From an uncultured Reyranella sp. (GTDB lineage Bacteria > Pseudomonadota > Alphaproteobacteria > Reyranellales > Reyranellaceae): DNA of 64,000 bases. A program made the translations under genes and the position numbers. Of this stretch, positions 1-64,000 are shown one piece after another. Below the pieces are notes generated by a model. The model made no database searches. It was not told the origin of the DNA and saw only the letters and a program-made list of their open reading frames with translations. The first letter of the stretch is position 1, and the number at the start of each line of letters is the position of its first letter. The stretch is from positions 1 to 64,000 of the forward strand of contig NZ_CAMFKM010000014.1 in assembly GCF_945957355.1 (NCBI RefSeq). Reading direction: 5' to 3'.

Positions 1-541
1 AGGTCATGTCCCAGCGGCGGTCGGTCAGCGTCTGCTCGAGCAGGTTCTTGAGCGAATCCGTGATCGGATAGGCTGCCTTGAACTTCTCGTGGATCAGACG
101 CTTGTAGCTCTCGACGTGACGGGCCTCGTCCATCACCTGCGTCGCAGCATAGAACTTCGCGTTCATGTCCGGCACGGTGTTGACGATCTTGGCGGTGGCG
201 ATCAGGGCGCCCTGCTCACCGTGCATGAACTGGCAGATGGAATGGCACTGCAGGTTGAAACGCAGCCAGTCCTTCTCCTTGTCGGTCATCTTGTCCCAGA
301 AGGGCGAGCCGTAGATCGGGATCGTCTCGTCGGCCATGCCCATCGGGTTGCCTTCGAACAGCTCCTGGGACCAGTCGATACGGGTGCTGGTGTCCCACTG
401 CTGCTGCTTGCCCTTCTCGTAAAGGTTCAGCAGGTCGGCGGACCCATCCTCGTATTCCCAGTTGAAGGCGATCTCGGTCGCGCCATCGAACTTCCAGTTC
501 GTGATCTCGACCGGCAGCTGATAAATTTTTTGCGTCGTCAT
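1..541 (-). CDS. Ferritin-like di-iron protein, paralog 1 (C-terminus beyond window)
   Basis: The first 180 codons are present; the rest lies left of the window. The reading is a close paralog of the complete protein at 2335-3402, sharing the WEY(D/E)DGS, YEKGKQQQWD, HGEQGAL, DEARH and TLTDRRWDMT blocks. HGEQ and DEARH supply the first Glu and the first E-x-x-H of a two-iron site of the ferritin/ribonucleotide-reductase superfamily. The ATG is preceded by AGGAGG nine bases upstream. It is transcribed away from a ferredoxin reductase. From the family it is probably a redox or oxygenase component; the substrate is unknown. The upstream DNA carries a 25-bp element also found before the second paralog. 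Confidence 0.8.
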   Translation of the reverse strand, partial: MTTQKIYQLPVEITNWKFDGATEIAFNWEYEDGSADLLNLYEKGKQQQWDTSTRIDWSQELFEGNPMGMADETIPIYGSPFWDKMTDKEKDWLRFNLQCHSICQFMHGEQGALIATAKIVNTVPDMNAKFYAATQVMDEARHVESYKRLIHEKFKAAYPITDSLKNLLEQTLTDRRWDMT

Positions 542-587
542 CGGCTCTTGCCTCCTGGCGCTGAACCTTGTCCCATCCCTATGGAGC

Positions 588-612
588 GCCTGAACAATGA
601 CGCTCCGCTCAT
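588..612 (-). promoter_or_regulatory. Shared upstream element, copy 1 (di-iron gene)
   Basis: A 25-bp stretch ending 47 bases before the start codon of the first di-iron gene matches 3439-3463 before the second one at 20 of 25 bases. On the plus strand the core reads ATGACGCYCCGYTCAT, whose outer ATGA/TCAT and inner CG/CG are inverted. It could be a regulator site or a promoter left from the duplication. This is inference from comparing the two copies only. Confidence 0.4.
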
Positions 613-688
613 TTTTCTCGGCGGACGCTAGCACAGTCTGCTAGGAGAGTCCGCCCGGAAATCGGGTATCTGAAGACGAGTTTTTTTG

Positions 689-1711
689 ATGTCCTACAAT
701 CAACTGCGCATCGCCAAGATCATCCAGGAGACGCCGGACGCGCGCTCCTTCGTCCTCGATATCCCGCCCCAACTGGCCGAAAAGTACCGCTACCGCGCCG
801 GCCAGTTCCTGACCTTCCGCGTCCCCCACGCCGACGGCGCCTTCAACCGCTGCTACTCCCTGTCCAGCGCCCCCGAGACCGATGCGTTGCCGAAGGTGAC
901 GATCAAGCGGGTCGCCGGCGGCAAGGGCTCCAACTGGTTCCACGACGGGGTGACGGAAGGCGGCACGCTGGACGTCCTGCCGCCGGCCGGCCGCTTCGTG
1001 CTGGGCGAGGGCGATGCCCCGCTCCTGCTGTTCGGCGGCGGCAGCGGCATCACGCCCATGATGTCGCTGATCAAGAGCGCCCTGAAGAAGGGCAAGCGGC
1101 AGATCAGGCTGTTCTATGCCAACCGAGACAGGCAATCCGTGATCTTCGACGCCGAGTTCGCGGCGCTGCTCGCGGCCCATCCCGGCCGGCTGGAGGTGAT
1201 CCATCACCTCGATGCGACGCAGGGCATCATCAAGCCCGAGGAGATCGTGGCGGCGATGAAGGGCTTCGAGGCAGGCGACGTCTATCTCTGCGGCCCCGGC
1301 CCGTTCATGAAGCTGGTCGAGGAGACGCTGTTCGAGCACGGCATGCCGCACGACAAGGTGCGCATCGAGCGGTTCGAGGCCTCGGGCAACGACGCGGTGC
1401 CGGTCGAGCCCAGCGAGGAAGGCGACGTGATCCCGAGCGAGATCACGATCCATTTCGAGGGCAAGGTGCACAAGGTGCCCTACGCGAAGGGCCAGACGAT
1501 CCTGGAGGCGGCGCGCGCCGGCGGCCTCAACCCGCTCTCTTCCTGCGAAGAAGGATTCTGTGCCTCCTGCGCGGCCAAGCGCATCAAGGGCAAGGTCATC
1601 CTGGCCAAGAACGACATCTATACGACCGAGGATCTCGCCAACGACTGGATCCTGACCTGCCAGGGCCACTGTTTCGGGGCCGAGGTCGAGATCACCTACG
1701 ACGTGGTGTAG
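689..1711 (+). CDS. PaaE-like ferredoxin-NAD(P) reductase with C-terminal 2Fe-2S domain
   Basis: This 340-residue protein has an FAD domain (RCYSLS, residues 54-59), an NAD(P) domain (GGGSGITPM near 116-124 and CGPGPFM near 201-207) and a C-terminal plant-type 2Fe-2S domain with Cys286, Cys291, Cys294 and Cys324. That order is typical of PaaE and related reductases that pass electrons from NAD(P)H to an oxygenase. I use the ATG at 689; a TTG lies one codon earlier. It is divergent from one di-iron paralog and has the other 0.6 kb downstream, so it is a plausible electron donor for them. That pairing is inferred from context only. Confidence 0.88.
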   Translation: MSYNQLRIAKIIQETPDARSFVLDIPPQLAEKYRYRAGQFLTFRVPHADGAFNRCYSLSSAPETDALPKVTIKRVAGGKGSNWFHDGVTEGGTLDVLPPAGRFVLGEGDAPLLLFGGGSGITPMMSLIKSALKKGKRQIRLFYANRDRQSVIFDAEFAALLAAHPGRLEVIHHLDATQGIIKPEEIVAAMKGFEAGDVYLCGPGPFMKLVEETLFEHGMPHDKVRIERFEASGNDAVPVEPSEEGDVIPSEITIHFEGKVHKVPYAKGQTILEAARAGGLNPLSSCEEGFCASCAAKRIKGKVILAKNDIYTTEDLANDWILTCQGHCFGAEVEITYDVV

Positions 1712-1776
1712 CGATCAGCGCCCGGCCCCTCGCCCAGGCGACCATCCTGACCCTGGTCGCCGGCATCGCCGACGCG

Positions 1777-2328
1777 GTGGGCTACGTCACCATGGGCGGC
1801 GTGTTCGCCGCCAACATGACCGGCAACACGGTGCTGGCCGGCATCGACATCGCCAAGGGCAATCATCTCGGCGCGTGGAACCATCTCACGCCGCTGGTCG
1901 CCTTCTTCCCCGGCGCCATGCTGGCCCGCGCGATGGTGCGCCTGTTCAAGGGACCCGTGGCCGGCATCCTGCTCGAAGCGGCGCTGCTCGCGGCCGTCGG
2001 CTTCCTTCCCGTCGGCAAAGAAAATGCGGTGATGATCGTCGCCTTCGCGATGGGACTGCAGGCCTCGACGATCACCAGCTTCGCCGGCCATTCGGTCAGC
2101 ACCGTCGTCGTGACGAGCACCCTGGCCCGGACCGCCGACGCCGCCGTCGACCGGCTATGGCGCGGTGCGGCGATATCCCCGCCCTCGGCCCTCAATACCG
2201 GTCTTCTGGCCCTGACCTGGACGGGCTATCTGGTGGGCGCGGTGATCGGCGGGCTGCTGCTGCCCGCTCTCGCCTGGCCGCTGCTCGTGCCCGCTGCGCT
2301 GCTGGTCCTGATGCTGCCGCTGCTCTGA
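1777..2328 (+). CDS. DUF1275 (YoaK-type) membrane protein, start uncertain
   Basis: The GGVFAANMTGNTVL block is the hallmark of DUF1275 integral membrane proteins, whose function is unknown. Several hydrophobic segments follow, ending in LLVPAALLVLMLPLL. Coding similarity clearly begins upstream of the GTG at 1777: the same frame reads QATILTLVAGIADAV from about 1735, the usual first membrane helix. No ATG, GTG or TTG lies in that frame between the preceding in-frame stop and 1777. The real start may be an unusual codon (for example ATC at 1714 or CTG at 1669), or there may be a sequence error. The gene follows the reductase stop closely, so it is probably co-transcribed. Confidence 0.7.
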   Translation: MGYVTMGGVFAANMTGNTVLAGIDIAKGNHLGAWNHLTPLVAFFPGAMLARAMVRLFKGPVAGILLEAALLAAVGFLPVGKENAVMIVAFAMGLQASTITSFAGHSVSTVVVTSTLARTADAAVDRLWRGAAISPPSALNTGLLALTWTGYLVGAVIGGLLLPALAWPLLVPAALLVLMLPLL

Positions 2329-2334
2329 GCGCGT

Positions 2335-3402
2335 CTAAGCCGTCGCGATCGCCTTCTCGACGAACATCTTCCTGTCGAACTCCTCGGCCACCTTGCCGTC
2401 GTTGGCGAGAACCTCGGCGACATCGATCTTGGCGTAGTCCATCACACCCATATCGGCGAAGGCCTTCTGCACCCTGGGGCCCCACAGGCCGATGTCCTTC
2501 ACCGTCGGCACGATGCGGCTGAACAGGCGGCCGCGGAAGGACTGCATCTGCTTGGAATTGTAGTGGATGTCGTCGAGCACCTTGGCCGGCAGGCCGAGCC
2601 GTTCCCAGACCTCGGACTGGTTGAAGCGGTCGCGCATGAAATAGAGCGCGTCGACCACGAACTCCTCGCGCTCGTCGCGCTCCGCATCCGACAGATGCGG
2701 ATAGTGTTCACGCAGCGCCAGCCGGCCGAAGGAGACGTGGCGCGCCTCGTCCTGCATCACATAGGCATTCACGGCGCCAGCCAGCGTATTGCCGGCCTTG
2801 TCGCGGATCGACTGGAAGGCGGCGAGCGCCAGACCCTCGATCAGCACCTGCATGCCGAGATAGGTCATGTCCCAGCGGCGGTCGGTCAGCGTCTGCTCGA
2901 GCAGCGTCTGCAGCGCCTTGTTGATCGGATAGGCGACCTTGAACTTGTCGTGCAGCAGCCGCTTGTAGGCCTCGACGTGACGCGCCTCGTCCATCACCTG
3001 CGTGGCGCCGTAGAACTTGGCGTTCATGTCGGGAACGGTGCCGACGATCTTGGCGCTGGCGATCAGGGCGCCCTGCTCGCCATGCATGAACTGCGAGATC
3101 GAGTTGGCCTGGAGATGGAGCCTGAGCCAGCTCCGCTCCTTCTCCGTCATCTTGTTCCAGTGATCGGTGCCGTAGATCGAGATCGCCTCGTCCTTCAGCT
3201 CCATCGGATTGTCGGGATTGAGCTCCAGCGACCAGTCCAGCCGCGTGCTGGCATCCCACTGCTGCTGCTTGCCCTTCTCGTAGAGCTCGAGCAACGGCGC
3301 CGAGCCGTCGTCGTATTCCCAGTTGAACAGGAGGTCGGTCGCGCCATCGAACGTCCATTGCGTCACGTCGACGGGCAGGGCGTAGATCCGTTGCGTGGTC
3401 AT
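2335..3402 (-). CDS. Ferritin-like di-iron protein, paralog 2
   Basis: This complete 355-residue protein shows all six expected ligands of a ferritin-superfamily di-iron site: Glu109 (HGEQ), Glu139/His142 (DEARH), Glu189 (LIEGL) and Glu219/His222 (second DEARH). The pattern E, E-x-x-H, E, E-x-x-H is that of di-iron oxygenases and oxidases such as AurF and ribonucleotide reductase R2. No signal peptide is visible, so it is probably cytoplasmic. GGGAGGG lies 7 bases before the ATG. It is a duplicate of the partial gene at 1-541, with a reductase between them. The reaction and substrate cannot be read from sequence; oxygenase activity is an inference. Confidence 0.85.
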   Translation of the reverse strand: MTTQRIYALPVDVTQWTFDGATDLLFNWEYDDGSAPLLELYEKGKQQQWDASTRLDWSLELNPDNPMELKDEAISIYGTDHWNKMTEKERSWLRLHLQANSISQFMHGEQGALIASAKIVGTVPDMNAKFYGATQVMDEARHVEAYKRLLHDKFKVAYPINKALQTLLEQTLTDRRWDMTYLGMQVLIEGLALAAFQSIRDKAGNTLAGAVNAYVMQDEARHVSFGRLALREHYPHLSDAERDEREEFVVDALYFMRDRFNQSEVWERLGLPAKVLDDIHYNSKQMQSFRGRLFSRIVPTVKDIGLWGPRVQKAFADMGVMDYAKIDVAEVLANDGKVAEEFDRKMFVEKAIATA

Positions 3403-3438
3403 GGCATCACCCTCCCAGGGTGGTTCTGGCTTTTGCTT

Positions 3439-3463
3439 GCGTGAAAGATGACGCCCCGTTCAT
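3439..3463 (-). promoter_or_regulatory. Shared upstream element, copy 2 (di-iron gene)
   Basis: This is the counterpart of 588-612, located 37 bases before the start codon of the second di-iron gene. Twenty of 25 bases match. The 16-bp core has ATGA/TCAT ends in inverted orientation. Conservation in non-coding DNA next to both paralogs suggests a shared control site, although recent duplication would also explain it. Confidence 0.4.
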
Positions 3464-3486
3464 CTATTGGCAAGTCCCCACACGAC

Positions 3487-4185
3487 CTATGGCTGAAGGC
3501 GGTAGCCCCCCCGGTCGGTCACCAGGATCGAGGCGCTGGCCGGGTCCTTCTCGATCTTCTGGCGCAGCCGGTAGATATGGGTCTCCAGGGTGTGGGTCGT
3601 GACACCCGCGTTGTAGCCCCATACCTCGTTCAGCAGGACGTCCCGGCCCACCGGCCGGTCGCCGGCGCGAAACAGGTACTTCAGGATCGAGGCTTCCTTG
3701 TCGGTCAGGCGGACTTTCTTCTTTCCGCCCTTCTCCATCAGCAGCTTGCCCGCGGGATGGAATTCGTAGGGGCCGATCGACATGACGGCATCCTCGCTGC
3801 GCTCGTGCTGGCGCAGATGGGCGCGCAGGCGCGCGAGCAGGACGTTGATGCGAAACGGCTTGGTCACATAGTCGTTGGCGCCGGATTCCAGGCCAAGGAT
3901 CGTGTCGGCGTCGCTGTCGGCGGCGGTCAGCATGATGATCGGGGCGCGCACCCCCTCGCGGCGCATCAGCTTGCACAGCTCGCGCCCGTCCATGTCGGGC
4001 AGGCCGATGTCGAGCAGGATGGCGTCGTAATGGGCGAGCTTGGCCTTCTCCAGCCCTTCGGCCGCGGTGCCGACCTGGATGGTGGTAAAACCATCGTAGA
4101 GATCGAGCTGCTCTGCGAGCACCGTGCGCAACGCCTGGTCGTCATCGACCAACAGGATTTTCTTGCCACGATTGTTCACGGACAT
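3487..4185 (-). CDS. OmpR-family response regulator (orphan)
   Basis: The 232-residue protein has an N-terminal receiver domain (ILLVDDD acidic pocket, phosphoacceptor Asp59 in LLDIGLPDMDG, YVTKPF lysine) and a C-terminal winged-helix DNA-binding domain (LTDKEASILKYL, HTLETHIYRLRQKI, GGYRL). It is a two-component transcription regulator. I prefer the ATG at 4185 (MSVNNRGKK); the frame is open to 4212. No histidine kinase gene is adjacent, so partner and targets are unknown. It is transcribed divergently from ribA. Confidence 0.9.
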   Translation of the reverse strand: MSVNNRGKKILLVDDDQALRTVLAEQLDLYDGFTTIQVGTAAEGLEKAKLAHYDAILLDIGLPDMDGRELCKLMRREGVRAPIIMLTAADSDADTILGLESGANDYVTKPFRINVLLARLRAHLRQHERSEDAVMSIGPYEFHPAGKLLMEKGGKKKVRLTDKEASILKYLFRAGDRPVGRDVLLNEVWGYNAGVTTHTLETHIYRLRQKIEKDPASASILVTDRGGYRLQP

Positions 4186-4291
4186 GCGTTCGCTACCTGT
4201 CAGCCATCTCAAAATCTATTCTATCCGGTACGATCTGGGCACAAAAGTGGTTCACTTCGGCGAAATCCCGTGGCGTGATACCTTAAGAGTC

Positions 4292-5455
4292 ATGAATTCC
4301 AATCCAGCCCACTCCCGCAGCGCGTCTGCAGTTGCCGCCGTCGAACGCGCCATGGCGGAGCTCCGTCGTGGAGGCATCGTCGTGCTGCGCGACGCGGAGG
4401 GCGCCGGCGGCCTCGTCATCGCCGCCGAATCCTGCGGTCCGCGTGCGCTGCAGCGTTTGCAGGGCCTCGCCCAGAGCGCCCCGGTGCTGGTCACCACGCG
4501 GCGCCGCGCCGAGGCGATCGGCATGGACATCCCCCCGCACATCGCGGGCGGCATGGGCGAGACCAACATGCCGATCACCATCGACCTGCCGGAGGGCGTC
4601 CCGGTCGACGTCATCCTGCGGCCACACGAGAGCGACAAGACCGGCCGTCACGTGGCCCTTCGCCATCTGTCCCGGCCGGTGGCCAGCCATGCCCCTGGCA
4701 TCGCGCAGGCGTCGATCGAACTCGCCAAGCTCTCGCGCCTCCTGCCGGCGGTCGTCCTGGGACCGCTGACCCGCGATCCGGGCAACAAGCGGCGCGACTG
4801 GGCCCGCGAACAGGATCTCGTCTATGTCGACGCGGCCGACGTGTCGGCCTACGAGGAGACAGCTTCGCGGACGCTGCAACAGGTCGCGCAGGCGCATGTG
4901 CCGCTCGAGGGCGCCGAGAACGCCCGCATCCTGGCCTGGCGCCCCAGCGACGGCGGCAAGGAGCATCTCGCCATCGTCGTCGGCGAGATCGATCCGACCG
5001 AGCCCGTCCTGATCCGCCTCCATTCGGAATGCTTCACCGGCGACCTGCTGGGCTCGCTGCGCTGCGATTGCGGCGTGCAGCTGCGCAGCGCCATTGCGGA
5101 GATCGCGAGGCAGGGATCGGGGGTGCTGCTCTATCTCGCGCAGGAAGGCCGCGGCATCGGCCTCGTCAACAAGCTGCGCGCCTATGAGCTGCAGGACGAC
5201 GGGTTCGACACGATCGACGCCAACGAGCAGCTCGGCTTCGACGCCGACGAACGCATCTATGCGCCGGCCGCCACCATGCTGTCGCGCATGGGCATCCAGC
5301 GCGTGCGGCTCATGACCAACAATCCGGAGAAGATCGCCCAGCTCGAGCGCTACGGCATCGAGGTCACGGCGAGGGTCCCGCATTCCTTCCCGTCCAACGG
5401 GCACAACGAGAACTATCTTCGCACCAAGGCGGAGCGAGCAGGCCACCTGCTCTAA
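4292..5455 (+). CDS. ribA: GTP cyclohydrolase II with degenerate DHBP-synthase-like N-terminus
   Basis: The C-terminal half (about residues 200-387) is a full GTP cyclohydrolase II, the first step of riboflavin synthesis. Zinc cysteines are Cys247, Cys258 and Cys260 (SLRCDCGVQL), followed by EGRGIGLVNKL, the DTIDANEQLGF block and the PHSFPSNGHNENYL tail. The first 200 residues resemble the RibB half of RibBA, but the acidic DxEDREnEGD motif is replaced by RDAEGAGGLVIAAE, so DHBP synthase activity is unlikely. The ATG at 4292 starts the conserved part; the frame is open further upstream to 4124 inside the regulator gene. A separate ribB is expected elsewhere in the genome. Confidence 0.92.
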   Translation: MNSNPAHSRSASAVAAVERAMAELRRGGIVVLRDAEGAGGLVIAAESCGPRALQRLQGLAQSAPVLVTTRRRAEAIGMDIPPHIAGGMGETNMPITIDLPEGVPVDVILRPHESDKTGRHVALRHLSRPVASHAPGIAQASIELAKLSRLLPAVVLGPLTRDPGNKRRDWAREQDLVYVDAADVSAYEETASRTLQQVAQAHVPLEGAENARILAWRPSDGGKEHLAIVVGEIDPTEPVLIRLHSECFTGDLLGSLRCDCGVQLRSAIAEIARQGSGVLLYLAQEGRGIGLVNKLRAYELQDDGFDTIDANEQLGFDADERIYAPAATMLSRMGIQRVRLMTNNPEKIAQLERYGIEVTARVPHSFPSNGHNENYLRTKAERAGHLL

Positions 5456-5477
5456 TAACGACGACTGGAGAGGAAAC

Positions 5478-6710
5478 ATGACCAAGATGCGTCGCCGCGT
5501 TTTCGCGGCCGGTAGTGCTGCGTTCGCGTTCTCGCCGTATATCGTGTCTGCCCAGAAGAAGTACGACACCGGCGCCACCGACAAGGAGATCAAGCTCGGG
5601 CACACCAATCCATACAGCGGACCGCTCTCGGCCTACGGCACCATCGGCAAGGCGATCGAAGCCTACTGGAAGATGGTGAACGACAAGGGCGGCATCAACG
5701 GCCGCAAGATCAACTTCATCACCTACGACGACGGCTTCGTGCCGCCCAAGACCGTCGAGATGGTCCGCAAGCTGGTCGAGGACGACAAGGTCTTCGCGAT
5801 CTTCCAGCTGCTCGGCACGCCGACCAACACGGTCGTACAGAAGTATCTGAACCAGAAGAAGGTGCCGCAGCTCTTCGTGGCAACCGGCGCCTCGAAGTGG
5901 GGCATGCCCAAGGAGTTCCCGTGGACCATGGGGTGGCAGCCCGACTATCACACCGAGGCGGCGATCTACGCCAAGCACGTCCTGGCCAAGCACAAGGACA
6001 ATCTCAAGGACCTGCGCATCGGCATAATCTACCAGAATGACGATTCCGGTAAGGATTACAGCGGCGGGTTCCTGGCGGGCCTCGGCAAGGAGAACGAAAA
6101 GTACGTTACCGCCAAGGTGAGCTACGAGGTCACCGACCCCACCGTCGACAGCCAGATCATCCAGATCAAGAGCTCCGGCGCCAACGTCTTCTTCAACGAC
6201 TGCGCGCCCAAGGCCGCGGCGCAGGCCATCCGCAAGGTGGCCGACCTCGGCTGGAAGCCCGACCATTATCTCGCCAACGTCTCGGCCTCCGTGGCCGCGG
6301 TGCTGAAGCCGGCTGGCTTCGACAACAGCAAGGGCATCATCACCGCGTCCTATCTCAAGGACGCCACCGACACGCAGTGGGTCAACGACGCGGACTACAA
6401 GGAATGGGACGCGTGGATGAAGAAGTACCTGCCCGATGCCAATCCCGCCGATTCGGGCAACGTCTACGCCTATGCCGTCTCCTCCACGATGCGGCACTGC
6501 CTCGAGGCCTGCGGCGACAACCTGACACGCGAGAACCTGATGAAGCAGGCCGCCAGCATGAAGAAGCTGGTCGTGCCGATGCTGCTGCCCGGCATCACGA
6601 TCAACACCAGTCCGACGGACTTCTATCCCATCCAGTCGGTTCGCCTCTCCGCCTTCGACGGCGAGACGTGGAAGCTGTTCGGCGACGTGCTGAGCAACGA
6701 AGGCGCCTAG
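5478..6710 (+). CDS. Branched-chain-amino-acid-type ABC substrate-binding protein
   Basis: The protein (410 residues) starts with an RR-containing leader (MTKMRRRVFAAGSAAFAFS, cleavage after VSA likely), then a type I periplasmic binding fold of the LivJ/Peripla_BP_6 kind: IKLGHTNPYSGPLSAYG near residue 38, NDKGGINGRKI, and a VSSTMRHCLEACG helix near the C-terminus. GAGAGGAAAC precedes the ATG. It would bind a small ligand (amino acid, amide or aromatic acid) in the periplasm. No matching permease or ATPase genes are next to it, so the transporter is either elsewhere or shared. Confidence 0.88.
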   Translation: MTKMRRRVFAAGSAAFAFSPYIVSAQKKYDTGATDKEIKLGHTNPYSGPLSAYGTIGKAIEAYWKMVNDKGGINGRKINFITYDDGFVPPKTVEMVRKLVEDDKVFAIFQLLGTPTNTVVQKYLNQKKVPQLFVATGASKWGMPKEFPWTMGWQPDYHTEAAIYAKHVLAKHKDNLKDLRIGIIYQNDDSGKDYSGGFLAGLGKENEKYVTAKVSYEVTDPTVDSQIIQIKSSGANVFFNDCAPKAAAQAIRKVADLGWKPDHYLANVSASVAAVLKPAGFDNSKGIITASYLKDATDTQWVNDADYKEWDAWMKKYLPDANPADSGNVYAYAVSSTMRHCLEACGDNLTRENLMKQAASMKKLVVPMLLPGITINTSPTDFYPIQSVRLSAFDGETWKLFGDVLSNEGA

Positions 6711-6805
6711 AACCGTGACAGGCCGCCCCACCGCAGGCGCTTCGCGGTGGACTGGCATGGCGGATGCTTCGTGCGGTTTCAGACCGACCGGAGCCGCACC
6801 TGCCG

Positions 6806-8272
6806 ATGCCCATCAAACTGACCCGCCGCCGCACTCTTCTCGCCGCGGCGGGCGCTTCCGCCCTGGCGGCAGCGACCTACGGATCGGCCCATACGGCTTC
6901 CAGAACCACCCCGAGCCCGCGCCGGTTGGCAGCGGGCTTTCCCGATGGCTTTAGCTGGGGCACGGCGACCTCGGCCTATCAGGTCGAGGGCGCCGCCTAC
7001 GCGGACGGCCGCGGCCCGTCGATCTGGGACACCTTCACCCGGGAGCCGGGACGGATTCGCGACGGCTCGACCGGCGATGTCAGCGTCGACCACTATCATC
7101 GCTACAAGGAAGACGTGGCATTGATGAAGGCGATGGGGACCCGCACCTATCGCTTCTCGATCGCCTGGCCGCGCGTCTTCCCCGAGGGACGAGGCGCCGC
7201 CAACCCCAAGGGCCTCGATTTCTACGACCGGCTGGTCGATGAACTTCTCGCCGCCGGCATCGAACCCTACGCGACGCTCTATCACTGGGACCTGCCGCAG
7301 GCTCTGCAGGATCGCGGCGGCTGGGAAGCACGCGACACCGCCCAGGCCTTCGGGGACTACGCGGCCCACGTCGCGGGCCGCCTCACCGATCGCGTCCGCC
7401 ACGTGTTCACGATCAACGAGATGCAGACCTTCATCGAGCAGGGCCACGAGACCGGGAACTTCGCCCCGGGCCTCAAGCTGCCGCGCGGACGATTGAACCA
7501 GGTCCGTCACCACGCGGTGCTGGCGCATGGGCTGGCCGTGCAGGCGGTGCGCGCCAGCGGCTGCCTCGGCACGAAGGTGGGCCCCGCCGAAAACATCGCC
7601 ACGGCGCTGCCGGCCGTCGAGACGATCGAGAACATCAAGGCGGCGGAGCTGGCGACGCGCGAGCTGAACGCACCCTACCTCACGGTGATGATGGAGGGCC
7701 GCTACACCGACGCCTGGCTCGCAAAGGCTGGTCGCGACGCGCCACGCTTCACCGACGGAGAACTGAAGATCATCTCCAGCAAGGTCGATTTCGTCGGCCT
7801 GAACGTGTACGCGCCGAGCCAGTATGTGCTGGCGAGCGAGGCGGCACCGGGCTTCACCCCGGTGCCTTTCCCGTCCTCGCACCCGCACATGGCCTCGTCC
7901 TGGCTCCTGCTGGGACCGGAAGCGCTGTACTGGGCGCCGCGTCACGCCGCCCGGCTCTGGCCGGTGAAGGACATCTTCATCACTGAGAACGGTGCGTCGG
8001 CGGCGGACGAGCCGACGCTGGACGGTGCGGTCCATGACGTCGACCGCGTGATGTACCTGCGAAACTGCCTGATGCACCTGCAGCGCGCGACGGCAGAGGG
8101 CATTCCGGTCCGCGGCTACTTCCTGTGGAGCCTGCTCGACAATTTCGAATGGGCCGATGGTTACGCGACGCGGTTCGGTCTCGTGCATGTCGACTATGCC
8201 ACGCAGAAGCGGACACCCAAGCTCAGCGCCGCCTTCTATCGCGAAGTCATTTCGCGCAACGCGTTGGCATGA
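6806..8272 (+). CDS. Exported glycoside hydrolase family 1 (beta-glucosidase-like)
   Basis: The 488-residue enzyme has the GH1 opening FSWGTATSAYQVEGA, an acid/base glutamate (Glu205) in TINEM and the nucleophile Glu394 in FITENGA, with FLWSLLDNFEWADGY near the end. The usual T-x-NEP motif is NEM here, a small departure. The N-terminus MPIKLTRRRTLLAAAGASAL looks like a twin-arginine leader, so the enzyme probably acts outside the cytoplasm, which is less common for GH1. The frame is open to 6764, but the ATG at 6806 puts the leader at the start. No sugar transporter or regulator is adjacent. Confidence 0.88.
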   Translation: MPIKLTRRRTLLAAAGASALAAATYGSAHTASRTTPSPRRLAAGFPDGFSWGTATSAYQVEGAAYADGRGPSIWDTFTREPGRIRDGSTGDVSVDHYHRYKEDVALMKAMGTRTYRFSIAWPRVFPEGRGAANPKGLDFYDRLVDELLAAGIEPYATLYHWDLPQALQDRGGWEARDTAQAFGDYAAHVAGRLTDRVRHVFTINEMQTFIEQGHETGNFAPGLKLPRGRLNQVRHHAVLAHGLAVQAVRASGCLGTKVGPAENIATALPAVETIENIKAAELATRELNAPYLTVMMEGRYTDAWLAKAGRDAPRFTDGELKIISSKVDFVGLNVYAPSQYVLASEAAPGFTPVPFPSSHPHMASSWLLLGPEALYWAPRHAARLWPVKDIFITENGASAADEPTLDGAVHDVDRVMYLRNCLMHLQRATAEGIPVRGYFLWSLLDNFEWADGYATRFGLVHVDYATQKRTPKLSAAFYREVISRNALA

Positions 8273-8463
8273 GTGGACAGCAAATCGCAGGCCATAAAAC
8301 AGGTTTGGTCGCGATGACCCGGAAATAGGATTCGTTTCTGCTTTGCCGTCGAAACTTGGAAACGGTTTTCGCGCATGTAAGCATCGCTACCTAATATAAG
8401 AATTCCTGACGTGCCCGCTGTGCCAAGATGGGCAACGCTGTGAACGGCGAGAGGGGGAATGAA

Positions 8464-9306
8464 ATGAAGCTGCCCGTAGCGACGCTGGACCACGTGGTCA
8501 TCAATGCCCGCGACGACATGGACCACGCGGCCGATGTCTATACGCGCCTGGGCTTTTCGCTCACCGAACGTGGCTATCATTCGCTGGGTTCGATGAACCA
8601 TCTCGCGATGTTTGGCACCGACTATCTCGAGCTGATCGCCATTCCGAAGGATGCCAGTTCGGGACGCCTGGACCTGCTCACCTTCCCGTTCGGCCTCAAC
8701 GGCCTCGTCTTCGGTGCGGAGGACTCGGCCATCACCTATGAGGCGCTCAGCAAGGCGGGCGTTCCGGTCGACCCGCCCGTCGAGTTCACGCGCCCTGTGA
8801 AGGTCGGTGCCGAGATGCGGGACGCGCGCTTCCGCACGGTGCGCATGAAGGCCGGCGTCGTACCGTACGGGCGCGTCTATTATTGTCATCACTTCACCCG
8901 CGACGTCGTATGGCGCGACGAGTGGCGCCATCATGCCAACGGCACGGTCGCCATCGTGCGCTTCCTGATCGTCGAGCCGGATCCCGCGGCGGCCTCGAAG
9001 CTCTACGCCGGCATGTTCGGCCCGGAAGCCGTGCGCGACATCAAGGGCGGCAAGTCCGTCGTGGTCGGCAATTCAAGGGTCGATATCGTGACCGAGGACG
9101 AGCTTAAGGCACAGTTCGGCGATGCCGCGCCGGATGCGGAGGGCCGCAAGGCCTATATGGCCGGCCTCACGTTTCGCACGCTGTCCGTCGCCAAGGCGGC
9201 ACGTGCCTTGCAGGCCGGCAAAATCGAAGGGGTCGTCGAGGCGCCGGGCCGCGTGATCGTGCCGGCAAGCCAGGCGTTGAACGCGGTGTTGGAGTTCATC
9301 GAATAG
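8464..9306 (+). CDS. VOC-superfamily (glyoxalase-like) protein
   Basis: The 280-residue protein begins with LDHVVINARDDMDHA and continues YTRLGFSLTERGYHSLGSMNHLAMF then YLELIAI, the beta-alpha-beta-beta-beta signature of the vicinal oxygen chelate fold with His and Glu as candidate metal ligands. A second, more diverged half follows. The ATG at 8464 is chosen because GAGAGGGGG lies about six bases before it; another in-frame ATG is at 8428. It precedes the DUF2817/acyl-CoA synthetase cluster in the same direction with a 48-base gap, so co-transcription is possible. Substrate unknown. Confidence 0.78.
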   Translation: MKLPVATLDHVVINARDDMDHAADVYTRLGFSLTERGYHSLGSMNHLAMFGTDYLELIAIPKDASSGRLDLLTFPFGLNGLVFGAEDSAITYEALSKAGVPVDPPVEFTRPVKVGAEMRDARFRTVRMKAGVVPYGRVYYCHHFTRDVVWRDEWRHHANGTVAIVRFLIVEPDPAAASKLYAGMFGPEAVRDIKGGKSVVVGNSRVDIVTEDELKAQFGDAAPDAEGRKAYMAGLTFRTLSVAKAARALQAGKIEGVVEAPGRVIVPASQALNAVLEFIE

Positions 9307-9354
9307 GATCGGGCCGTCGTCAGGGCCGCTGGGGAGCGGCCGAGAAGGGACACA

Positions 9355-10446
9355 ATGGAATACTACGATTGCTTCGCCGCAAGCTATGCCAACGCGCGCG
9401 CGAAGTTCCTGAAGGCTGCGACCGCGGCCCACGGTGAGGTGCGGTCGTTCCTGCACCCGGCGAAGAAGGCGCCGGACGGAGGGCCGCTGGCGATCGACGT
9501 CGCCTGCTTCGGCGACCGCAAGGCGCCGCGCCAGGGACTGTTCCTGAGCGGCACGCATGGCCAGGAGGGCTTTTCCGGCTCGGCCGTGCAGATCGGTTGG
9601 CTGAACTCGGGCGGTCCGGCGCGGTTGCCAACCGGTGTCGGCGTGGTGCTGGTGCACGGCCTCAATCCCTACGGCTTCGCGCACTTCACGCGCACGACCG
9701 AGAACAATGTCGACCTCAACCGCAACTTCATCGACCGCGATGCAGGACCGGCGCCGGCCAATCCGCATTACGAGACGCTTCATGCCGAGTTGCTGATCCG
9801 TGAATGGACCGACGCCGAGAACGATCGGGTCGCCGGCGTGCTCGACCGCTTTGCCGCGAGCAAGGGCCGCGACGTATTGTTCGACACCCTGGCGCGCGGC
9901 CAGTACGTCCACCCCGACGGGTTGATGTTCGGCGGCAAGGACCGCGAATGGTCCAACCGCACGCTCGAAACCATCGTCGCCGAAACCCTGGCCGGTGCCG
10001 AGCGCGTGGCCTTCATCGACTGGCACACCGGTATCGGCGAGTACGGCAAGCCGTTCTTCCTCTGCTTCAACAATCCCGCGGGCCCGCTGTTCGCCCGTGC
10101 CTGCGCGTGGTGGGGCAAGGACAATGTCGACGGCGTGCGGCCTCACGGCATGGAGCGGCCCAACTACACCGGCCTCGTCTTCCACGGCGTGCAGCGCTTC
10201 CTCGGCAATCGCGAGATGTGCGGCGCGGTGATCGAGTTCGGCACGCGCGGCGTCAACATGCGCCGCGTCCTGCGGCTGGACCAGTGGCTGCGCCGCCAGC
10301 ACGGGCTCGACCCCGACGTGCGCGCCACCCTGCAGGCCGACATGATGGACGCCTTCTGCCCGTTCGACGGCCAGTGGCGCAAGGACACGCTCGACTACGG
10401 GCTGAAGCTCACCGACCAGGCACTCTCGGGGCTCTCTTCATGGTGA
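9355..10446 (+). CDS. DUF2817 family, M14 zinc-carboxypeptidase-like protein
   Basis: Residues His68 and Glu71 (THGQEGF), the NNVDLNRNF block, His224 (DWHTG) and Glu294 (VIEFGTRG) match the H-x-x-E, H, E zinc and catalytic pattern of M14 carboxypeptidases, in the arrangement found in DUF2817. No signal peptide is visible, so it is probably cytoplasmic. It likely cleaves an amide or peptide bond of an unknown substrate. The stop codon overlaps the start of the acyl-CoA synthetase (ATGGTGA), which points to translational coupling and a shared pathway. Confidence 0.82.
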
Positions 10447-11939
10447 CGATCAAGTACGACAACCAGGGCGATGCGATTTCGCGCGACGTACCGGCCGACA
10501 GCGTGGCGCTGATCGACGCTGGCGGCAATGGGACCGAACGCACCTATACCTACGCCGACATTGTCCGCCTCAGCGGCGCGGTGGCGCGCGGACTCCTGAA
10601 GCGCGGCCTGCAGCGCGGCGACAGGGTCGCGATCCTCTCGGCCAATCGCGCCGAGTTCCTGCTGACCTTCCTCGGCACGATGCAGGCGGGCCTGGTCTCC
10701 GTTCCGGTGAACTACAAGCTGCCGGCCGAGACGGTTGCCTATGTCGTGGGCGACTGCGATGCCAAGCTGGTGATCGGCGACGATGCGCGGCTGCCACTGG
10801 CGCCCGACGACGTGCCGAAACTCTCCTTCGACAGGGACTTCGAGAGCCTGCTGGACGAAGGCCCGTTCACGCCGTTGCCGATGAAGCCGGAGGAGCCGGC
10901 GATGTTCCTCTACACGTCGGGATCGACGGGCCGGCCCAAGGGCGTGGTGCTGTCGCACTACTCCCATCTCTGGGCGATCAGCCAGAGGATGCGCCGGCCG
11001 GCGCCGATCGGCCAGCGCGCCCTCGTGGCCGCGCCGCTCTATCACATGAACGGGCTGGCCATGTGCCAGACCACCTTCTCGCACGGCGACACCGTGGTGC
11101 TGCTGCCGCAGTTCACGACCCGCGGCTACATCGAGGCGGCCGCCAGGCATCGCGTCGCGTTCCTGACGTCGGTGCCGACCATGATCGCGATGATGCTGCG
11201 CGAACGCGAGCTGCTGGCGAACAACGACCTTTCGGCGGTCGAAGCGGTCCGCATGGGTTCCGCGCCGATCACCCAGTCGCTGATCGACCAGGTGCGAGAG
11301 GTGTTCCCCAAGGCCGCCATCAGCAACGGCTACGGCACGACCGAGGCCGGTCCCGTCGTGTTCGGCCCGCATCCCGAGGGACTGCCCCAGCCTGAACTCT
11401 CGACCGGCTATCCGCATCCGGCCGTACAGCTTCGCCTCGTGCGCGATGGCAGGGAAGTGCAGGACGAAGGCGCGCTCGAGATGAAGTGCGGCGCGCTGAT
11501 GACGCACTATCACAAGCTGCCCGCCAAGACCGCCGAGGTCATGACGCCGGACGGCTATTACCGGACCAGCGACGTCTTCCGGCGCGACGAGAACGGCTTC
11601 TTCTATTTCGTGGGCCGGGTCGACGACATGTTCGTCTGTGGCGGCGAGAACATCTATCCCGGCGAGGTCGAGAAGATGCTCGAGCGGCATCCCGGCATCC
11701 ACCAGGCTGCAGTGATTCCCGTTCCCGACGAGCTCAAGGGCCACAAGCCGATCGCCTTCGTCGTCCGGGCGGCGGGCGCCGACCTCGACGAGCAGGCGGT
11801 GAAGACCTACGCGCTGGCCAATGCGCCGGCCTACCAGCATCCGCGACGCGTGCTGTTCGTCGACGAGATGCCGCTCGCTGGCACCAACAAGATCGACAAG
11901 CGCGTGCTCGCCAAGCAAATCCCAACTGGAGAAGTATAA
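10440..11939 (+). CDS. Acyl-CoA synthetase (AMP-binding family)
   Basis: This 499-residue enzyme activates a carboxylic acid with ATP and ligates CoA. Motifs in order: phosphate loop [32 protein letters not shown], the hinge [20 protein letters not shown] and the C-terminal lysine in [11 protein letters not shown]. The ATG overlaps the preceding stop by seven bases. It is followed after a GGAGAAG ribosome site by an oxidoreductase and a thioesterase, suggesting CoA-dependent breakdown of an acid released by the upstream peptidase-like enzyme. The acid is not identifiable from sequence. Confidence 0.9.
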
Positions 11940-11941
11940 AA

Positions 11942-12955
11942 ATGAAAGCTGCCGTCGTCCGTGAACATGGTGGACCGGACCGCCTCGTCTTCGAAACCAA
12001 CTTCCCCGACCCGACGCCGGGCGAAGGCGACGTCATCGTCGCGGTGAAGGCCTCTTCGCTGAACTATCACGACGTCTTCACCCGCCGCGGCATGCCCGGC
12101 ATCAAGGTGCCGATGCCCGCGATCATGGGCCTCGACGTAGCGGGCGAGATCGCCGAGGTCGGCCCGGGCGTCACCGGCTGGAAGAAGGGCGATCGTGTCC
12201 TGGTCGATCCGATCAACCGGGTCGAAGGCGGCCTGATGGGCGAGACGGTGCATGGCGGCCTGGCCGAACTCTGCAAGGCGCGCGCCCACCAGCTGGTCAG
12301 GATTCCCGACGGCGTGAGCTATGCCGATGCCGCGGCCCTTCCCGTCGCCTACGGCACGGCGCTGCGCATGATGGTCACCAACGGCCATGTCGCGAAGGGT
12401 GAGAAGGTGCTGATCCTCGGCGCCTCGGGCGGCGTGGGCGTGTGCTGCCTGCAGCTCGCCAAGCTGGCCGGCTGCGAGGTCATCGCCTGCGCCGGCACCG
12501 ACGCCAAGGCCCAGCGCCTGGCCGAGCTAGGTGCCGACAAGACGATCAACTACGTCGAGAAGGATTTCATGAAGGAAGCCTGGGCGATGTACGGCAAGCC
12601 GACGCGCCGCGGCTCGCTCAGCCATCAGGGCATCGATGTCGTCGTGAACTATACCGGCGGCGACACCTGGGTGCCGTCGTTGAAGACGCTGAAGGTCGGC
12701 GGACGCTTGCTGACCTGCGGCGCCACCGCCGGATATGCCCCGACCGAGGACATCCGCTTCATCTGGACCTTCGAACTCAAGATCCTGGGTTCCAACGGCT
12801 GGATGCGCACTGACATCGAGAAGCTGCTCGAGCTGGTGCAGAGCGGCAAGCTCAAGGTGCTGGTCGACAAGGTCTTCCCGCTCGCCGAGGCGCGCGAGGC
12901 GCTGCGCGTGATCGAGGACCGCGAAGTGTTCGGCAAGATCGTGGTGGCGCCATGA
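11942..12955 (+). CDS. Quinone-oxidoreductase-like MDR dehydrogenase
   Basis: This 337-residue medium-chain dehydrogenase/reductase has a GroES-like N-terminal part (SSLNYHDVFTRRG, MGLDVAGEIAEVGPG) and a Rossmann NAD(P) domain (LILGASGGVGVCCLQLAK). The structural-zinc cysteine cluster of classical alcohol dehydrogenases is absent, fitting the zinc-independent quinone-oxidoreductase or enoyl-reductase branch. The ATG follows GGAGAAG by 8 bases. The final codons overlap the next start (ATGA), so it is coupled to the thioesterase. It probably reduces an unsaturated or carbonyl CoA-pathway intermediate, but this is inferred. Confidence 0.86.
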   Translation: MKAAVVREHGGPDRLVFETNFPDPTPGEGDVIVAVKASSLNYHDVFTRRGMPGIKVPMPAIMGLDVAGEIAEVGPGVTGWKKGDRVLVDPINRVEGGLMGETVHGGLAELCKARAHQLVRIPDGVSYADAAALPVAYGTALRMMVTNGHVAKGEKVLILGASGGVGVCCLQLAKLAGCEVIACAGTDAKAQRLAELGADKTINYVEKDFMKEAWAMYGKPTRRGSLSHQGIDVVVNYTGGDTWVPSLKTLKVGGRLLTCGATAGYAPTEDIRFIWTFELKILGSNGWMRTDIEKLLELVQSGKLKVLVDKVFPLAEAREALRVIEDREVFGKIVVAP

Positions 12956-13380
12956 GCGAGAAGCTCCAGCCGCTGACTCCGGAGGAGATGCAGGCGCAGC
13001 TCGACCGCTCGCCCTTCATCGCCTTTCTCGGCCTGAAGGTGATCGCGGCCGATCCTGCGAAGGAGGAGGTCACCATGAGCTGCGCCATGCGGCCGGAATT
13101 CGAGCGCGGCGCCGGCACGGGCCAGTGGCACGGCGGACCGCTCGCGGCGATCATCGACACGGTCGGCGACTATGCACTGATCATGGCGCTGCGCCGTCCC
13201 CTGCCGACCATCAACTTCCGCGTCGACTATCTCCGGCCCGCGATCAAGACATCGCTCGTCACGACGGCGCGCGTGCGCCGCGCCGGCAAGAGCGTCGGCG
13301 TCGTCGATGTCGACGTGTTCAACGAACAGAAGGCTCTCCTCGCCGTGGGCCGTGCGACCTACTCGACGCTGCAGACCTAG
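12952..13380 (+). CDS. PaaI-type hotdog thioesterase
   Basis: The 142-residue protein fits the hotdog-fold PaaI/YbgC-like thioesterases: a FIAFLGLKVI strand, QWHGGPLAAIIDTVGDYAL (the HGG turn and central helix with its acidic residue), and RVDYLRPAI. Such enzymes hydrolyse acyl- or aryl-CoA esters. It is the last member of the coupled set starting at 9355; its start overlaps the oxidoreductase stop by four bases. The ABC importer operon follows after 56 bases in the same direction. Confidence 0.86.
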   Translation: MSEKLQPLTPEEMQAQLDRSPFIAFLGLKVIAADPAKEEVTMSCAMRPEFERGAGTGQWHGGPLAAIIDTVGDYALIMALRRPLPTINFRVDYLRPAIKTSLVTTARVRRAGKSVGVVDVDVFNEQKALLAVGRATYSTLQT

Positions 13381-13436
13381 ACCACACGGTATGAAGTTTG
13401 CTTCGTCCGGCTCGGGAATTGGGAACGGAGGGTGTC

Positions 13437-15041
13437 ATGACGATCAAGGTTTCACGCCGCGTTTTTGGCGCGGGTATCCTGGCCACCGGTGTGGCCGGCA
13501 CATCCCGGGGATCGTTCGCCCAGGGCACGCCCAAGCGGGGCGGCACCCTGGTGGCCACCTGGGGCGGCGGCGAGCCGCAGGCCTGCTACGTACCCGCTGG
13601 CGGCGGTTCGAGCCCGACCTTCTCTTCGTCCAAGCTCTTCGAGCGACTGGCTAAGCGCAACATGGACGGCACGTTCGAGGGCGTGCTGGCCGAATCGTGG
13701 AAGCCGGCGGCCGACTTCAAGTCCTACGTGGTGAAGATCCGCAAGGGCGTGAAGTTCCATGACGGCAAGGACATGACGGTCGACGACGTCGTCTATTCCG
13801 TAAGCGAGATATGGAAGAAGTATGCGGTCGCGTCGGCGCTCACCGACTTCGTCGGCATCGAGTCGCCGGACGCCGACACGGTCGTCTTCAAGTACAACAA
13901 CCCGACGCCTGAGTTCTTCTTCGCCTCGACGCTCTGCTCGCCGGTCGCCTACATCGTGCCCAAGCATGTCTATGCCGGCAGCGATCCGGTCACCAATCCG
14001 GCAAACAATGCACCGATCGCGACCGGTCCCTGGAAGTTCAAGGAGTGGGTGCGCGGCAGTCACTTCGAGTACGTGAAGAACGAGAACTACTGGAAGAAGG
14101 ACGAGCCCTATCTCGACCGCCTGATCATCCGCTACGTGCGCGATCCGGCGGGCCGCGCCGCGGCAATGGAAGCGGGCGACATCCATATCGGCGTGTTCAA
14201 CCCGGTGGCACCGCCGGACATCAAGCGCCTGACCGGCACCGGCAAGTTCGTCGCCACGCCCAAGGGCTACGAGGAAGCGGTCTGGTCGACGACACTCGAG
14301 TGCAACATGCGCAATCCGGTGTTCGCCAAGCGCGAAGTCCGGCAGGCGATGTTCCACGCCGTCAATCGCGAGTTCATCGCCAAGACGGTCTATTATGGCT
14401 ACGCGCGGCCGGGCACGAGCCCGATCTACTCCCCCAACAAGGAGTTCTACACCGCCGACACGTTCAAGACCGGCTTCGATCCCAAAAAGGCGGCGGCCCT
14501 GCTCGACGCGGCCGGCTTCCCGAAGAAGGCCGACGGCAAGCGCTTCACCCTGAACCTGCTCTCGGCGGGCTGGTTCCAGGAGAACGGCAAGGTCGGCGCC
14601 TATGTGAAGCAGGCGCTGGAGGATGTCGGCGTCGGCATCAACCTCACGGTTCCGGATCGCCCAACCTCGCTCAAGCGCATCTACACCGACTACGACTACG
14701 ACCTGGCGATCTCCAACCAGGCCAATCCGTCGGAGCCGGTGCCGTCGACCACGCAGTACTTCACGACCGACGGCATCCTGAAGGGCGTACCGTTCCGCAA
14801 CGCCTCGGGCTACTCCAATCCCGACGTCGACAAGCTGGTCGCCAGCATCAAGGTCGAGACCGACCCGGCCAAGCGCAAGGCGCTGGTCGTCGAGTTCCAG
14901 AAGATCATCGCGCAGGAAGCGCCGCTCCTGCCGCTGGTCGAGCTGGAATCGATCACGCTGGCCAGCACCAAGGTGCAGAACCACTCCACCGATCCGAACT
15001 TCCTTGCGGCGAGCTGGGGAGACCTATGGCTGGCGAGCTAG
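13437..15041 (+). CDS. ABC substrate-binding protein, SBP_bac_5 (peptide/nickel type)
   Basis: The 534-residue protein has an exported leader with an RR pair (VSRRVFGAGILATG) and mature sequence GTPKRGGTLVATWGGGEPQ, the usual beginning of family 5 binding proteins. Later blocks WKPAADFKSYVVKIRKGVKF, HDGKDMTVDDVVYS and ENYWKKDEPYLDRL are typical. It captures an oligopeptide-like or other hydrophilic ligand in the periplasm for the permeases encoded next. GGAG lies 7 bases before the ATG at 13437; the frame is open to 13398. Being right behind the acyl-CoA synthetase cluster, it may import that pathway's substrate. Confidence 0.9.
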   Translation: MTIKVSRRVFGAGILATGVAGTSRGSFAQGTPKRGGTLVATWGGGEPQACYVPAGGGSSPTFSSSKLFERLAKRNMDGTFEGVLAESWKPAADFKSYVVKIRKGVKFHDGKDMTVDDVVYSVSEIWKKYAVASALTDFVGIESPDADTVVFKYNNPTPEFFFASTLCSPVAYIVPKHVYAGSDPVTNPANNAPIATGPWKFKEWVRGSHFEYVKNENYWKKDEPYLDRLIIRYVRDPAGRAAAMEAGDIHIGVFNPVAPPDIKRLTGTGKFVATPKGYEEAVWSTTLECNMRNPVFAKREVRQAMFHAVNREFIAKTVYYGYARPGTSPIYSPNKEFYTADTFKTGFDPKKAAALLDAAGFPKKADGKRFTLNLLSAGWFQENGKVGAYVKQALEDVGVGINLTVPDRPTSLKRIYTDYDYDLAISNQANPSEPVPSTTQYFTTDGILKGVPFRNASGYSNPDVDKLVASIKVETDPAKRKALVVEFQKIIAQEAPLLPLVELESITLASTKVQNHSTDPNFLAASWGDLWLAS

Positions 15042-16042
15042 CCTCGCCGACGCCCGCCCTTCGCGGCTCCGCGCGCCGCACGGCGGCGCTGCGGCTCCTG
15101 CGGCGACGGCTGATCCAGGCCGTCCCGCTCATGCTGGGCGTAGTGGTGATCAACTTCTGCCTGATCCAGATGGCGCCGGGCAGTTTCCTCGAGCTGATGA
15201 CGGCCGAGAACCAGGTGAGCGATCCGGCGACGGTCGAGCTGCTGCGCAAGACCTACGGGCTGGAAGATCCCGTCTGGATGCAGCTGCTGAAATACATCTG
15301 GGCGCTGCTGCACTTCGATTTCGGCTTCTCCTACCGGCAGAACATGCCGGTCATCCAGGCGATCTGGATCCACCTGCCGGCGACGATCCTGCTCATGGTG
15401 TCGAGCATCACGCTCGCGGTCACGATCGGCGTGGCGGCGGGTGTCGTGGCCTCGATGAAGGTGCGTACCTTCTGGGACAGCCTGGTCTCGATCGCCGCCA
15501 TGTTCTTCTATGCCGCGCCCAGCTTCTGGCTCGGCATCATGATGATCGTGCTGTTCTCGGTGAAGCTCGGCTGGCTGCCGGTCGGCGGCATGATGAAGAT
15601 CGGTGGCAGCGGCGGCGTGCTGGACATACTGCACCACCTGATCCTACCGACCCTGGCATTGGGCCTGTTCTATGCCGCGATCTACACCCGCGTGATGCGC
15701 TCCTCGATGCTGGAGGTCGCGCAGCTCGACTTCGTACGCACGGCGCGCGCCAAGGGCCTCAGCCGCAACCAGGTCACGATCCACCATGTGCTGCGCAACG
15801 CGCTGCTGCCGGTGGTCACGATCCTCGGCGTGCAGATGGGCACCGTGCTGGCCGGCAGCGTCGTGATCGAGAGCGTGTTCAGCTGGCCGGGCGTCGGGTC
15901 GCTGCTGTTCGACAGCGTGAGCTCCCGCAACTATCCCGTCGTGCTCGGCATCATGGTGCTGGGCTCGCTGGTCGTCATCGCCGCCAACATCGCGGTCGAC
16001 CTCGTCTACATGTGGCTCGACCCGCGCATCGAGATCCGCTGA
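15026..16042 (+). CDS. ABC permease, DppB/OppB type
   Basis: The 338-residue inner-membrane permease shows about six hydrophobic segments, beginning RLIQAVPLMLGVVVINFCLI, and the EAA loop region VRTARAKGLSRNQVTIHHVL that contacts the ATPases. The ATG lies within the last codons of the binding-protein gene with GGGGAG in front, and its TGA overlaps the next ATG. It pairs with the following DppC-type permease to form the channel. Confidence 0.92.
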   Translation: MAGELASPTPALRGSARRTAALRLLRRRLIQAVPLMLGVVVINFCLIQMAPGSFLELMTAENQVSDPATVELLRKTYGLEDPVWMQLLKYIWALLHFDFGFSYRQNMPVIQAIWIHLPATILLMVSSITLAVTIGVAAGVVASMKVRTFWDSLVSIAAMFFYAAPSFWLGIMMIVLFSVKLGWLPVGGMMKIGGSGGVLDILHHLILPTLALGLFYAAIYTRVMRSSMLEVAQLDFVRTARAKGLSRNQVTIHHVLRNALLPVVTILGVQMGTVLAGSVVIESVFSWPGVGSLLFDSVSSRNYPVVLGIMVLGSLVVIAANIAVDLVYMWLDPRIEIR

Positions 16043-16881
16043 TGCAACGCTTCGAGTTTCTGGGCCGCTTCGCCCGCAACCGCGGCGCCCTGGTCGGCGC
16101 CTGCCTGATCCTGGTCGTCGCCCTGATGGCGGTGTTCGCCTCAGTGTTCTTCCCGACCGATCCGCTGCGCATCGTCGGCCTGCCCGAACTGTGGCCCGGC
16201 GAGGATCCCGAGTTCCCCCTGGGGACCGATTCGCTGGGCCGCGACATCCTCTCGATGATCGTGCACGGTGCGCGGGCGACCCTGCTGATCGGCCTGTTCG
16301 CCTCGGCGGTCGCCACGATCATCGGTGTGGGTGTCGGCGCCGTCGCCGGCTATTTCGGCGGCTGGGTCGACGAGGTCGCCATGCGCGCGGCCGAGCTGTT
16401 CCAGACCATCCCGAACCTGATCTTCGTGCTCACCATCGTCGTCATCCTGGGCTCGACGCTGACCAACATCGTGATCGCCATTGGCATCGTGAGCTGGACG
16501 CCGATCGCGCGCATGACGCGGGCGGAGTTCCTGTCGCTCAGGGACCGCGAATTCGTGCAGGCCTGCCGATCGATGGGCATGAGCGACTTCCGGATCATCG
16601 TGTCGGAGATCCTGCCGAACGCCCTGCCGCCGGTGATCGTGCTGTCGTCGCTGGTCGTGGCCGGCGCGATCCTGTTCGAATCGGCCGTCTCCTTCCTCGG
16701 CCTGGGCGATCCCAACGTCGCGAGCTGGGGCCGGCTGGTCGGCGACGGGCGGCAGCTCATTCGCAGCTCCTGGTACATCTGCGCCATCCCGGGCATCGCG
16801 ATCATGATCACCGTGCTCTGCCTCAACCTCGTGGGCGACGGGCTGAACGACGCGCTCAATCCGAAGCTGAGGGACCGGTGA
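16042..16881 (+). CDS. ABC permease, DppC/OppC type
   Basis: The 279-residue permease begins with one N-terminal helix (GALVGACLILVVALMAVFAS), then the PLGTDSLGRDILS block typical of DppC partners, and an EAA loop (FVQACRSMGMSDFRIIVSEI). It is coupled on both sides by TGATG/ATGA overlaps. It forms the inner-membrane channel with the preceding permease. Confidence 0.92.
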   Translation: MQRFEFLGRFARNRGALVGACLILVVALMAVFASVFFPTDPLRIVGLPELWPGEDPEFPLGTDSLGRDILSMIVHGARATLLIGLFASAVATIIGVGVGAVAGYFGGWVDEVAMRAAELFQTIPNLIFVLTIVVILGSTLTNIVIAIGIVSWTPIARMTRAEFLSLRDREFVQACRSMGMSDFRIIVSEILPNALPPVIVLSSLVVAGAILFESAVSFLGLGDPNVASWGRLVGDGRQLIRSSWYICAIPGIAIMITVLCLNLVGDGLNDALNPKLRDR

Positions 16882-17864
16882 TGAACGGCTCGGTCCTTCC
16901 CCTCGAAATCACCGACCTCCGCACCACGCTCTTCACCCGCCGCGGCGAGATGAAGGCGGTCGATGGGCTGAGCCTCACCGTCGGCGCCGGCGAGACTGTG
17001 GCGCTGGTGGGCGAGTCCGGCTGCGGGAAGTCGCTGTCGGCGCTCTCGATCATGCGGCTTCTGCCCGATCCACCGGCGCGCATCGTAGGCGGCCAGGTGA
17101 AGCTCAACGGACGGGACATCGTGCCCCTGGCCGAGGAGACCATGCTCGGCATCCGGGGCAAGGAGATCGGCATGATCTTCCAGGACCCGCTCAGCTCGCT
17201 GAACCCGGTCGCCACGGTCGAGAAACAGATCGTCGAAGTGCTGATGACCCATACCGAGCTTGGCCGCGGCCAGGCGAGGGTGCGCGCCCACGAGCTGCTG
17301 GAGCTGGTCGGCATGCCTGACGCGGCCCGCCGCCTCGACGCCTACCCGCACCAGCTCTCCGGCGGCATGTGCCAGAGGGTGATCATCGCCATGGCGATCG
17401 CCTGCAGCCCATCGGTGCTGATCGCCGACGAACCGACCACGGCGCTCGACGTCACGGTGCAGGCCCAGGTGCTGGCGCTCCTGAAGAAGCTGCAGGCCGA
17501 TGCCGGCATGGCGATGATCTTCATCACCCACGATCTCGGCGTGGTGGCCGAGACGGCCGACAGGGTCGTCGTCATGTATGCCGGCCGCAAGGTCGAGGAG
17601 GCGTCAGTCGACGACCTGTTCGAGAACCCGCTGCATCCCTATACGGTAGGCCTGATCGGCGCGACGCCGACGCCGGGCGCGGAGCGCGCCGAGCGGCTGG
17701 CCGACATTCCCGGCATGGTACCGCCGCTCAACGCCCTGCCGCAGGGCTGCGCCTTCGCGCCGCGCTGCAAGCGGGTGATGGACCGCTGCCTCACCGAGAA
17801 GCCCGCGCTCATGGCTCCCGGTCCCGGCCGCCTCGTCGCCTGCTTCGCGGCCGAGAGGGCCTGA
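16881..17864 (+). CDS. ABC ATP-binding protein, DppD/OppD type
   Basis: This 327-residue ATPase carries Walker A GESGCGKS, the Q-loop IFQDP, signature LSGGM, Walker B VLIADEP and the His switch ITHDL. The C-terminal oligopeptide-transporter extension includes cysteines in [15 protein letters not shown], which in relatives bind an iron-sulfur cluster. The signature reads LSGGM rather than LSGGQ, a mild variation. It energises the importer with the following ATPase. Confidence 0.92.
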
Positions 17865-17866
17865 CC

Positions 17867-18808
17867 ATGTCGTTGCTGTCCCTGCGAGACGTGCGCGTCC
17901 AGTTCAACACCGCGGGCGGCGTCGTGCGCGCCGTCAATGGCGTCAGCCTCGACCTCGCGGTGGGCGAGACCCTGGGCCTGGTGGGCGAATCCGGCTGCGG
18001 CAAGTCCACCCTGGGCAAGGCGATCATGAAGCTGGTGCCCGTCACCGGCGGTGAGATCCTGGTCGAGGGCGTCGATATCGCCCCGCTCGATCGCGACCAG
18101 CTCACCGACATGCGCCGCAAGGTGCAGATGATCTTCCAGGATCCCTACGGCTCGCTGAACCCGCGCTCGACCGTGGGCCGCTCAGTCGCCCAGCCGCTGG
18201 TGCTGGCCGGCTGGAAGGCCGACGCCACCGCCGAGCGGGTCGAGACTCTGCTGCGCTGGGTCGGACTGCCGAGCGACGCCAAGCAGCGCTACCCGCACGA
18301 ATTCTCCGGCGGCCAGCGCCAGCGCATCGGCATCGCCCGCGCCCTCGCGCTCAGCCCCAGGCTGATCATCTGCGACGAGCCGGTCTCGGCGCTCGACGTC
18401 TCGGTGCGCGCCCAGGTCATCAACCTGCTCGAGGACCTGAAGAGCCAGTTCGGCGTCTCCTATCTCTTCATCAGCCACGATCTCAGCGTGGTCGAGCACA
18501 TCGCCGACCGGGTGGCGGTGATGTATCTCGGCATGCTGTTCGAGGTCGGCGGCCGCGATCAGATCTGGAAGAGCCCGCAGCACCCCTACACCAGGGCCCT
18601 GCTGGCGGCCGCGCCGATCGCCAACCCCAGGCTCGCCCGCGCGCGCCAGCGCGCGGTGCTGCAGGGCGAGCTGCCCAGCCCGCTCGACCCGCCGCCGGGC
18701 TGCCCGTTCAATTCGCGCTGCCCCATGGCCCAGGATCGTTGCCGGGTCGAGAAGCCCGTCTTACGCCCGGTCGCCAACGGCGCGCAGGCGGCGTGCCATT
18801 TCGTCTGA
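17867..18808 (+). CDS. ABC ATP-binding protein, DppF/OppF type
   Basis: This 313-residue ATPase has Walker [11 protein letters not shown]-loop [12 protein letters not shown], signature FSGGQRQR, Walker B LIICDEP and the switch ISHDL, plus the C-terminal [15 protein letters not shown] extension of oligopeptide systems. Only two bases separate it from the preceding stop. It ends the five-gene importer operon that starts at 13437. Confidence 0.92.
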
Positions 18809-18827
18809 TTTGGCTATGATCCGGGCC

Positions 18828-19385
18828 ATGAGACTGCCCGCCCTCGTCGCTGCCCTGCTTGCCACCGGTACCTTCGCCGGCGCTGCTTCCGCCCAGACCA
18901 TGGAGTTCGCCTGCCCCGCCCCGGGCACGACCTTCACCTACGACAGTGGCGTCAAGGTCGTGGCGCGCGGTCACGATGGCATGGACTGCACCATGGAGCG
19001 CGTCGGCGGGAAGCCCTTCAAGCTTCGCGCCCTGCTGTTCGACAATCCCTCGGCCGACGGTGCCGACCTGACCGCCTTCCTCGCGGCGCTGCGGCCTGAG
19101 CGCCTGTGGCCGCTCGAGGTCGGCAAGAAGATCGAGGCGAGCTACAGGGTCGGCAACGGCACCTGGGCCTACACGCTCGCCGTGGCGCGGTACGAGCGGC
19201 GCACCGGACCGGGCGACAAGATGATCGATGCCTTCCTGGTCGAGATGAACGAGACCGGCGACAAGGGCCAGCGCACGATCTCGCGCTGGTGGATCTCGCC
19301 CGCCGACAGGTTCGCCATCCGCTACGATTTCAGCGACGGCGCCGGCAAGGCCAACCGTGCGGTGGTGACCGAGGTCTCGCGGTAG
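18828..19385 (+). CDS. Exported protein of unknown function, paralog A
   Basis: I do not recognise this 185-residue protein. A classic signal peptide (MRLPALVAALLATGTFAGA, cut after ASA) shows export. The mature part starts FACPAPGTTFTYDSG, has a second cysteine in GMDCTME, and later RLWPLEVGKKIEASY. It shares C-P-x-x-G-T-x-F-x-Y, DG-x-x-C and LWPL-x-VG-x-x-I with the next gene, so the two are tandem paralogs with a probable disulfide. In-frame starts also exist at 18810 (TTG) and 18816. It begins 19 bases after the ABC operon and may be co-transcribed. Confidence 0.72.
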   Translation: MRLPALVAALLATGTFAGAASAQTMEFACPAPGTTFTYDSGVKVVARGHDGMDCTMERVGGKPFKLRALLFDNPSADGADLTAFLAALRPERLWPLEVGKKIEASYRVGNGTWAYTLAVARYERRTGPGDKMIDAFLVEMNETGDKGQRTISRWWISPADRFAIRYDFSDGAGKANRAVVTEVSR

Positions 19386-19445
19386 CCCGGTTTGACTTGA
19401 AGCCTTCCGACGCGCCTAGTCGCCTGCCCCCGGAGGATCAAGCCC

Positions 19446-20024
19446 ATGAAGTCGGTTGCTCTCATAGCCCTGTTCGCCGCCCTTGGCGCAGGCAGCGTCT
19501 GTGCGCAGACCGCCTCCTTCCAGTGCCCGGCCAGCGGCACCCAATTCAGCTACAAGGGCGACGGGCTGGAAAAGGTGAACACCGCCTCCGGGCAAGATGG
19601 CACTGTCTGCCTGTACGACAGCCTCTCGAACGGCAAGACCGAGACGCTGCGCATGCACGGCGGCCTCGTCGGCTCCGTCGACGCACAGGGCGAGTCCTTC
19701 GCAAAAGGACTGGACCTCAAGGCACTGTGGCCGCTCACGGTCGGAAACAAGATCACGAATGCGGTCACTGTCGTGGGACGCGACGGCAAGAGCTACACTT
19801 CCACCGTGACAACGACCGTCGCGGCGTACGAGAAGATCACCGTGCCGGCCGGCACCTTCGACGCCTTCCGGGTCGAGGGAAGCAAGGCCGAGTCGAACCG
19901 CCGCGACATCCATTGGTGGGCGCCGGCCGTGTCCGCCTCGGTCAGGGAAAGCTTTCCCGACTGGCGCACGCCCGGCAAGACGATCACCCTCGATCTGGTA
20001 TCGCTGAAGCCGGCCGCCAAATAG
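19446..20024 (+). CDS. Exported protein of unknown function, paralog B
   Basis: The 192-residue product has a signal peptide (MKSVALIALFAALGAG, cut after VCA) and a mature domain beginning ASFQCPASGTQFSYKG with a second cysteine in DGTVCLYDS. ALWPLTVGNKITNAV matches the equivalent region of the neighbouring paralog. GGAGGA precedes the ATG by 8 bases. The domain YEKITVPAGTFDAFRVE resembles the rise-and-return pattern seen in small periplasmic beta-rich proteins, but no family assignment is secure. Confidence 0.75.
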   Translation: MKSVALIALFAALGAGSVCAQTASFQCPASGTQFSYKGDGLEKVNTASGQDGTVCLYDSLSNGKTETLRMHGGLVGSVDAQGESFAKGLDLKALWPLTVGNKITNAVTVVGRDGKSYTSTVTTTVAAYEKITVPAGTFDAFRVEGSKAESNRRDIHWWAPAVSASVRESFPDWRTPGKTITLDLVSLKPAAK

Positions 20025-20042
20025 CGCCGCCGATGCTTTTGG

Positions 20043-20966
20043 CTACGCTACCGAGCCTGGGTCGGTGTTGGCGCCGCAGATCAGCGTAGCGACGCGTTCG
20101 CCCGGTGCGGGACGATACGCGCCCGCACGCAGCGCAGCGAGGCCGGTCGCACCGGCCGGTTCGGCGACGGTGCGCAATTCGTCCCACAGCGCGCGCTGCG
20201 TCTCGCGCACGGCCTCGTCGGTGACCAGCACGGAGTCGCGGACCAGCGTGCGGGCGACCTCGAAGTTGGGCGTGCCGATCCGGCTGGCGCCCAGCGCATC
20301 GGCTGCGATGCCGGAGATCGCGACGTCGACCAGCTTCCCGGCCTTCAGCGCCTCGTGCAGGGTCGGCGTGCCCTCGGTCTCGACGGCGACGATCTTCTTC
20401 GACGAGCCGATCGCGGCGGCGCAACCGGCGATCAGGCCGCCGCCGCCGACGGCGATCAGCAGCGTGTCGAATTCCGCCTGCTCGGCAAATTCCAGTGCGA
20501 CGCTGCCGGCGCCGGCGAATACGACCTCGTCCTCATAGGCCGGCACGATCAGCGCGCCCGTCTCCGCCGCCCGCTTCTCGGACGCAGCACGCGCCTCGGC
20601 ATAAACGGCACCGATCTGATGCACGACCGCGCCGTAGCTGCGCAGCCGCGCGACCTTGGCGGGCGCGGCGATGGTCGGCACGAAGATCTCGGCCTTGTGG
20701 CCCAGGGCGCGCGCGGCATAGGCCGCGGCGGCGCCGTGATTGCCACCCGAGGCCGCGACGATGCCCGCGGCCGGCACCTTCGAGGCGAGGAGCTTATGGA
20801 ATGCGCCGCGTCCCTTGAACGAGCCGCTGACCTGCAACGATTCGAGCTTCAGCGCCAGCGGTGCCGTCACGCCGAGCGATCCGGCAGCTAGTTCGATGAC
20901 CGGGGTGCGACGCACATGCGGCCGGATCAGGCCCCAAGCGGCCTCGACGTTGGAACGGGAGATCAT
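20043..20966 (-). CDS. Threonine/serine dehydratase-like PLP enzyme
   Basis: This 307-residue fold-type II PLP protein has the lysine motif SGSFKGRGAF near residue 47, the SGGNHG loop and a phosphate-binding AVGGGGLIAG loop. It would deaminate a hydroxy-amino acid (threonine or serine) or act on a related compound such as hydroxyaspartate. It lacks the ACT-type regulatory domain of biosynthetic IlvA, fitting a catabolic TdcB-like role. It is convergent with the exported paralogs; the 18 bases between them leave little room for a terminator. Confidence 0.84.
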   Translation of the reverse strand: MISRSNVEAAWGLIRPHVRRTPVIELAAGSLGVTAPLALKLESLQVSGSFKGRGAFHKLLASKVPAAGIVAASGGNHGAAAAYAARALGHKAEIFVPTIAAPAKVARLRSYGAVVHQIGAVYAEARAASEKRAAETGALIVPAYEDEVVFAGAGSVALEFAEQAEFDTLLIAVGGGGLIAGCAAAIGSSKKIVAVETEGTPTLHEALKAGKLVDVAISGIAADALGASRIGTPNFEVARTLVRDSVLVTDEAVRETQRALWDELRTVAEPAGATGLAALRAGAYRPAPGERVATLICGANTDPGSVA

Positions 20967-21033
20967 GGCAACGACTTGTGCCGCTTATGTCCCCACGCTG
21001 CAACGCCAGGCGGCCGCTTTCCGGAGCAATTTC

Positions 21034-22077
21034 TCAATTGCCGAGATATGTCAGTTCCAGCCGCTGGGGAGACGCGAGTACCTTCTTCGCGGAAGAGATG
21101 GTTCGAATGCTACGTGGCGACTGCACGATCTCGTACATGCGGATCAGGCGTGCCAGTTCAAGGTCGATCGGCGTCGCCGTCGTGTCAGCCGATGCTCTGG
21201 CTTCCGCGATGCAGCCGGTGAAGGAAAACGGCTGATAGGCCGGTAGCTCATAAGGGGCCCATCCATCCATTCCCAGCGGACTCGGCCGTTCCATGATCCA
21301 CTCGGCCGTACCACCCGACACCGTATATCCCGGGGGCGCACCGACATCGAACGCCTGGAGGATCAACCCGAGGGAAACGTTCTTGATGTTGAAGCGAACA
21401 GTCGAGGAGTCGAGCGCCGTTATGATGGCGCTGATCTCGTCGCCCGGCCTTACCGGCAGGTTGAGCGGTACAGGCGGCACATGCTGGCCGCGCGCCCACC
21501 ATTGGTACCAGCTCCCGTATGTCGCCGCCCCCGTCGCGGCGACCCAGAACTGAGACGTGCCGATCTGAGGCAGCGTGGAATCCTTGTAGGACCTTTGCCC
21601 GTCGAGTCCTATCCACGTCGAGTTCCTGTACTCGGTTGCCACGCCTCCTGTGGGTGCGGTCACCGCTGGCACGACCCAGTTGGCCATGACCGACACGATG
21701 CTGCGCCCGCTACGGGGAGCAACATAGGCGCCCGACCAGTTGCTGCTTTTCTGGGAAGGCCACGAATGCGGCGTCGTTGGTGCCGTATGGGTCGTCAACA
21801 GTCGGCTCCCCGCAAGCGCCGGCGGGATCGCCTTCACAAACCGGATCGGAGCGCCCGACGCAGGTCGAGCGAGGAAGTTCCACCGGAATTGATAGCTTTG
21901 CGTGCCCGGCGTCCAGCTATCCAATGTTGGCAAGCCAAATCGCAGCCTGATGGCATCGTCGACACCCGAGCCGAGAGGATCAAACGACTCGGGCGGGCAT
22001 TCCGCAAAATGAGTTCTGTCATACAGGCAGTTCAATGCCGCGGCCACGAGCGGCGGGACGCCTTCGAGATTGAGCAT
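21034..22077 (-). CDS. Eqolisin-type glutamic peptidase (G1/A4 family)
   Basis: From about residue 105 the protein follows family G1 (scytalidoglutamic peptidase): SSNWSGAYV, NWVVPAV, STWIGLDG, LPQIGTSQFW with candidate catalytic Gln171, and GTAEWIMERPS with candidate Glu263. These acid peptidases are best known from fungi and are usually secreted. No clear signal peptide is visible; the first 100 residues are unassigned. The ATG at 22077 has GGGAG 8 bases upstream; a GTG at 22110 overlapping the preceding gene is the alternative. It appears co-transcribed with the haloperoxidase-like gene. Confidence 0.82.
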   Translation of the reverse strand: MLNLEGVPPLVAAALNCLYDRTHFAECPPESFDPLGSGVDDAIRLRFGLPTLDSWTPGTQSYQFRWNFLARPASGAPIRFVKAIPPALAGSRLLTTHTAPTTPHSWPSQKSSNWSGAYVAPRSGRSIVSVMANWVVPAVTAPTGGVATEYRNSTWIGLDGQRSYKDSTLPQIGTSQFWVAATGAATYGSWYQWWARGQHVPPVPLNLPVRPGDEISAIITALDSSTVRFNIKNVSLGLILQAFDVGAPPGYTVSGGTAEWIMERPSPLGMDGWAPYELPAYQPFSFTGCIAEARASADTTATPIDLELARLIRMYEIVQSPRSIRTISSAKKVLASPQRLELTYLGN

Positions 22078-22097
22078 CTTGAATACTCCCTGGCCTT

Positions 22098-23135
22098 CTA
22101 GGGTCGCCACTCCTCAACCGCAGCATCCAAGGCAACATCAAATGTCGCGAACGGGCCGTATGCAGTTGCCGCTTCATCCGAGGCACTAAGAGTCCTGAGG
22201 CGATCCAGCACATGGCTGGCAATATGCTCACCGGCATCGGAGTCGCTCGGATAGTGCAGACCCGCAATTTCACGGTTGCGCGCCACCCTCCGCGCGAGAG
22301 CGTTCAGCGTCTCCCTCAGTGCGGTTTTATGGGCAAGCACTGGGATCGCCAGATCGAATACCAATCCCATGCACTTTGCCATCAGATGTGCTTGCGTCGC
22401 GTGCCCGCTTGGGAAGGATGAGTGTCCCGGAACCGGTATAGGCGGCATCAGAGCAGGCAGTTCCCAGGACGGTCTCGGCCTGTCAAACACATGCTTGTAG
22501 TGAAGCGCTGCAAACGACCCGATCAGACTCGCGATGTGCAGCATGCGGAAAGTGCGATAGTGCGAGCCCGGCGTGATGGCGAGTGCCTCCATGAATGCCG
22601 TTATGAACTCCACGTCCTGAGTCAGGATCTCACCCAATGCCGAGGCCCGTTCGTCGCGCGCCATCGCAAGCAATGTTTCCCATTCGATTTCCTGGATGGT
22701 CGAACCTTGACCAACAGGGGCATAGACATCGAGTAGCTTCTGGGCGAGAGCATCGTTGAGCGCCCGGGTATTCCACGTCTTTCCCGCCCAGCGGGCTGCC
22801 GTGAATTCCCTCAGTACACGCCATGCATACCAGCGCCCCGTCCAGTTGCGATCATGGAACCGGGCGACGTTGCCATTGGGGTAAGGTAAAGTGCGAAACT
22901 CAACTGTCTTACGCTGGCCACCTATGGTTGTGTCCCGAATATAGACACGCCGGTGCAAGTCCGATATCCGCCCCGGCGGATTTCCAGGAATTGGATAAGT
23001 CTCCATAACAAATGGGAAGTCTGCGCGGTCCGGCAGAATCCAGCCGCCACCGACATCGCCATTGATGCCCGCGTTGCCCGTATTGCCGGTGTTGCCCGTA
23101 TTTCCAGTGTTGCCGGTGTTGCCCGTGTTGCTCAT
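22098..23135 (-). CDS. PAP2/vanadium-haloperoxidase-like protein with NTG-repeat N-terminus
   Basis: Three motifs of the PAP2/vanadium haloperoxidase phosphate (or vanadate) site are present in the 345-residue protein: K-x6-RP (Lys214 to Arg221), PSGH (His245) and R-x5-H-x3-D (Arg288, His294, Asp298). It lacks the hydrophobic helices of membrane PAP2 phosphatases, so a soluble haloperoxidase or acid phosphatase is likely. Residues 3-23 are seven NTG/NAG tripeptides. The ATG at 23135 is chosen because GGAGGAGAG precedes it; the frame extends to 23186. The stop overlaps a possible GTG start of the peptidase gene. Confidence 0.82.
   Translation of the reverse strand: MSNTGNTGNTGNTGNTGNTGNAGINGDVGGGWILPDRADFPFVMETYPIPGNPPGRISDLHRRVYIRDTTIGGQRKTVEFRTLPYPNGNVARFHDRNWTGRWYAWRVLREFTAARWAGKTWNTRALNDALAQKLLDVYAPVGQGSTIQEIEWETLLAMARDERASALGEILTQDVEFITAFMEALAITPGSHYRTFRMLHIASLIGSFAALHYKHVFDRPRPSWELPALMPPIPVPGHSSFPSGHATQAHLMAKCMGLVFDLAIPVLAHKTALRETLNALARRVARNREIAGLHYPSDSDAGEHIASHVLDRLRTLSASDEAATAYGPFATFDVALDAAVEEWRP
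23067..23129 (-). repeat. 9-bp tandem repeat coding for NTG tripeptides
   Basis: Seven consecutive 9-bp units encode six Asn-Thr-Gly and one Asn-Ala-Gly at the N-terminus of the haloperoxidase-like protein. Third codon positions vary between units, so they are imperfect at the DNA level. Gain or loss of units would keep the reading frame. It resembles a flexible linker; its purpose is unknown. Confidence 0.85.
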
Positions 23136-23189
23136 TGCAGCCTCTCCTCCCAATGTCTGCTCGAGAAACTCACAAGGACTATGCACTCC

Positions 23190-24953
23190 TCATTCCGGCA
23201 GGCCCGCGGCCCGCAGCTGTCCAATCCAGTTTCCAAGGATGGGCTCGACGAACGGGCAGCGCTGAGCGTAGGCGCCCAATCGAAAGTCGGGTTGCACCTG
23301 GATCAGGCGCCGGGCGGCAGCCTCGGCCTCCGCCTGACGCCCTCCGGCCACGAGGCTCGCGATCAGGGTTCGCAAGGTGAATCGAATGGACCGGTTCTGC
23401 GCGACGGCGCTGCGCGCCCACGTCACCGCCTGCCCGTAGTCGCCGCTTACGTAGTAGGCTTGGGCCAGAATTCCCTCGTGCCAGAACGTATAGGGATCCG
23501 CCGGTGCCAGCCGCTGGCCGCGCTCTGCGTGCGCCACCGCCAGGGCGCCATCGCCGACGAAGCCGCGAGTCGCACTGCTCATGGTCCAGGCCATGGCGAC
23601 GCTTGGCCCCGCCTCGATCGCCCGGTCGAGGAAGCGAAGGGCCGTTCCGGTGTCATGCAGGAGAAACGCCTGGACGTGGCCATAGATAGCCAAAGCCAGG
23701 GCATCGTTGCCGTCACGTTCTATGGCGGCGGACGCCCGGTCGGCTGCCGCGCGCGCATCCGCGTCCGGGTCTGGCGAGCCGATCTCGCCGACGCGAAACA
23801 CGTGCCACAAGGCCGCGTAGGTATAGGGAGGCGCGTAGCCCGGATCGAGGGCAATGGCCTGTTGCAGCAGTCCGCGGGCCTCCCGGAAGCTGTCGGCATC
23901 CATCCGGTAGAGGAGATCCAGGGCCTGGAGCAACAGATCGTAGGCCGTCATGCTGCTCGAATGCTTGCGCAGGGAGCGCTTCAGTTCACGCTCGCGCACG
24001 TTCGGCGCGATGGTCTTCACCAGCTTGAGTGCGATGCGGTCCTGCAAATCGAACAACTCGGCCGACGAGCCATCGTGGTTGTCGTTGGAAACGATCGTTC
24101 CATTGAGGGTGTCGGTAAGCTCGGTGTTGATCCGCAGACGATCTCCCGCATGGAGCACGCCACCCGCGAGAATGTACCGGACACCCAGCTTCCGCCCCAC
24201 GGCGATGGGGTCGGCCCGACGGCGACCATAGGCCAGGGTCGATCCGCGGGAGATGACGAACAGTTCCTTGAGACCAGACAGTCCGTGGACGATCGCATCG
24301 ACGACGCCGAGGGCAACATAGTCGGCCGCTCCTTCGGGATGGTTCGTGCGGAACGGCAGCACCGCGATCGAAGGTCTCGCTTCCTCCCCGACGGCCGCTT
24401 CGCCCAAGCGCTGCGGCGAGCTGGCATTCGGTTCGGGCCGAAGCGCGAAGACGCGCACCGGCTGCCGGTGGTTGCGCAACTGCAACTCGCCCAGATCGAC
24501 TGCCGTCCGGCGTATTGCCGGTTCGAGCTCGTCGACAACGGATTGCGAGACGATCACGTCGCCGGGTTCGGCGTAAGCTTGCAGGCGAGCCGCGATGTTC
24601 ACGCCATCGCCGAACACGTCATCCTTCTCGGTGATGACGGTCGAGAAATTGACGCCCATCCGGAACGTCAGCCTCAGACTGGGCGGCTGGCCGGCCGTCG
24701 CAACCGCGATCGCCTTCTGAAGTGCCAGGGCGCAACTGGTCGCCGCGCCGGCATCCTGGAAGATCGCCAAGAAGCCATCTCCAGTGTTCTTCACGATTTT
24801 GCCCTGATGCCCGAGGATCGCCGGCCCGATGACCTCGTCCAGCAGTCGCATCAACTCACGGTGGGTTTCTTCCTCCGCCGCTTCAATCAGGCGCGTGTAG
24901 CCAACCACATCCGCGACCAGGATGGCAGCTACCCGTCGTTGCACCTGTGTCAT
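23190..24953 (-). CDS. Class III adenylate/guanylate cyclase with TPR-like C-terminus
   Basis: The N-terminal 170 residues form a class III cyclase domain: metal aspartates Asp15 (VADVVGYTRL) and Asp59 (KNTGDGFLAIF), with Asn119 and Arg123 in GDGVNIAARL for transition-state binding. A middle region (SIAVLPFRTN, RYILAGGVLHAGDRLRINTEL) resembles the TolB-like part of this architecture, followed by helical TPR-like repeats to the end (587 residues). No membrane segment is visible. Lys55 before TGDG is compatible with ATP as substrate, making cAMP the likely product. Such multidomain cyclases are frequent in rhizobia and relatives. Confidence 0.88.
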   Translation of the reverse strand: MTQVQRRVAAILVADVVGYTRLIEAAEEETHRELMRLLDEVIGPAILGHQGKIVKNTGDGFLAIFQDAGAATSCALALQKAIAVATAGQPPSLRLTFRMGVNFSTVITEKDDVFGDGVNIAARLQAYAEPGDVIVSQSVVDELEPAIRRTAVDLGELQLRNHRQPVRVFALRPEPNASSPQRLGEAAVGEEARPSIAVLPFRTNHPEGAADYVALGVVDAIVHGLSGLKELFVISRGSTLAYGRRRADPIAVGRKLGVRYILAGGVLHAGDRLRINTELTDTLNGTIVSNDNHDGSSAELFDLQDRIALKLVKTIAPNVRERELKRSLRKHSSSMTAYDLLLQALDLLYRMDADSFREARGLLQQAIALDPGYAPPYTYAALWHVFRVGEIGSPDPDADARAAADRASAAIERDGNDALALAIYGHVQAFLLHDTGTALRFLDRAIEAGPSVAMAWTMSSATRGFVGDGALAVAHAERGQRLAPADPYTFWHEGILAQAYYVSGDYGQAVTWARSAVAQNRSIRFTLRTLIASLVAGGRQAEAEAAARRLIQVQPDFRLGAYAQRCPFVEPILGNWIGQLRAAGLPE

Positions 24954-25177
24954 GGCGACTCGCGAAGCAGGCTAATTGGCGCGAGGCTAACCTATCCGCA
25001 CGGTAAATGAAACTGATGTTCGGACACACAGGCGTTACCGCTGCACTGACCGCGCCCGTTCAATTTCACATACAAAATGCCGTATTCAAGGGCGCGCGAA
25101 GAACATCGCCAGGTGTGCGGCAACCGGGAACCGGTCGCCCCAGGAGTCATCAAGCGGCAATTTCCCTCGGCCGGGAA

Positions 25178-25726
25178 TCACTTCCGGCAGGCCGGGACGT
25201 GACGCAGGTAATGGTCGAAGTCCGGCGTGCTGGCGCGCGGGTCCTTGGCTTCTTCGTCGTAGCGCCTGAGCCGTACCGCTTCGGCGTGATACGGATTGGC
25301 GCGGAAGGCTTCGACCTCGTCCGGCGACATCAGGCCGCCCTGCAGTTCGAGGCTGCGTACCGAGTCGGCCGCCAGCTTGCCGAAATAGTCGGACTCGACG
25401 GTGCAGAGATAACGCTTGGCCGTCACATGCAGGCGGACCGGCTCGCTGACGGCAGGCTCGAATCGCTCGGCCAGCCATTGCGCGCCCAGCTCCTCATGCA
25501 CGTCATCGACGCCCTGCGAGGCCGGGTCTTCGCCCAGCCCGTGGATCATGTGTCCGACATCGTGCAGCAGCGAGGCCAGTACGGTCGCCGCCGGTGCGCC
25601 ATCCGCTTCTGCCAGCGCCGCCGACTGCAGCGCATGCTGGAGCTGGTTGATGTCGGAGAGGCCGTAGCGCCGCGTGGCGCGGCCGGCGAAGATTTCCAGG
25701 AGTTCCTGGCGCAGTGTATCGCTCAT
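25178..25726 (-). CDS. PhnZ-like HD-domain oxygenase
   Basis: The 182-residue protein places His31, His55-Asp56 (LLHDVGHM), His77, His100 and Asp157 at the spacing of the six iron ligands of PhnZ, the mixed-valence di-iron oxygenase that cleaves the C-P bond of hydroxy-aminoethylphosphonate. Tyr21 matches PhnZ Tyr24, but the lid residue Glu27 is replaced by Ser24. A different substrate is therefore plausible. No phosphonate genes are adjacent. Its ATG overlaps the stop of the hydrolase gene (ATGA), making it the last gene of the operon. Ligand numbering of PhnZ is from memory. Confidence 0.75.
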   Translation of the reverse strand: MSDTLRQELLEIFAGRATRRYGLSDINQLQHALQSAALAEADGAPAATVLASLLHDVGHMIHGLGEDPASQGVDDVHEELGAQWLAERFEPAVSEPVRLHVTAKRYLCTVESDYFGKLAADSVRSLELQGGLMSPDEVEAFRANPYHAEAVRLRRYDEEAKDPRASTPDFDHYLRHVPACRK

Positions 25727-26784
25727 GCGCTCTTTTTACCATGAACCGGGACGAAGCCGGGAATCATGGAAAGCGCCTGCTTCAAAGGGTCCACCTGCCA
25801 CGCGCGCGTAACAAAATCGCCATGCATGTCGAGTCCGCCCGTCGGCCCCAGGAAGCAGGCGGTGCCCGGCGTCAGCGCTTTCGGGACAGTGCGGGTGAAA
25901 GGAATACGCCGCTTGGTCAAGAGCGCCTGCAGCATCGCGTTCTCGTCCTTGGTCGAATCGGTGAAGGCGCTCAGCAGGAAGGCCTGCCGGCGGCGGGCCG
26001 CGAACCAGGCGGCGAACTTGGCCTCCTCGCCATAGAGCGCATCCAGCAGGATCAGCCCGTTCACGCGATGGTTGGCGCCGCCGCGCTCCAGCGCATAGGC
26101 GGCCGACAGGTAGCCGCCGCTATAGGCCGCGATGGTCACCGGCGCGAGGTTGAAGCCACGGCCGGCGCTGCGGTTGCCGTAGAGGCGCATCAGCCGTTCC
26201 GCCGCCTCGTCGAGATATCTGGCGAAATGTCCGCCGCGCCAGAAATTGCCGGCGCTCGAATCCAGGGCGTCGTAGGCGAGCTGCGGCGCCACCAGGGCGA
26301 TGTTCATCCCCGACTCGTCGACCTGTCGCGACACGGCCTGGCGCAGTACGACGTCGCGCTCCAGGGTGGCGCCCTGACCGTGGAGGAACAGCACGATCAG
26401 CACCGGCCGCGCCGGATCGAAGCCCTGCGGCAGGTAAAGCAGCGAGCGGCGATCGCTGTAGGTCGTTTCCTCCCAATAGACGTCGCCGCGCCCCGTCGTA
26501 TGGCCGCGCCGCTTGCCGTCACGCGCGTCGAGGAAGGGCTTGGTCGTCTCCGGGATGAAGCCGCGATAGGGAAAGGGCGAGGCGTCGAAGGCCGCGAGCT
26601 GCGTCTTCGCCTCTTTCAGGCCTGGCGGCGGCGCGGCCGGGGCGGGCTTCGCAGCCTGCACCGGCGCGGCCTTCGCGGCAGGCTTGGCAGCCTGCCGCTT
26701 GCTGGGCTTCTTGGGTTTCTTGGGCTGGGCGTGCGCGGCGGTCGGCATCAGGAGAGCCCCCAGCAGCAGCGCCCGCCGCTTCAC
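25723..26784 (-). CDS. Exported alpha/beta-hydrolase-like protein
   Basis: The 353-residue product begins with a signal peptide (VKRRALLLGALLMPTAAHA), then a Lys/Ala/Pro-rich linker (residues 20-55), then an alpha/beta hydrolase core: VLIVLFLHGQG (oxyanion strand), IAAYSGGYLSAAY as candidate nucleophile elbow (Ser), and GGLDMHGDFVT near the C-terminus with a candidate His. It is probably periplasmic. The start is GTG at 26784, overlapping the TGA of the large membrane protein (GTGA); its own stop overlaps the PhnZ-like start. Substrate unknown. Confidence 0.75.
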   Translation of the reverse strand: MKRRALLLGALLMPTAAHAQPKKPKKPSKRQAAKPAAKAAPVQAAKPAPAAPPPGLKEAKTQLAAFDASPFPYRGFIPETTKPFLDARDGKRRGHTTGRGDVYWEETTYSDRRSLLYLPQGFDPARPVLIVLFLHGQGATLERDVVLRQAVSRQVDESGMNIALVAPQLAYDALDSSAGNFWRGGHFARYLDEAAERLMRLYGNRSAGRGFNLAPVTIAAYSGGYLSAAYALERGGANHRVNGLILLDALYGEEAKFAAWFAARRRQAFLLSAFTDSTKDENAMLQALLTKRRIPFTRTVPKALTPGTACFLGPTGGLDMHGDFVTRAWQVDPLKQALSMIPGFVPVHGKKSA

Positions 26785-29465
26785 GCGACGGCGGACCGCG
26801 CTCCCCCCGTCGCCCGGGGCTGGAGCGGCATGATGACGGAGAAGAAGGCCGGCAGCGCGATCAGGTAGGCAAAGGCGCCGACCAGCACCACGGCCGGCAG
26901 GCCGAAGCTGGTCGCCACGATCGGCACCAGCGCGGCGCCGATCACCGAGAAGCAGCCGTTGATGCCCCAGGCCCACAGGAACATGTGGTCCTTGCCGAGG
27001 CGGCCCAGCATCGTCATCGCGGTCGGCATGGGGAAGCCCATGAGGAAGGCCGGCGGGAACACGATCAGCAGGCAGAGCAGGATGCGCAGCGCGTAGGGCA
27101 GCGTGCCGATCCAGTCGAGCGCGTAGTCAATGGTGAAGGCATAGGTCGCCAGGATCGCGAAGATCGCCAGGAAGACCTTGGGCATGAAGCTGCGGGCCCG
27201 GTCGAGGAAGCGCTCGGAGAAGAAGCTGCCCATGCCGGAGAAGACCAGCATGCCGGTGATCAGCACCGATGCCGAGACCGTGGCGTTGGAGAGGGCCAGG
27301 ATGAAGTGGGAGATCATGCCCACCTCGACGATGATGTAGCCCAGGCCGAGGCACAGGAAGTACAGCATCGTGCCGGCCTTGCCGGGGTAGCGACTGAAGA
27401 TGGTGCGCCAGCCGAACACGACCGGGAACAGCACCAGGGTCAACGCGAAGACCGTGGCGATGCCGAGCGTCGCCCACAGCAGCAGGTAGCCCCACTCGTC
27501 CTGCACCAGCTCGAGCCGGTCGGTGAACTTCAGCAGGTCCGGCACCTTGATGTAGGCGGCGAAGTACGGCTGGTGGTTGGTCAGGATGCGGGTATCGAAG
27601 ACGTATTCGTCAGCGACCTTCTGCCAGCCGCCGTCGATCAGATAGTGCCAGGCGAGGCGGCCCAGCACGGTGGCCGGAACCTTGGGCGTCGGCGGCGCGG
27701 CGTCGGTCGGCGTGGCGTCGGTCGGCGTGGCGCCCGGCGCGGCTTCGGTCGTCATGCCGGGAGGCGGCTTGTCGTTGGGTTCCGACTCTGCGGGCGCGGT
27801 CGGATCGACCGCCTGGCCGGCGAAGAAGAACTGGTCGTGATAGTCCTGCAGGATCTGCTTCAGGTCGGCCGTGTCGACCTTCAGGCCGGGATAGTAGATC
27901 TCGTCGAACGACATCGCCTTGGTGTGGGCGTTGAGCAGCTCGATCTCCGCCGGCGTGAAGCCGTCGCGCTTGTAGAGGACGGTGGCGGTCGAGAGGTAGG
28001 ACGAGACGACGTAGAATTTCTGGGCGATGTCCTTGCCGCCATCGACGTCGCGGGCCGCGGCAGCCATCGTCGCATAGAGCTTCAGCACCGACTTCGGCGG
28101 CTCTTCCTTGTTCCACAAGGTCACCGACAGGATTCCGCCTGGCGTCAGGGCGCGCATGTAGGCGCTCATCGCCTCGCGGCTGTACGAATACTTCTCGACG
28201 ATCGAGAAGCCGCCGGGGCTCGACAGGCCGGCCGAATCGGCCAGCGACAGGTCGATCACGTCGTAGCGGTTCTTCGTATGGGCGACGTAGAGGCGGCCGT
28301 CATAGTCGACGACTTTGACCTTGGGGTTGTTCAGGATGTCGCCGGTGAAGTCGCGCAGGAACTTGTCTTCGCGGAAGGCGGTAAGCAGCGCGGGATTGCC
28401 CTCGGCCACCGTGACCTGGCTGGACCCCGACTTCAGCGCCACCGCCGTCGAGATGCCGCCGCCGAACTGGACCACGAAGGTCTTCGGGTCCTTCTCCAGC
28501 AGGTACGGGTAGTACATCGGCAGGTACTTGAAGTACGCCGTCTCGTCGGCCGGCAGGTCCTTAATGATGCCGGCCGGGCCTTCGGAATCGATGTAGAGGC
28601 CGAGATAGGCGTTGGACGGCATCTTCTTCAGGTTGAAGGCCGCATTGTCGGACTGGCCCGGCGCGAAATGCAGGTAGGAGCTGGAATAGACCTCGATGTA
28701 GCCGAACGGCGAGGCCCGCTCGTAGACGCGCACGGCATCGGGGAACTTGCGGGCGTAGGAGACGCCCTTGTAGTCGGACACGGCGAGCTTGGGGATGCCC
28801 AGCACCTGCGGCGCCAGATGGTGCACGGCCGCCGACAGGATGGCGACGATGACAATGGCCGCCATGCCCTTGCGATCGCCCAGCGCCACGAACCACAGGA
28901 TTCCACCGGCCAGCCAGAGCAGCAGCGGCGCCATGATCAGATCGTCGGGCCGCCAGGCATACATGGCCAGCAGCACGGTGAGGCCGCACAGGCCCGAGCC
29001 GACGAGATCGGCGAAGTAGACACGGTTGAAGGTCTTCTGCGCCTTCAGGAAGATGACACCGAGATACAGCGCACCCGCGAGGAAGGGCAGGAAGTAGAGC
29101 ACGAAGTTGGCGAACAGGCGCCACTTCTGCATCGGGTCGGAGATCAGGAAGATCGCATTGAACGGCACCTGCTGGGCGGCGAGGTTGCACACCACCATCA
29201 GCGGCCCGAAGGCCAGCAGGGCACCCTTCACGGAGCCGACCCAGTGACGCTCGAACCAGCTCTTGCCGACGCACATCACGGCACTGGTGAGACCGAAGCC
29301 GAACATGGCGAGGCTCACCACCAGCGAGCCGAAATGGGCCCAGCTGCCGACGGAGAACACGCGCATGATGCCGATCTGCAGCGCGATGATGCTGCCGGCA
29401 ACCAGGCCTACGGACAGATAGAATGCGAGCGGCGGGCGATGATCGAGATCGACCGTGATGGACAA
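26781..29465 (-). CDS. Large membrane protein with spermidine-synthase-like core
   Basis: This 894-residue protein has about seven hydrophobic segments at the N-terminus, a soluble SAM-binding-like core (residues about 240-560; FVVQFGGGIST then VAEGNP) and about seven more membrane segments at the C-terminus. The layout matches bacterial membrane-embedded spermidine-synthase-like proteins. The aspartates usually needed for aminopropyl transfer are not obvious (YDVIDLSLADS replaces a D-D pair), so true spermidine synthase activity is doubtful. A Pro/Thr/Ala-rich linker with a short DNA repeat lies near 27705-27740. It is the head of a coupled trio with the hydrolase and PhnZ-like genes. Confidence 0.78.
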   Translation of the reverse strand: MSITVDLDHRPPLAFYLSVGLVAGSIIALQIGIMRVFSVGSWAHFGSLVVSLAMFGFGLTSAVMCVGKSWFERHWVGSVKGALLAFGPLMVVCNLAAQQVPFNAIFLISDPMQKWRLFANFVLYFLPFLAGALYLGVIFLKAQKTFNRVYFADLVGSGLCGLTVLLAMYAWRPDDLIMAPLLLWLAGGILWFVALGDRKGMAAIVIVAILSAAVHHLAPQVLGIPKLAVSDYKGVSYARKFPDAVRVYERASPFGYIEVYSSSYLHFAPGQSDNAAFNLKKMPSNAYLGLYIDSEGPAGIIKDLPADETAYFKYLPMYYPYLLEKDPKTFVVQFGGGISTAVALKSGSSQVTVAEGNPALLTAFREDKFLRDFTGDILNNPKVKVVDYDGRLYVAHTKNRYDVIDLSLADSAGLSSPGGFSIVEKYSYSREAMSAYMRALTPGGILSVTLWNKEEPPKSVLKLYATMAAAARDVDGGKDIAQKFYVVSSYLSTATVLYKRDGFTPAEIELLNAHTKAMSFDEIYYPGLKVDTADLKQILQDYHDQFFFAGQAVDPTAPAESEPNDKPPPGMTTEAAPGATPTDATPTDAAPPTPKVPATVLGRLAWHYLIDGGWQKVADEYVFDTRILTNHQPYFAAYIKVPDLLKFTDRLELVQDEWGYLLLWATLGIATVFALTLVLFPVVFGWRTIFSRYPGKAGTMLYFLCLGLGYIIVEVGMISHFILALSNATVSASVLITGMLVFSGMGSFFSERFLDRARSFMPKVFLAIFAILATYAFTIDYALDWIGTLPYALRILLCLLIVFPPAFLMGFPMPTAMTMLGRLGKDHMFLWAWGINGCFSVIGAALVPIVATSFGLPAVVLVGAFAYLIALPAFFSVIMPLQPRATGGARSAVA

Positions 29466-29544
29466 GGGGGATCTCCGTTGTTCTTGTTGGATCGCTTTGT
29501 GCGATCTCTAGAGGGGAAGGCTTTCAGCCGTTCCGATCTTGACT

Positions 29545-29614
29545 GTCATCCCGAGGCCGCAGGCCGAGGGACCCTTGCTGGTCGCGAAAGGTCCCTCGCT
29601 TCGCTCGGGATGAC
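29545..29614. repeat. Compound palindromic intergenic element, copy 1
   Basis: Outer arms GTCATCCCGAG (29545-29555) and CTCGGGATGAC (29604-29614) are perfect inverted repeats. Inside, GAGGGACC (29566-29573) pairs with GGTCCCTC (29590-29597). It sits between the methyltransferase and the large membrane protein. A related element is at 56653-56739. It resembles REP/palindromic units of alphaproteobacteria and could act as a terminator or mRNA stabiliser. Confidence 0.75.
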
Positions 29615-29643
29615 ACCGGTACCGTGACGACAGCCTACAACCT

Positions 29644-30513
29644 TTAGCGGTTGTGCGTGCCGACGATCTTGTCGCCTTCGAGCTTGGTGAAGGGCACGAA
29701 CGGCACGATCTTGCCGCCGTAGATGTCCTCGCGGCTCGTGGTGATGGAGCCGTCGGCGGCCTGCGTCTTGGTCACCTTGAGCACGCGCTGCGCGCCCGGC
29801 GGGCCGACCGGGATCACCATCAGGCCACCGGACTTGAGCTGCTGGAGCAGCGGCGGCGGCACGTGGTCGATGCCGCAGGTCACGATGATCTTGTCGAACG
29901 GGGCGGCTTCTTCCCAACCGTAGAAGCCGTCGGCGTTCTTGGTCTTGATGTGCTTGAACTCGGTGTAGCCCTTGTCGATCAGCTTGTCGTAGAGGCCCCG
30001 CGTCCGCTGGGCGAGCGGCGCGATGATCTCGATCGTGTAGGCGTTCTCGGTGAGGTTGGCGATGTAGGCCGACTGCACGCCCGAACCGGTGCCGATCTCG
30101 AGCACCTTCTCGCCGCGCTTGACGTCGATGACGTTGGTCATGCGGCCCTGGACGTGCGGGCCGGACATGGTCACGCCATAGCCGATGTCGAGGAAGGCAT
30201 GCTCATAGGCGCGCTTGGCGATCGCCGGGCTGATCGCGGAGAATTCTTCGCGCGGGGTGAGCAGGAAGGCGCGCATGGTCGCCTGGCCCCAGATGTCCTT
30301 GTTCTTGATCAGGGCCTGGAAGCGGTCCCAGCGCTGGCCGAGGAACACGGGGTCCTCACCGCGGGCCTTGCCCCAGGCGATGAAGTTCTCACGCGAGTCC
30401 ATCGGCGGGTTGAGGTCCCAGCTGTAGGGCTTGATCGTGGCAGCGATGGCCGGGGCGGCCAGAGCACCGGCGGCGAGCGCAACCGAGCCGGAGACGAAAG
30501 TACGTCTCTTCAA
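29644..30513 (-). CDS. Exported protein-L-isoaspartate methyltransferase-like protein
   Basis: The 289-residue protein holds a PCMT-type SAM-dependent methyltransferase fold: SGPHVQGRMTNVIDV, then motif I VLEIGTGSG (residues 137-145), IEIIAPLAQRTRGLYDKL, and FDKIIVTCGIDHVPPPLL. It is preceded by a leader KRRTFVSGSVALAAGALA with a twin-arginine-like pair, ending near PAIAA. The start is TTG at 30513: GGAGG lies six bases upstream, and no ATG fits between it and the leader. A PCMT outside the cytoplasm is unusual, since SAM is cytoplasmic; export with bound cofactor or membrane anchoring are possibilities. Confidence 0.8.
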   Translation of the reverse strand: MKRRTFVSGSVALAAGALAAPAIAATIKPYSWDLNPPMDSRENFIAWGKARGEDPVFLGQRWDRFQALIKNKDIWGQATMRAFLLTPREEFSAISPAIAKRAYEHAFLDIGYGVTMSGPHVQGRMTNVIDVKRGEKVLEIGTGSGVQSAYIANLTENAYTIEIIAPLAQRTRGLYDKLIDKGYTEFKHIKTKNADGFYGWEEAAPFDKIIVTCGIDHVPPPLLQQLKSGGLMVIPVGPPGAQRVLKVTKTQAADGSITTSREDIYGGKIVPFVPFTKLEGDKIVGTHNR

Positions 30514-30673
30514 GATATTCCTCCTTGGCGCGGACACATTGAGAGGGAAAAACACCGGAAAAGCCCGGCGATTCGAGGCGGCCGCACGTCGAATAGATAC
30601 GGGAATTGTGGCGGATTTGCCAGCGCGGCCATGCTAGGGGATCGGTAACAAATACGAATCAAGGGAGGACATG

Positions 30674-31678
30674 ATGACCCGCAATCTGACCCGGCGCACC
30701 GCCCTGGGGGCCGCCGCCGCCCTGCCCGCCGCCGCTCTCCTGCCCCGTGGCCTGCAGGCCCAGGCCCCCTGGAAGCCGACCCAGAACGTGCGCATGGTCG
30801 TCCCGGCCGCACCGGGCGGCACCACCGACATCGCCGCCCGCCTGCTGGCGTCCTATCTGACGGAAGCCTGGGGCCAGTCCTGCGTCGTCGACAACAAGTC
30901 GGGCGCCGGCGGCGTCATCGGCTCGACCGAGGTCGTCAAATCAGCGCCGGACGGCAACACGATCCTGATGGGCAATATCGGCCCGCAGTCGATTGCCTAT
31001 TCGCTCTACCGCAACATGCCCTACACGCCGGCCAGCCTGATCCCGGTGTCCAACGCCATCACCGCCCCCAACGTCCTGGTCGTCCACCCGTCGGTACCGG
31101 CCAAGACGGTGCCCGAGTTCGTGGCCTGGCTGAAGGCCCAGAACGGCAAGGCCTCCTACGCCTCGTCCGGCACCGGCCAGTCGCCCCATCTATGCGGCGC
31201 GTGGTTCCTGCAGCTCACGGGCACAAAGGCCGAGCACATTCCCTATCGCGGCGCCGCACCGGCGCTCACCGACCTGACCGCCGGCGTCACCCAGTTCTTC
31301 TTCGACAATCTCACGACCGCGATCGAGTTCGTGCGGGCGGGCAAGCTGCGGGCTCTCGGCCTCACCTCGGCGCAGCGCAACCCGCTCACCCCCGACCTGG
31401 TCCCGATCTGCGAGACCATGCCGGAGCTGAAGCCGTTCGACGTCTCGACCTGGTTCGGCGTGTTCCTGCCGGCCAACACACCCAAGCCCATCGTCGATTC
31501 GCTCAACGCCCAGATGAAGGCGAGGCTCGCCGACCCGAAGACCCTGGAGCGGATCAAGACCATGGCGGGCTTCCCCGCCTACGGCACGCCGGCGCAGTTC
31601 AACGACTTCGTGAACGCGCAGATCGCGCAATGGAAAGGCGTCATCGACAAGGAAGGCCTGAAGCTCGACGTGAACTGA
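30674..31678 (+). CDS. TTT/Bug-family tricarboxylate-type binding protein
   Basis: The 334-residue protein has a leader with RR (NLTRRTALGAAAALPAAALL) and the Bug signature: RMVVPAAPGGTTDIAARLL, DNKSGAGGVIGSTEVV, PYTPASLIPVSN and VPYRGAAPALTDL-like HIPYRGAAPALTDL. These periplasmic receptors capture carboxylates or other small ligands. The ATG at 30674 has a better-spaced GGGAGG than the one at 30671. The membrane subunits (TctA/TctB) are not nearby, so it is an orphan receptor, as is common in this family. Confidence 0.9.
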   Translation: MTRNLTRRTALGAAAALPAAALLPRGLQAQAPWKPTQNVRMVVPAAPGGTTDIAARLLASYLTEAWGQSCVVDNKSGAGGVIGSTEVVKSAPDGNTILMGNIGPQSIAYSLYRNMPYTPASLIPVSNAITAPNVLVVHPSVPAKTVPEFVAWLKAQNGKASYASSGTGQSPHLCGAWFLQLTGTKAEHIPYRGAAPALTDLTAGVTQFFFDNLTTAIEFVRAGKLRALGLTSAQRNPLTPDLVPICETMPELKPFDVSTWFGVFLPANTPKPIVDSLNAQMKARLADPKTLERIKTMAGFPAYGTPAQFNDFVNAQIAQWKGVIDKEGLKLDVN

Positions 31679-31718
31679 TTGCCGGGGGCGCCCTGACTTC
31701 CCGCACGACCATAATTCG

Positions 31719-32141
31719 CTAGGGCCGCCCCATGAGGTGGGACGTTCCCTTCAGGCGATAGCCAAGACGCTCGTAGAAGGCCCGCGACCGGTCGCGATCG
31801 ATACGGGTGTAGAGAGCGGTCGAGGGCAGGCTTCGGCCGGCACCCCACGCTTCGGCCTCGCGCATCAGCGCCTCGCCGACGCCGGCGCTGCGCCGCTCGG
31901 CTTCGACGACGAGCGCCTGCACGACGACTTCACAGGGCTTCTCCAAGGCCGGTCGCACGAAGGCATGCAGCACGCCAGCGACACGGCCATCTTCTTCGGC
32001 AACGAAAATCCGATGATCCGAAGTCGCCGCGACCCGCTCGAAGCGCATCTGGAATTCCCGCGGATCGACGGGGTAGCCCAACTGCCCGATCAGGAGATGG
32101 ACTGCCGCAAGGTCGTCCTTGCCGGCGTCACGAACGATCAT
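31719..32141 (-). CDS. GNAT-family N-acetyltransferase
   Basis: The 140-residue protein has the GNAT layout: N-terminal IVRDAGKDDLAAVHLLI, central strand RIFVAEEDGRVAGVLHAF, the acetyl-CoA region ALVVEAERRSAGVGEALM and a C-terminal RSRAFYERLGYRLKGTSH. Acetyl acceptor unknown. It is convergent with the Bug receptor and divergent from the AhpD-like gene. Confidence 0.88.
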   Translation of the reverse strand: MIVRDAGKDDLAAVHLLIGQLGYPVDPREFQMRFERVAATSDHRIFVAEEDGRVAGVLHAFVRPALEKPCEVVVQALVVEAERRSAGVGEALMREAEAWGAGRSLPSTALYTRIDRDRSRAFYERLGYRLKGTSHLMGRP

Positions 32142-32224
32142 GGTTGTGGCCTCATGTGTGGGCGCGAGTGTCGATGCACGGTAGGCGGCGCTCCCGGCCT
32201 TGCCAAGCGGCGACCCGGGCCTAC

Positions 32225-32240
32225 TATCAGTATTCTGATA
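32225..32240. promoter_or_regulatory. Inverted repeat before the AhpD-like gene
   Basis: TATCAG (32225-32230) and CTGATA (32235-32240) are perfect inverted arms around TATT, immediately upstream of the GGAG ribosome site of the AhpD-like gene. In AT-poor surroundings this looks like an operator. No regulator is identified. Confidence 0.4.
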
Positions 32241-32253
32241 TTAGGAGCCAGCG

Positions 32254-32730
32254 ATGTCCCAGCCCCGTCTCACCTACGATGCCTTCGCGAAGATCGCGCC
32301 CGTCGCCCAGCGGTCGCTGATCGCGATGGGCAAGCAGGCCGACGATTCGGGGATCGACAAGCAGATCATCGAACTGGTGAAACTGCGCGTCTCGCAGCTC
32401 AACAACTGCGCCTTCTGCCTTCAGATCCACCTCAACGTCTCGCGCAAGCTCGGCCTACCGCAGGAGAAGCTGGACCTGGTCGCCACGTGGGAAGAGGCCG
32501 GCATCTTCTCAGAGCGGGAATGCGCGGCGCTGGCCTGGGCAGAGACGCTGACGCGCCTGGTGGGCCACAGCGTGCCGGACCAAGCCTACGAGGCGGTCCG
32601 CCTGCACTTCAGCGAAGAAGAGGTCACCTTCCTGTCGGTCTCGATCGCCACGATCAATGCCTGGAACCGGCTGGGTGCGGCCTTCCGCTTCGCCCCGCCG
32701 ATCCAGAGGACAGCGCGGGCAGCTGCCTAA
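32254..32730 (+). CDS. AhpD-like carboxymuconolactone decarboxylase-family protein
   Basis: The 158-residue protein carries the C-x-x-C redox pair NNCAFCLQIH with downstream histidine, typical of AhpD-like alkylhydroperoxidase domains, in an all-helical fold. It probably reduces peroxides or acts as a thiol reductant. The preceding GGAG is six bases from the ATG. The nitroreductase gene follows after 43 bases in the same direction, making a small oxidative/redox pair. Confidence 0.88.
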   Translation: MSQPRLTYDAFAKIAPVAQRSLIAMGKQADDSGIDKQIIELVKLRVSQLNNCAFCLQIHLNVSRKLGLPQEKLDLVATWEEAGIFSERECAALAWAETLTRLVGHSVPDQAYEAVRLHFSEEEVTFLSVSIATINAWNRLGAAFRFAPPIQRTARAAA

Positions 32731-32733
32731 TAC

Positions 32734-32752
32734 GCAAATGACAATCGTTTGC
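32734..32752. promoter_or_regulatory. Inverted repeat before the nitroreductase gene
   Basis: GCAAA (32734-32738) and TTTGC (32748-32752) are inverted around TGACAATCG, and the surrounding AT-rich DNA (AATGACAATCGTTTGCAATT) loosely recalls a Fur-type box. It lies 22 bases before the nitroreductase ATG. The Fur link is speculative. Confidence 0.3.
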
Positions 32753-32773
32753 AATTAGGCTAGAGATGCTGTC

Positions 32774-33370
32774 ATGCCTGACGTCACCCATGCGCGCGAG
32801 CCTCGCCTCCTCGCCCTCGACCAATTGCTGTCCCGCCGTTCGGCGGGCACCTTGCAGGAGCCCGCGCCCGAGGGAGCCGACCTCGACCTCATCCTGGATG
32901 CCGGCCTCCGCGCACCCGATCACGGGCGGCTGAAGCCCTGGCGCTTCGTCATCATCCGCGGCGACGCCCGCCTGGCCTACGCCGAAAAGCTGGCCGAGGC
33001 CGCCACCGTGCGTGATCCGGCGAATGCCGCGACGCTCGCCGAACGCTATCGCGCCTGGGTTCGGCGCACGCCGATGCTCATCGCCGTCGGCGCCATCATG
33101 AAGCCGGGCAACATTCCCGAGATCGAACAGCTGCTGGCCGCCGGTGCCGCGGCCATGAACATGCTCAACGCGCTGCACATGCTGGGCTATGGTGGCATGT
33201 GGGTCACAGGCCCCAACGTGTACGATGCGAACGTGAACAGGCTGCTGGGCTTCGAGGCGCCGTCGCGCCTCGTCGGCCACCTCGCCGTCGGCACACCCGC
33301 GCCTTCGACGGCCCCGGTGCCGGCGCGGCCCGACCGGGCCGCGCACGTTGCTGAATGGACGCCCGGCTGA
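32774..33370 (+). CDS. Nitroreductase (YdjA-like)
   Basis: The 198-residue FMN-dependent nitroreductase shows LLSRRSAG at the flavin phosphate site, LRAPDHGRLKPWRFVII as the YdjA-type substrate/FMN segment, and LHMLGYGGMWVTGPN near the C-terminus. It reduces nitroaromatics, quinones or related compounds with NAD(P)H. It ends just before metY on the opposite strand. Confidence 0.88.
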   Translation: MPDVTHAREPRLLALDQLLSRRSAGTLQEPAPEGADLDLILDAGLRAPDHGRLKPWRFVIIRGDARLAYAEKLAEAATVRDPANAATLAERYRAWVRRTPMLIAVGAIMKPGNIPEIEQLLAAGAAAMNMLNALHMLGYGGMWVTGPNVYDANVNRLLGFEAPSRLVGHLAVGTPAPSTAPVPARPDRAAHVAEWTPG

Positions 33371-33383
33371 GCCGGACTTCGCC

Positions 33384-34679
33384 CTACTTGCCGGCCGCGT
33401 CGAGCGCCTGGGCGAGATCGGCGAGGATGTCGTCGATATGCTCGAGGCCGATCGACAGCCGCACATAGCCGTCCGAGACGCCGGTCGCGAGCTGCTCCTC
33501 GGCCGAGAGCTGGGAGTGCGTGGTCGAGGCCGGATGGATCGCGAGGCTGCGCGCGTCTCCGATATTGGCGACGTGATAGAGGAGCTTCAGCGAATCGATA
33601 AAGCGCCGTCCCGCTTCACGGCCCGCCGCCAGCTCGAAGCCGACCAGCCCGCCATAGCCGCCCTTGAGATAGGTATCTGCGCGCCGACGCGTCTCGCCGA
33701 TCTGCTGCGACGGGTGGATGACCTTCGTGACCTCGGGCCGCTTGGCGAGGAAGTCGGCGACCGCCTGCGCGTTCCTCACATGGCGCTCCATGCGCAGGGT
33801 CACCGTCTCGATCCCCTGCAGGATCAGGAAGGCGTTGAACGGCGACAGCGCCGATCCCAGGTCGCGCAGCAAAGTGGTGCGCGCCTTGATGATGTAGGCC
33901 ACGGGGCCGATCGGCTTCACGGCCTCGACCCAGACGGCGCCGTGATAGCTGGGATCCGGCGTGTTCAGCGCGGGCTGGCGCTTGGGATGCGCGCCCCAGT
34001 CGAAGTTTCCGCCATCGACGATCAGGCCTGCGATCGAATTGCCGTGGCCCCCGAGATACTTGGTGCCGGAATAGACGACGACCGCGGCGCCATGATCGAA
34101 CGGCCGCGCCAGGATCGGCGCCGCCGTGTTGTCGACGATCAGCGGGATGCCGAGCGGCCGGCCGATTTCGGCCACTTCCCGGATAGGGAAGACCGCCAGC
34201 TTCGGATTGGGAAGTGTCTCGGCGTAGTAGGCACGGGTGCGGTCGTCGGTGGCGCGCGCGAACGCCTGCGGATCGGACGGGTCGACGAAGCGGACCTCGA
34301 TGCCCTGGTCCTTGAGCGTGTGGGCGAACAGGTTCCACGTGCCGCCGTACAGGTCGGTCGAGCTCACGACATTGTCGCCGGCCTTGGCGAGGTTCTGGAT
34401 CGCGAAGGCGGAGGCCGCCTGCCCCGAACTCACGGCCAGCGCAGCCGCACCGCCTTCGAGCGCGGCGATGCGCTGCTCCAGCACGTCGAGCGTGGGGTTG
34501 CCGATGCGCGTGTAGATGTTGCCGAGTTCCTTCAGCGCGAACAGGTTCGACGCGTGCTCGGTGTCGCGGAACTGGTACGAGGTGGTCTGGTGGATCGGCA
34601 CGGCGACCGAACCGGTGGTGGCGTCGGCGCGCCAGCCGGCGTGCAGCGACAGGGTCTCGGGATGGCGGGAACTGGTCAT
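33384..34679 (-). CDS. metY: O-acetylhomoserine sulfhydrylase-type PLP enzyme
   Basis: This 431-residue Cys/Met-metabolism PLP enzyme starts HPETLSLHAGWRADATTGS, with NIYTRIGNPT, VSSGQAAS and the Schiff-base lysine Lys207 in VYSGTKYLGGHG. The length and the SIAGLIVDGG and RHVRNAQAVADFL blocks fit MetY rather than the shorter MetB/MetC. It would make homocysteine from O-acetylhomoserine and sulfide. I chose the ATG at 34679 (MTSSRHPETL); the frame is open to 34895. The leader was examined for a SAM-II-type riboswitch without a convincing match. Confidence 0.9.
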   Translation of the reverse strand: MTSSRHPETLSLHAGWRADATTGSVAVPIHQTTSYQFRDTEHASNLFALKELGNIYTRIGNPTLDVLEQRIAALEGGAAALAVSSGQAASAFAIQNLAKAGDNVVSSTDLYGGTWNLFAHTLKDQGIEVRFVDPSDPQAFARATDDRTRAYYAETLPNPKLAVFPIREVAEIGRPLGIPLIVDNTAAPILARPFDHGAAVVVYSGTKYLGGHGNSIAGLIVDGGNFDWGAHPKRQPALNTPDPSYHGAVWVEAVKPIGPVAYIIKARTTLLRDLGSALSPFNAFLILQGIETVTLRMERHVRNAQAVADFLAKRPEVTKVIHPSQQIGETRRRADTYLKGGYGGLVGFELAAGREAGRRFIDSLKLLYHVANIGDARSLAIHPASTTHSQLSAEEQLATGVSDGYVRLSIGLEHIDDILADLAQALDAAGK

Positions 34680-34812
34680 GATGGCCTCGCTTTGCGACGA
34701 GCGGCCAAACTCGTGGCAAGCGGCGGCGCAGTCAAAGGGAATGGCTGCCGACGTCCGACAGGCGGACGATGGAGTCAGCCTCCCCGGACCGACCGTCGCA
34801 GCAAAATTTTCT

Positions 34813-36363
34813 CTACTGCCGGGGCGAAGAAACCGTCTGCGCGGCAGGCGGCGGTAAGGCCGGCGGCGCCGGATTGGGCTGGTTGAGCCCGCCAATCGGC
34901 ACCGGCGGCGGCAGGTCTTCCTGGCGCCAGCCGCCGCCCAGCGCCTTCACCAGATTGGCGCTGGCCGTGAGCCGGTTGAGGCGGATGGTGAGCAGGGTCT
35001 GCTCGGCGGCGAGAGCGGCGGTCTGGGTCTGCACCACGGTCGTGTAGGGAACGGTGCCGACCCGGTACTGGTTGAGCGAAAGGCGCTCGGCCTCGCGGGC
35101 CGCGGCGACCGCGGCGCGCTGCACCTGCTCCTGTTGCACCAGGATACGCTGTTGCGCGAGCGCGTCCTCCACCTGCTGGAAGGCGGTCAGGATGGTCTGG
35201 CGATAGGTCGCGACCGTGGCGTCGTAGCTCGCGCGCGCCCCCTGGACCTGCGCCGCGAGGGCACCACCGTCGACCATAGTGCCGGCAATCTGCGGCCCTA
35301 CGGACCAGGCCGCCGTGCCGAGCTGCAGCAGCGAGCCCAGGCCGCCGCTCAGGAAGCCGATCGTCGCGCCGAGCGAGATCTGCGGATAGTAGGCGCCCTT
35401 GGCGACGCCGACCTGCGCATTGGCCGCCGCCATCTTCCGCTCGGCCGAGGCGATGTCGGGCCGCCGTTCCAGCAGGGTCGAGGGAACGCCCGAGTCAACC
35501 GTCGGCACCGTGAGCCGCGTCGGCGCCGGTGCGATGCTCACTTCCGACGGCGCCTTGCCGACCAGAAGAGCGATCGCATGCTCCAGCAGGGCGCGGTTGA
35601 TGGCCTCGTTCACGAGCTGCGCGCGGGTCTGTTCGTACTGGGTCTGGGCCTGCACCAGGTCGACCTTGGAGACGATGCCGGCATCGACCTGGTTCTGCGC
35701 GATCTGCATCGACCGCTGATAGGCCGCGACGGTCGCCTCGTAGAGCCGCTTGCGGTCGTCGGAGATTCGCAGCGCCGCGTAGTTCGTGACGAGATCGGTC
35801 TGTGCCGACAGGCGCGCATTGGCGAGATCGGCGTCGCTGGCCTGCGCCGCCGCCGAATCGCTCTCGACCTGGCGGCGGATCGTGCCCCAGAGGTCGAGCT
35901 CCCAGGTGAGGGTGAAGCCGGTCGAGTACTGGCCGATCGTGGAATCGTAGCGGGTGATCGTCGACGTGCCGCCGGCGGCCGTGGTACCGCGCAGACCGCC
36001 GGTGCCGGTCTGCTGCGCCGACCCGGTGCCGGAGATGCTGGGATAGAGGGCCGACTGATCCTGGCGGATCAGCGCCCGTGCCCGCCGGTAGTTGGCCTCG
36101 AAGATCTTCAGGTTCTGGTTCGAGACGTCGATCTGCGCCGCGAGACCGTCGAGCGTCGGATCGCCATAGACCTGCCACCACGTCCCGCGATCCGCACCGT
36201 CGCGTGGCTGGGCCGGGCGGAAGAGCGACGCCGCGCCAGGCGGCAATTCCGCTTCCTTGAATTGGGGTGCCACGGGACTGGCAGGCGGCGGACGTTCATA
36301 GTCCGGCCCGACGAGGCAGCCTGAGACGAGCAGCAGAGGAAGAAGCGCCGCGCTGCGCCTCAT
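34813..36363 (-). CDS. NodT/OprM-type outer-membrane efflux lipoprotein
   Basis: The 516-residue protein begins with a lipoprotein signal ending LLLVSGC (lipid-modified Cys16), then CLVGPDYERP, the usual opening of NodT-family outer-membrane factors. Two long repeats with coiled-coil helices follow (LWGTIRRQVESDSAAAQAS; LERRPDIASAERKMAAANA), ending in a Pro-rich tail. It forms the outer-membrane channel of the tripartite pump encoded upstream. Its ATG overlaps the stop of the second RND gene (ATGA). Confidence 0.92.
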   Translation of the reverse strand: MRRSAALLPLLLVSGCLVGPDYERPPPASPVAPQFKEAELPPGAASLFRPAQPRDGADRGTWWQVYGDPTLDGLAAQIDVSNQNLKIFEANYRRARALIRQDQSALYPSISGTGSAQQTGTGGLRGTTAAGGTSTITRYDSTIGQYSTGFTLTWELDLWGTIRRQVESDSAAAQASDADLANARLSAQTDLVTNYAALRISDDRKRLYEATVAAYQRSMQIAQNQVDAGIVSKVDLVQAQTQYEQTRAQLVNEAINRALLEHAIALLVGKAPSEVSIAPAPTRLTVPTVDSGVPSTLLERRPDIASAERKMAAANAQVGVAKGAYYPQISLGATIGFLSGGLGSLLQLGTAAWSVGPQIAGTMVDGGALAAQVQGARASYDATVATYRQTILTAFQQVEDALAQQRILVQQEQVQRAAVAAAREAERLSLNQYRVGTVPYTTVVQTQTAALAAEQTLLTIRLNRLTASANLVKALGGGWRQEDLPPPVPIGGLNQPNPAPPALPPPAAQTVSSPRQ

Positions 36364-39300
36364 GCCGGCACTCCGCCGCTGCCCATCGCACGCGCGACGC
36401 GGCTCGCCTGGTCGCGGTCGCGGCGGCGGAAGCGGTCGAGATAAAGGTAGATCACGGGTGTGGTGTACAGGGTCAGGATCTGACTCACGATGAGGCCGCC
36501 GATAATCGAGATGCCGAGGGGTCGGCGCAACTCCGCGCCGTCGCCATAGCCGATGGCCAGCGGCAGGGCGCCGAGGATCGCGGCCATGGTCGTCATGAGG
36601 ATAGGCCGGAAACGCAGAAGCGCCGCCTGATGGATTGCGACAGAGGGCTCGAGCCCCTCGCCGCGCTCGCGCTCCAGCGCCACGTCGATCATCATGATGG
36701 CGTTCTTCTTCACGATGCCGATCAGCAGCAGCACCCCGATCATGGCGATGATGCTGAATTCGACGCCCGAGAACTGCAGCGCCAGCAGCGCGCCGATGCC
36801 GGCCGACGGCAGGGTCGACAGGATCGTGATGGGATGGATGTAGCTCTCGTAGAGGATGCCGAGCACGATATAGACGGCGGCCAGCGCCGCCAGCACCAGC
36901 AGGAGCTGGTTGTTCAGCGATTGCTGGAAGGCCCGCGCCGTCCCCTGGAACGACCCGTGCAGGGTGGTCGGCACGCCGATCTCGCGCATCGTGTCGTTCA
37001 CGTATTGCACGGCATCGCTCAGGGTCTTGCCCGGCGCGAGATTGAACGAGACGGTGCTGGCCACGAACATGCTCTGATGGTTCACCGCCAGCGGCGTCGT
37101 TCCGTATTCCCAGCGCGTCACCGAAGACAGCGGCACCAGCGTCTCGGGCGTGGTGCTGACCGCCGCACCCGTCGAGGCCGAGCCGCGGCCGCTGACGGCG
37201 ATCTGGTTGGTGCGCAGGTTGCGTACCGCCTGGGCCGGATCGATGGTCAGGGCACCGGCCGCGCCCGTCGAGGCGGAACTCGTGCTGGAAGAGGTAATGC
37301 CGCCCGTCGACTGCGTGCCGCTCAGGGCCCCGCCGGATTTGCTGACATAGATGTCCTTCAGCGATTCGGGGCTCTCCCACCATTGCGGCGCCACTTCCAT
37401 GACCACGTGATACTGGTTGAGGGCGTTGTAGATGGTGGAGACTTGGCGCTGGCCGAAAGCGTCGTAGAGCGTCGCGGAGATGTTGCGGGTCGAGATGCCG
37501 AGGCGGCTGGCCGCGTCGCGGTCGATGGTCAGGTTCAGCTGCAGCCCGCGCTGCTGCTGGTCGGAATCGACGTCGGTGATCACAGACGTATCGGCCTGCA
37601 GGGCCTGGGTGAGCCGCGGCCCCCAGGTGTAGAGGTCGGGCAGCGAATCGGCCTGCAGGGTGAACTGGTACTGGGCGTTGCCCTGGCGTCCACCCACGCG
37701 AATGTCCTGCACGGCCTGCAGGAACAGCATGGCGCCGGGAACCTGGCCGAGCTTTGGCCTGAGCCGCGCGATCACCTGGTCGGCCGTGACGTCACGTTCG
37801 CTGAGTGGCTTCAGGGTCGCGAACAGGAAGCCTGAATTCGTCTGCCCGCCGCCGGTGAAGCCGGCGACGCTCTCGACCGCCGGATCGGACCGCACGATCT
37901 CGACGAACTGGCGGAACTTCCGGCGCATCGCCTGGAACGAAATGCTCTGGTCGGCGCGGATGCCGCCCATGATGCGGCCCGTGTCCTGCTGCGGAAAGAA
38001 GCCCTTGGGAATCGTCACGTAGAGATGGATGTTGAGGATCACCGTCGCCAGGAACACGAACATGGTGAGCAGCCGATGGCGCAGCACCAGCCCGAGACTG
38101 CGACCATACAGGTGCTGCAGACCACCCAGGCCGCGCTCGCTCAATCGTGCGAAGAAGCCGGGCTCGCGATGGGCGCCCGGCGGCCGCAGCACGTAGGCGC
38201 ACATCATGGGCGTGGTCGTGAGCGACACGACCATGGAGATCAGGATCGCCATCGACAGGGTCACGGCGAACTCGCGGAACAGGCGGCCGACGATCCCGCT
38301 CATGAGCAGGATCGGGATGAAGACCGCGATCAGCGAGATGCTCATCGACACGACGGTGAAGCCGACCTCGCGGGCGCCCTTCAGGGCCGCCTCGATCCGC
38401 GACATGCCGGCCTCGAGATGGCGGGTCACGTTCTCCAGCACGATGATCGCGTCGTCGACCACGAAGCCCGCCGCGATGGTGAGCGCCATCAGCGACAGGT
38501 TGTTCAAGCTGTAGCCCAGCAGGTACATGCAGCCGAACGTGGCGACCAGCGACACCGGCACCGTGACCGCCGCGATGAAGCCGGCCCGGGCCGAGCGCAG
38601 GAAGGCGAAGGTCACCAGCACCACCAGCACGACGCCGATGACCAGCGATTGCTCGACTTCCCTGAGGGCCGCGCGGATCGTCGTCGTGCGATCACTCACC
38701 ACCTCCAGCTCGACGTCGTTCGGCATCGAGGCCTGCAGCTCGGGCAGCAGCGCCTTGATCTCGTCGACGGTCGCGATGATGTTCGCGTTGGGCTGCTTGT
38801 AGATGATGACCAGCACCGACCGCTTGCCGTTGGCCTGGCCTTCGTTGCGGATGTTCTCCGTCGAATCGATCACCTCCGCCACGTCCGAGAGCCTGACCGG
38901 GGCGCCGTTGCGCCAGGCGATGATCAGCGACCGGTATTCGTCCGCGACGGCGGCCTGGTCGTTGGAATAGATCTGGAAGCGCTGGTCGCCGACCTCGAGC
39001 GCGCCCTTGGGCGAATTGGCGTTTGCGGCCGCGAGCGCCGCCCGCACGCTCTCGAGGCCGATACCGTATTTGTTCAGCGCCGTCGGGTTCAGCTCCACCC
39101 TCACCGCCGGCAGCGAACTGCCGCCCAGCTGGACCTGGCCGACGCCGCTCACCTGGCTCAGCTTCTGCTGCAGGATGTTGGAGCCGGCATCGAACAGGCG
39201 GCCCTGGCCCAGCGTGTTCGACGTGAGCGCGATCACCATCACCGGCGCGTCGGCTGGGTTGATCTTGCGATACTGCGGATTGCTGCGCAGGTCGGCGGGC

Positions 39301-39656
39301 ATGTCGGCCCGCGCGGCGCTGATCGCCGCCTGGACGTCGCGGGCCGCGCCGTCGATGTCGCGCGACAGGTCGAACTGCAGCGTGATGCGCGAATTGCCCA
39401 CCGTGCTGGACGAGGTGATCTCGCTGACGCCGGCGATCGCGCCCAGCCGCCGTTCGAGCGGGGTCGTCACGCTGGTTGCCACGGTCTCCGGCGAGGCGCC
39501 GGGCAGGGTCGCCGTCACCTGGATGGTCGGGAAGTCGATCTTGGGCAGCGGCGATACCGGCAGGCCGAAGAAGGCCACCAGGCCGGCCAGCGCCAGGCCG
39601 ATCGTCAGCAGCGTCGTGGCGACGGGGCGCGCGATGAAGGGCGCCGACAGGTTCAC
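36360..39656 (-). CDS. mdtC: RND efflux transporter, MdtC-like
   Basis: This 1098-residue inner-membrane RND pump protein shows [52 protein letters not shown], the acidic membrane motif [12 protein letters not shown] and a C-terminal [15 protein letters not shown]. Order next to a second RND gene fits the MdtB/MdtC heteromer. It is about 70 residues longer than E. coli MdtC; a Ser/Thr/Gly-rich insertion near residues 775-840 ([17 protein letters not shown]) explains this. Coupled by overlaps on both sides. Confidence 0.92.
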
Positions 39657-42600
39657 GGCGTGCTTTCTCCCGCCCCGCCCCGCGCCGGGTGCAGCGGCGT
39701 ATCGAGCGGCACACCGCGCAGGCGGCGACCGAGCCGGTCGAAGGCGAGATAGATGACGGGCGTCGTGAACAGCGTCAGCAGCTGGCTGACGATCAGGCCG
39801 CCGACGATGGTGAGCCCGAGTGGCTGGCGCAGCTCGGACCCCGTGCCGGTACCAAGCATCAGCGGCAGCGCGCCGACCAGGGCCGCGACCGTGGTCATCA
39901 GGATCGGCCGGAAGCGCAGCAGGCAGGCCTGGTGGATCGCCTCGCGCGGTGCCTTGCCCTCATTGCGCTCGGCATCGAGGGCGAAGTCGATCATCATGAT
40001 CGCGTTCTTCTTCACGATGCCGATCAGCAGCACGATGCCGATGATGGCCACGATGCTGAGGTCGGTGCCGGCCAGCATCAGGGCGAGCAGTGCGCCGATG
40101 CCGGCCGAGGGCAGGGTCGAGAGGATTGTGATCGGGTGGATGTAGCTCTCGTAGAGCACCCCGAGCACGATATAGACGGTGACGATGGCGGCCAGGATCA
40201 GCAGGAGCTGGCTGTCGAGCGACCTCTGAAAGGCCAGCGCCGCGCCCTGGAAGTGCGTCGTGATCGAGCGCGGCATGCCGATCTCGCGCTGCGCGGCGAC
40301 GATGGCGTCGACCGCCTGCCCCAGCGCGAAGCCCGGGGCGAGATTGAAGGAGATGGTGGTGGCCGGGAACTGGCCGAACCGGTCGAGCCGCAGTGGAGCC
40401 GTGCGCTCCTCGAACGTCGCGATCGCCGACAGCGGCACCTGCTTGCCGGCCGTCGAGCTCGGCAGATACAGGTCGTTGAGCGAGGCGAGCGAGCGCGACA
40501 GCTCGGGTTCGACCTCGTAGATGACCCGATACTGGTTGGACTGCGTGTAGACGGTCGAAACGATGCGCTGGCCGAACACGTCGTAGAGCACGTTGTCGAC
40601 CGTTGCGGCCGTAATACCGAACCGCGCCGCGGCATCCCTGTCGATCCTGATGAACATCGACAGTCCCTTGTTCTGCAGGTCGCTGGTCACGTCGACGAGT
40701 TCCGGCTGCTTTGCCAGCCGGTCCATCAGGCGCGGCACCCAGGTATCGAACTCGGCGGCATTGGCCGATTCCAGGACGAACTGGTACTGCGTGCGGCTCA
40801 CCGTCGAATCGATGGTGAGATCCTGCGCCGGCTGCATGAAGAGGGAGATGCCCTGGACTCCCGAGGTCTCGCGCTGCAATCGGCGGATCACCTGGGCCGC
40901 CGTCAGCGAACGCTCGCTGCGGGGCTTGAGGTTGATCAGCATGCGACCGGAATTGAGCGTGGGGTTGGTGCCGTCGACGCCCACGAAGGACGTGAGGCTT
41001 TCGACGTCGGGATCCTCGAGGATCGCCTCTGCGAGGGCGCGCTGGCGCTGGCTCATCGCGGCGAAGGAGACGCTCTGCGGTCCCTCGGTCACGGCCTGGA
41101 TCAGCCCGGTGTCCTGCACCGGGAAGAAGCCCTTGGGAATGACGATGTAGAGCACCACCGTGAGCACCACCGTACCGACCGCGACCAGCAGCGTCAGCGC
41201 CTGGTGCCGGAACACCACGACCAGGCAGCGGTCGTAGAAGCGGATGACACGGGAGAACCAGCCCGTGCCCATCGTTTCCGACTCGACGGCGGCGGGCGCC
41301 TTTTCGTGCGTCACGGCCGCCGCCTCATGCGGCCGCTGACGCAGGAACTGAGCGCACAGCATCGGCACGAGGGTCAGCGATACGACGGCGGAGATCAGGA
41401 TGGTGACGGACAGGGTGACGGCGAACTCGCTGAACAGCCGGCCGACCACGTCGCTCATGAACAGCAGCGGGATCAGCACCGCGATCAGCGAAACGGTGAG
41501 CGACACGACCGTGAAGGCGATCTGTTTCGAGCCCTTGAGCGCCGCCGTCTTCGGATCGTCGCCGCGCTCGATGTAGCGCGCGATGTTCTCGATCATGACG
41601 ATCGCGTCGTCGACCACGAAACCCGTGGCGATGGTGAGCGCCATGATCGACAGGTTGTTGAGGCTGAAATCGGCGAGGTACATCGCCGCCAGCGTGCCGA
41701 CGAGCGACAGCGGCACCGACAGGCTCGGGATGACCGTCGCCCGCGCATCGCCCAGGAAGGCGAAGATCACGGCCACGACCAGGACGACCGCGAAACCCAG
41801 TTCGATCTGCACGTCGCGGACAGAGGCGCGGATGGTCAGGGTGCGGTCGGTGAGGACGGTGATGTCCAGCGAGTTGGGCAATGTCTCGCGCAGGGTCGGC
41901 AGCAGGGCCTTGATGCGATCCACGACCTCGATGACGTTGGCGCCGGGCTGCCGCTGGACGTTCACGATCACGGCCTGGGTGTTATTCGCCCAGGCGGCGA
42001 TCCGGGTGTTCTCCTGCCCCTCCTCCACCGTCGCCACGTCGCGAACGCGCACCGGCGCGCCGTTGCGATAGGCCACGACGATGTCGCGGAAGGTATCGGG
42101 ATCGGTGATCTGATCGTTGGCGTTGATGGTGAGTGCGCGCGCCGGCCCGTCGAAATTCCCCTTGGGCGTGTTGACGTTGGCGTTGGAGATCGTGGTGCGC
42201 AGGTCGTCGATGTTGAGGCCGTAGGCGGCGAGCGCGGTCGGGTTGGCGCGGATGCGCACGCCGGGCTTCTGACCACCCTCGAGATTCACCAGACCGACTC
42301 CGGGAAGCTGCGAGATCTTCTGCGCCAGCCGGGTGTCCACGAGGTCGTGGACCCTGGTGAGCGGCTCGGTCTTCGAGGTGACGGCAAGCGTCAGCACCGG
42401 CGCATCGGCCGGATTGAACTTGGCATAGATCGGCGGCGACGGCAGGTCGCCCGGCAGCAGGTTGCCGGCGGCGTTGATCGCCGCCTGGACCTGCTGCTCG
42501 GCGACGTCGAGGCCGAGCTTGAGGTCGAACTGCAGGGTGATCGACGAGGCGCCGGCCGAGCTGGTCGACGTCATCTGGTTGAGCCCCGGCATCTGGCCGA

Positions 42601-42811
42601 ACTGGCGTTCAAGCGGTGCGGTGACCGAGGTCGTCATCACCTCCGGGCTGGCGCCCGGATAGATCGTGAGGACCCGGATCGTCGGATAGTCGACCTGCGG
42701 CAGGGCCGACAGTGGCAGGAAGCGATACGCTATGATGCCGACCAGCATGATCGCGACCATGAAAAGCGAGGTCGCGACGGGCCGTTCGATGAAGATCCGC
42801 GACGGATTCAT
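39653..42811 (-). CDS. mdtB: RND efflux transporter, MdtB-like
   Basis: The 1052-residue pump protein has [78 protein letters not shown] and [15 protein letters not shown], all typical of MdtB. It works with the following MdtC-like subunit and the upstream membrane-fusion protein to export drugs or bile-salt-like compounds, driven by protons. The start lies 13 bases after the membrane-fusion gene stop; the stop overlaps the mdtC-like ATG. Confidence 0.93.
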
Positions 42812-42823
42812 GTCGCGGCCGCT

Positions 42824-44128
42824 CTACTGGTTGGTCTGCGTGGCGGGGCGCCCGACGCCGCTTCCGGGGACAGCTCCAGTACCACCGTTGACCTGCTGGC
42901 GCCGGCGCTGCCCCTCTGCCGGCGGCTGGGCGTCGGGCGGCGCGTTGGCGACCGGCGGTCCCGCCGAGGCACGCGGCGCCGGCACGGGCTTGCGGATCTT
43001 GGCGCCGTCACGCAGGCGGTCGACACCGTCGATCACGACCTGATCGCCGACCTTCAGGCCCTTGAGGATTGCCACCTTATCCCCATCGGTCGCGCCGAGC
43101 TCCACGACCCGGATCTCCACCGTATCGTCGGCCTTCGCGAGATAGACGAACGTTCCGGGTTGGCCGCGCTGGACGGCCGCAACGGGGACCACGACGGCAT
43201 CCTTCACCGTGTCGGCCAGCAGGCGGACGTTCACGAACTGGTTGGGGAACAGGGATTCGTCGGCATTGTCGAAGATCGCCCGCAGCTTCACGGTGCCGGT
43301 CGTGATGTCGATCACGTTGTCCGTGGTGTCGAGGCGACCGACGGCCAGCTCGTTCTTCTGCGCGCGATCGAGCACGCGCACTTCGAGGTTTTCACCGGTC
43401 TTCAACCGTTGCCGCACCAGCGGCAGGGAATCTTCGGGGATCGTGAACAGGACCGAGATCGGCTGCACCTGAATGATCACGCAGATGCTGCTGGCGTCAC
43501 CCATCGTGACGTAGTTGCCCTTGTCGACCATGCGCAGGCCGATCTTGCCGGTGAGCGGGGCGACGATCCGCGTGTAGGTGACGTTGAGCTTGGCCGCATC
43601 GACCTGCGCCTGGTCGATGACCAGTGCCGCCTCGTACTGGCGGACCAGCGCGACCTGCGTGTCGTATTGCTGCCGCGCGATCGAGTCCTGCTGGACGAGC
43701 TTGCGGTAGCGTTCGAGATCCATCTGCGCATTCTTGAGCAGCGCCTCGTCGCGCTGCTGCTGGCCCAGGGCCTGCTGCAGGGCGACGTCGTAGGGCCGCG
43801 AATCGACCAAGGCCAGCAGGTCGCCCTGCTTCACCATCTGGCCTTCCTTGAAATAGACGTCGACGAGCTGGCCGGTGATCTGGGTCTTCACGTTGACGGT
43901 CTGGAGCGGCGTCACCGTACCCAGCGCGCGCAGCACGATGGGAATGTCGCCCTTGGCCGCCGTCGCCAGTCCCACAGGGACGGCCGCCCCGGCGGCGAAG
44001 CGCCCACCGGGTCCCTGGCGTGCAGGCGGCGCAGAGCCGGACTGCGAAATGTACCAGCCCGCGCCAGCCACGATGGCCAGCCCGAAACCGATCCCGAGGA
44101 GGGTTCGCAGCCGCTTCATTCGTCCCAT
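42824..44128 (-). CDS. mdtA: RND membrane-fusion protein, MdtA-like
   Basis: The 434-residue periplasmic adaptor has one N-terminal hydrophobic anchor ([18 protein letters not shown]), a lipoyl/barrel-sandwich domain ([20 protein letters not shown]), a helical hairpin ([19 protein letters not shown]) and the second half [20 protein letters not shown]. The tail is Pro/Ala/Gln-rich. It links the RND pumps to the outer-membrane channel. A second in-frame ATG is at 44119. Gene order adaptor, MdtB-like, MdtC-like, outer-membrane factor is the classical mdtABC arrangement with its own channel. Confidence 0.92.
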
Positions 44129-44278
44129 GCACTCCAGAAAACCCAGCCCGTTTCATGTACGAGCTGAAGCTGCGGAGTCTCCCCCACGTAAATGGCGGAC
44201 GCAAGGCGACAGGCGCGGACCGGAGAATGCAACGCCCAAGAGGCCGGAAAGACCCCTCGGACGCTACGGGCAGTTCGC

Positions 44279-46270
<1,992 letters not shown>

Positions 46271-46399
46271 ACGTGAACCCTAGAGCGGTCGCGGGCCGAC
46301 GACAAGCGGCCTCACAGGCGTTCGTAAACTGTCCCTCAACCTGCGCAAATCCTTAACCGCCGCCCTCTAGCTTCGGCACCGCAAGGGCGGGGGTCACCG

Positions 46400-47716
46400 A
46401 TGTCGCGCGCTACACTGTTCGCCACGGCGGCTGGCTGGCTCCTCGGGGTCCTGCTGCTGCTGCCCGCGACGGTGTTTGCCCAGGCGTCAGCGGATGGGCT
46501 CACGGGGGAACTGAAACGCTTCCTGCACGATGAAGCGACGCTCGTCGTGCACAGCCGCAGCTACCTGTTCGACCGCCAGAATCTGGCGCCGCCCAACACG
46601 GCGGCAGCCGTGACCGGCGGGTGGATCGGCCTGCAGACCGGATGGTTCTACGACACGCTGCAACTCGGCGCGGTGGGATACACGACGCAACCGCTCTGGG
46701 CGCCGCAGGGCAACGGCACCACTTCCAACGGCACGTTGCTTCTCAAGCCGGGAGGATACGGCTTCTTCACCCTCGGCCAGGCCTATGCCTCGGCGCGCTG
46801 GCAGAAGCAGACCGTCACCGTGTTCCGGCAGTATCTCGATGAGCTCGAGGTGAATCCGCGCGACGACTGCCAGCTTCCCCAGACCTTCGAGGCCTACGCG
46901 CTGCGCGGCGTCCTCGGACCGGTCACCTATTTCGCGGGCTACGTCGCCGCCATGAAACCGCGCGACTATTCGGCCTTCATCAACATGGGCGAAGCGGCCG
47001 GCGCGCCGAACGTGAACAAGGGCATGGGCCTCTTCAGCGCGAAGTACGGCAGCATGAATGAGCTGCAGGTCCGCGCCTCGACCTATTATGTCCCGGATAT
47101 CCTCTGGTCGAGCTACGGCGATGTCGGCGGCACGATCAGGGTGAACGATGATCTGCGCGTCCAGCTCGCAGCGCAGTTCGCCGTGCAGGGCAGCAACGGC
47201 ATGAACCTCCTCACCGGCCAGCCCTTCAGCACCTTCTGGGGCGGCCTCCGCGCCGACACCTTCTGGGGACCGATGGCTTTCCGCCTGTCCTACACGCAGG
47301 TCGGCTCGGCGGCGAGCTGGCGTAACCCCTACGGTATCTTCATCGGCTACAACAAGATGCAGTCGCTGGACTTCAACCGCGCCGGGGAAATGGCGGTGAC
47401 GGCCGGCGCCAGCTACGACTTCAAGGGCGCCGGTCTTCCTGGCGTGGTCTTCCTGGCGACGGCGACCTATGGCGGCAACGCGGTCAACCCTGCCACCGGG
47501 GCCGGCCTGTCGACCAACTGGGAATACGATCTCGAACTCGCGATCAGAGGCGACGCCATGGACAACGCCCCCGACTGGCTGAAGCCGTTCAACCTGCGCA
47601 ACCGGGTCGCCTTCGTCGATCAGTTCCAGGGCGACCGGACGCTCAGCTCCTCCTTCACGGAGTACCGCATCCAGTTGAACTACGAGCTGACCTGGAAGGG
47701 TCCGCGCCTGCGTTAG
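46400..47716 (+). CDS. OprD-like outer-membrane porin
   Basis: The 438-residue protein has a signal peptide (WLLGVLLLLPATVFAQA) and a mature part starting LKRFLHDEATLVVHSRSYLFDRQN, close to the DxxxxLxLRNYYFDR opening of the OprD family. Alternating beta strands run to a C-terminal strand YRIQLNYELTWKGPRLR. It is likely an outer-membrane channel for a small nutrient. The stop overlaps the CoA-transferase stop by four bases on the other strand. Confidence 0.8.
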   Translation: MSRATLFATAAGWLLGVLLLLPATVFAQASADGLTGELKRFLHDEATLVVHSRSYLFDRQNLAPPNTAAAVTGGWIGLQTGWFYDTLQLGAVGYTTQPLWAPQGNGTTSNGTLLLKPGGYGFFTLGQAYASARWQKQTVTVFRQYLDELEVNPRDDCQLPQTFEAYALRGVLGPVTYFAGYVAAMKPRDYSAFINMGEAAGAPNVNKGMGLFSAKYGSMNELQVRASTYYVPDILWSSYGDVGGTIRVNDDLRVQLAAQFAVQGSNGMNLLTGQPFSTFWGGLRADTFWGPMAFRLSYTQVGSAASWRNPYGIFIGYNKMQSLDFNRAGEMAVTAGASYDFKGAGLPGVVFLATATYGGNAVNPATGAGLSTNWEYDLELAIRGDAMDNAPDWLKPFNLRNRVAFVDQFQGDRTLSSSFTEYRIQLNYELTWKGPRLR

Positions 47717-48906
47717 ACGACCTGGCCGGCGCGCATCTCGGCGATGTCGGTGTCGGAGTAGCCCGCTTCCTTCAGCACCTCGTCGGTGTGCTGGCCGAGC
47801 GTCGCCGGTGGGCGGTCGATCGAGCCGCCGCCATGCTCGAGGCGGAAGCCCGAGCCCACGACCTTGATCGGCCCGTGCTCGGTCTCGACGGTCTGCAGCA
47901 CCGTGCGATGCTTGAACAGATCGAGTTGCGCCGTCTCCGGGATCGAGTGGACGCGGCCGGCCGGGACGTCGGCCTTGGCGAAGCGCTCGATCCAGGTGCC
48001 CGAATCCTCGGTCATCATCGCCCCTTCGACGATTTCGTGCAGGGCGGTGTTGTTGGCGATGCGTGTCGCCCAGTCGACGAAGCGCGGATCGTCCAGCACC
48101 TCCTCGCGGCCCAGCACCTTCATCAGGCGCTTGAACTGCGGATCGGTCATCACCGCCAGCACGATCCAGCCGTCGCGGGTCTTGAAGAGATTGCCCGTGG
48201 GCTTGCGCGTCACCGACAGGTTGGCGGCCTGGCCGTGCACGCGGCCGGTCATCATGTGCTCGGTGAACTGCTGAGCGAGATAGCCCATCACGGCGTCGAT
48301 CATGGCCACGTCGACGAGTTGGCCCTTGCCGGTGTGCGTGCGCTGGTACAGCGCCGAGGCGATGCCCAGCGCCGCGGTCGCGCCCGACATCACGTCGGCG
48401 CCGGCAAAGCCCACCCTCGTCGGACCGTTGTTCTCGAAGCCGGTGATCGACATCAGGCCCGACATGGCCTGGATCATGCCGTCGAAGGCAGCGGTCTTGG
48501 ACTCAGGGCCGACCTGGCCGAAGCCCGACACGGCGCAGTAGATCAGCCGGGGATTGATCTTCTTCAGCGTCTCGTAGCCGATGCCGAGCTTGTCCATCAC
48601 GCCGGGACGGAAATTCTCGACCACGACGTCGGCCGTCTCGACCAGGCGTTTCACGACCTCGATCGCCTTGGGCTGCTTGAGGTCGAGGGTGATCGACCGC
48701 TTGTTGCCGTTCACCGCGACCCAGGGCGCCGCGAGGCCGCGCTTCTCCCAGTCATTGGACCGGGTACCGAAGCGCATGTCGTCGCCTTCGCGCGACTCGA
48801 TCTTGACGACGTCGGCCCCAAGCAGGGCAAGCTGGTAGGAACTGTAGGGTCCCGCCAGTACACGCGTGAAATCGACGACCTTTACGCCCGTGAACGGCTT
48901 GCTCAT
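47713..48906 (-). CDS. CaiB/BaiF-family (type III) CoA transferase
   Basis: The 397-residue protein shows the type III CoA-transferase layout: GVKVVDFTRVLAGPYSSYQLALLGADVVKIE, WVAVNGNKRSITLDLK, VVVENFRPGVMDKLGI, and the aspartate in AFDGMIQAMSG. It would move CoA between an acyl-CoA donor and an acceptor acid. GGAG is four bases before the ATG, which follows the stop of the predicted selenoprotein by only seven bases, so the two are almost certainly one transcript. Substrate unknown. Confidence 0.9.
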   Translation of the reverse strand: MSKPFTGVKVVDFTRVLAGPYSSYQLALLGADVVKIESREGDDMRFGTRSNDWEKRGLAAPWVAVNGNKRSITLDLKQPKAIEVVKRLVETADVVVENFRPGVMDKLGIGYETLKKINPRLIYCAVSGFGQVGPESKTAAFDGMIQAMSGLMSITGFENNGPTRVGFAGADVMSGATAALGIASALYQRTHTGKGQLVDVAMIDAVMGYLAQQFTEHMMTGRVHGQAANLSVTRKPTGNLFKTRDGWIVLAVMTDPQFKRLMKVLGREEVLDDPRFVDWATRIANNTALHEIVEGAMMTEDSGTWIERFAKADVPAGRVHSIPETAQLDLFKHRTVLQTVETEHGPIKVVGSGFRLEHGGGSIDRPPATLGQHTDEVLKEAGYSDTDIAEMRAGQVV

Positions 48907-48913
48907 GTCACTC

Positions 48914-49840
48914 CTACGCCACGCCCGCCTGCTTGCGCTGGTTGAGCGCCACCTGCTTGACCTTGTCGAACTCGGCCCGCCGCTTGGCGACCTCTTCGGG
49001 CGGCATGCGCTCGATGTTGTTGTAGTCGTTCTTCCAGTCCCCGTCGTCGGTCCAGCGCAACGGCGACTGTACCGTCGTGCGCGGGCCGATGGCGCTTTCC
49101 AGCACCTTCAGCGCCAGATCGAGCGTGAAGCGCTGGGTATCGGGCTCGTGCGGCTTGCCGCACGAATTGCCGAGCGGGAAATCGCTGAACAGGAAGCGGG
49201 GCACGCCCACCCATTCGACGATGTCCTTCGCCGCCCCCATCACCACGGTGGGGATGCCGTTCCGTTCGAGATATCGTGCGACCAGACTCACGGTCTGGTG
49301 ACAGACGGGTCATGTAGGGACAAGCAGCGCGGCGTCGACCTGGTCCTGGCGGCAGCGCGCCAGGATTTCCGGTGCGTCGGTCTCCAGCGTGACGCGCTGG
49401 CTGCGATTGGTCGGCGCGCCGTGGAAGCGAGCCGCCAGCTTGAAGCGACCCTGATTGGCGAACTCGCGTATCAGCGGCAGCGGGAACCAGGTGTTGCTGT
49501 CCGTCGCCGTCGTATGCTTGCGGTCGTAGCCGATGTGGGAGATGCGGGTGTCGTGGTCCTGGGCGGTATCGCCCGAATAGACCGAATAGAACTTGGCCGA
49601 GGCGTTGTAGAGCGCGCCCGGACCCTGGTCGCCCTTGTCCGGTTGATAGGGAGCCGCCGTCGAGATCAGCGCCAGCGTGCTGTCCTTCAACGGCTTTTTC
49701 AGGGGCGTGAACGGGGCATCGGTGTAGTGCGCCCAGCGATAGGGATTGTCGTAGCCCAGGGCGAGGTAATACTCGCGAGTCCGGCGCATGTATTCGAGCG
49801 GCGCGTCGTAATCCGGCGCGAAATCTGTCGTATCGACCAT
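48914..49840 (-). CDS. GrdB-like selenoprotein with in-frame UGA (Sec177)
   Basis: Read through the UGA at 49310-49312, this is one 308-residue protein. The N-terminal part has STLALISTAAPYQPDKGDQG and RISHIGYDRKHT; the centre reads DAALLVPT-U-PVCHQTVSLVARYL; then NGIPTVVMGAAKDIVEWVG and FLFSDFPLGNSCGKP. This follows the selenoprotein B family of glycine/betaine/sarcosine reductases (GrdB), where a U-x-x-C pair is the active site; here Sec177 and Cys180. Frame is kept exactly across the stop, and similarity to the family continues on both sides. It is shorter than clostridial GrdB. No GrdA, GrdC or GrdD genes are visible, so its reaction is unknown. Confidence 0.85.
49281..49299 (-). promoter_or_regulatory. 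Candidate bacterial SECIS hairpin
   Basis: Ten bases after the UGA codon, ACCAGAC (49299-49293) and GTCTGGT (49287-49281) form a perfect 7-bp stem closing the loop CGTGA. The loop carries G in its second position followed by U, and starts 17 bases after the UGA. Bacterial SECIS elements are described as a short stem-loop just downstream of UGA, with a G among the first loop bases and about 16-37 bases to the loop; this fits. It lies inside the coding sequence. Confidence 0.82.
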
Positions 49841-50029
49841 GGTCGAAAATTGAGCGCTGGGGCGTGCGAAGTCAAACGAGCAGACGCTGGTGTTCGCATG
49901 ACGATATGACGGGCAAGGGTGTTCCAGGCGCTGGAAAGCTGACCCCGATGTAACCCCCCGGCCATAGTGCCGCCCAACTCCATCGCGCTATATATGAAAC
50001 GAGACCGGACAGGCTGGGGAGCGCATCGC

Positions 50030-51883
50030 ATGGCGATCAGACGGCGCAGCGTATTGGCGGGCAGCGCAGCCCTTTGGGTCGCCGCGCCAGCGATCCTGCG
50101 GGCCCAGACTCCGGCTCCGGCAGGCAAGATCCATGTCAGCCACGGTTTCGCCATGCACGGCGAGCCTAAGTACCAGGCCGATGCCGGTCCGCCCGACTAC
50201 GTGAACCCAAACGCGCCCAAGGGCGGCAGCGTCCGGCTCGGCGCCCGCGGAACCTTCGATTCGCTGCATCCCTTCATCATCAAGAGCGTCCCGGCGGCCG
50301 GCATCAGCCAGCTCTGGGATACGCTGTGCTTCAATTCGCGGGACGAGGCCTCGACCGAATACGGGCTGATCGCCGAGACGATCGAATGGCCGGAGGACCG
50401 GTCGTGGGCGGCCTTCACGCTCCGGCCGCAGGCGCGCTGGCACGACGGCAGCCCGATCACGGTCGAGGACGTGATCTTCTCGCTCGACATCCTGAAGTCG
50501 AAGGGACTGCCGAACTACGCCTTCTACTACAACGACGTGCTCAAGGCCGAGAAGGTCGGCGACCGCAAGGTGAAGTTCACCTTCCGCGACGACACCAACA
50601 AGGAGCTTCCGCTGATCATCGGCCAGCTCCCCATCCTGCCGTCCAAATGGTGGGCCGGCCGCGACTTCGAGAAGGTGTCGCTCGAACCCGCGCTCGGCAG
50701 CGGCCCCTACAAGGTCGATTCGTTCGATGTCGGCCGCTCCATCGCCTATCGCCGGGTCGACGACTGGTGGGCGAAGGACCTCTGGATGAACCGCGGGCGA
50801 AACAATTTCGACGTGATCCGCTACGAGTACTATCGCGACGTCACCGTCCAGTTCGAGGCCTTCAAGGCCGGCGACCTCGACCTGCGCCAGGAGAACATCG
50901 CGCGTAACTGGGCGACCGCCTACGACATCCCGGCGGTGCGCGACGGCCGCATCCAGCGCGCCGAGATCCCGCACGAACTGCCGACCGGCATGCAGTGCTT
51001 CGCCTTCAACACGCGCCGCGACTATTTCAAGGACAAGCGCGTGCGCGAGGCCATCGCCACGATGTTCGACTTCGCCTGGGCGAACAAGAACCTGTTCTAC
51101 GGCATGTACAAGCGGAACATCTCGTTCTTCGGCAATTCCGAGCTCGCCTCGTCGGGCCTGCCCACACCTGCCGAGCTGAAATACCTCGAGCCGCTGCGCG
51201 GCAAGATTCCCGAGGAGGTTTTCACCAAGGAATTCAAGCTGCCGGAGACCGACGGCACCGGCAACGTCCGCGACCTGGCGCGCCGCGCGCTTGCCCTTCT
51301 CAAGGAGGCCGGCTGGGAGATCAAGGACGGCAAGATGACGGAGACGAAGACGGGCCGGAAGCTCGCCTTCGAGATGCTCCTGGGTGACGCCAGCTTCGAG
51401 CGGGTCGTGCTGCCCTACAAGCAGAACCTGGAGCGCATCGGCGTCGACATGACCGTACGCACGGTCGACACCGCGCAATTCAAGCGCCGCGAGGACGAGT
51501 TCGATTTCGACATGATGGTCGACGGGTTCGGCCAGTCGCTGTCGCCGGGCAACGAGCAGCGCGACTTCTGGGGTTCGAAGGCCGCCGACAGCAAGGGCAG
51601 CCGCAACACGATCGGCATCAAGGATGCGGCGATCGACTCCCTCATCGAGACCCTGATCGGTGCGCCCGACCGCGAGAGCCTGATCAACGTCACGCGCGCC
51701 CTCGACCGCGTTCTGCTGTGGAGCAGCTTCGTGGTACCCAACTGGCACAGCAACACCGCCTACGTCGCCTACTGGAACCGGTTCGGCCGGCCGGCCAAGA
51801 GCGCGAAATACTCTCCGGTCGCCTTCGACACCTGGTGGATCGACGAGGCCAAGGACCGCGCCCTGCAGCGCGACAGGAAGTAG
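50030..51883 (+). CDS. yejA: YejA-like ABC substrate-binding protein
   Basis: The 617-residue family 5 binding protein has an RR leader (MAIRRRSVLAGSAALWVAA) and the YejA-type beginning HGFAMHGEPKYQ, PDYVNPNAPKGG, LGARGTFDSLHPFI. WHDGSPITVEDVIFSLDIL and FWGSKAADSKGSRN support it. It binds peptides such as microcin C-like compounds for import. GGGGAG precedes the ATG at 50030; an earlier ATG at 49994 is possible. It heads the yejABEF operon. Confidence 0.92.
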   Translation: MAIRRRSVLAGSAALWVAAPAILRAQTPAPAGKIHVSHGFAMHGEPKYQADAGPPDYVNPNAPKGGSVRLGARGTFDSLHPFIIKSVPAAGISQLWDTLCFNSRDEASTEYGLIAETIEWPEDRSWAAFTLRPQARWHDGSPITVEDVIFSLDILKSKGLPNYAFYYNDVLKAEKVGDRKVKFTFRDDTNKELPLIIGQLPILPSKWWAGRDFEKVSLEPALGSGPYKVDSFDVGRSIAYRRVDDWWAKDLWMNRGRNNFDVIRYEYYRDVTVQFEAFKAGDLDLRQENIARNWATAYDIPAVRDGRIQRAEIPHELPTGMQCFAFNTRRDYFKDKRVREAIATMFDFAWANKNLFYGMYKRNISFFGNSELASSGLPTPAELKYLEPLRGKIPEEVFTKEFKLPETDGTGNVRDLARRALALLKEAGWEIKDGKMTETKTGRKLAFEMLLGDASFERVVLPYKQNLERIGVDMTVRTVDTAQFKRREDEFDFDMMVDGFGQSLSPGNEQRDFWGSKAADSKGSRNTIGIKDAAIDSLIETLIGAPDRESLINVTRALDRVLLWSSFVVPNWHSNTAYVAYWNRFGRPAKSAKYSPVAFDTWWIDEAKDRALQRDRK

Positions 51884-51898
51884 GCGCCCGGCCGCTCC

Positions 51899-52996
51899 AT
51901 GATCGCCTATATCCTGCGCCGTCTCATGCTGGTGGTGCCGACCCTGTTCGGCATCATGGTGATCAACTTCTTCATCATCCAGGCCGCCCCCGGCGGCCCG
52001 GTCGAGCAGATGCTGTCCCAGATCCAGGGCACCGCGGTCGATGCCACGGAGCGCTTCTCCGGCAGTTCGAGCGGCGGCGAGACGCTGCGCAAGGGAGGCC
52101 AGGACTCGGGCAGCGGCACCTATCGCGGCGCCCGCGGCCTGCCGAAGGAGCTGATCGAACGCATCGAGAAGATGTACGGCTTCGACAAGCCGATCGGCGA
52201 GCGCTTCCTGCTGATGATGAAGAACTATCTCGTCTTCGATTTCGGCGAGAGCTTCTTCCGCAACAAGCGGGTCGTCGACCTCATCATCGACAAGATGCCG
52301 GTGTCGATCTCGCTCGGCCTCTGGACCACCTTGCTCATCTACTTCGTGTCGATCCCGCTCGGCATCGCCAAGGCCGTGCGTGACGGCTCGCGCTTCGACG
52401 TGTCGACCTCGACCACCCTGATCGTGCTGAACGCCATCCCGGGTTTCCTGTTCGCGCTGCTGCTGGTCGTGCTTTTCGCCGGCGGCGGCTACTTCAAGTG
52501 GTTCCCCCTGCGCGGCCTCGTCTCCGACGACTGGAGCTCGCTCGGGCTCGTCGACAAGGTGCTCGACTATTTCTGGCACATGGCCCTGCCGATCGGCGCC
52601 ATGGTGATCGGCGGCTTCGCCACGCTCACCTTCCTGACGAAGAATTCCTTCCTGGAGGAAATCCACAAGCAGTATGTGCTGACCGCCCGCGCCAAGGGCC
52701 TGGTCGAGCGACGCGTGCTCTACGGGCACGTCTTCCGCAACGCCATGCTGATCGTGATCGCGGGCTTTCCCGCCGCCTTCGTCGGCGTGCTGTTCACCGG
52801 CTCGCTGCTGATCGAGGTGATCTTCTCGCTCGACGGCATCGGCCTGCTCGGTTTCGAGGCGGCCCTGAACCGCGATTACCCGATCATGTTCGGCACACTC
52901 TACTTCTTCGGCCTGATCGGCCTCGTCATGGGTATCCTGGGCGACATCATGTACACGGTGGTCGATCCCCGGATCGATTTCGAGGCGCGCGGCTGA
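51899..52996 (+). CDS. yejB: ABC permease YejB
   Basis: The 365-residue permease has the YejB features: [20 protein letters not shown] first helix, APGGPVEQM, a long Ser/Gly-rich periplasmic loop (residues 45-80), [13 protein letters not shown] and the EAA loop [20 protein letters not shown]. It is in the inner membrane with YejE. It starts 15 bases after yejA; its TGA overlaps the yejE ATG. Confidence 0.93.
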
Positions 52997-54015
52997 TGAA
53001 CCCGATGAACCGGCGCCGCCTCGCGGCCTTCCGTTCCAGCAAGCGAGGGATGATCTCGCTCGCGATCTTCGGCCTGTTGTTCTTCCTCTCGTTGTTCGCC
53101 GAGCTGCTGGCCAACGACAAGCCGATCCTGATCCGCTACGATGGCGCCTTCTATTCGCCGCTGGTAAAGGACTATCCCGAGACGACCTTCGGCGGCGACT
53201 TCCCAACCAACACGGTCTATTCCGACCCTGAAGTGCAGAAGCTGATCGAGGAGAAGGGCTGGATCCTCTGGCCGCCCATCCCCTACAGCTACGACACGGT
53301 GCTGAAGGGTGAAGGCCGAACTACCCTGCAGCCCCCCTCGCGGCAGCACTGGCTGGGCACCGATGACAGCGGCCGCGACGTGATGGCCCGCCTGATCTAC
53401 GGTTTCCGCATCTCCGTCCTGTTCGGGCTTGCGCTGACGGTGGCCAGCACGGTGATCGGCATCGCCGCCGGCGCGGTGCAGGGCTATTTCGGCGGCGTGG
53501 TCGACCTGCTGATGCAGCGCTTCCTCGAGATCTGGTCGAGCATGCCGACGCTCTATCTCCTGATCATCCTGGCGAGCTTCATCCAGCCGGGCTTCTGGGT
53601 GCTGCTGGGCATCATGCTGCTGTTCAGCTGGATGGCGCTGGTCGGGCTGGTGCGCGCCGAATTCCTGCGCGGCCGCAACTTCGACTATGTCCGCGCCGCC
53701 CGGGCGCTGGGTATGATGGATGCGCGCATCATGTACCGGCACATCCTCCCCAACGCGATGACGGCCAGCCTCACCTTCCTGCCCTTCATCCTGGCGGGCT
53801 CGGTGACGACGCTCACCTCGCTCGACTTCCTGGGCTTCGGCCTGCCGGTAGGCTCGCCCTCGCTCGGCGAGCTGCTGCTGCAGGGCAAGAACAATCTCAA
53901 CGCCCCGTGGCTCGCCTTCACCGGCTTCTTCGTAATTGCCCTTATGCTGTCGCTGCTGGTGTTCATCGGCGAGGCAGTGCGCGACGCCTTCAACCCGCGC
54001 AAGGTGCTGGCGTGA
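52996..54015 (+). CDS. yejE: ABC permease YejE
   Basis: This 339-residue permease begins RRRLAAFRSSKRGMISLAIF and has the long periplasmic stretch typical of YejE (ANDKPILIRYDGAFYSP, WPPIPYSYDTV), HWLGTDDSGRDV and an EAA loop VRAARALGMMDARIMYRHIL. It pairs with YejB. The stop overlaps the GTG start of yejF by four bases. Confidence 0.94.
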   Translation: MNPMNRRRLAAFRSSKRGMISLAIFGLLFFLSLFAELLANDKPILIRYDGAFYSPLVKDYPETTFGGDFPTNTVYSDPEVQKLIEEKGWILWPPIPYSYDTVLKGEGRTTLQPPSRQHWLGTDDSGRDVMARLIYGFRISVLFGLALTVASTVIGIAAGAVQGYFGGVVDLLMQRFLEIWSSMPTLYLLIILASFIQPGFWVLLGIMLLFSWMALVGLVRAEFLRGRNFDYVRAARALGMMDARIMYRHILPNAMTASLTFLPFILAGSVTTLTSLDFLGFGLPVGSPSLGELLLQGKNNLNAPWLAFTGFFVIALMLSLLVFIGEAVRDAFNPRKVLA

Positions 54016-55649
54016 GCGACGATCCCATCCTGCTCGAGGTCAAGGACCTCTCCGTCAACTTCGGCACCGGCGACAAGGCGGTACGCGCGGTGCGCGGCGT
54101 CAGCTTCGACATCAAACGCGGCGAGACTGTCGCACTGGTGGGCGAATCGGGCTCCGGCAAGTCGGTGACGGCTTTGTCGGTCCTGCAGCTGCTTGCCTAT
54201 CCGGCCGCCAGCCACCCCACGGGGAGCATCCGCTTCCAGGGCAAGGAACTGGTCGGCGCCTCCACGCGCGAGCTCTTGTCGGTGCGCGGCAACCGGATCT
54301 CGATGATCTTCCAGGAGCCGATGACCTCGCTCAACCCGCTGCACACGATCGAGCGGCAGGTGAACGAGGTGCTGATCCTGCATAAGGGCCTGTCGCGCGA
54401 GGCGGCGCGCAAGCGCACGCTCGAACTGCTCGAACAGGTCGGCATTCCCGACGCCGCCAACCGGCTCGACGCCTATCCGCACCAGCTCTCGGGCGGCCAG
54501 CGCCAGCGCGTGATGATCGCCATGGCGCTGGCCAACGAGCCTGACCTGCTGATCGCCGACGAACCCACGACGGCGCTCGACGTCACCATCCAGGCGCAGA
54601 TCCTGAAGCTGCTCAAGTCGCTGCAGGCGCGCTACGGCATGGCGCTGCTGTTCATCACCCACGACCTCGGCATCGTGCGAAAGATGGCCGACCGGGTGTG
54701 CGTGATGACCCAGGGCCGAATCGTCGAGCAGGGCCCGGTCGCCGAGGTCTTCGACCGGCCGCAGCACAGCTACACCCAGCATCTTCTCTCGGCGGAACCC
54801 AAGGGACGGCCGGCGGCGGTCGATCCGGCGGCGCCCGAGATCCTGCGCCTCGACGACCTCAAGGTGCACTTCCCGATTCGCCGAGGCGTGATGCGCCGCA
54901 CGGTCGGCCATGTGAAGGCGGTCGACGGCGTCAGCCTCGCCTTGCGCGAGGGCCATACGATCGGGCTGGTCGGTGAATCGGGATCGGGCAAGACGACCCT
55001 GGGCCTCGCTTTGCTGCGACTGGAGCGTAGCGAGGGCGGCATCCGGTTCGACGGCCGCGAGCTGCAGGGGCTGGGCCAACGCGAGCTGCGGCCGATGCGT
55101 CGCGAGATGCAGATCGTCTTCCAGGATCCGTTCAGCTCGCTCAGCCCGCGCATGTCGGTCGGCGAGATCGTGGGCGAAGGACTGGAAGTCCATCGCATCG
55201 GCACGAAGCAGGAGCGCGACGTCCTGATCGACCAAGTGCTGCGCGAGGTCGGGCTCGATCCGTCGAGCCGCGAACGCTACCCGCACGAATTCTCCGGCGG
55301 CCAGCGCCAGCGCATCTCGATCGCCCGCGCGCTGGTCCTGAAACCGCGCCTGATCGTGCTCGACGAGCCGACCTCGGCCCTCGACATGAGCGTGCAGGCC
55401 CAGATCGTCGATCTGCTGCGCGACCTCCAGCAGCGTCACAAGCTTGCCTATCTTTTCATCAGCCACGACCTCAAGGTCGTGCGCGCGCTGGCCGACGAGG
55501 TCGTCGTGTTGCGTCATGGCAAGGTGGTCGAGCGCGGTGCGGCGAGCCAGATCTTCGAAGCGCCCCAGACCCCTTACACCCAGGCGCTCATTGCCGCGGC
55601 CTTTAACCTCGAAGCGATCGGTGGCGATAACCGGGTCGTCGCCACCTGA
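54012..55649 (+). CDS. yejF: ABC ATPase YejF (two fused ATP-binding domains)
   Basis: The 545-residue protein contains two ATPase domains: [38 protein letters not shown] and ITHDL in the first half, and [39 protein letters not shown] and ISHDL in the second. This double domain is characteristic of YejF. The start is GTG at 54012, coupled to yejE through GTGA. It powers the peptide importer. Confidence 0.94.
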
Positions 55650-55707
55650 TCGGCAGGAATGAGCGAACAGGGCTCGACCCGGCGAGTCCGCCCCAGTAAA
55701 AGACCGC

Positions 55708-56643
55708 ATGACCGGCGCTATTGCCTATATCAGCCGCGATACCGACGGCATCCTCTGGAAGAAGGTCCTCGAAGCGGGCCTTGGTCCCATCGATTTCCGC
55801 ACCCGGGACAATCTCGGCAACAAGGACGAGATCGAGATCGCCCTGGCCTGGAAACCGGACCGCGGGCTGATCGCCTCCTTCCCCAACGTGAAGCTGATCG
55901 TGTCGCTGGGCATGGGGGTCGACCACCTGCTGGCCGACGACAAGCTGCCCGCCGGCGTGCCGATCACGCGCATCATGGACGACGGGCTGGTCGGCCAGAT
56001 GAGCGAATACGCCATCTACTTCGCGCTGCGTCACCACCGCGACATCGACAAGTATGCCGAAAGCCAGCGGGCGAAGCGGTGGAAGCCCGAGGATTTCGTC
56101 GACACCATCCATCGCCGCATCGGCATCACCGGCCTCGGCACGATCGGTCAGGACGCGGCGAAGAAATTCGCGGCACTCGGCTTTCCGACGGCGGGCTGGA
56201 GCCGCACGCAGAAGAGCCTGCCCGGCGTCGAGACGTTCCATGGCCCCGACGGCCTCGCGGCCTTCCTTGCCCGCACCGACATCCTGGTGAACGTGCTGCC
56301 GCTCACGCGCGACACCAAGGGCCTGCTCGACGCAAAGCTGTTCGCAGCCCTGCCCAAGGGCGCCTATCTGATCAACATGGGCCGCGGTGGCCATGTGGTC
56401 GACGACGACCTGCTGGCCGCGATCGATTCCGGCCACCTCTCCGGCGCCGCGCTCGACGTGTTCAACACCGAGCCGCTGCCCGAGAGCCATCCCTACTGGA
56501 CGCATCCCAAGGTCAAGGTGACCCCGCATATCGCCGGCGCCACCAACCCGCGCACCGCCTCGCCCGGCGTGATCGAGAACATCAAGCGCCTGCGGGCCGG
56601 TCAACCGCTGATCAACACGGTCGACCCGGTTACGGGGTATTAA
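55708..56643 (+). CDS. ghrA: D-2-hydroxyacid dehydrogenase, GhrA-like
   Basis: The 311-residue NAD(P)-dependent enzyme shows ITGLGTIGQDAAKKF (nucleotide loop), the catalytic Arg in NMGRGGHVVDDDL, the Glu in LDVFNTEPLPESHPYW, and His in VTPHIAGATN. LIVSLGMGVDHLL and the DGLVGQMSEYA block match glyoxylate/hydroxypyruvate reductase A. It reduces glyoxylate or hydroxypyruvate. It begins 58 bases after yejF. Confidence 0.86.
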   Translation: MTGAIAYISRDTDGILWKKVLEAGLGPIDFRTRDNLGNKDEIEIALAWKPDRGLIASFPNVKLIVSLGMGVDHLLADDKLPAGVPITRIMDDGLVGQMSEYAIYFALRHHRDIDKYAESQRAKRWKPEDFVDTIHRRIGITGLGTIGQDAAKKFAALGFPTAGWSRTQKSLPGVETFHGPDGLAAFLARTDILVNVLPLTRDTKGLLDAKLFAALPKGAYLINMGRGGHVVDDDLLAAIDSGHLSGAALDVFNTEPLPESHPYWTHPKVKVTPHIAGATNPRTASPGVIENIKRLRAGQPLINTVDPVTGY

Positions 56644-56652
56644 AGCAAAGCC

Positions 56653-56739
56653 GTCGTCTCGACCAAAGCCTCGCGGAGCGAGGTGTAGTGGAGAGAAGAT
56701 CTCTCCACTCCGCACCTTCGGTGCTGCGGTCGAGATGAC
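56653..56739. repeat. Compound palindromic intergenic element, copy 2
   Basis: Between convergent genes lie three nested hairpins: outer arms near GTCGTCTCGACC and GGTCGAGATGAC (one mismatch), a perfect AGTGGAGAGA/TCTCTCCACT stem (56687-56709) and GCACC-TTC-GGTGC (56712-56724). The outer arms resemble those of 29545-29614. It may serve as a bidirectional terminator or a mobile palindromic unit. Confidence 0.72.
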
Positions 56740-56751
56740 GGGTTCTTTCTT

Positions 56752-58149
56752 CTACTTCCCGAATTTATCGGCGATCGTGCGATAGATCGCGCGGGCGACC
56801 TGCGCTTCGCCGCCTTCGGGCCGGCCCGGCCGGCTGGTATTGTTCCAGGCCATCATGTCGAAATGCGCCCACGGCACCTCGTCGGGCACGAACTCCTTGA
56901 GATAGAGCGCGGCGGTGATCGCGCCGCCGAAGGCGCCGGCCGAGACGTTGTTGATGTCGGCCACCTTGCTGTCGAGCATGCGGCGATAGGCCGGGAAGAG
57001 CGGCATCCGCCACATCGGATCCGTCACCGCCTCGCCGGCGGCGACCAGGGAATGGGCGAGCTTGTCATCGTTGCAGAACAGCGCCGGCAGGTCCGGTCCC
57101 AGCGCCACGCGGGCCGCACCGGTCAGGGTCGCGCAATCGATCATCATCGCGGGCCTCTCCGAGGCGCCTTCATGCAGGGCGTCGCACAGGATCAGGCGGC
57201 CCTCGGCGTCGGTGTTGCCGATCTCGACAGTGATGCCCTTGCGCGTCTTGATCACATCCATCGGCCGGAAGGCGTTGCCCGACACGGAATTCTCGACCGC
57301 CGGCACCAGCACGCGCAGCCGCACCGGCAGGCCGGTCGCCATGATCATCGACGCCACCGCGAGCACGGTCGCGGCGCCGCCCATGTCCTTCTTCATCATG
57401 AGCATGCCGGTCGCGGGCTTGAGGTCGAGGCCGCCGGTGTCGAAACACACGCCCTTGCCGACCAGAGTTACCTTCGGGTGGCTCGCCTTGCCCCAAGTGA
57501 GATCGATCAATCGCGGCGGGCGCGCCGACGCCCGGCCGACCGCATGGATCGTCGGATAGTTGTTCTTCAGGAGATCGTCGCCCACGATCACCTTCACCTT
57601 GGCCTTGTGCGCCTTGGCGAGGGCCTGCGCCGCTGCGGCCAGCTCGCCAGGGCCCATGTCGGAGGACGGCGTGGTGATCAGGTCGCGCGCCATCGAGATC
57701 GCCTCGACGATTGCAGTCGCGCGCTTCTTGTCGGCACTCGCGGGCCACACGAAGCGCGGGCCCGTCTTGCTCTTGGTCGCGCGGTAGCGATCGAACTTCC
57801 AGGCGCCGAGCCCGATCGCCACTGCGACGTCGGTCATCGAAACCGGCGCGGTCTCACCTTCCAGGCGCCAGGTCGCTACCGGCAGCTTCGAGGTCAGCGC
57901 ACCGAAATCCCACAGGGTCGGCGCGTCGGGAATCACAAGCACTGCACCTGAAGCCTTGCCGTCATCGCCCGGCAACACGGCGACTTCGCCCGAAGATCCG
58001 GAGATACCCAGCGAGTCGATCCACGCCCGCCGCGTCGCGGACTGTGCCTTCAACCAGGCACCCCACTTCGATCGACCCACAAACTGCACGGGCAAGGAGG
58101 AAGAAGAACGGTCGACGAACGGCAGCGACATGGCCATGCTCACAATCAT
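56752..58149 (-). CDS. Leucyl-aminopeptidase-family (M17) metallopeptidase
   Basis: The C-terminal two thirds match M17 cytosol aminopeptidases: LVGKGVCFDTGGLDLKPATG with metal-binding Lys/Asp, MKKDMGGAATVL, and NTDAEGRLILCDAL with the signature Asp-Glu and catalytic Arg. The N-terminal third is a diverged macro-like domain. It removes N-terminal residues from peptides in the cytoplasm. The start is uncertain: ATGs at 58149, 58137 and 58131 are all possible, and none has a strong ribosome site. Confidence 0.9.
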   Translation of the reverse strand: MIVSMAMSLPFVDRSSSSLPVQFVGRSKWGAWLKAQSATRRAWIDSLGISGSSGEVAVLPGDDGKASGAVLVIPDAPTLWDFGALTSKLPVATWRLEGETAPVSMTDVAVAIGLGAWKFDRYRATKSKTGPRFVWPASADKKRATAIVEAISMARDLITTPSSDMGPGELAAAAQALAKAHKAKVKVIVGDDLLKNNYPTIHAVGRASARPPRLIDLTWGKASHPKVTLVGKGVCFDTGGLDLKPATGMLMMKKDMGGAATVLAVASMIMATGLPVRLRVLVPAVENSVSGNAFRPMDVIKTRKGITVEIGNTDAEGRLILCDALHEGASERPAMMIDCATLTGAARVALGPDLPALFCNDDKLAHSLVAAGEAVTDPMWRMPLFPAYRRMLDSKVADINNVSAGAFGGAITAALYLKEFVPDEVPWAHFDMMAWNNTSRPGRPEGGEAQVARAIYRTIADKFGK

Positions 58150-58205
58150 CAAGGAGAATGTTTAACATTGCCGGTCAAACTCCATGGCTGGCAAGGAGGG
58201 CATAT

Positions 58206-58874
58206 ATGGCCGAGTTCACCGTCGTGATCGGCAACAAGAACTATTCGTCCTGGTCGCTGCGCGGCTGGCTGATGGCGAAGATCGCCGGCATCGAGTTCGA
58301 CGAAATCGTCGTGCCGCTCGACCGGCCCGAGACGCAGGCTGCGATCCGCAAGCATTCGCCGTCGGGCCGCGTGCCGGTGCTGCTGCATCGCGGGCTGGCG
58401 GTGTGGGACTCGCTGGCGATCGCCGAGTACCTGAACGACCTCAAGCCCGAAGCCGGGCTGTGGCCGCCTTCGGCCGCTGCGCGCGCCCATGCCCGCTCGA
58501 TCTCGGCGGAGATGCATTCGGGCTTCCCCGATCTGCGCAACAACATGCCCATGAACATCCGGGCCTCGTTTCCCGGCAAGGGCATGACGCCTGCGGTGCG
58601 CGCCGACATCGAGCGCATCACCTTCCTGTGGCGCGACTGCCGCAAGCGCTTCTCCGGCGCCTTCCAGAAGGACGAGGGATTCCTTTTCGGCGCCTTCGGA
58701 GCCGCCGACGCGATGTTCGCCCCCGTGGCCACCCGCTTCAAGACCTACAGCGTCACGCTCGACAATGACGCCGATGTCTATTGCAAGGCCGTGCTGGCCC
58801 ATCCGGCGGTGAAAGAATGGAGCGACGCCGCCGAACACGAGCCCTGGCTGATCGACAGCTACGAGATCAAGTAG
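58206..58874 (+). CDS. Glutathione S-transferase
   Basis: The 222-residue protein has a thioredoxin-like N-terminal domain (VVIGNKNYSSWSLRGWL with candidate catalytic Ser, SGRVPVLLHRG with cis-Pro, VWDSLAIAEYL) and an all-helical C-terminal domain. GGAGG precedes the ATG by seven bases. It conjugates or reduces compounds with glutathione. Its end overlaps the opgH stop on the other strand by eight bases. Confidence 0.9.
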   Translation: MAEFTVVIGNKNYSSWSLRGWLMAKIAGIEFDEIVVPLDRPETQAAIRKHSPSGRVPVLLHRGLAVWDSLAIAEYLNDLKPEAGLWPPSAAARAHARSISAEMHSGFPDLRNNMPMNIRASFPGKGMTPAVRADIERITFLWRDCRKRFSGAFQKDEGFLFGAFGAADAMFAPVATRFKTYSVTLDNDADVYCKAVLAHPAVKEWSDAAEHEPWLIDSYEIK

Positions 58875-60657
58875 CAGGCAGGCTCGGCGTCTTGTCCCGG
58901 CGCTCCTCCGGCGTCATGAACATGCGCCAGCGGCGCGCCCCGACGCCGAGGCTGCGCCGACTCGAATAGACGGCGAGGATGGGGGCCAGCAGCAGACCCG
59001 CGACCACCGGCAGCAGCCAGTAGAGGAACGACGGCGCCCAGTAACCCATCACCGCGACCGCAGCCACGCCCAGGATGATCTGGCCGAGGTGGCGGCCCAG
59101 CGCGAGATCCCATGACATGCCGCGATCGCCGCGTTCCTGCGGCGGCCAGCCGACGGCGCGGCCGGCCAGGATGTTCAGCACGAACGCCGAGTGGAACAAC
59201 ATCATCACCGGCGCCAGCAGCATCGAGAACAGGGTCTCGAGCAGAACGCTGCCGATCAGCGCCAGTCGCCCGCCGTAGGCGGGCGCCGGCGAGAACAGGC
59301 CGAGCACCATCGCGAGCAGCTTCGGCAGGAACAGCATCAGGGCCGTGACCAGCAACAGACCGTGGACGTGACCGGTGTTGTACTGCGGCCAGTTCGGGAA
59401 CAGCGACGGCAGGTTGCCGAAATAGACCGGGCCGACGATTTCGTGCTCCAGCACGATGGCGGCGCTCAGCAGCAGCGAGCCCAGCCAGAGAGGCGAGGCG
59501 AGATAGCCCATGATGCCCATCACCAAGTGGAGACGACTCATCCAGTGCAGGCCGCGCGCGGCAACCAGCCGGGCGTGCTGCAGGTTGCCCTGCATCCAGC
59601 GTCGATCGCGCACCGCGTAATCGATGATGTTGGTGGGTAGTTCCTCGAAGCTGCCGCCCAGGTTCGGCAGGTTCCAGACGGAGTAACCGGCGCGACGGAT
59701 GAAGGCCGCTTCGACGAAATCGTGGCTCAGGATTTCCCCGCCGAACGGCGCGCGCCCCTTGAACACCGGCAGGCGGCAATGTTCCGAGAAGGCCGCGACG
59801 CGAATGATGGCGTTGTGGCCGAAGTAGTTGGCCTCGCCCATCTGCCAGAAGGCATGGCCGGTGGCGAGCATGCCACCATACAAGCGCGACGAGAACTGCA
59901 GCACGCGGGCGAAAAGCGTTTCACGCCCCATTGCCACCGCATGGGTCTGGATGATGCCGGTCCTCGGACTCGCCTCCATCAGGGCGGCGAGGCGCACCAT
60001 CGTATCGCCCGACATCACGCTGTCGGCGTCGAATACGATCATGTGATCGAAGCGCGCGCCATGGCTGTCGAGCCAGTCCGCAATGTTGCCGGCCTTGCGG
60101 CCGACATTCCTGGTACGGCGGCGCCAGTGCAGGCGTTCACCGATGTCCAGCTCCCGGCGCAGCCCCTCGATGCCCGCCGCTTCCTCGGCCGCGATCGCGT
60201 CGTTGGTCGTGTCGCTCAACACGAAGAGCTCAAAAGCATCGGACCGGCCGGTCGTCTCCAGCGAGCGCCAGGTCGTCGCGAGACGGGCGAAGACTTCGTC
60301 CGGCGCCTCGTTGTAGACGGGCACCAGGATCGCCGTACGGCCGCACAGCGCCGGGACCTCACCGTCGCCAGCCCCCTTGGGGCGCATCGAAAAAGGATGC
60401 AGGCCCCCGACCTTCAACACGAAGCCGATCAGGGCCGCCCAGAAGGAGAGCGTGATCCAGCCGAAGCCCAGCGCGAACACTGCGAGCAAGGCAATGGCCA
60501 GTCCGTACGGAACCTGTGGACCAAGCGCCGTCGCCAACAGATGGATGCCACCGGCGGTGGTCGCCGCGGCGAGGGCGAACAGGATGAAACGCCGCCAGCC
60601 CGCGCGACCCGCCAGGCGATCGAGATTCCAGAGCGTGTGGTCTTGAATGCCTTGCAT
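58867..60657 (-). CDS. opgH: Glucans biosynthesis glucosyltransferase OpgH (MdoH)
   Basis: The 596-residue inner-membrane glucosyltransferase has N-terminal helices, a GT2 catalytic region (AILVPVYNE, FDADSVMSGDTMVRL, RDRRWMQGN with the R-x-x-R-W type motif) and several C-terminal helices (MLFLPKLLAMVLGLF, MLLAPVMMLFHSAFVLN). It builds the beta-1,2 glucose backbone of osmoregulated periplasmic glucans from UDP-glucose. It follows opgG by 28 bases. Confidence 0.95.
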   Translation of the reverse strand: MQGIQDHTLWNLDRLAGRAGWRRFILFALAAATTAGGIHLLATALGPQVPYGLAIALLAVFALGFGWITLSFWAALIGFVLKVGGLHPFSMRPKGAGDGEVPALCGRTAILVPVYNEAPDEVFARLATTWRSLETTGRSDAFELFVLSDTTNDAIAAEEAAGIEGLRRELDIGERLHWRRRTRNVGRKAGNIADWLDSHGARFDHMIVFDADSVMSGDTMVRLAALMEASPRTGIIQTHAVAMGRETLFARVLQFSSRLYGGMLATGHAFWQMGEANYFGHNAIIRVAAFSEHCRLPVFKGRAPFGGEILSHDFVEAAFIRRAGYSVWNLPNLGGSFEELPTNIIDYAVRDRRWMQGNLQHARLVAARGLHWMSRLHLVMGIMGYLASPLWLGSLLLSAAIVLEHEIVGPVYFGNLPSLFPNWPQYNTGHVHGLLLVTALMLFLPKLLAMVLGLFSPAPAYGGRLALIGSVLLETLFSMLLAPVMMLFHSAFVLNILAGRAVGWPPQERGDRGMSWDLALGRHLGQIILGVAAVAVMGYWAPSFLYWLLPVVAGLLLAPILAVYSSRRSLGVGARRWRMFMTPEERRDKTPSLPAT

Positions 60658-60685
60658 GAGACGCGCCCTCCGCGGGCAAAAGAGA

Positions 60686-62173
60686 TCAGGGTCGAAGCTG
60701 GATGCTGAAAGTCTCGCTCAACCGTTTGCCGCCCACGGTAAGGAAGGCGCGAATGTCAGCCGCACGGCGGCTCTCGGGCTCCACGTCGAGGAAGAGGCGC
60801 CGGTTGGCGGAGCCGGGAATCCGGTCGATCTCGGCCCGCAACAGCTTGCCGCCGTTCACCTCTACGTTGGACTCGACCACCCGTTGCTCCGGTAGCCTGG
60901 CCAAAGTGTCGCCCTCGAACTCGACGACGAGGCGACGGACCTTGTTGTTGCCGTCGACGGATGCCTGCCGTGTTGCGACGACGCGCGCTTCGGGTGCCAG
61001 CGCCGCTTCGTCACCCAAGGCCGAAAGGCGATATCGGTATGCCAGCGCCGCACCCTTCTCGACCGGCCAGCGTGAGACCCAAAAGGCCACGATATTGTCG
61101 TGATATTCGGACGGCGTCGGAATCTCGACAAGACGGACCTCGCCCTCGCCCCAGTCGCCCTTGGGCTCCACCCAGAGGCTGGGACGTGTCTCGTACTTCG
61201 CGACACCGTCCTGATAGCGGTTGAAGTCACGCTCCCGCTGCTGCAGCCCGAAGCCGCGCGGATTGTTGTCGACGAATGACGATACCTGCAGCGAACCGGG
61301 ATTGGCCAGGGGCCTCCAGATCCGTTCGCCTCCACCGGTCAGGAGCGCTAGCCCGTCGGAATCGTGCACCTCGGGCCTGAAGTCGTCGCGCCACGGGCCG
61401 GACTTGCCGGAAAGGAACATGCTGGTGAGCGGCGCGATGCCCAGCATCGAAACGCCATGTCGCATGAAGAGGCGCGCATCGACGTCGACCGTGGTGCGCT
61501 CGCCCGGCGTCACGACGAAGGCATAGGCGCCGCTTGAGCCCGGCGATTCGAGAAGTGCGTAGATCGTCATCGACCTGTCGCCGGGTGCCGGCTCGACCAG
61601 CCAGAATTCGCGAAACTCGGGGAACTCCTCCGAACGCGGCTGGGCGGTGTCGATCGCCAGCCCGCGCGCCGACGCGCCATAGACGTGGCCCTTGCCGATC
61701 GGTCGGAAGTAGCTGGCGCCCAGGAACGAAACGATCTCGTCGAACTTCAGGCCGTTCAGGGGATGCGTGACCTTGAAGCCCGCGAAGCCGACATTCGCGG
61801 GCGGCTCGGCAGTGCCGAAGTCGAACATCTCCGGGGAGGGCGAGAGCGCCCTCACCGCGCCCTCCGTTTCCGGACCGCTTCGATGGATCACGTACATCTT
61901 GACGGGCGTCTGGTAGAGGAAGCCGGTCGGAAAGAACTCGACGTGGAACCTGCTTTTCTTGTCGCGCCACAGGATCGAGTCCGGCCGGAAGCGGATGCCG
62001 CGATAGGCGTCGTAGCCCAGCTTTGCGGTATCCGGCACCGGTGCCTCTTTCGCAAAAGGCTGCGTCGCCGACAAGCGTGCCCGGTCGATCAGCTTGTCGA
62101 AGAAATCGCTGGCGTGAGCCGTCGAAAGGCTGGCTCCCACGAGCATGACAAGCAACGCAACCAAACGGACCAC
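60686..62173 (-). CDS. opgG: Glucans biosynthesis protein OpgG (MdoG)
   Basis: The 495-residue periplasmic protein has a signal peptide (RLVALLVMLVGASLSTAHA) and OpgG blocks: YDAYRGIRFRPDSILWRD, FFPTGFLYQTPVKMYVIH, LGASYFRPIGKGHVYGASARGLAIDT and VDNNPRGFGLQQRERDFNRYQD. It works with OpgH to modify or branch periplasmic glucans. The start is GTG at 62173, with GAGGAG five bases upstream. Together with opgH it forms a two-gene operon controlling envelope osmotic balance. Confidence 0.95.
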   Translation of the reverse strand: MVRLVALLVMLVGASLSTAHASDFFDKLIDRARLSATQPFAKEAPVPDTAKLGYDAYRGIRFRPDSILWRDKKSRFHVEFFPTGFLYQTPVKMYVIHRSGPETEGAVRALSPSPEMFDFGTAEPPANVGFAGFKVTHPLNGLKFDEIVSFLGASYFRPIGKGHVYGASARGLAIDTAQPRSEEFPEFREFWLVEPAPGDRSMTIYALLESPGSSGAYAFVVTPGERTTVDVDARLFMRHGVSMLGIAPLTSMFLSGKSGPWRDDFRPEVHDSDGLALLTGGGERIWRPLANPGSLQVSSFVDNNPRGFGLQQRERDFNRYQDGVAKYETRPSLWVEPKGDWGEGEVRLVEIPTPSEYHDNIVAFWVSRWPVEKGAALAYRYRLSALGDEAALAPEARVVATRQASVDGNNKVRRLVVEFEGDTLARLPEQRVVESNVEVNGGKLLRAEIDRIPGSANRRLFLDVEPESRRAADIRAFLTVGGKRLSETFSIQLRP

Positions 62174-62325
62174 GGCAACTCCTCATCCGACAACAAGGTC
62201 ATGCCGCAACGCAGCGAGGAACCGGACGGTTGCCCGCTCTACATGAGGTTCAAAGGCGCGAAGCCGCGAAAGGGACGCAGGTTGCGTTCGCCACGATACA
62301 TGATCGCCCTGCGCTCGATCATGGC

Positions 62326-62351
62326 GGAACGAAAACGGGCAAGCGCACGTT
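62326..62351 (+). promoter_or_regulatory. EcfG-type general stress promoter
   Basis: GGAAC (62326-62330) and CGTT (62348-62351) are separated by 17 bases. This equals the alphaproteobacterial EcfG consensus GGAAC-N16/17-CGTT. The likely transcript would begin near 62358, about 55 bases before the first ATG of the operon at 62412. No experimental support; the match is by eye. Confidence 0.65.
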
Positions 62352-62411
62352 GGCAGGCCGCGATCATCACGGCGTACCGCCGGAGACGAGATTGTCGAGG
62401 GAGAACACACC

Positions 62412-62864
62412 ATGCCCGACACCACGACCCATACCGACGAATCCAGAGGCACGAAGCCGGACCTCGGCGCGGCCGTTTCGGAAATCAAAACCGCGCTAAG
62501 CGGCAAGGCCGATGAACTGGCCGGCCGATCCGCGGAGAGCGGCGCGGCTGCTGTTTCCGCACTGGGCAAGACTGCGGCCACGCTCGCCGGCTCGCTGCAG
62601 GAGCAGTCGCCGGCGGTGGCCGACTATGTGCGTTTGACCGGGCAGCGCATCGACCGCCTGGCTGACGACCTGCGAGACAAGTCGGCCGGCGAGCTGCTGA
62701 CCATGGCCACCGAGTTCGGAAAGCGCCAGCCGCTCGCCCTGCTTGCCGGGTCTGCCATCGTGGGCTTCGCGCTCGCCCGCATCGTCAGAGCCGGCATGGG
62801 CGCCTCGACGGAGCCGGCGGGACCGCGGGCGAGTGAGCCCAGTGCTGGCCGCATCGACGTTTAG
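62412..62864 (+). CDS. Small DUF883-like stress protein with one membrane segment
   Basis: The 150-residue protein is mainly amphipathic helix (residues 20-110, Ala/Ser/Lys/Glu-rich) with one hydrophobic stretch near the C-terminus (PLALLAGSAIVGFALARIV). This recalls ElaB/YqjD-type DUF883 proteins and nutrient-deprivation-induced proteins. It is the first gene behind the EcfG-like promoter; GAGGGAG precedes the ATG. Function unknown; a membrane-attached helical protein made under stress is my reading. Confidence 0.7.
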   Translation: MPDTTTHTDESRGTKPDLGAAVSEIKTALSGKADELAGRSAESGAAAVSALGKTAATLAGSLQEQSPAVADYVRLTGQRIDRLADDLRDKSAGELLTMATEFGKRQPLALLAGSAIVGFALARIVRAGMGASTEPAGPRASEPSAGRIDV

Positions 62865-62873
62865 GAGCTTCGA

Positions 62874-63278
62874 ATGAACACCACAGAAAGGCCGGGCGTG
62901 GTCACCCTGGTGACCGATGCCCTGGGTCGCAGCGCCGACCTGATCCAGACCGAAATTCGGCTTGCTCGGGTCGAGTTGGGCGAAAAGGTGGAGGCGCTCA
63001 AGGCCAGTGTCGTTAGCGGCATCGTCATGATGCTGCTGGGCACGGTGTTCCTGATCGCGGCGGTCATCCTGGTCCTGCAGGCGGTCGTCGCGGCCCTGAT
63101 CGAGAGTGGGGTCGCTCCGGCGTTCGCCATCCTAATCGTAGCCGGCGGCTCCGCCCTGGGCGGCATCGTCGTGCTGCTTGCCGGCAAGAGGACGATCGGC
63201 GCCATCGATCCGACTCCGACCCGTACCATCACGTCCCTGCAAAACGACGCACGCATGGCAAAGGAGACCCTGACATGA
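62874..63278 (+). CDS. Phage-holin-superfamily-like (YqjE/holin-X type) membrane protein
   Basis: The 134-residue protein has an amphipathic N-terminal helix (ALGRSADLIQTEIRLARVEL) and two membrane segments (IVMMLLGTVFLIAAVILVLQ; PAFAILIVAGGSALGGIVVLL), as in the Phage_holin_3_6/YqjE group. Despite the family name it is a chromosomal protein here; no phage genes are near. It is coupled to the next gene by ATGA and follows the first by nine bases. The YqjD/YqjE/YqjK-like set in gammaproteobacteria has the same layout. Confidence 0.8.
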   Translation: MNTTERPGVVTLVTDALGRSADLIQTEIRLARVELGEKVEALKASVVSGIVMMLLGTVFLIAAVILVLQAVVAALIESGVAPAFAILIVAGGSALGGIVVLLAGKRTIGAIDPTPTRTITSLQNDARMAKETLT

Positions 63279-64000
63279 GAGAAAGCGCCCAACTCCAGCG
63301 CGAGGCCGAGGCCCAGCGCGCCGGCCTGTCCAACACGCTCGGCCAGCTCCGTGACGGCATGACCAGTCAGGCCCTGTCGGCGGAGCTTGTCGGGGTACTG
63401 CGCGACAGCAGCCTCACTTTGGTGAAGAGCCTGGCCGATTCCGCGCGCAGCAATCCCGGCGCCGCCCTTCTGATCGGCGCAGGACTCACCATGATGCTGA
63501 CCAGGACGACCGGCTCGGACGTGATGTCGTCTGCTTCCAGTGCGATCCGCGCGGCCAGTTCGGCGAGCGCGGACGCCGCGGTCGCCGCGGCAAGCGGCGT
63601 CAAAAGCGCGGCGGGCACGGCAGCCGATACCGCGAAGTCGCTGGCAGGTCAGGCGAGCCACAAGGTTTCAGACATGGCCGACAAGGTGACGGGCCTGGCG
63701 ACCGACACTGCGAACTCCGTCAAGGAGACCGCCGCCGCTACTGCCGACTCGCTGCGCGGCACTGCGGAGGATCTGCGCGGCCGTGCCGGCGAACAGGTCG
63801 ATCAGGCGCAGCGACTCGTCCATGAGGGGCAGGATGCCGCCCAGCATCTCAAGCAGGATGCGACACGCCTTGCCGCTGATACGAAGCAGACCGTGTCGAA
63901 ACTCCTGGAAGAACAACCGATCCTGGTTGCTGCGATCGGCACCGCCTTGGGTGCAATCTTCGGCGCCGCGCTGCCTGTCTCGCAGGCCGAGCGCAACGTC
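63275..64000 (+). CDS. DUF3618-like helical membrane protein (C-terminus beyond window)
   Basis: The reading frame is open through the last base (242 codons, no stop). It starts RESAQLQREAEAQRAGLSNT and LGQLRDGMTSQAL, similar to the DUF3618 opening, then a hydrophobic stretch (NPGAALLIGAGLTMML), a long Ala/Ser/Asp/Lys-rich helical region (residues 85-200) resembling apolipoprotein- or LEA-like repeats, and EEQPILVAAIGTALGAIFG. Last visible gene of the EcfG-type operon. Function unknown; envelope protection under stress is plausible. Confidence 0.75.
   Translation, partial: MRESAQLQREAEAQRAGLSNTLGQLRDGMTSQALSAELVGVLRDSSLTLVKSLADSARSNPGAALLIGAGLTMMLTRTTGSDVMSSASSAIRAASSASADAAVAAASGVKSAAGTAADTAKSLAGQASHKVSDMADKVTGLATDTANSVKETAAATADSLRGTAEDLRGRAGEQVDQAQRLVHEGQDAAQHLKQDATRLAADTKQTVSKLLEEQPILVAAIGTALGAIFGAALPVSQAERNV

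Follow-up and report, generated by a model that had tools for sequence, protein, structure and literature searches.

We find that an uncultured Reyranella sp. encodes, at positions 49840-48914 on the minus strand of the 64,000-nucleotide stretch of DNA analysed here (the window), a PrdB/GrdB-like protein whose 308 codons are read through a single in-frame TGA, and that this codon, UGA 177, is almost certainly decoded as selenocysteine (Sec), as judged by sequence comparison. For Sec insertion, this degree of certainty is the limit of what comparative genomics can give. Leaving its chemistry aside, we consider it likely that the gene product is a selenoprotein, that it is a lone PrdB-like protein and that it is functionally tied to a CoA-transferase.

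Under the standard code the gene falls into two minus-strand open reading frames that share one frame, 49840-49310 (176 residues) and 49291-48914, and the TGA at 49312-49310 is the sole in-frame stop between them, just as the original prediction described; a standard-code reading makes such genes appear as two broken frames. Reading through to the TAG at 48916-48914 (minus strand) yields a protein of 308 residues with LLVPT-U-PVCHQTVSL around U177, including the predicted PT-U-PVCHQTV, and the second residue of its UxxC motif, Cys180, is encoded at 49303-49301 (minus strand). Among 84,980 species genomes scanned, we found 80 relatives of 66-97% identity, the nearest from Reyranella, and the protein could be aligned nearly end to end with all of them. 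Codon 177 is TGA in 58 of these relatives and TGC or TGT in the remaining 22, so the Cys that the original prediction expected at this column in some relatives is there, while homologues that truly end at the UGA are not: none of the 80 carries an additional in-frame stop. On a protein tree built without the codon-177 column, the TGA/Cys label changes three times. Together, the TGA and Cys forms, the lack of further stops and the three changes on the tree rule out chance, an error in sequencing and gene decay.

The SECIS hairpin lies at 49299-49281 on the minus strand and consists of a 7-bp stem, ACCAGAC/GTCTGGT, closed by a CGTGA loop (5' arm 49299-49293, loop 49292-49288, 3' arm 49287-49281); in the window gene the stem is perfect, and exactly 10 bases separate it from the TGA. 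Among the 59 TGA genes, the window gene included, codons +5 to +10 had a mean synonymous diversity of 0.0064, the lowest of the 303 six-codon windows of the gene, compared with an ordinary value of 0.474 (median 0.427) for the same codons in the 22 Cys genes. Each stem position could pair in 72-100% of 60 distinct sequences, paralogues included, compared with 15-35% of the same sequences when the partner was slid by 1-3 bases as a control, and most stem positions showed several pair types with both sides changed (CG, TA, GC; GC, CG, AT). The hairpin is thus, as far as these substitution patterns indicate, under selection only in TGA genes, and the synonymous freeze and covarying stem bear out the stem and loop originally proposed. 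Folding energy was dropped as SECIS evidence, since the z-scores (-0.1 to -2.0; -1.66 for the window hairpin) were unremarkable and the sequence is GC-rich; the evidence for the hairpin is its conservation, not its stability. Rfam gave no relevant match.

The genome behind the window (5.79 Mb, 99.9% complete) also holds the SelABCD set on which the original prediction had made its case depend. Contig C17 holds selA, selB and a tRNA-Sec gene, whose anticodon TCA was called by ARAGORN, and contig C11 holds selD; all four score over their curated cut-offs. Across the 37 genomes behind the relatives, SelB scored over its cut-off in all 15 with the TGA form and in 19 of the 22 with the Cys form, the three genomes lacking SelB all having Cys forms. 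We set this co-occurrence aside as proof of Sec; it is consistent with Sec but not significant (p 0.26) and, as most Cys genomes have SelB too, not decisive. That the TGA is instead a true stop, ending a 176-residue protein that is followed by a separate 125-residue restart at the GTG at 49291 in a split gene or decaying pseudogene, accounts for the two frames under the standard code but is extremely unlikely, given the same TGA in the relatives beside Cys and no other stop, the conservation of both halves at the protein level, a hairpin selected only in TGA genes and a genome that decodes Sec. Altogether, the central claim of the original prediction, a protein of the GrdB/PrdB family with a UGA-encoded Sec and a SECIS element, is upheld by the Cys at its column, the sel genes and the conserved hairpin.

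The best NCBIfam match of the protein was TIGR04483 (PrdB), with 79.8 bits over residues 42-249 and profile positions 18-220 of 238, against a cut-off of 300; GrdH, GrdF and GrdB followed at 38-43 bits, against cut-offs of 65-800 (GrdB 38 against 602). Since all scores are under the curated subfamily or equivalog cut-offs, the protein is PrdB-like but belongs to neither the PrdB nor the GrdB equivalog. Pfam PF07355 (GRDB) reached 23.8 bits over residues 44-176 with Cys read for U, against a gathering score of 22. The label GrdB-like, as originally given, is right for the superfamily, but the protein is nearer to PrdB than to GrdB. In an alignment with the two clostridial PrdB of Terrisporobacter and Peptoclostridium, U177 coincides with the residue from their in-frame TGA and Cys180 with the second Cys; columns 177 (U or C) and 180 (C) are invariant there, and Cys180 is also invariant in the family alignment. 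Public annotation names the plasmid-borne Cys relatives 'glycine/sarcosine/betaine reductase selenoprotein B family protein', and the 'glycine reductase' in this name is misleading. A sequence search of the PDB gave no match to the window protein. Its predicted structure (mean pLDDT 77.4) had a best Foldseek E value of 0.013 (KaiC) and a best VIA-align Z score of 8.7 (LacI-type domains); we rejected a structural kinship with either, the matches of this model probably reflecting a common alpha/beta arrangement.

Neither of the classical partner families was found in the 99.9% complete Reyranella genome: PrdA/GrdE (PF09338) was missing in a search for which a Terrisporobacter plasmid served as positive control, and GrdA (PF04723) in one for which a Peptoclostridium plasmid did so, its TGA included. 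The original expectation of a chemistry differing from that of the clostridial glycine reductases is a reasonable supposition. A true subunit of a D-proline, glycine, sarcosine or betaine reductase, with its partners encoded elsewhere in the genome, would fit a homology that spans almost the entire PrdB profile and a UxxC column common to both; this is nonetheless very improbable, as the scores are far under the equivalog cut-offs and the two partner families, both positive in the clostridial records, are not found in the genome.

The original description of the protein as stand-alone holds for GrdA and PrdA/GrdE, but it overlooked that the gene forms a two-gene unit with a CoA-transferase. 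A family III (CaiB/BaiF) CoA-transferase gene (PF02515, 395 bits) lies at 47713-48906 on the same, minus strand, 7 bp beyond the stop codon of the selenoprotein gene, and 71 of 78 scorable relatives, whether Sec or Cys forms (17/21 for the Cys forms), likewise have a CoA-transferase gene immediately downstream in the same orientation, with partners that go down to about 50% identity with the copy in the window. This arrangement suggests that the two genes are probably co-transcribed as an operon. In a class-wide sample, CoA_transf_3 was the commonest family adjoining the relatives, found in 9 of 93 adjacent genes and in no more than 1 of 93 distant ones (p ~0.009), followed by luciferase-like monooxygenases (6; control 3) and then acyl-CoA dehydrogenases (4). 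A tripartite tricarboxylate (TctC) receptor, identified in one representative, lies upstream and divergent in many relatives; neighbour calls at distant loci are approximate, having been made with a simple GC-frame ORF caller. The Reyranella genome has some 36 CoA-transferase genes (39 matches), and the one in the window scores far under every substrate-specific model. More distant paralogue groups, among them that of the third TGA gene described below, lack the link to a CoA-transferase, so the role of CoA may be limited to the subfamily of the window gene. We found no paper in the open-licence literature that links a selenoprotein to CaiB, and as far as that literature shows, the conserved two-gene unit is apparently unremarked, as is the stand-alone setting. 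The partner offers a concrete handle, since the substrate of either gene product should reveal that of the other.

The window gene is not the sole gene of its kind in the genome but one of three PrdB-like genes with an in-frame TGA; the others are at C3:87590-88429 (locus L132) and C14:137730-138329 (locus L133). A genome search with PF07355 listed one paralogue, presumably because the TGA splits the frames of the others, and a search with the family alignment found all three. Directly upstream of the C3 gene is an AhpD-like gene (carboxymuconolactone decarboxylase family; L132:6998-7552) that likewise carries an in-frame TGA (GCPF-U), followed by a 7-bp stem of its own with CGTGT in the loop, so that two predicted selenoproteins stand side by side; a TctC receptor, a flavoprotein and a CoA-transferase are encoded downstream of the C3 gene. 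With three TGA paralogues and the AhpD-like TGA gene, Reyranella should be useful for the study of selenium use outside anaerobes. The third paralogue (L133:7641-8807; C14:137.6-138.8 kb) reads U-P-A-C-T-R-A-V and has a C-terminal extension of more than 100 residues past the PrdB-like part; its hairpin, GCGCGC/GCGCGC with a CGTGG loop, is at the same distance from the TGA. Loci of this U-P-x-C-T-R-A type (L172-L187, L120, L123, L125) are often near genes for Sec machinery, glutathione transferases or glutaredoxins, the 59 neighbours in other genomes including four SelD-like proteins of the AIR-synthase type, two SelB and one SelA. These neighbours suggest that the subfamily may act in selenium handling.

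In four further relatives (L167, L169, L170 and L171) the motif is U-P-L-D-H-Q-T or C-P-L-D-H-Q-T, with Asp for the second Cys and Sec in three of the four; the U-P-L-D forms (L169-L171) suggest that the second thiol is perhaps dispensable in some branches. A UAG-coded Sec in L112 (G108:C321) was considered and rejected: the TAG is 90 columns ahead of the Sec column, which is TGC, and probably marks a copy that is broken or wrongly assembled. In-frame TAGs also occur in G108:C471 and G117:C59, and the rejection covers L112; L114, a class-wide match, has TGC at the Sec column. Elsewhere in the window, a 1492-codon open frame at 39689-44167 on the plus strand runs antisense to other predicted genes and is probably not a gene, since long antisense frames are expected in GC-rich DNA.

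As to the chemistry, we tentatively propose a stand-alone selenol reductase that would act on a CoA-activated or carboxylate substrate with no pyruvoyl subunit. SelB most probably delivers Sec-tRNA(UCA) to UGA codon 177, guided by the adjoining hairpin, to give one 308-residue protein with U-P-V-C as its putative active-site motif. The attack by a selenolate is the accepted scheme for GrdB and PrdB; here, selenolate 177 would attack the substrate carbon beside the carbonyl and displace the leaving group, Cys180 would attack the selenium and release the reduced product, and a cellular thiol would reset the Se-S bond. In place of the absent pyruvoyl group, activation would come from a CoA thioester that the CoA-transferase makes or recycles, and with the pyruvoyl subunit missing such activation would explain why the CoA-transferase is fixed beside the gene. 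What we infer here is the joint transcription of the two genes, the substrate, which way the electrons flow and the part played by the thioester. Against the mechanism, U is kept with Asp for Cys180 in L169-L171, so a simple U-C resolving pair is insufficient. Reyranella is apparently aerobic. It is conceivable, with still less confidence, that the protein represents a pyruvoyl-free, CoA-dependent branch of PrdB/GrdB in aerobes, in which the CoA-transferase would load an alpha-substituted acid and the selenoprotein would reductively remove the substituent; if true, such CoA-dependent reductive removal would be a selenium chemistry for which we found no description in aerobes.

The main rival to a CoA-activated mechanism is a general thiol or peroxide reductase, in which the UxxC motif would be a redox-active dithiol directed against oxidants and the CoA-transferase a mere metabolic neighbour. 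We regard this Sec-dependent thiol-disulfide or peroxide reductase as possible but doubtful. It draws on the UxxC motif itself, on the Reyranella paralogue that stands right behind the AhpD-like TGA gene and on the third paralogue group, with its neighbouring glutathione transferase, glutaredoxin and Sec-machinery genes. However, sequence comparison gave no significant match to the thioredoxin fold (Pfam Thioredoxin_3 was sub-threshold, E 0.14) and none stood out for the predicted structure (mean pLDDT 77), the U-P-L-D relatives do without the second thiol, and the CoA-transferase is kept adjacent in 71 of the 78 scorable relatives. The fixed neighbour is what the proposed CoA-activated selenol reductase would account for.

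The family was found in 27 of 240 sampled Alphaproteobacteria genomes (~11%), in the majority of which its genes have an in-frame TGA; an early genome survey had listed one selenoprotein family only for this class (PMC1794560). The novelty implied by the original prediction was overstated, for sequences of PrdB-type UxxC selenoproteins from the surface ocean have been available since 2005, according to the portions of the two marine studies drawn on here, which count 42 such genes in the Sargasso Sea (2005; PMC1088965) and, in the GOS metagenomes, 235 forms with Sec and 110 with Cys (2008; PMC2398784) and class them as proline reductase PrdB. No reported function for a stand-alone PrdB/GrdB-like member was found in the open-licence literature.

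Compared with known systems, the window protein shares with GrdB, GrdF and GrdH the PF07355 domain on residues 44-176, but the match covers only the C-terminal part of the 430-residue GrdB models, and neither GrdA nor GrdE was detected in the Reyranella genome. With PrdB (TIGR04483) the likeness is closer, comprising homology over nearly the full length, Sec at the same column and a UxxCH motif; the window protein differs in its longer N- and C-termini, in its 27-29% identity with the clostridial proteins and 79.8 bits against the required 300, and in having no detected PrdA partner, with a CoA-transferase gene as neighbour in place of prdA and prdC. It also resembles the marine 'proline reductase PrdB' of the Sargasso and GOS data, pfam07355 UxxC selenoproteins that are abundant in the surface ocean. 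Likened by their published description, in the parts of those papers used here, the marine proteins are likely to be of the same subfamily as the window gene, and similar selenoproteins are, by the same accounts, among the commonest in ocean metagenomes.
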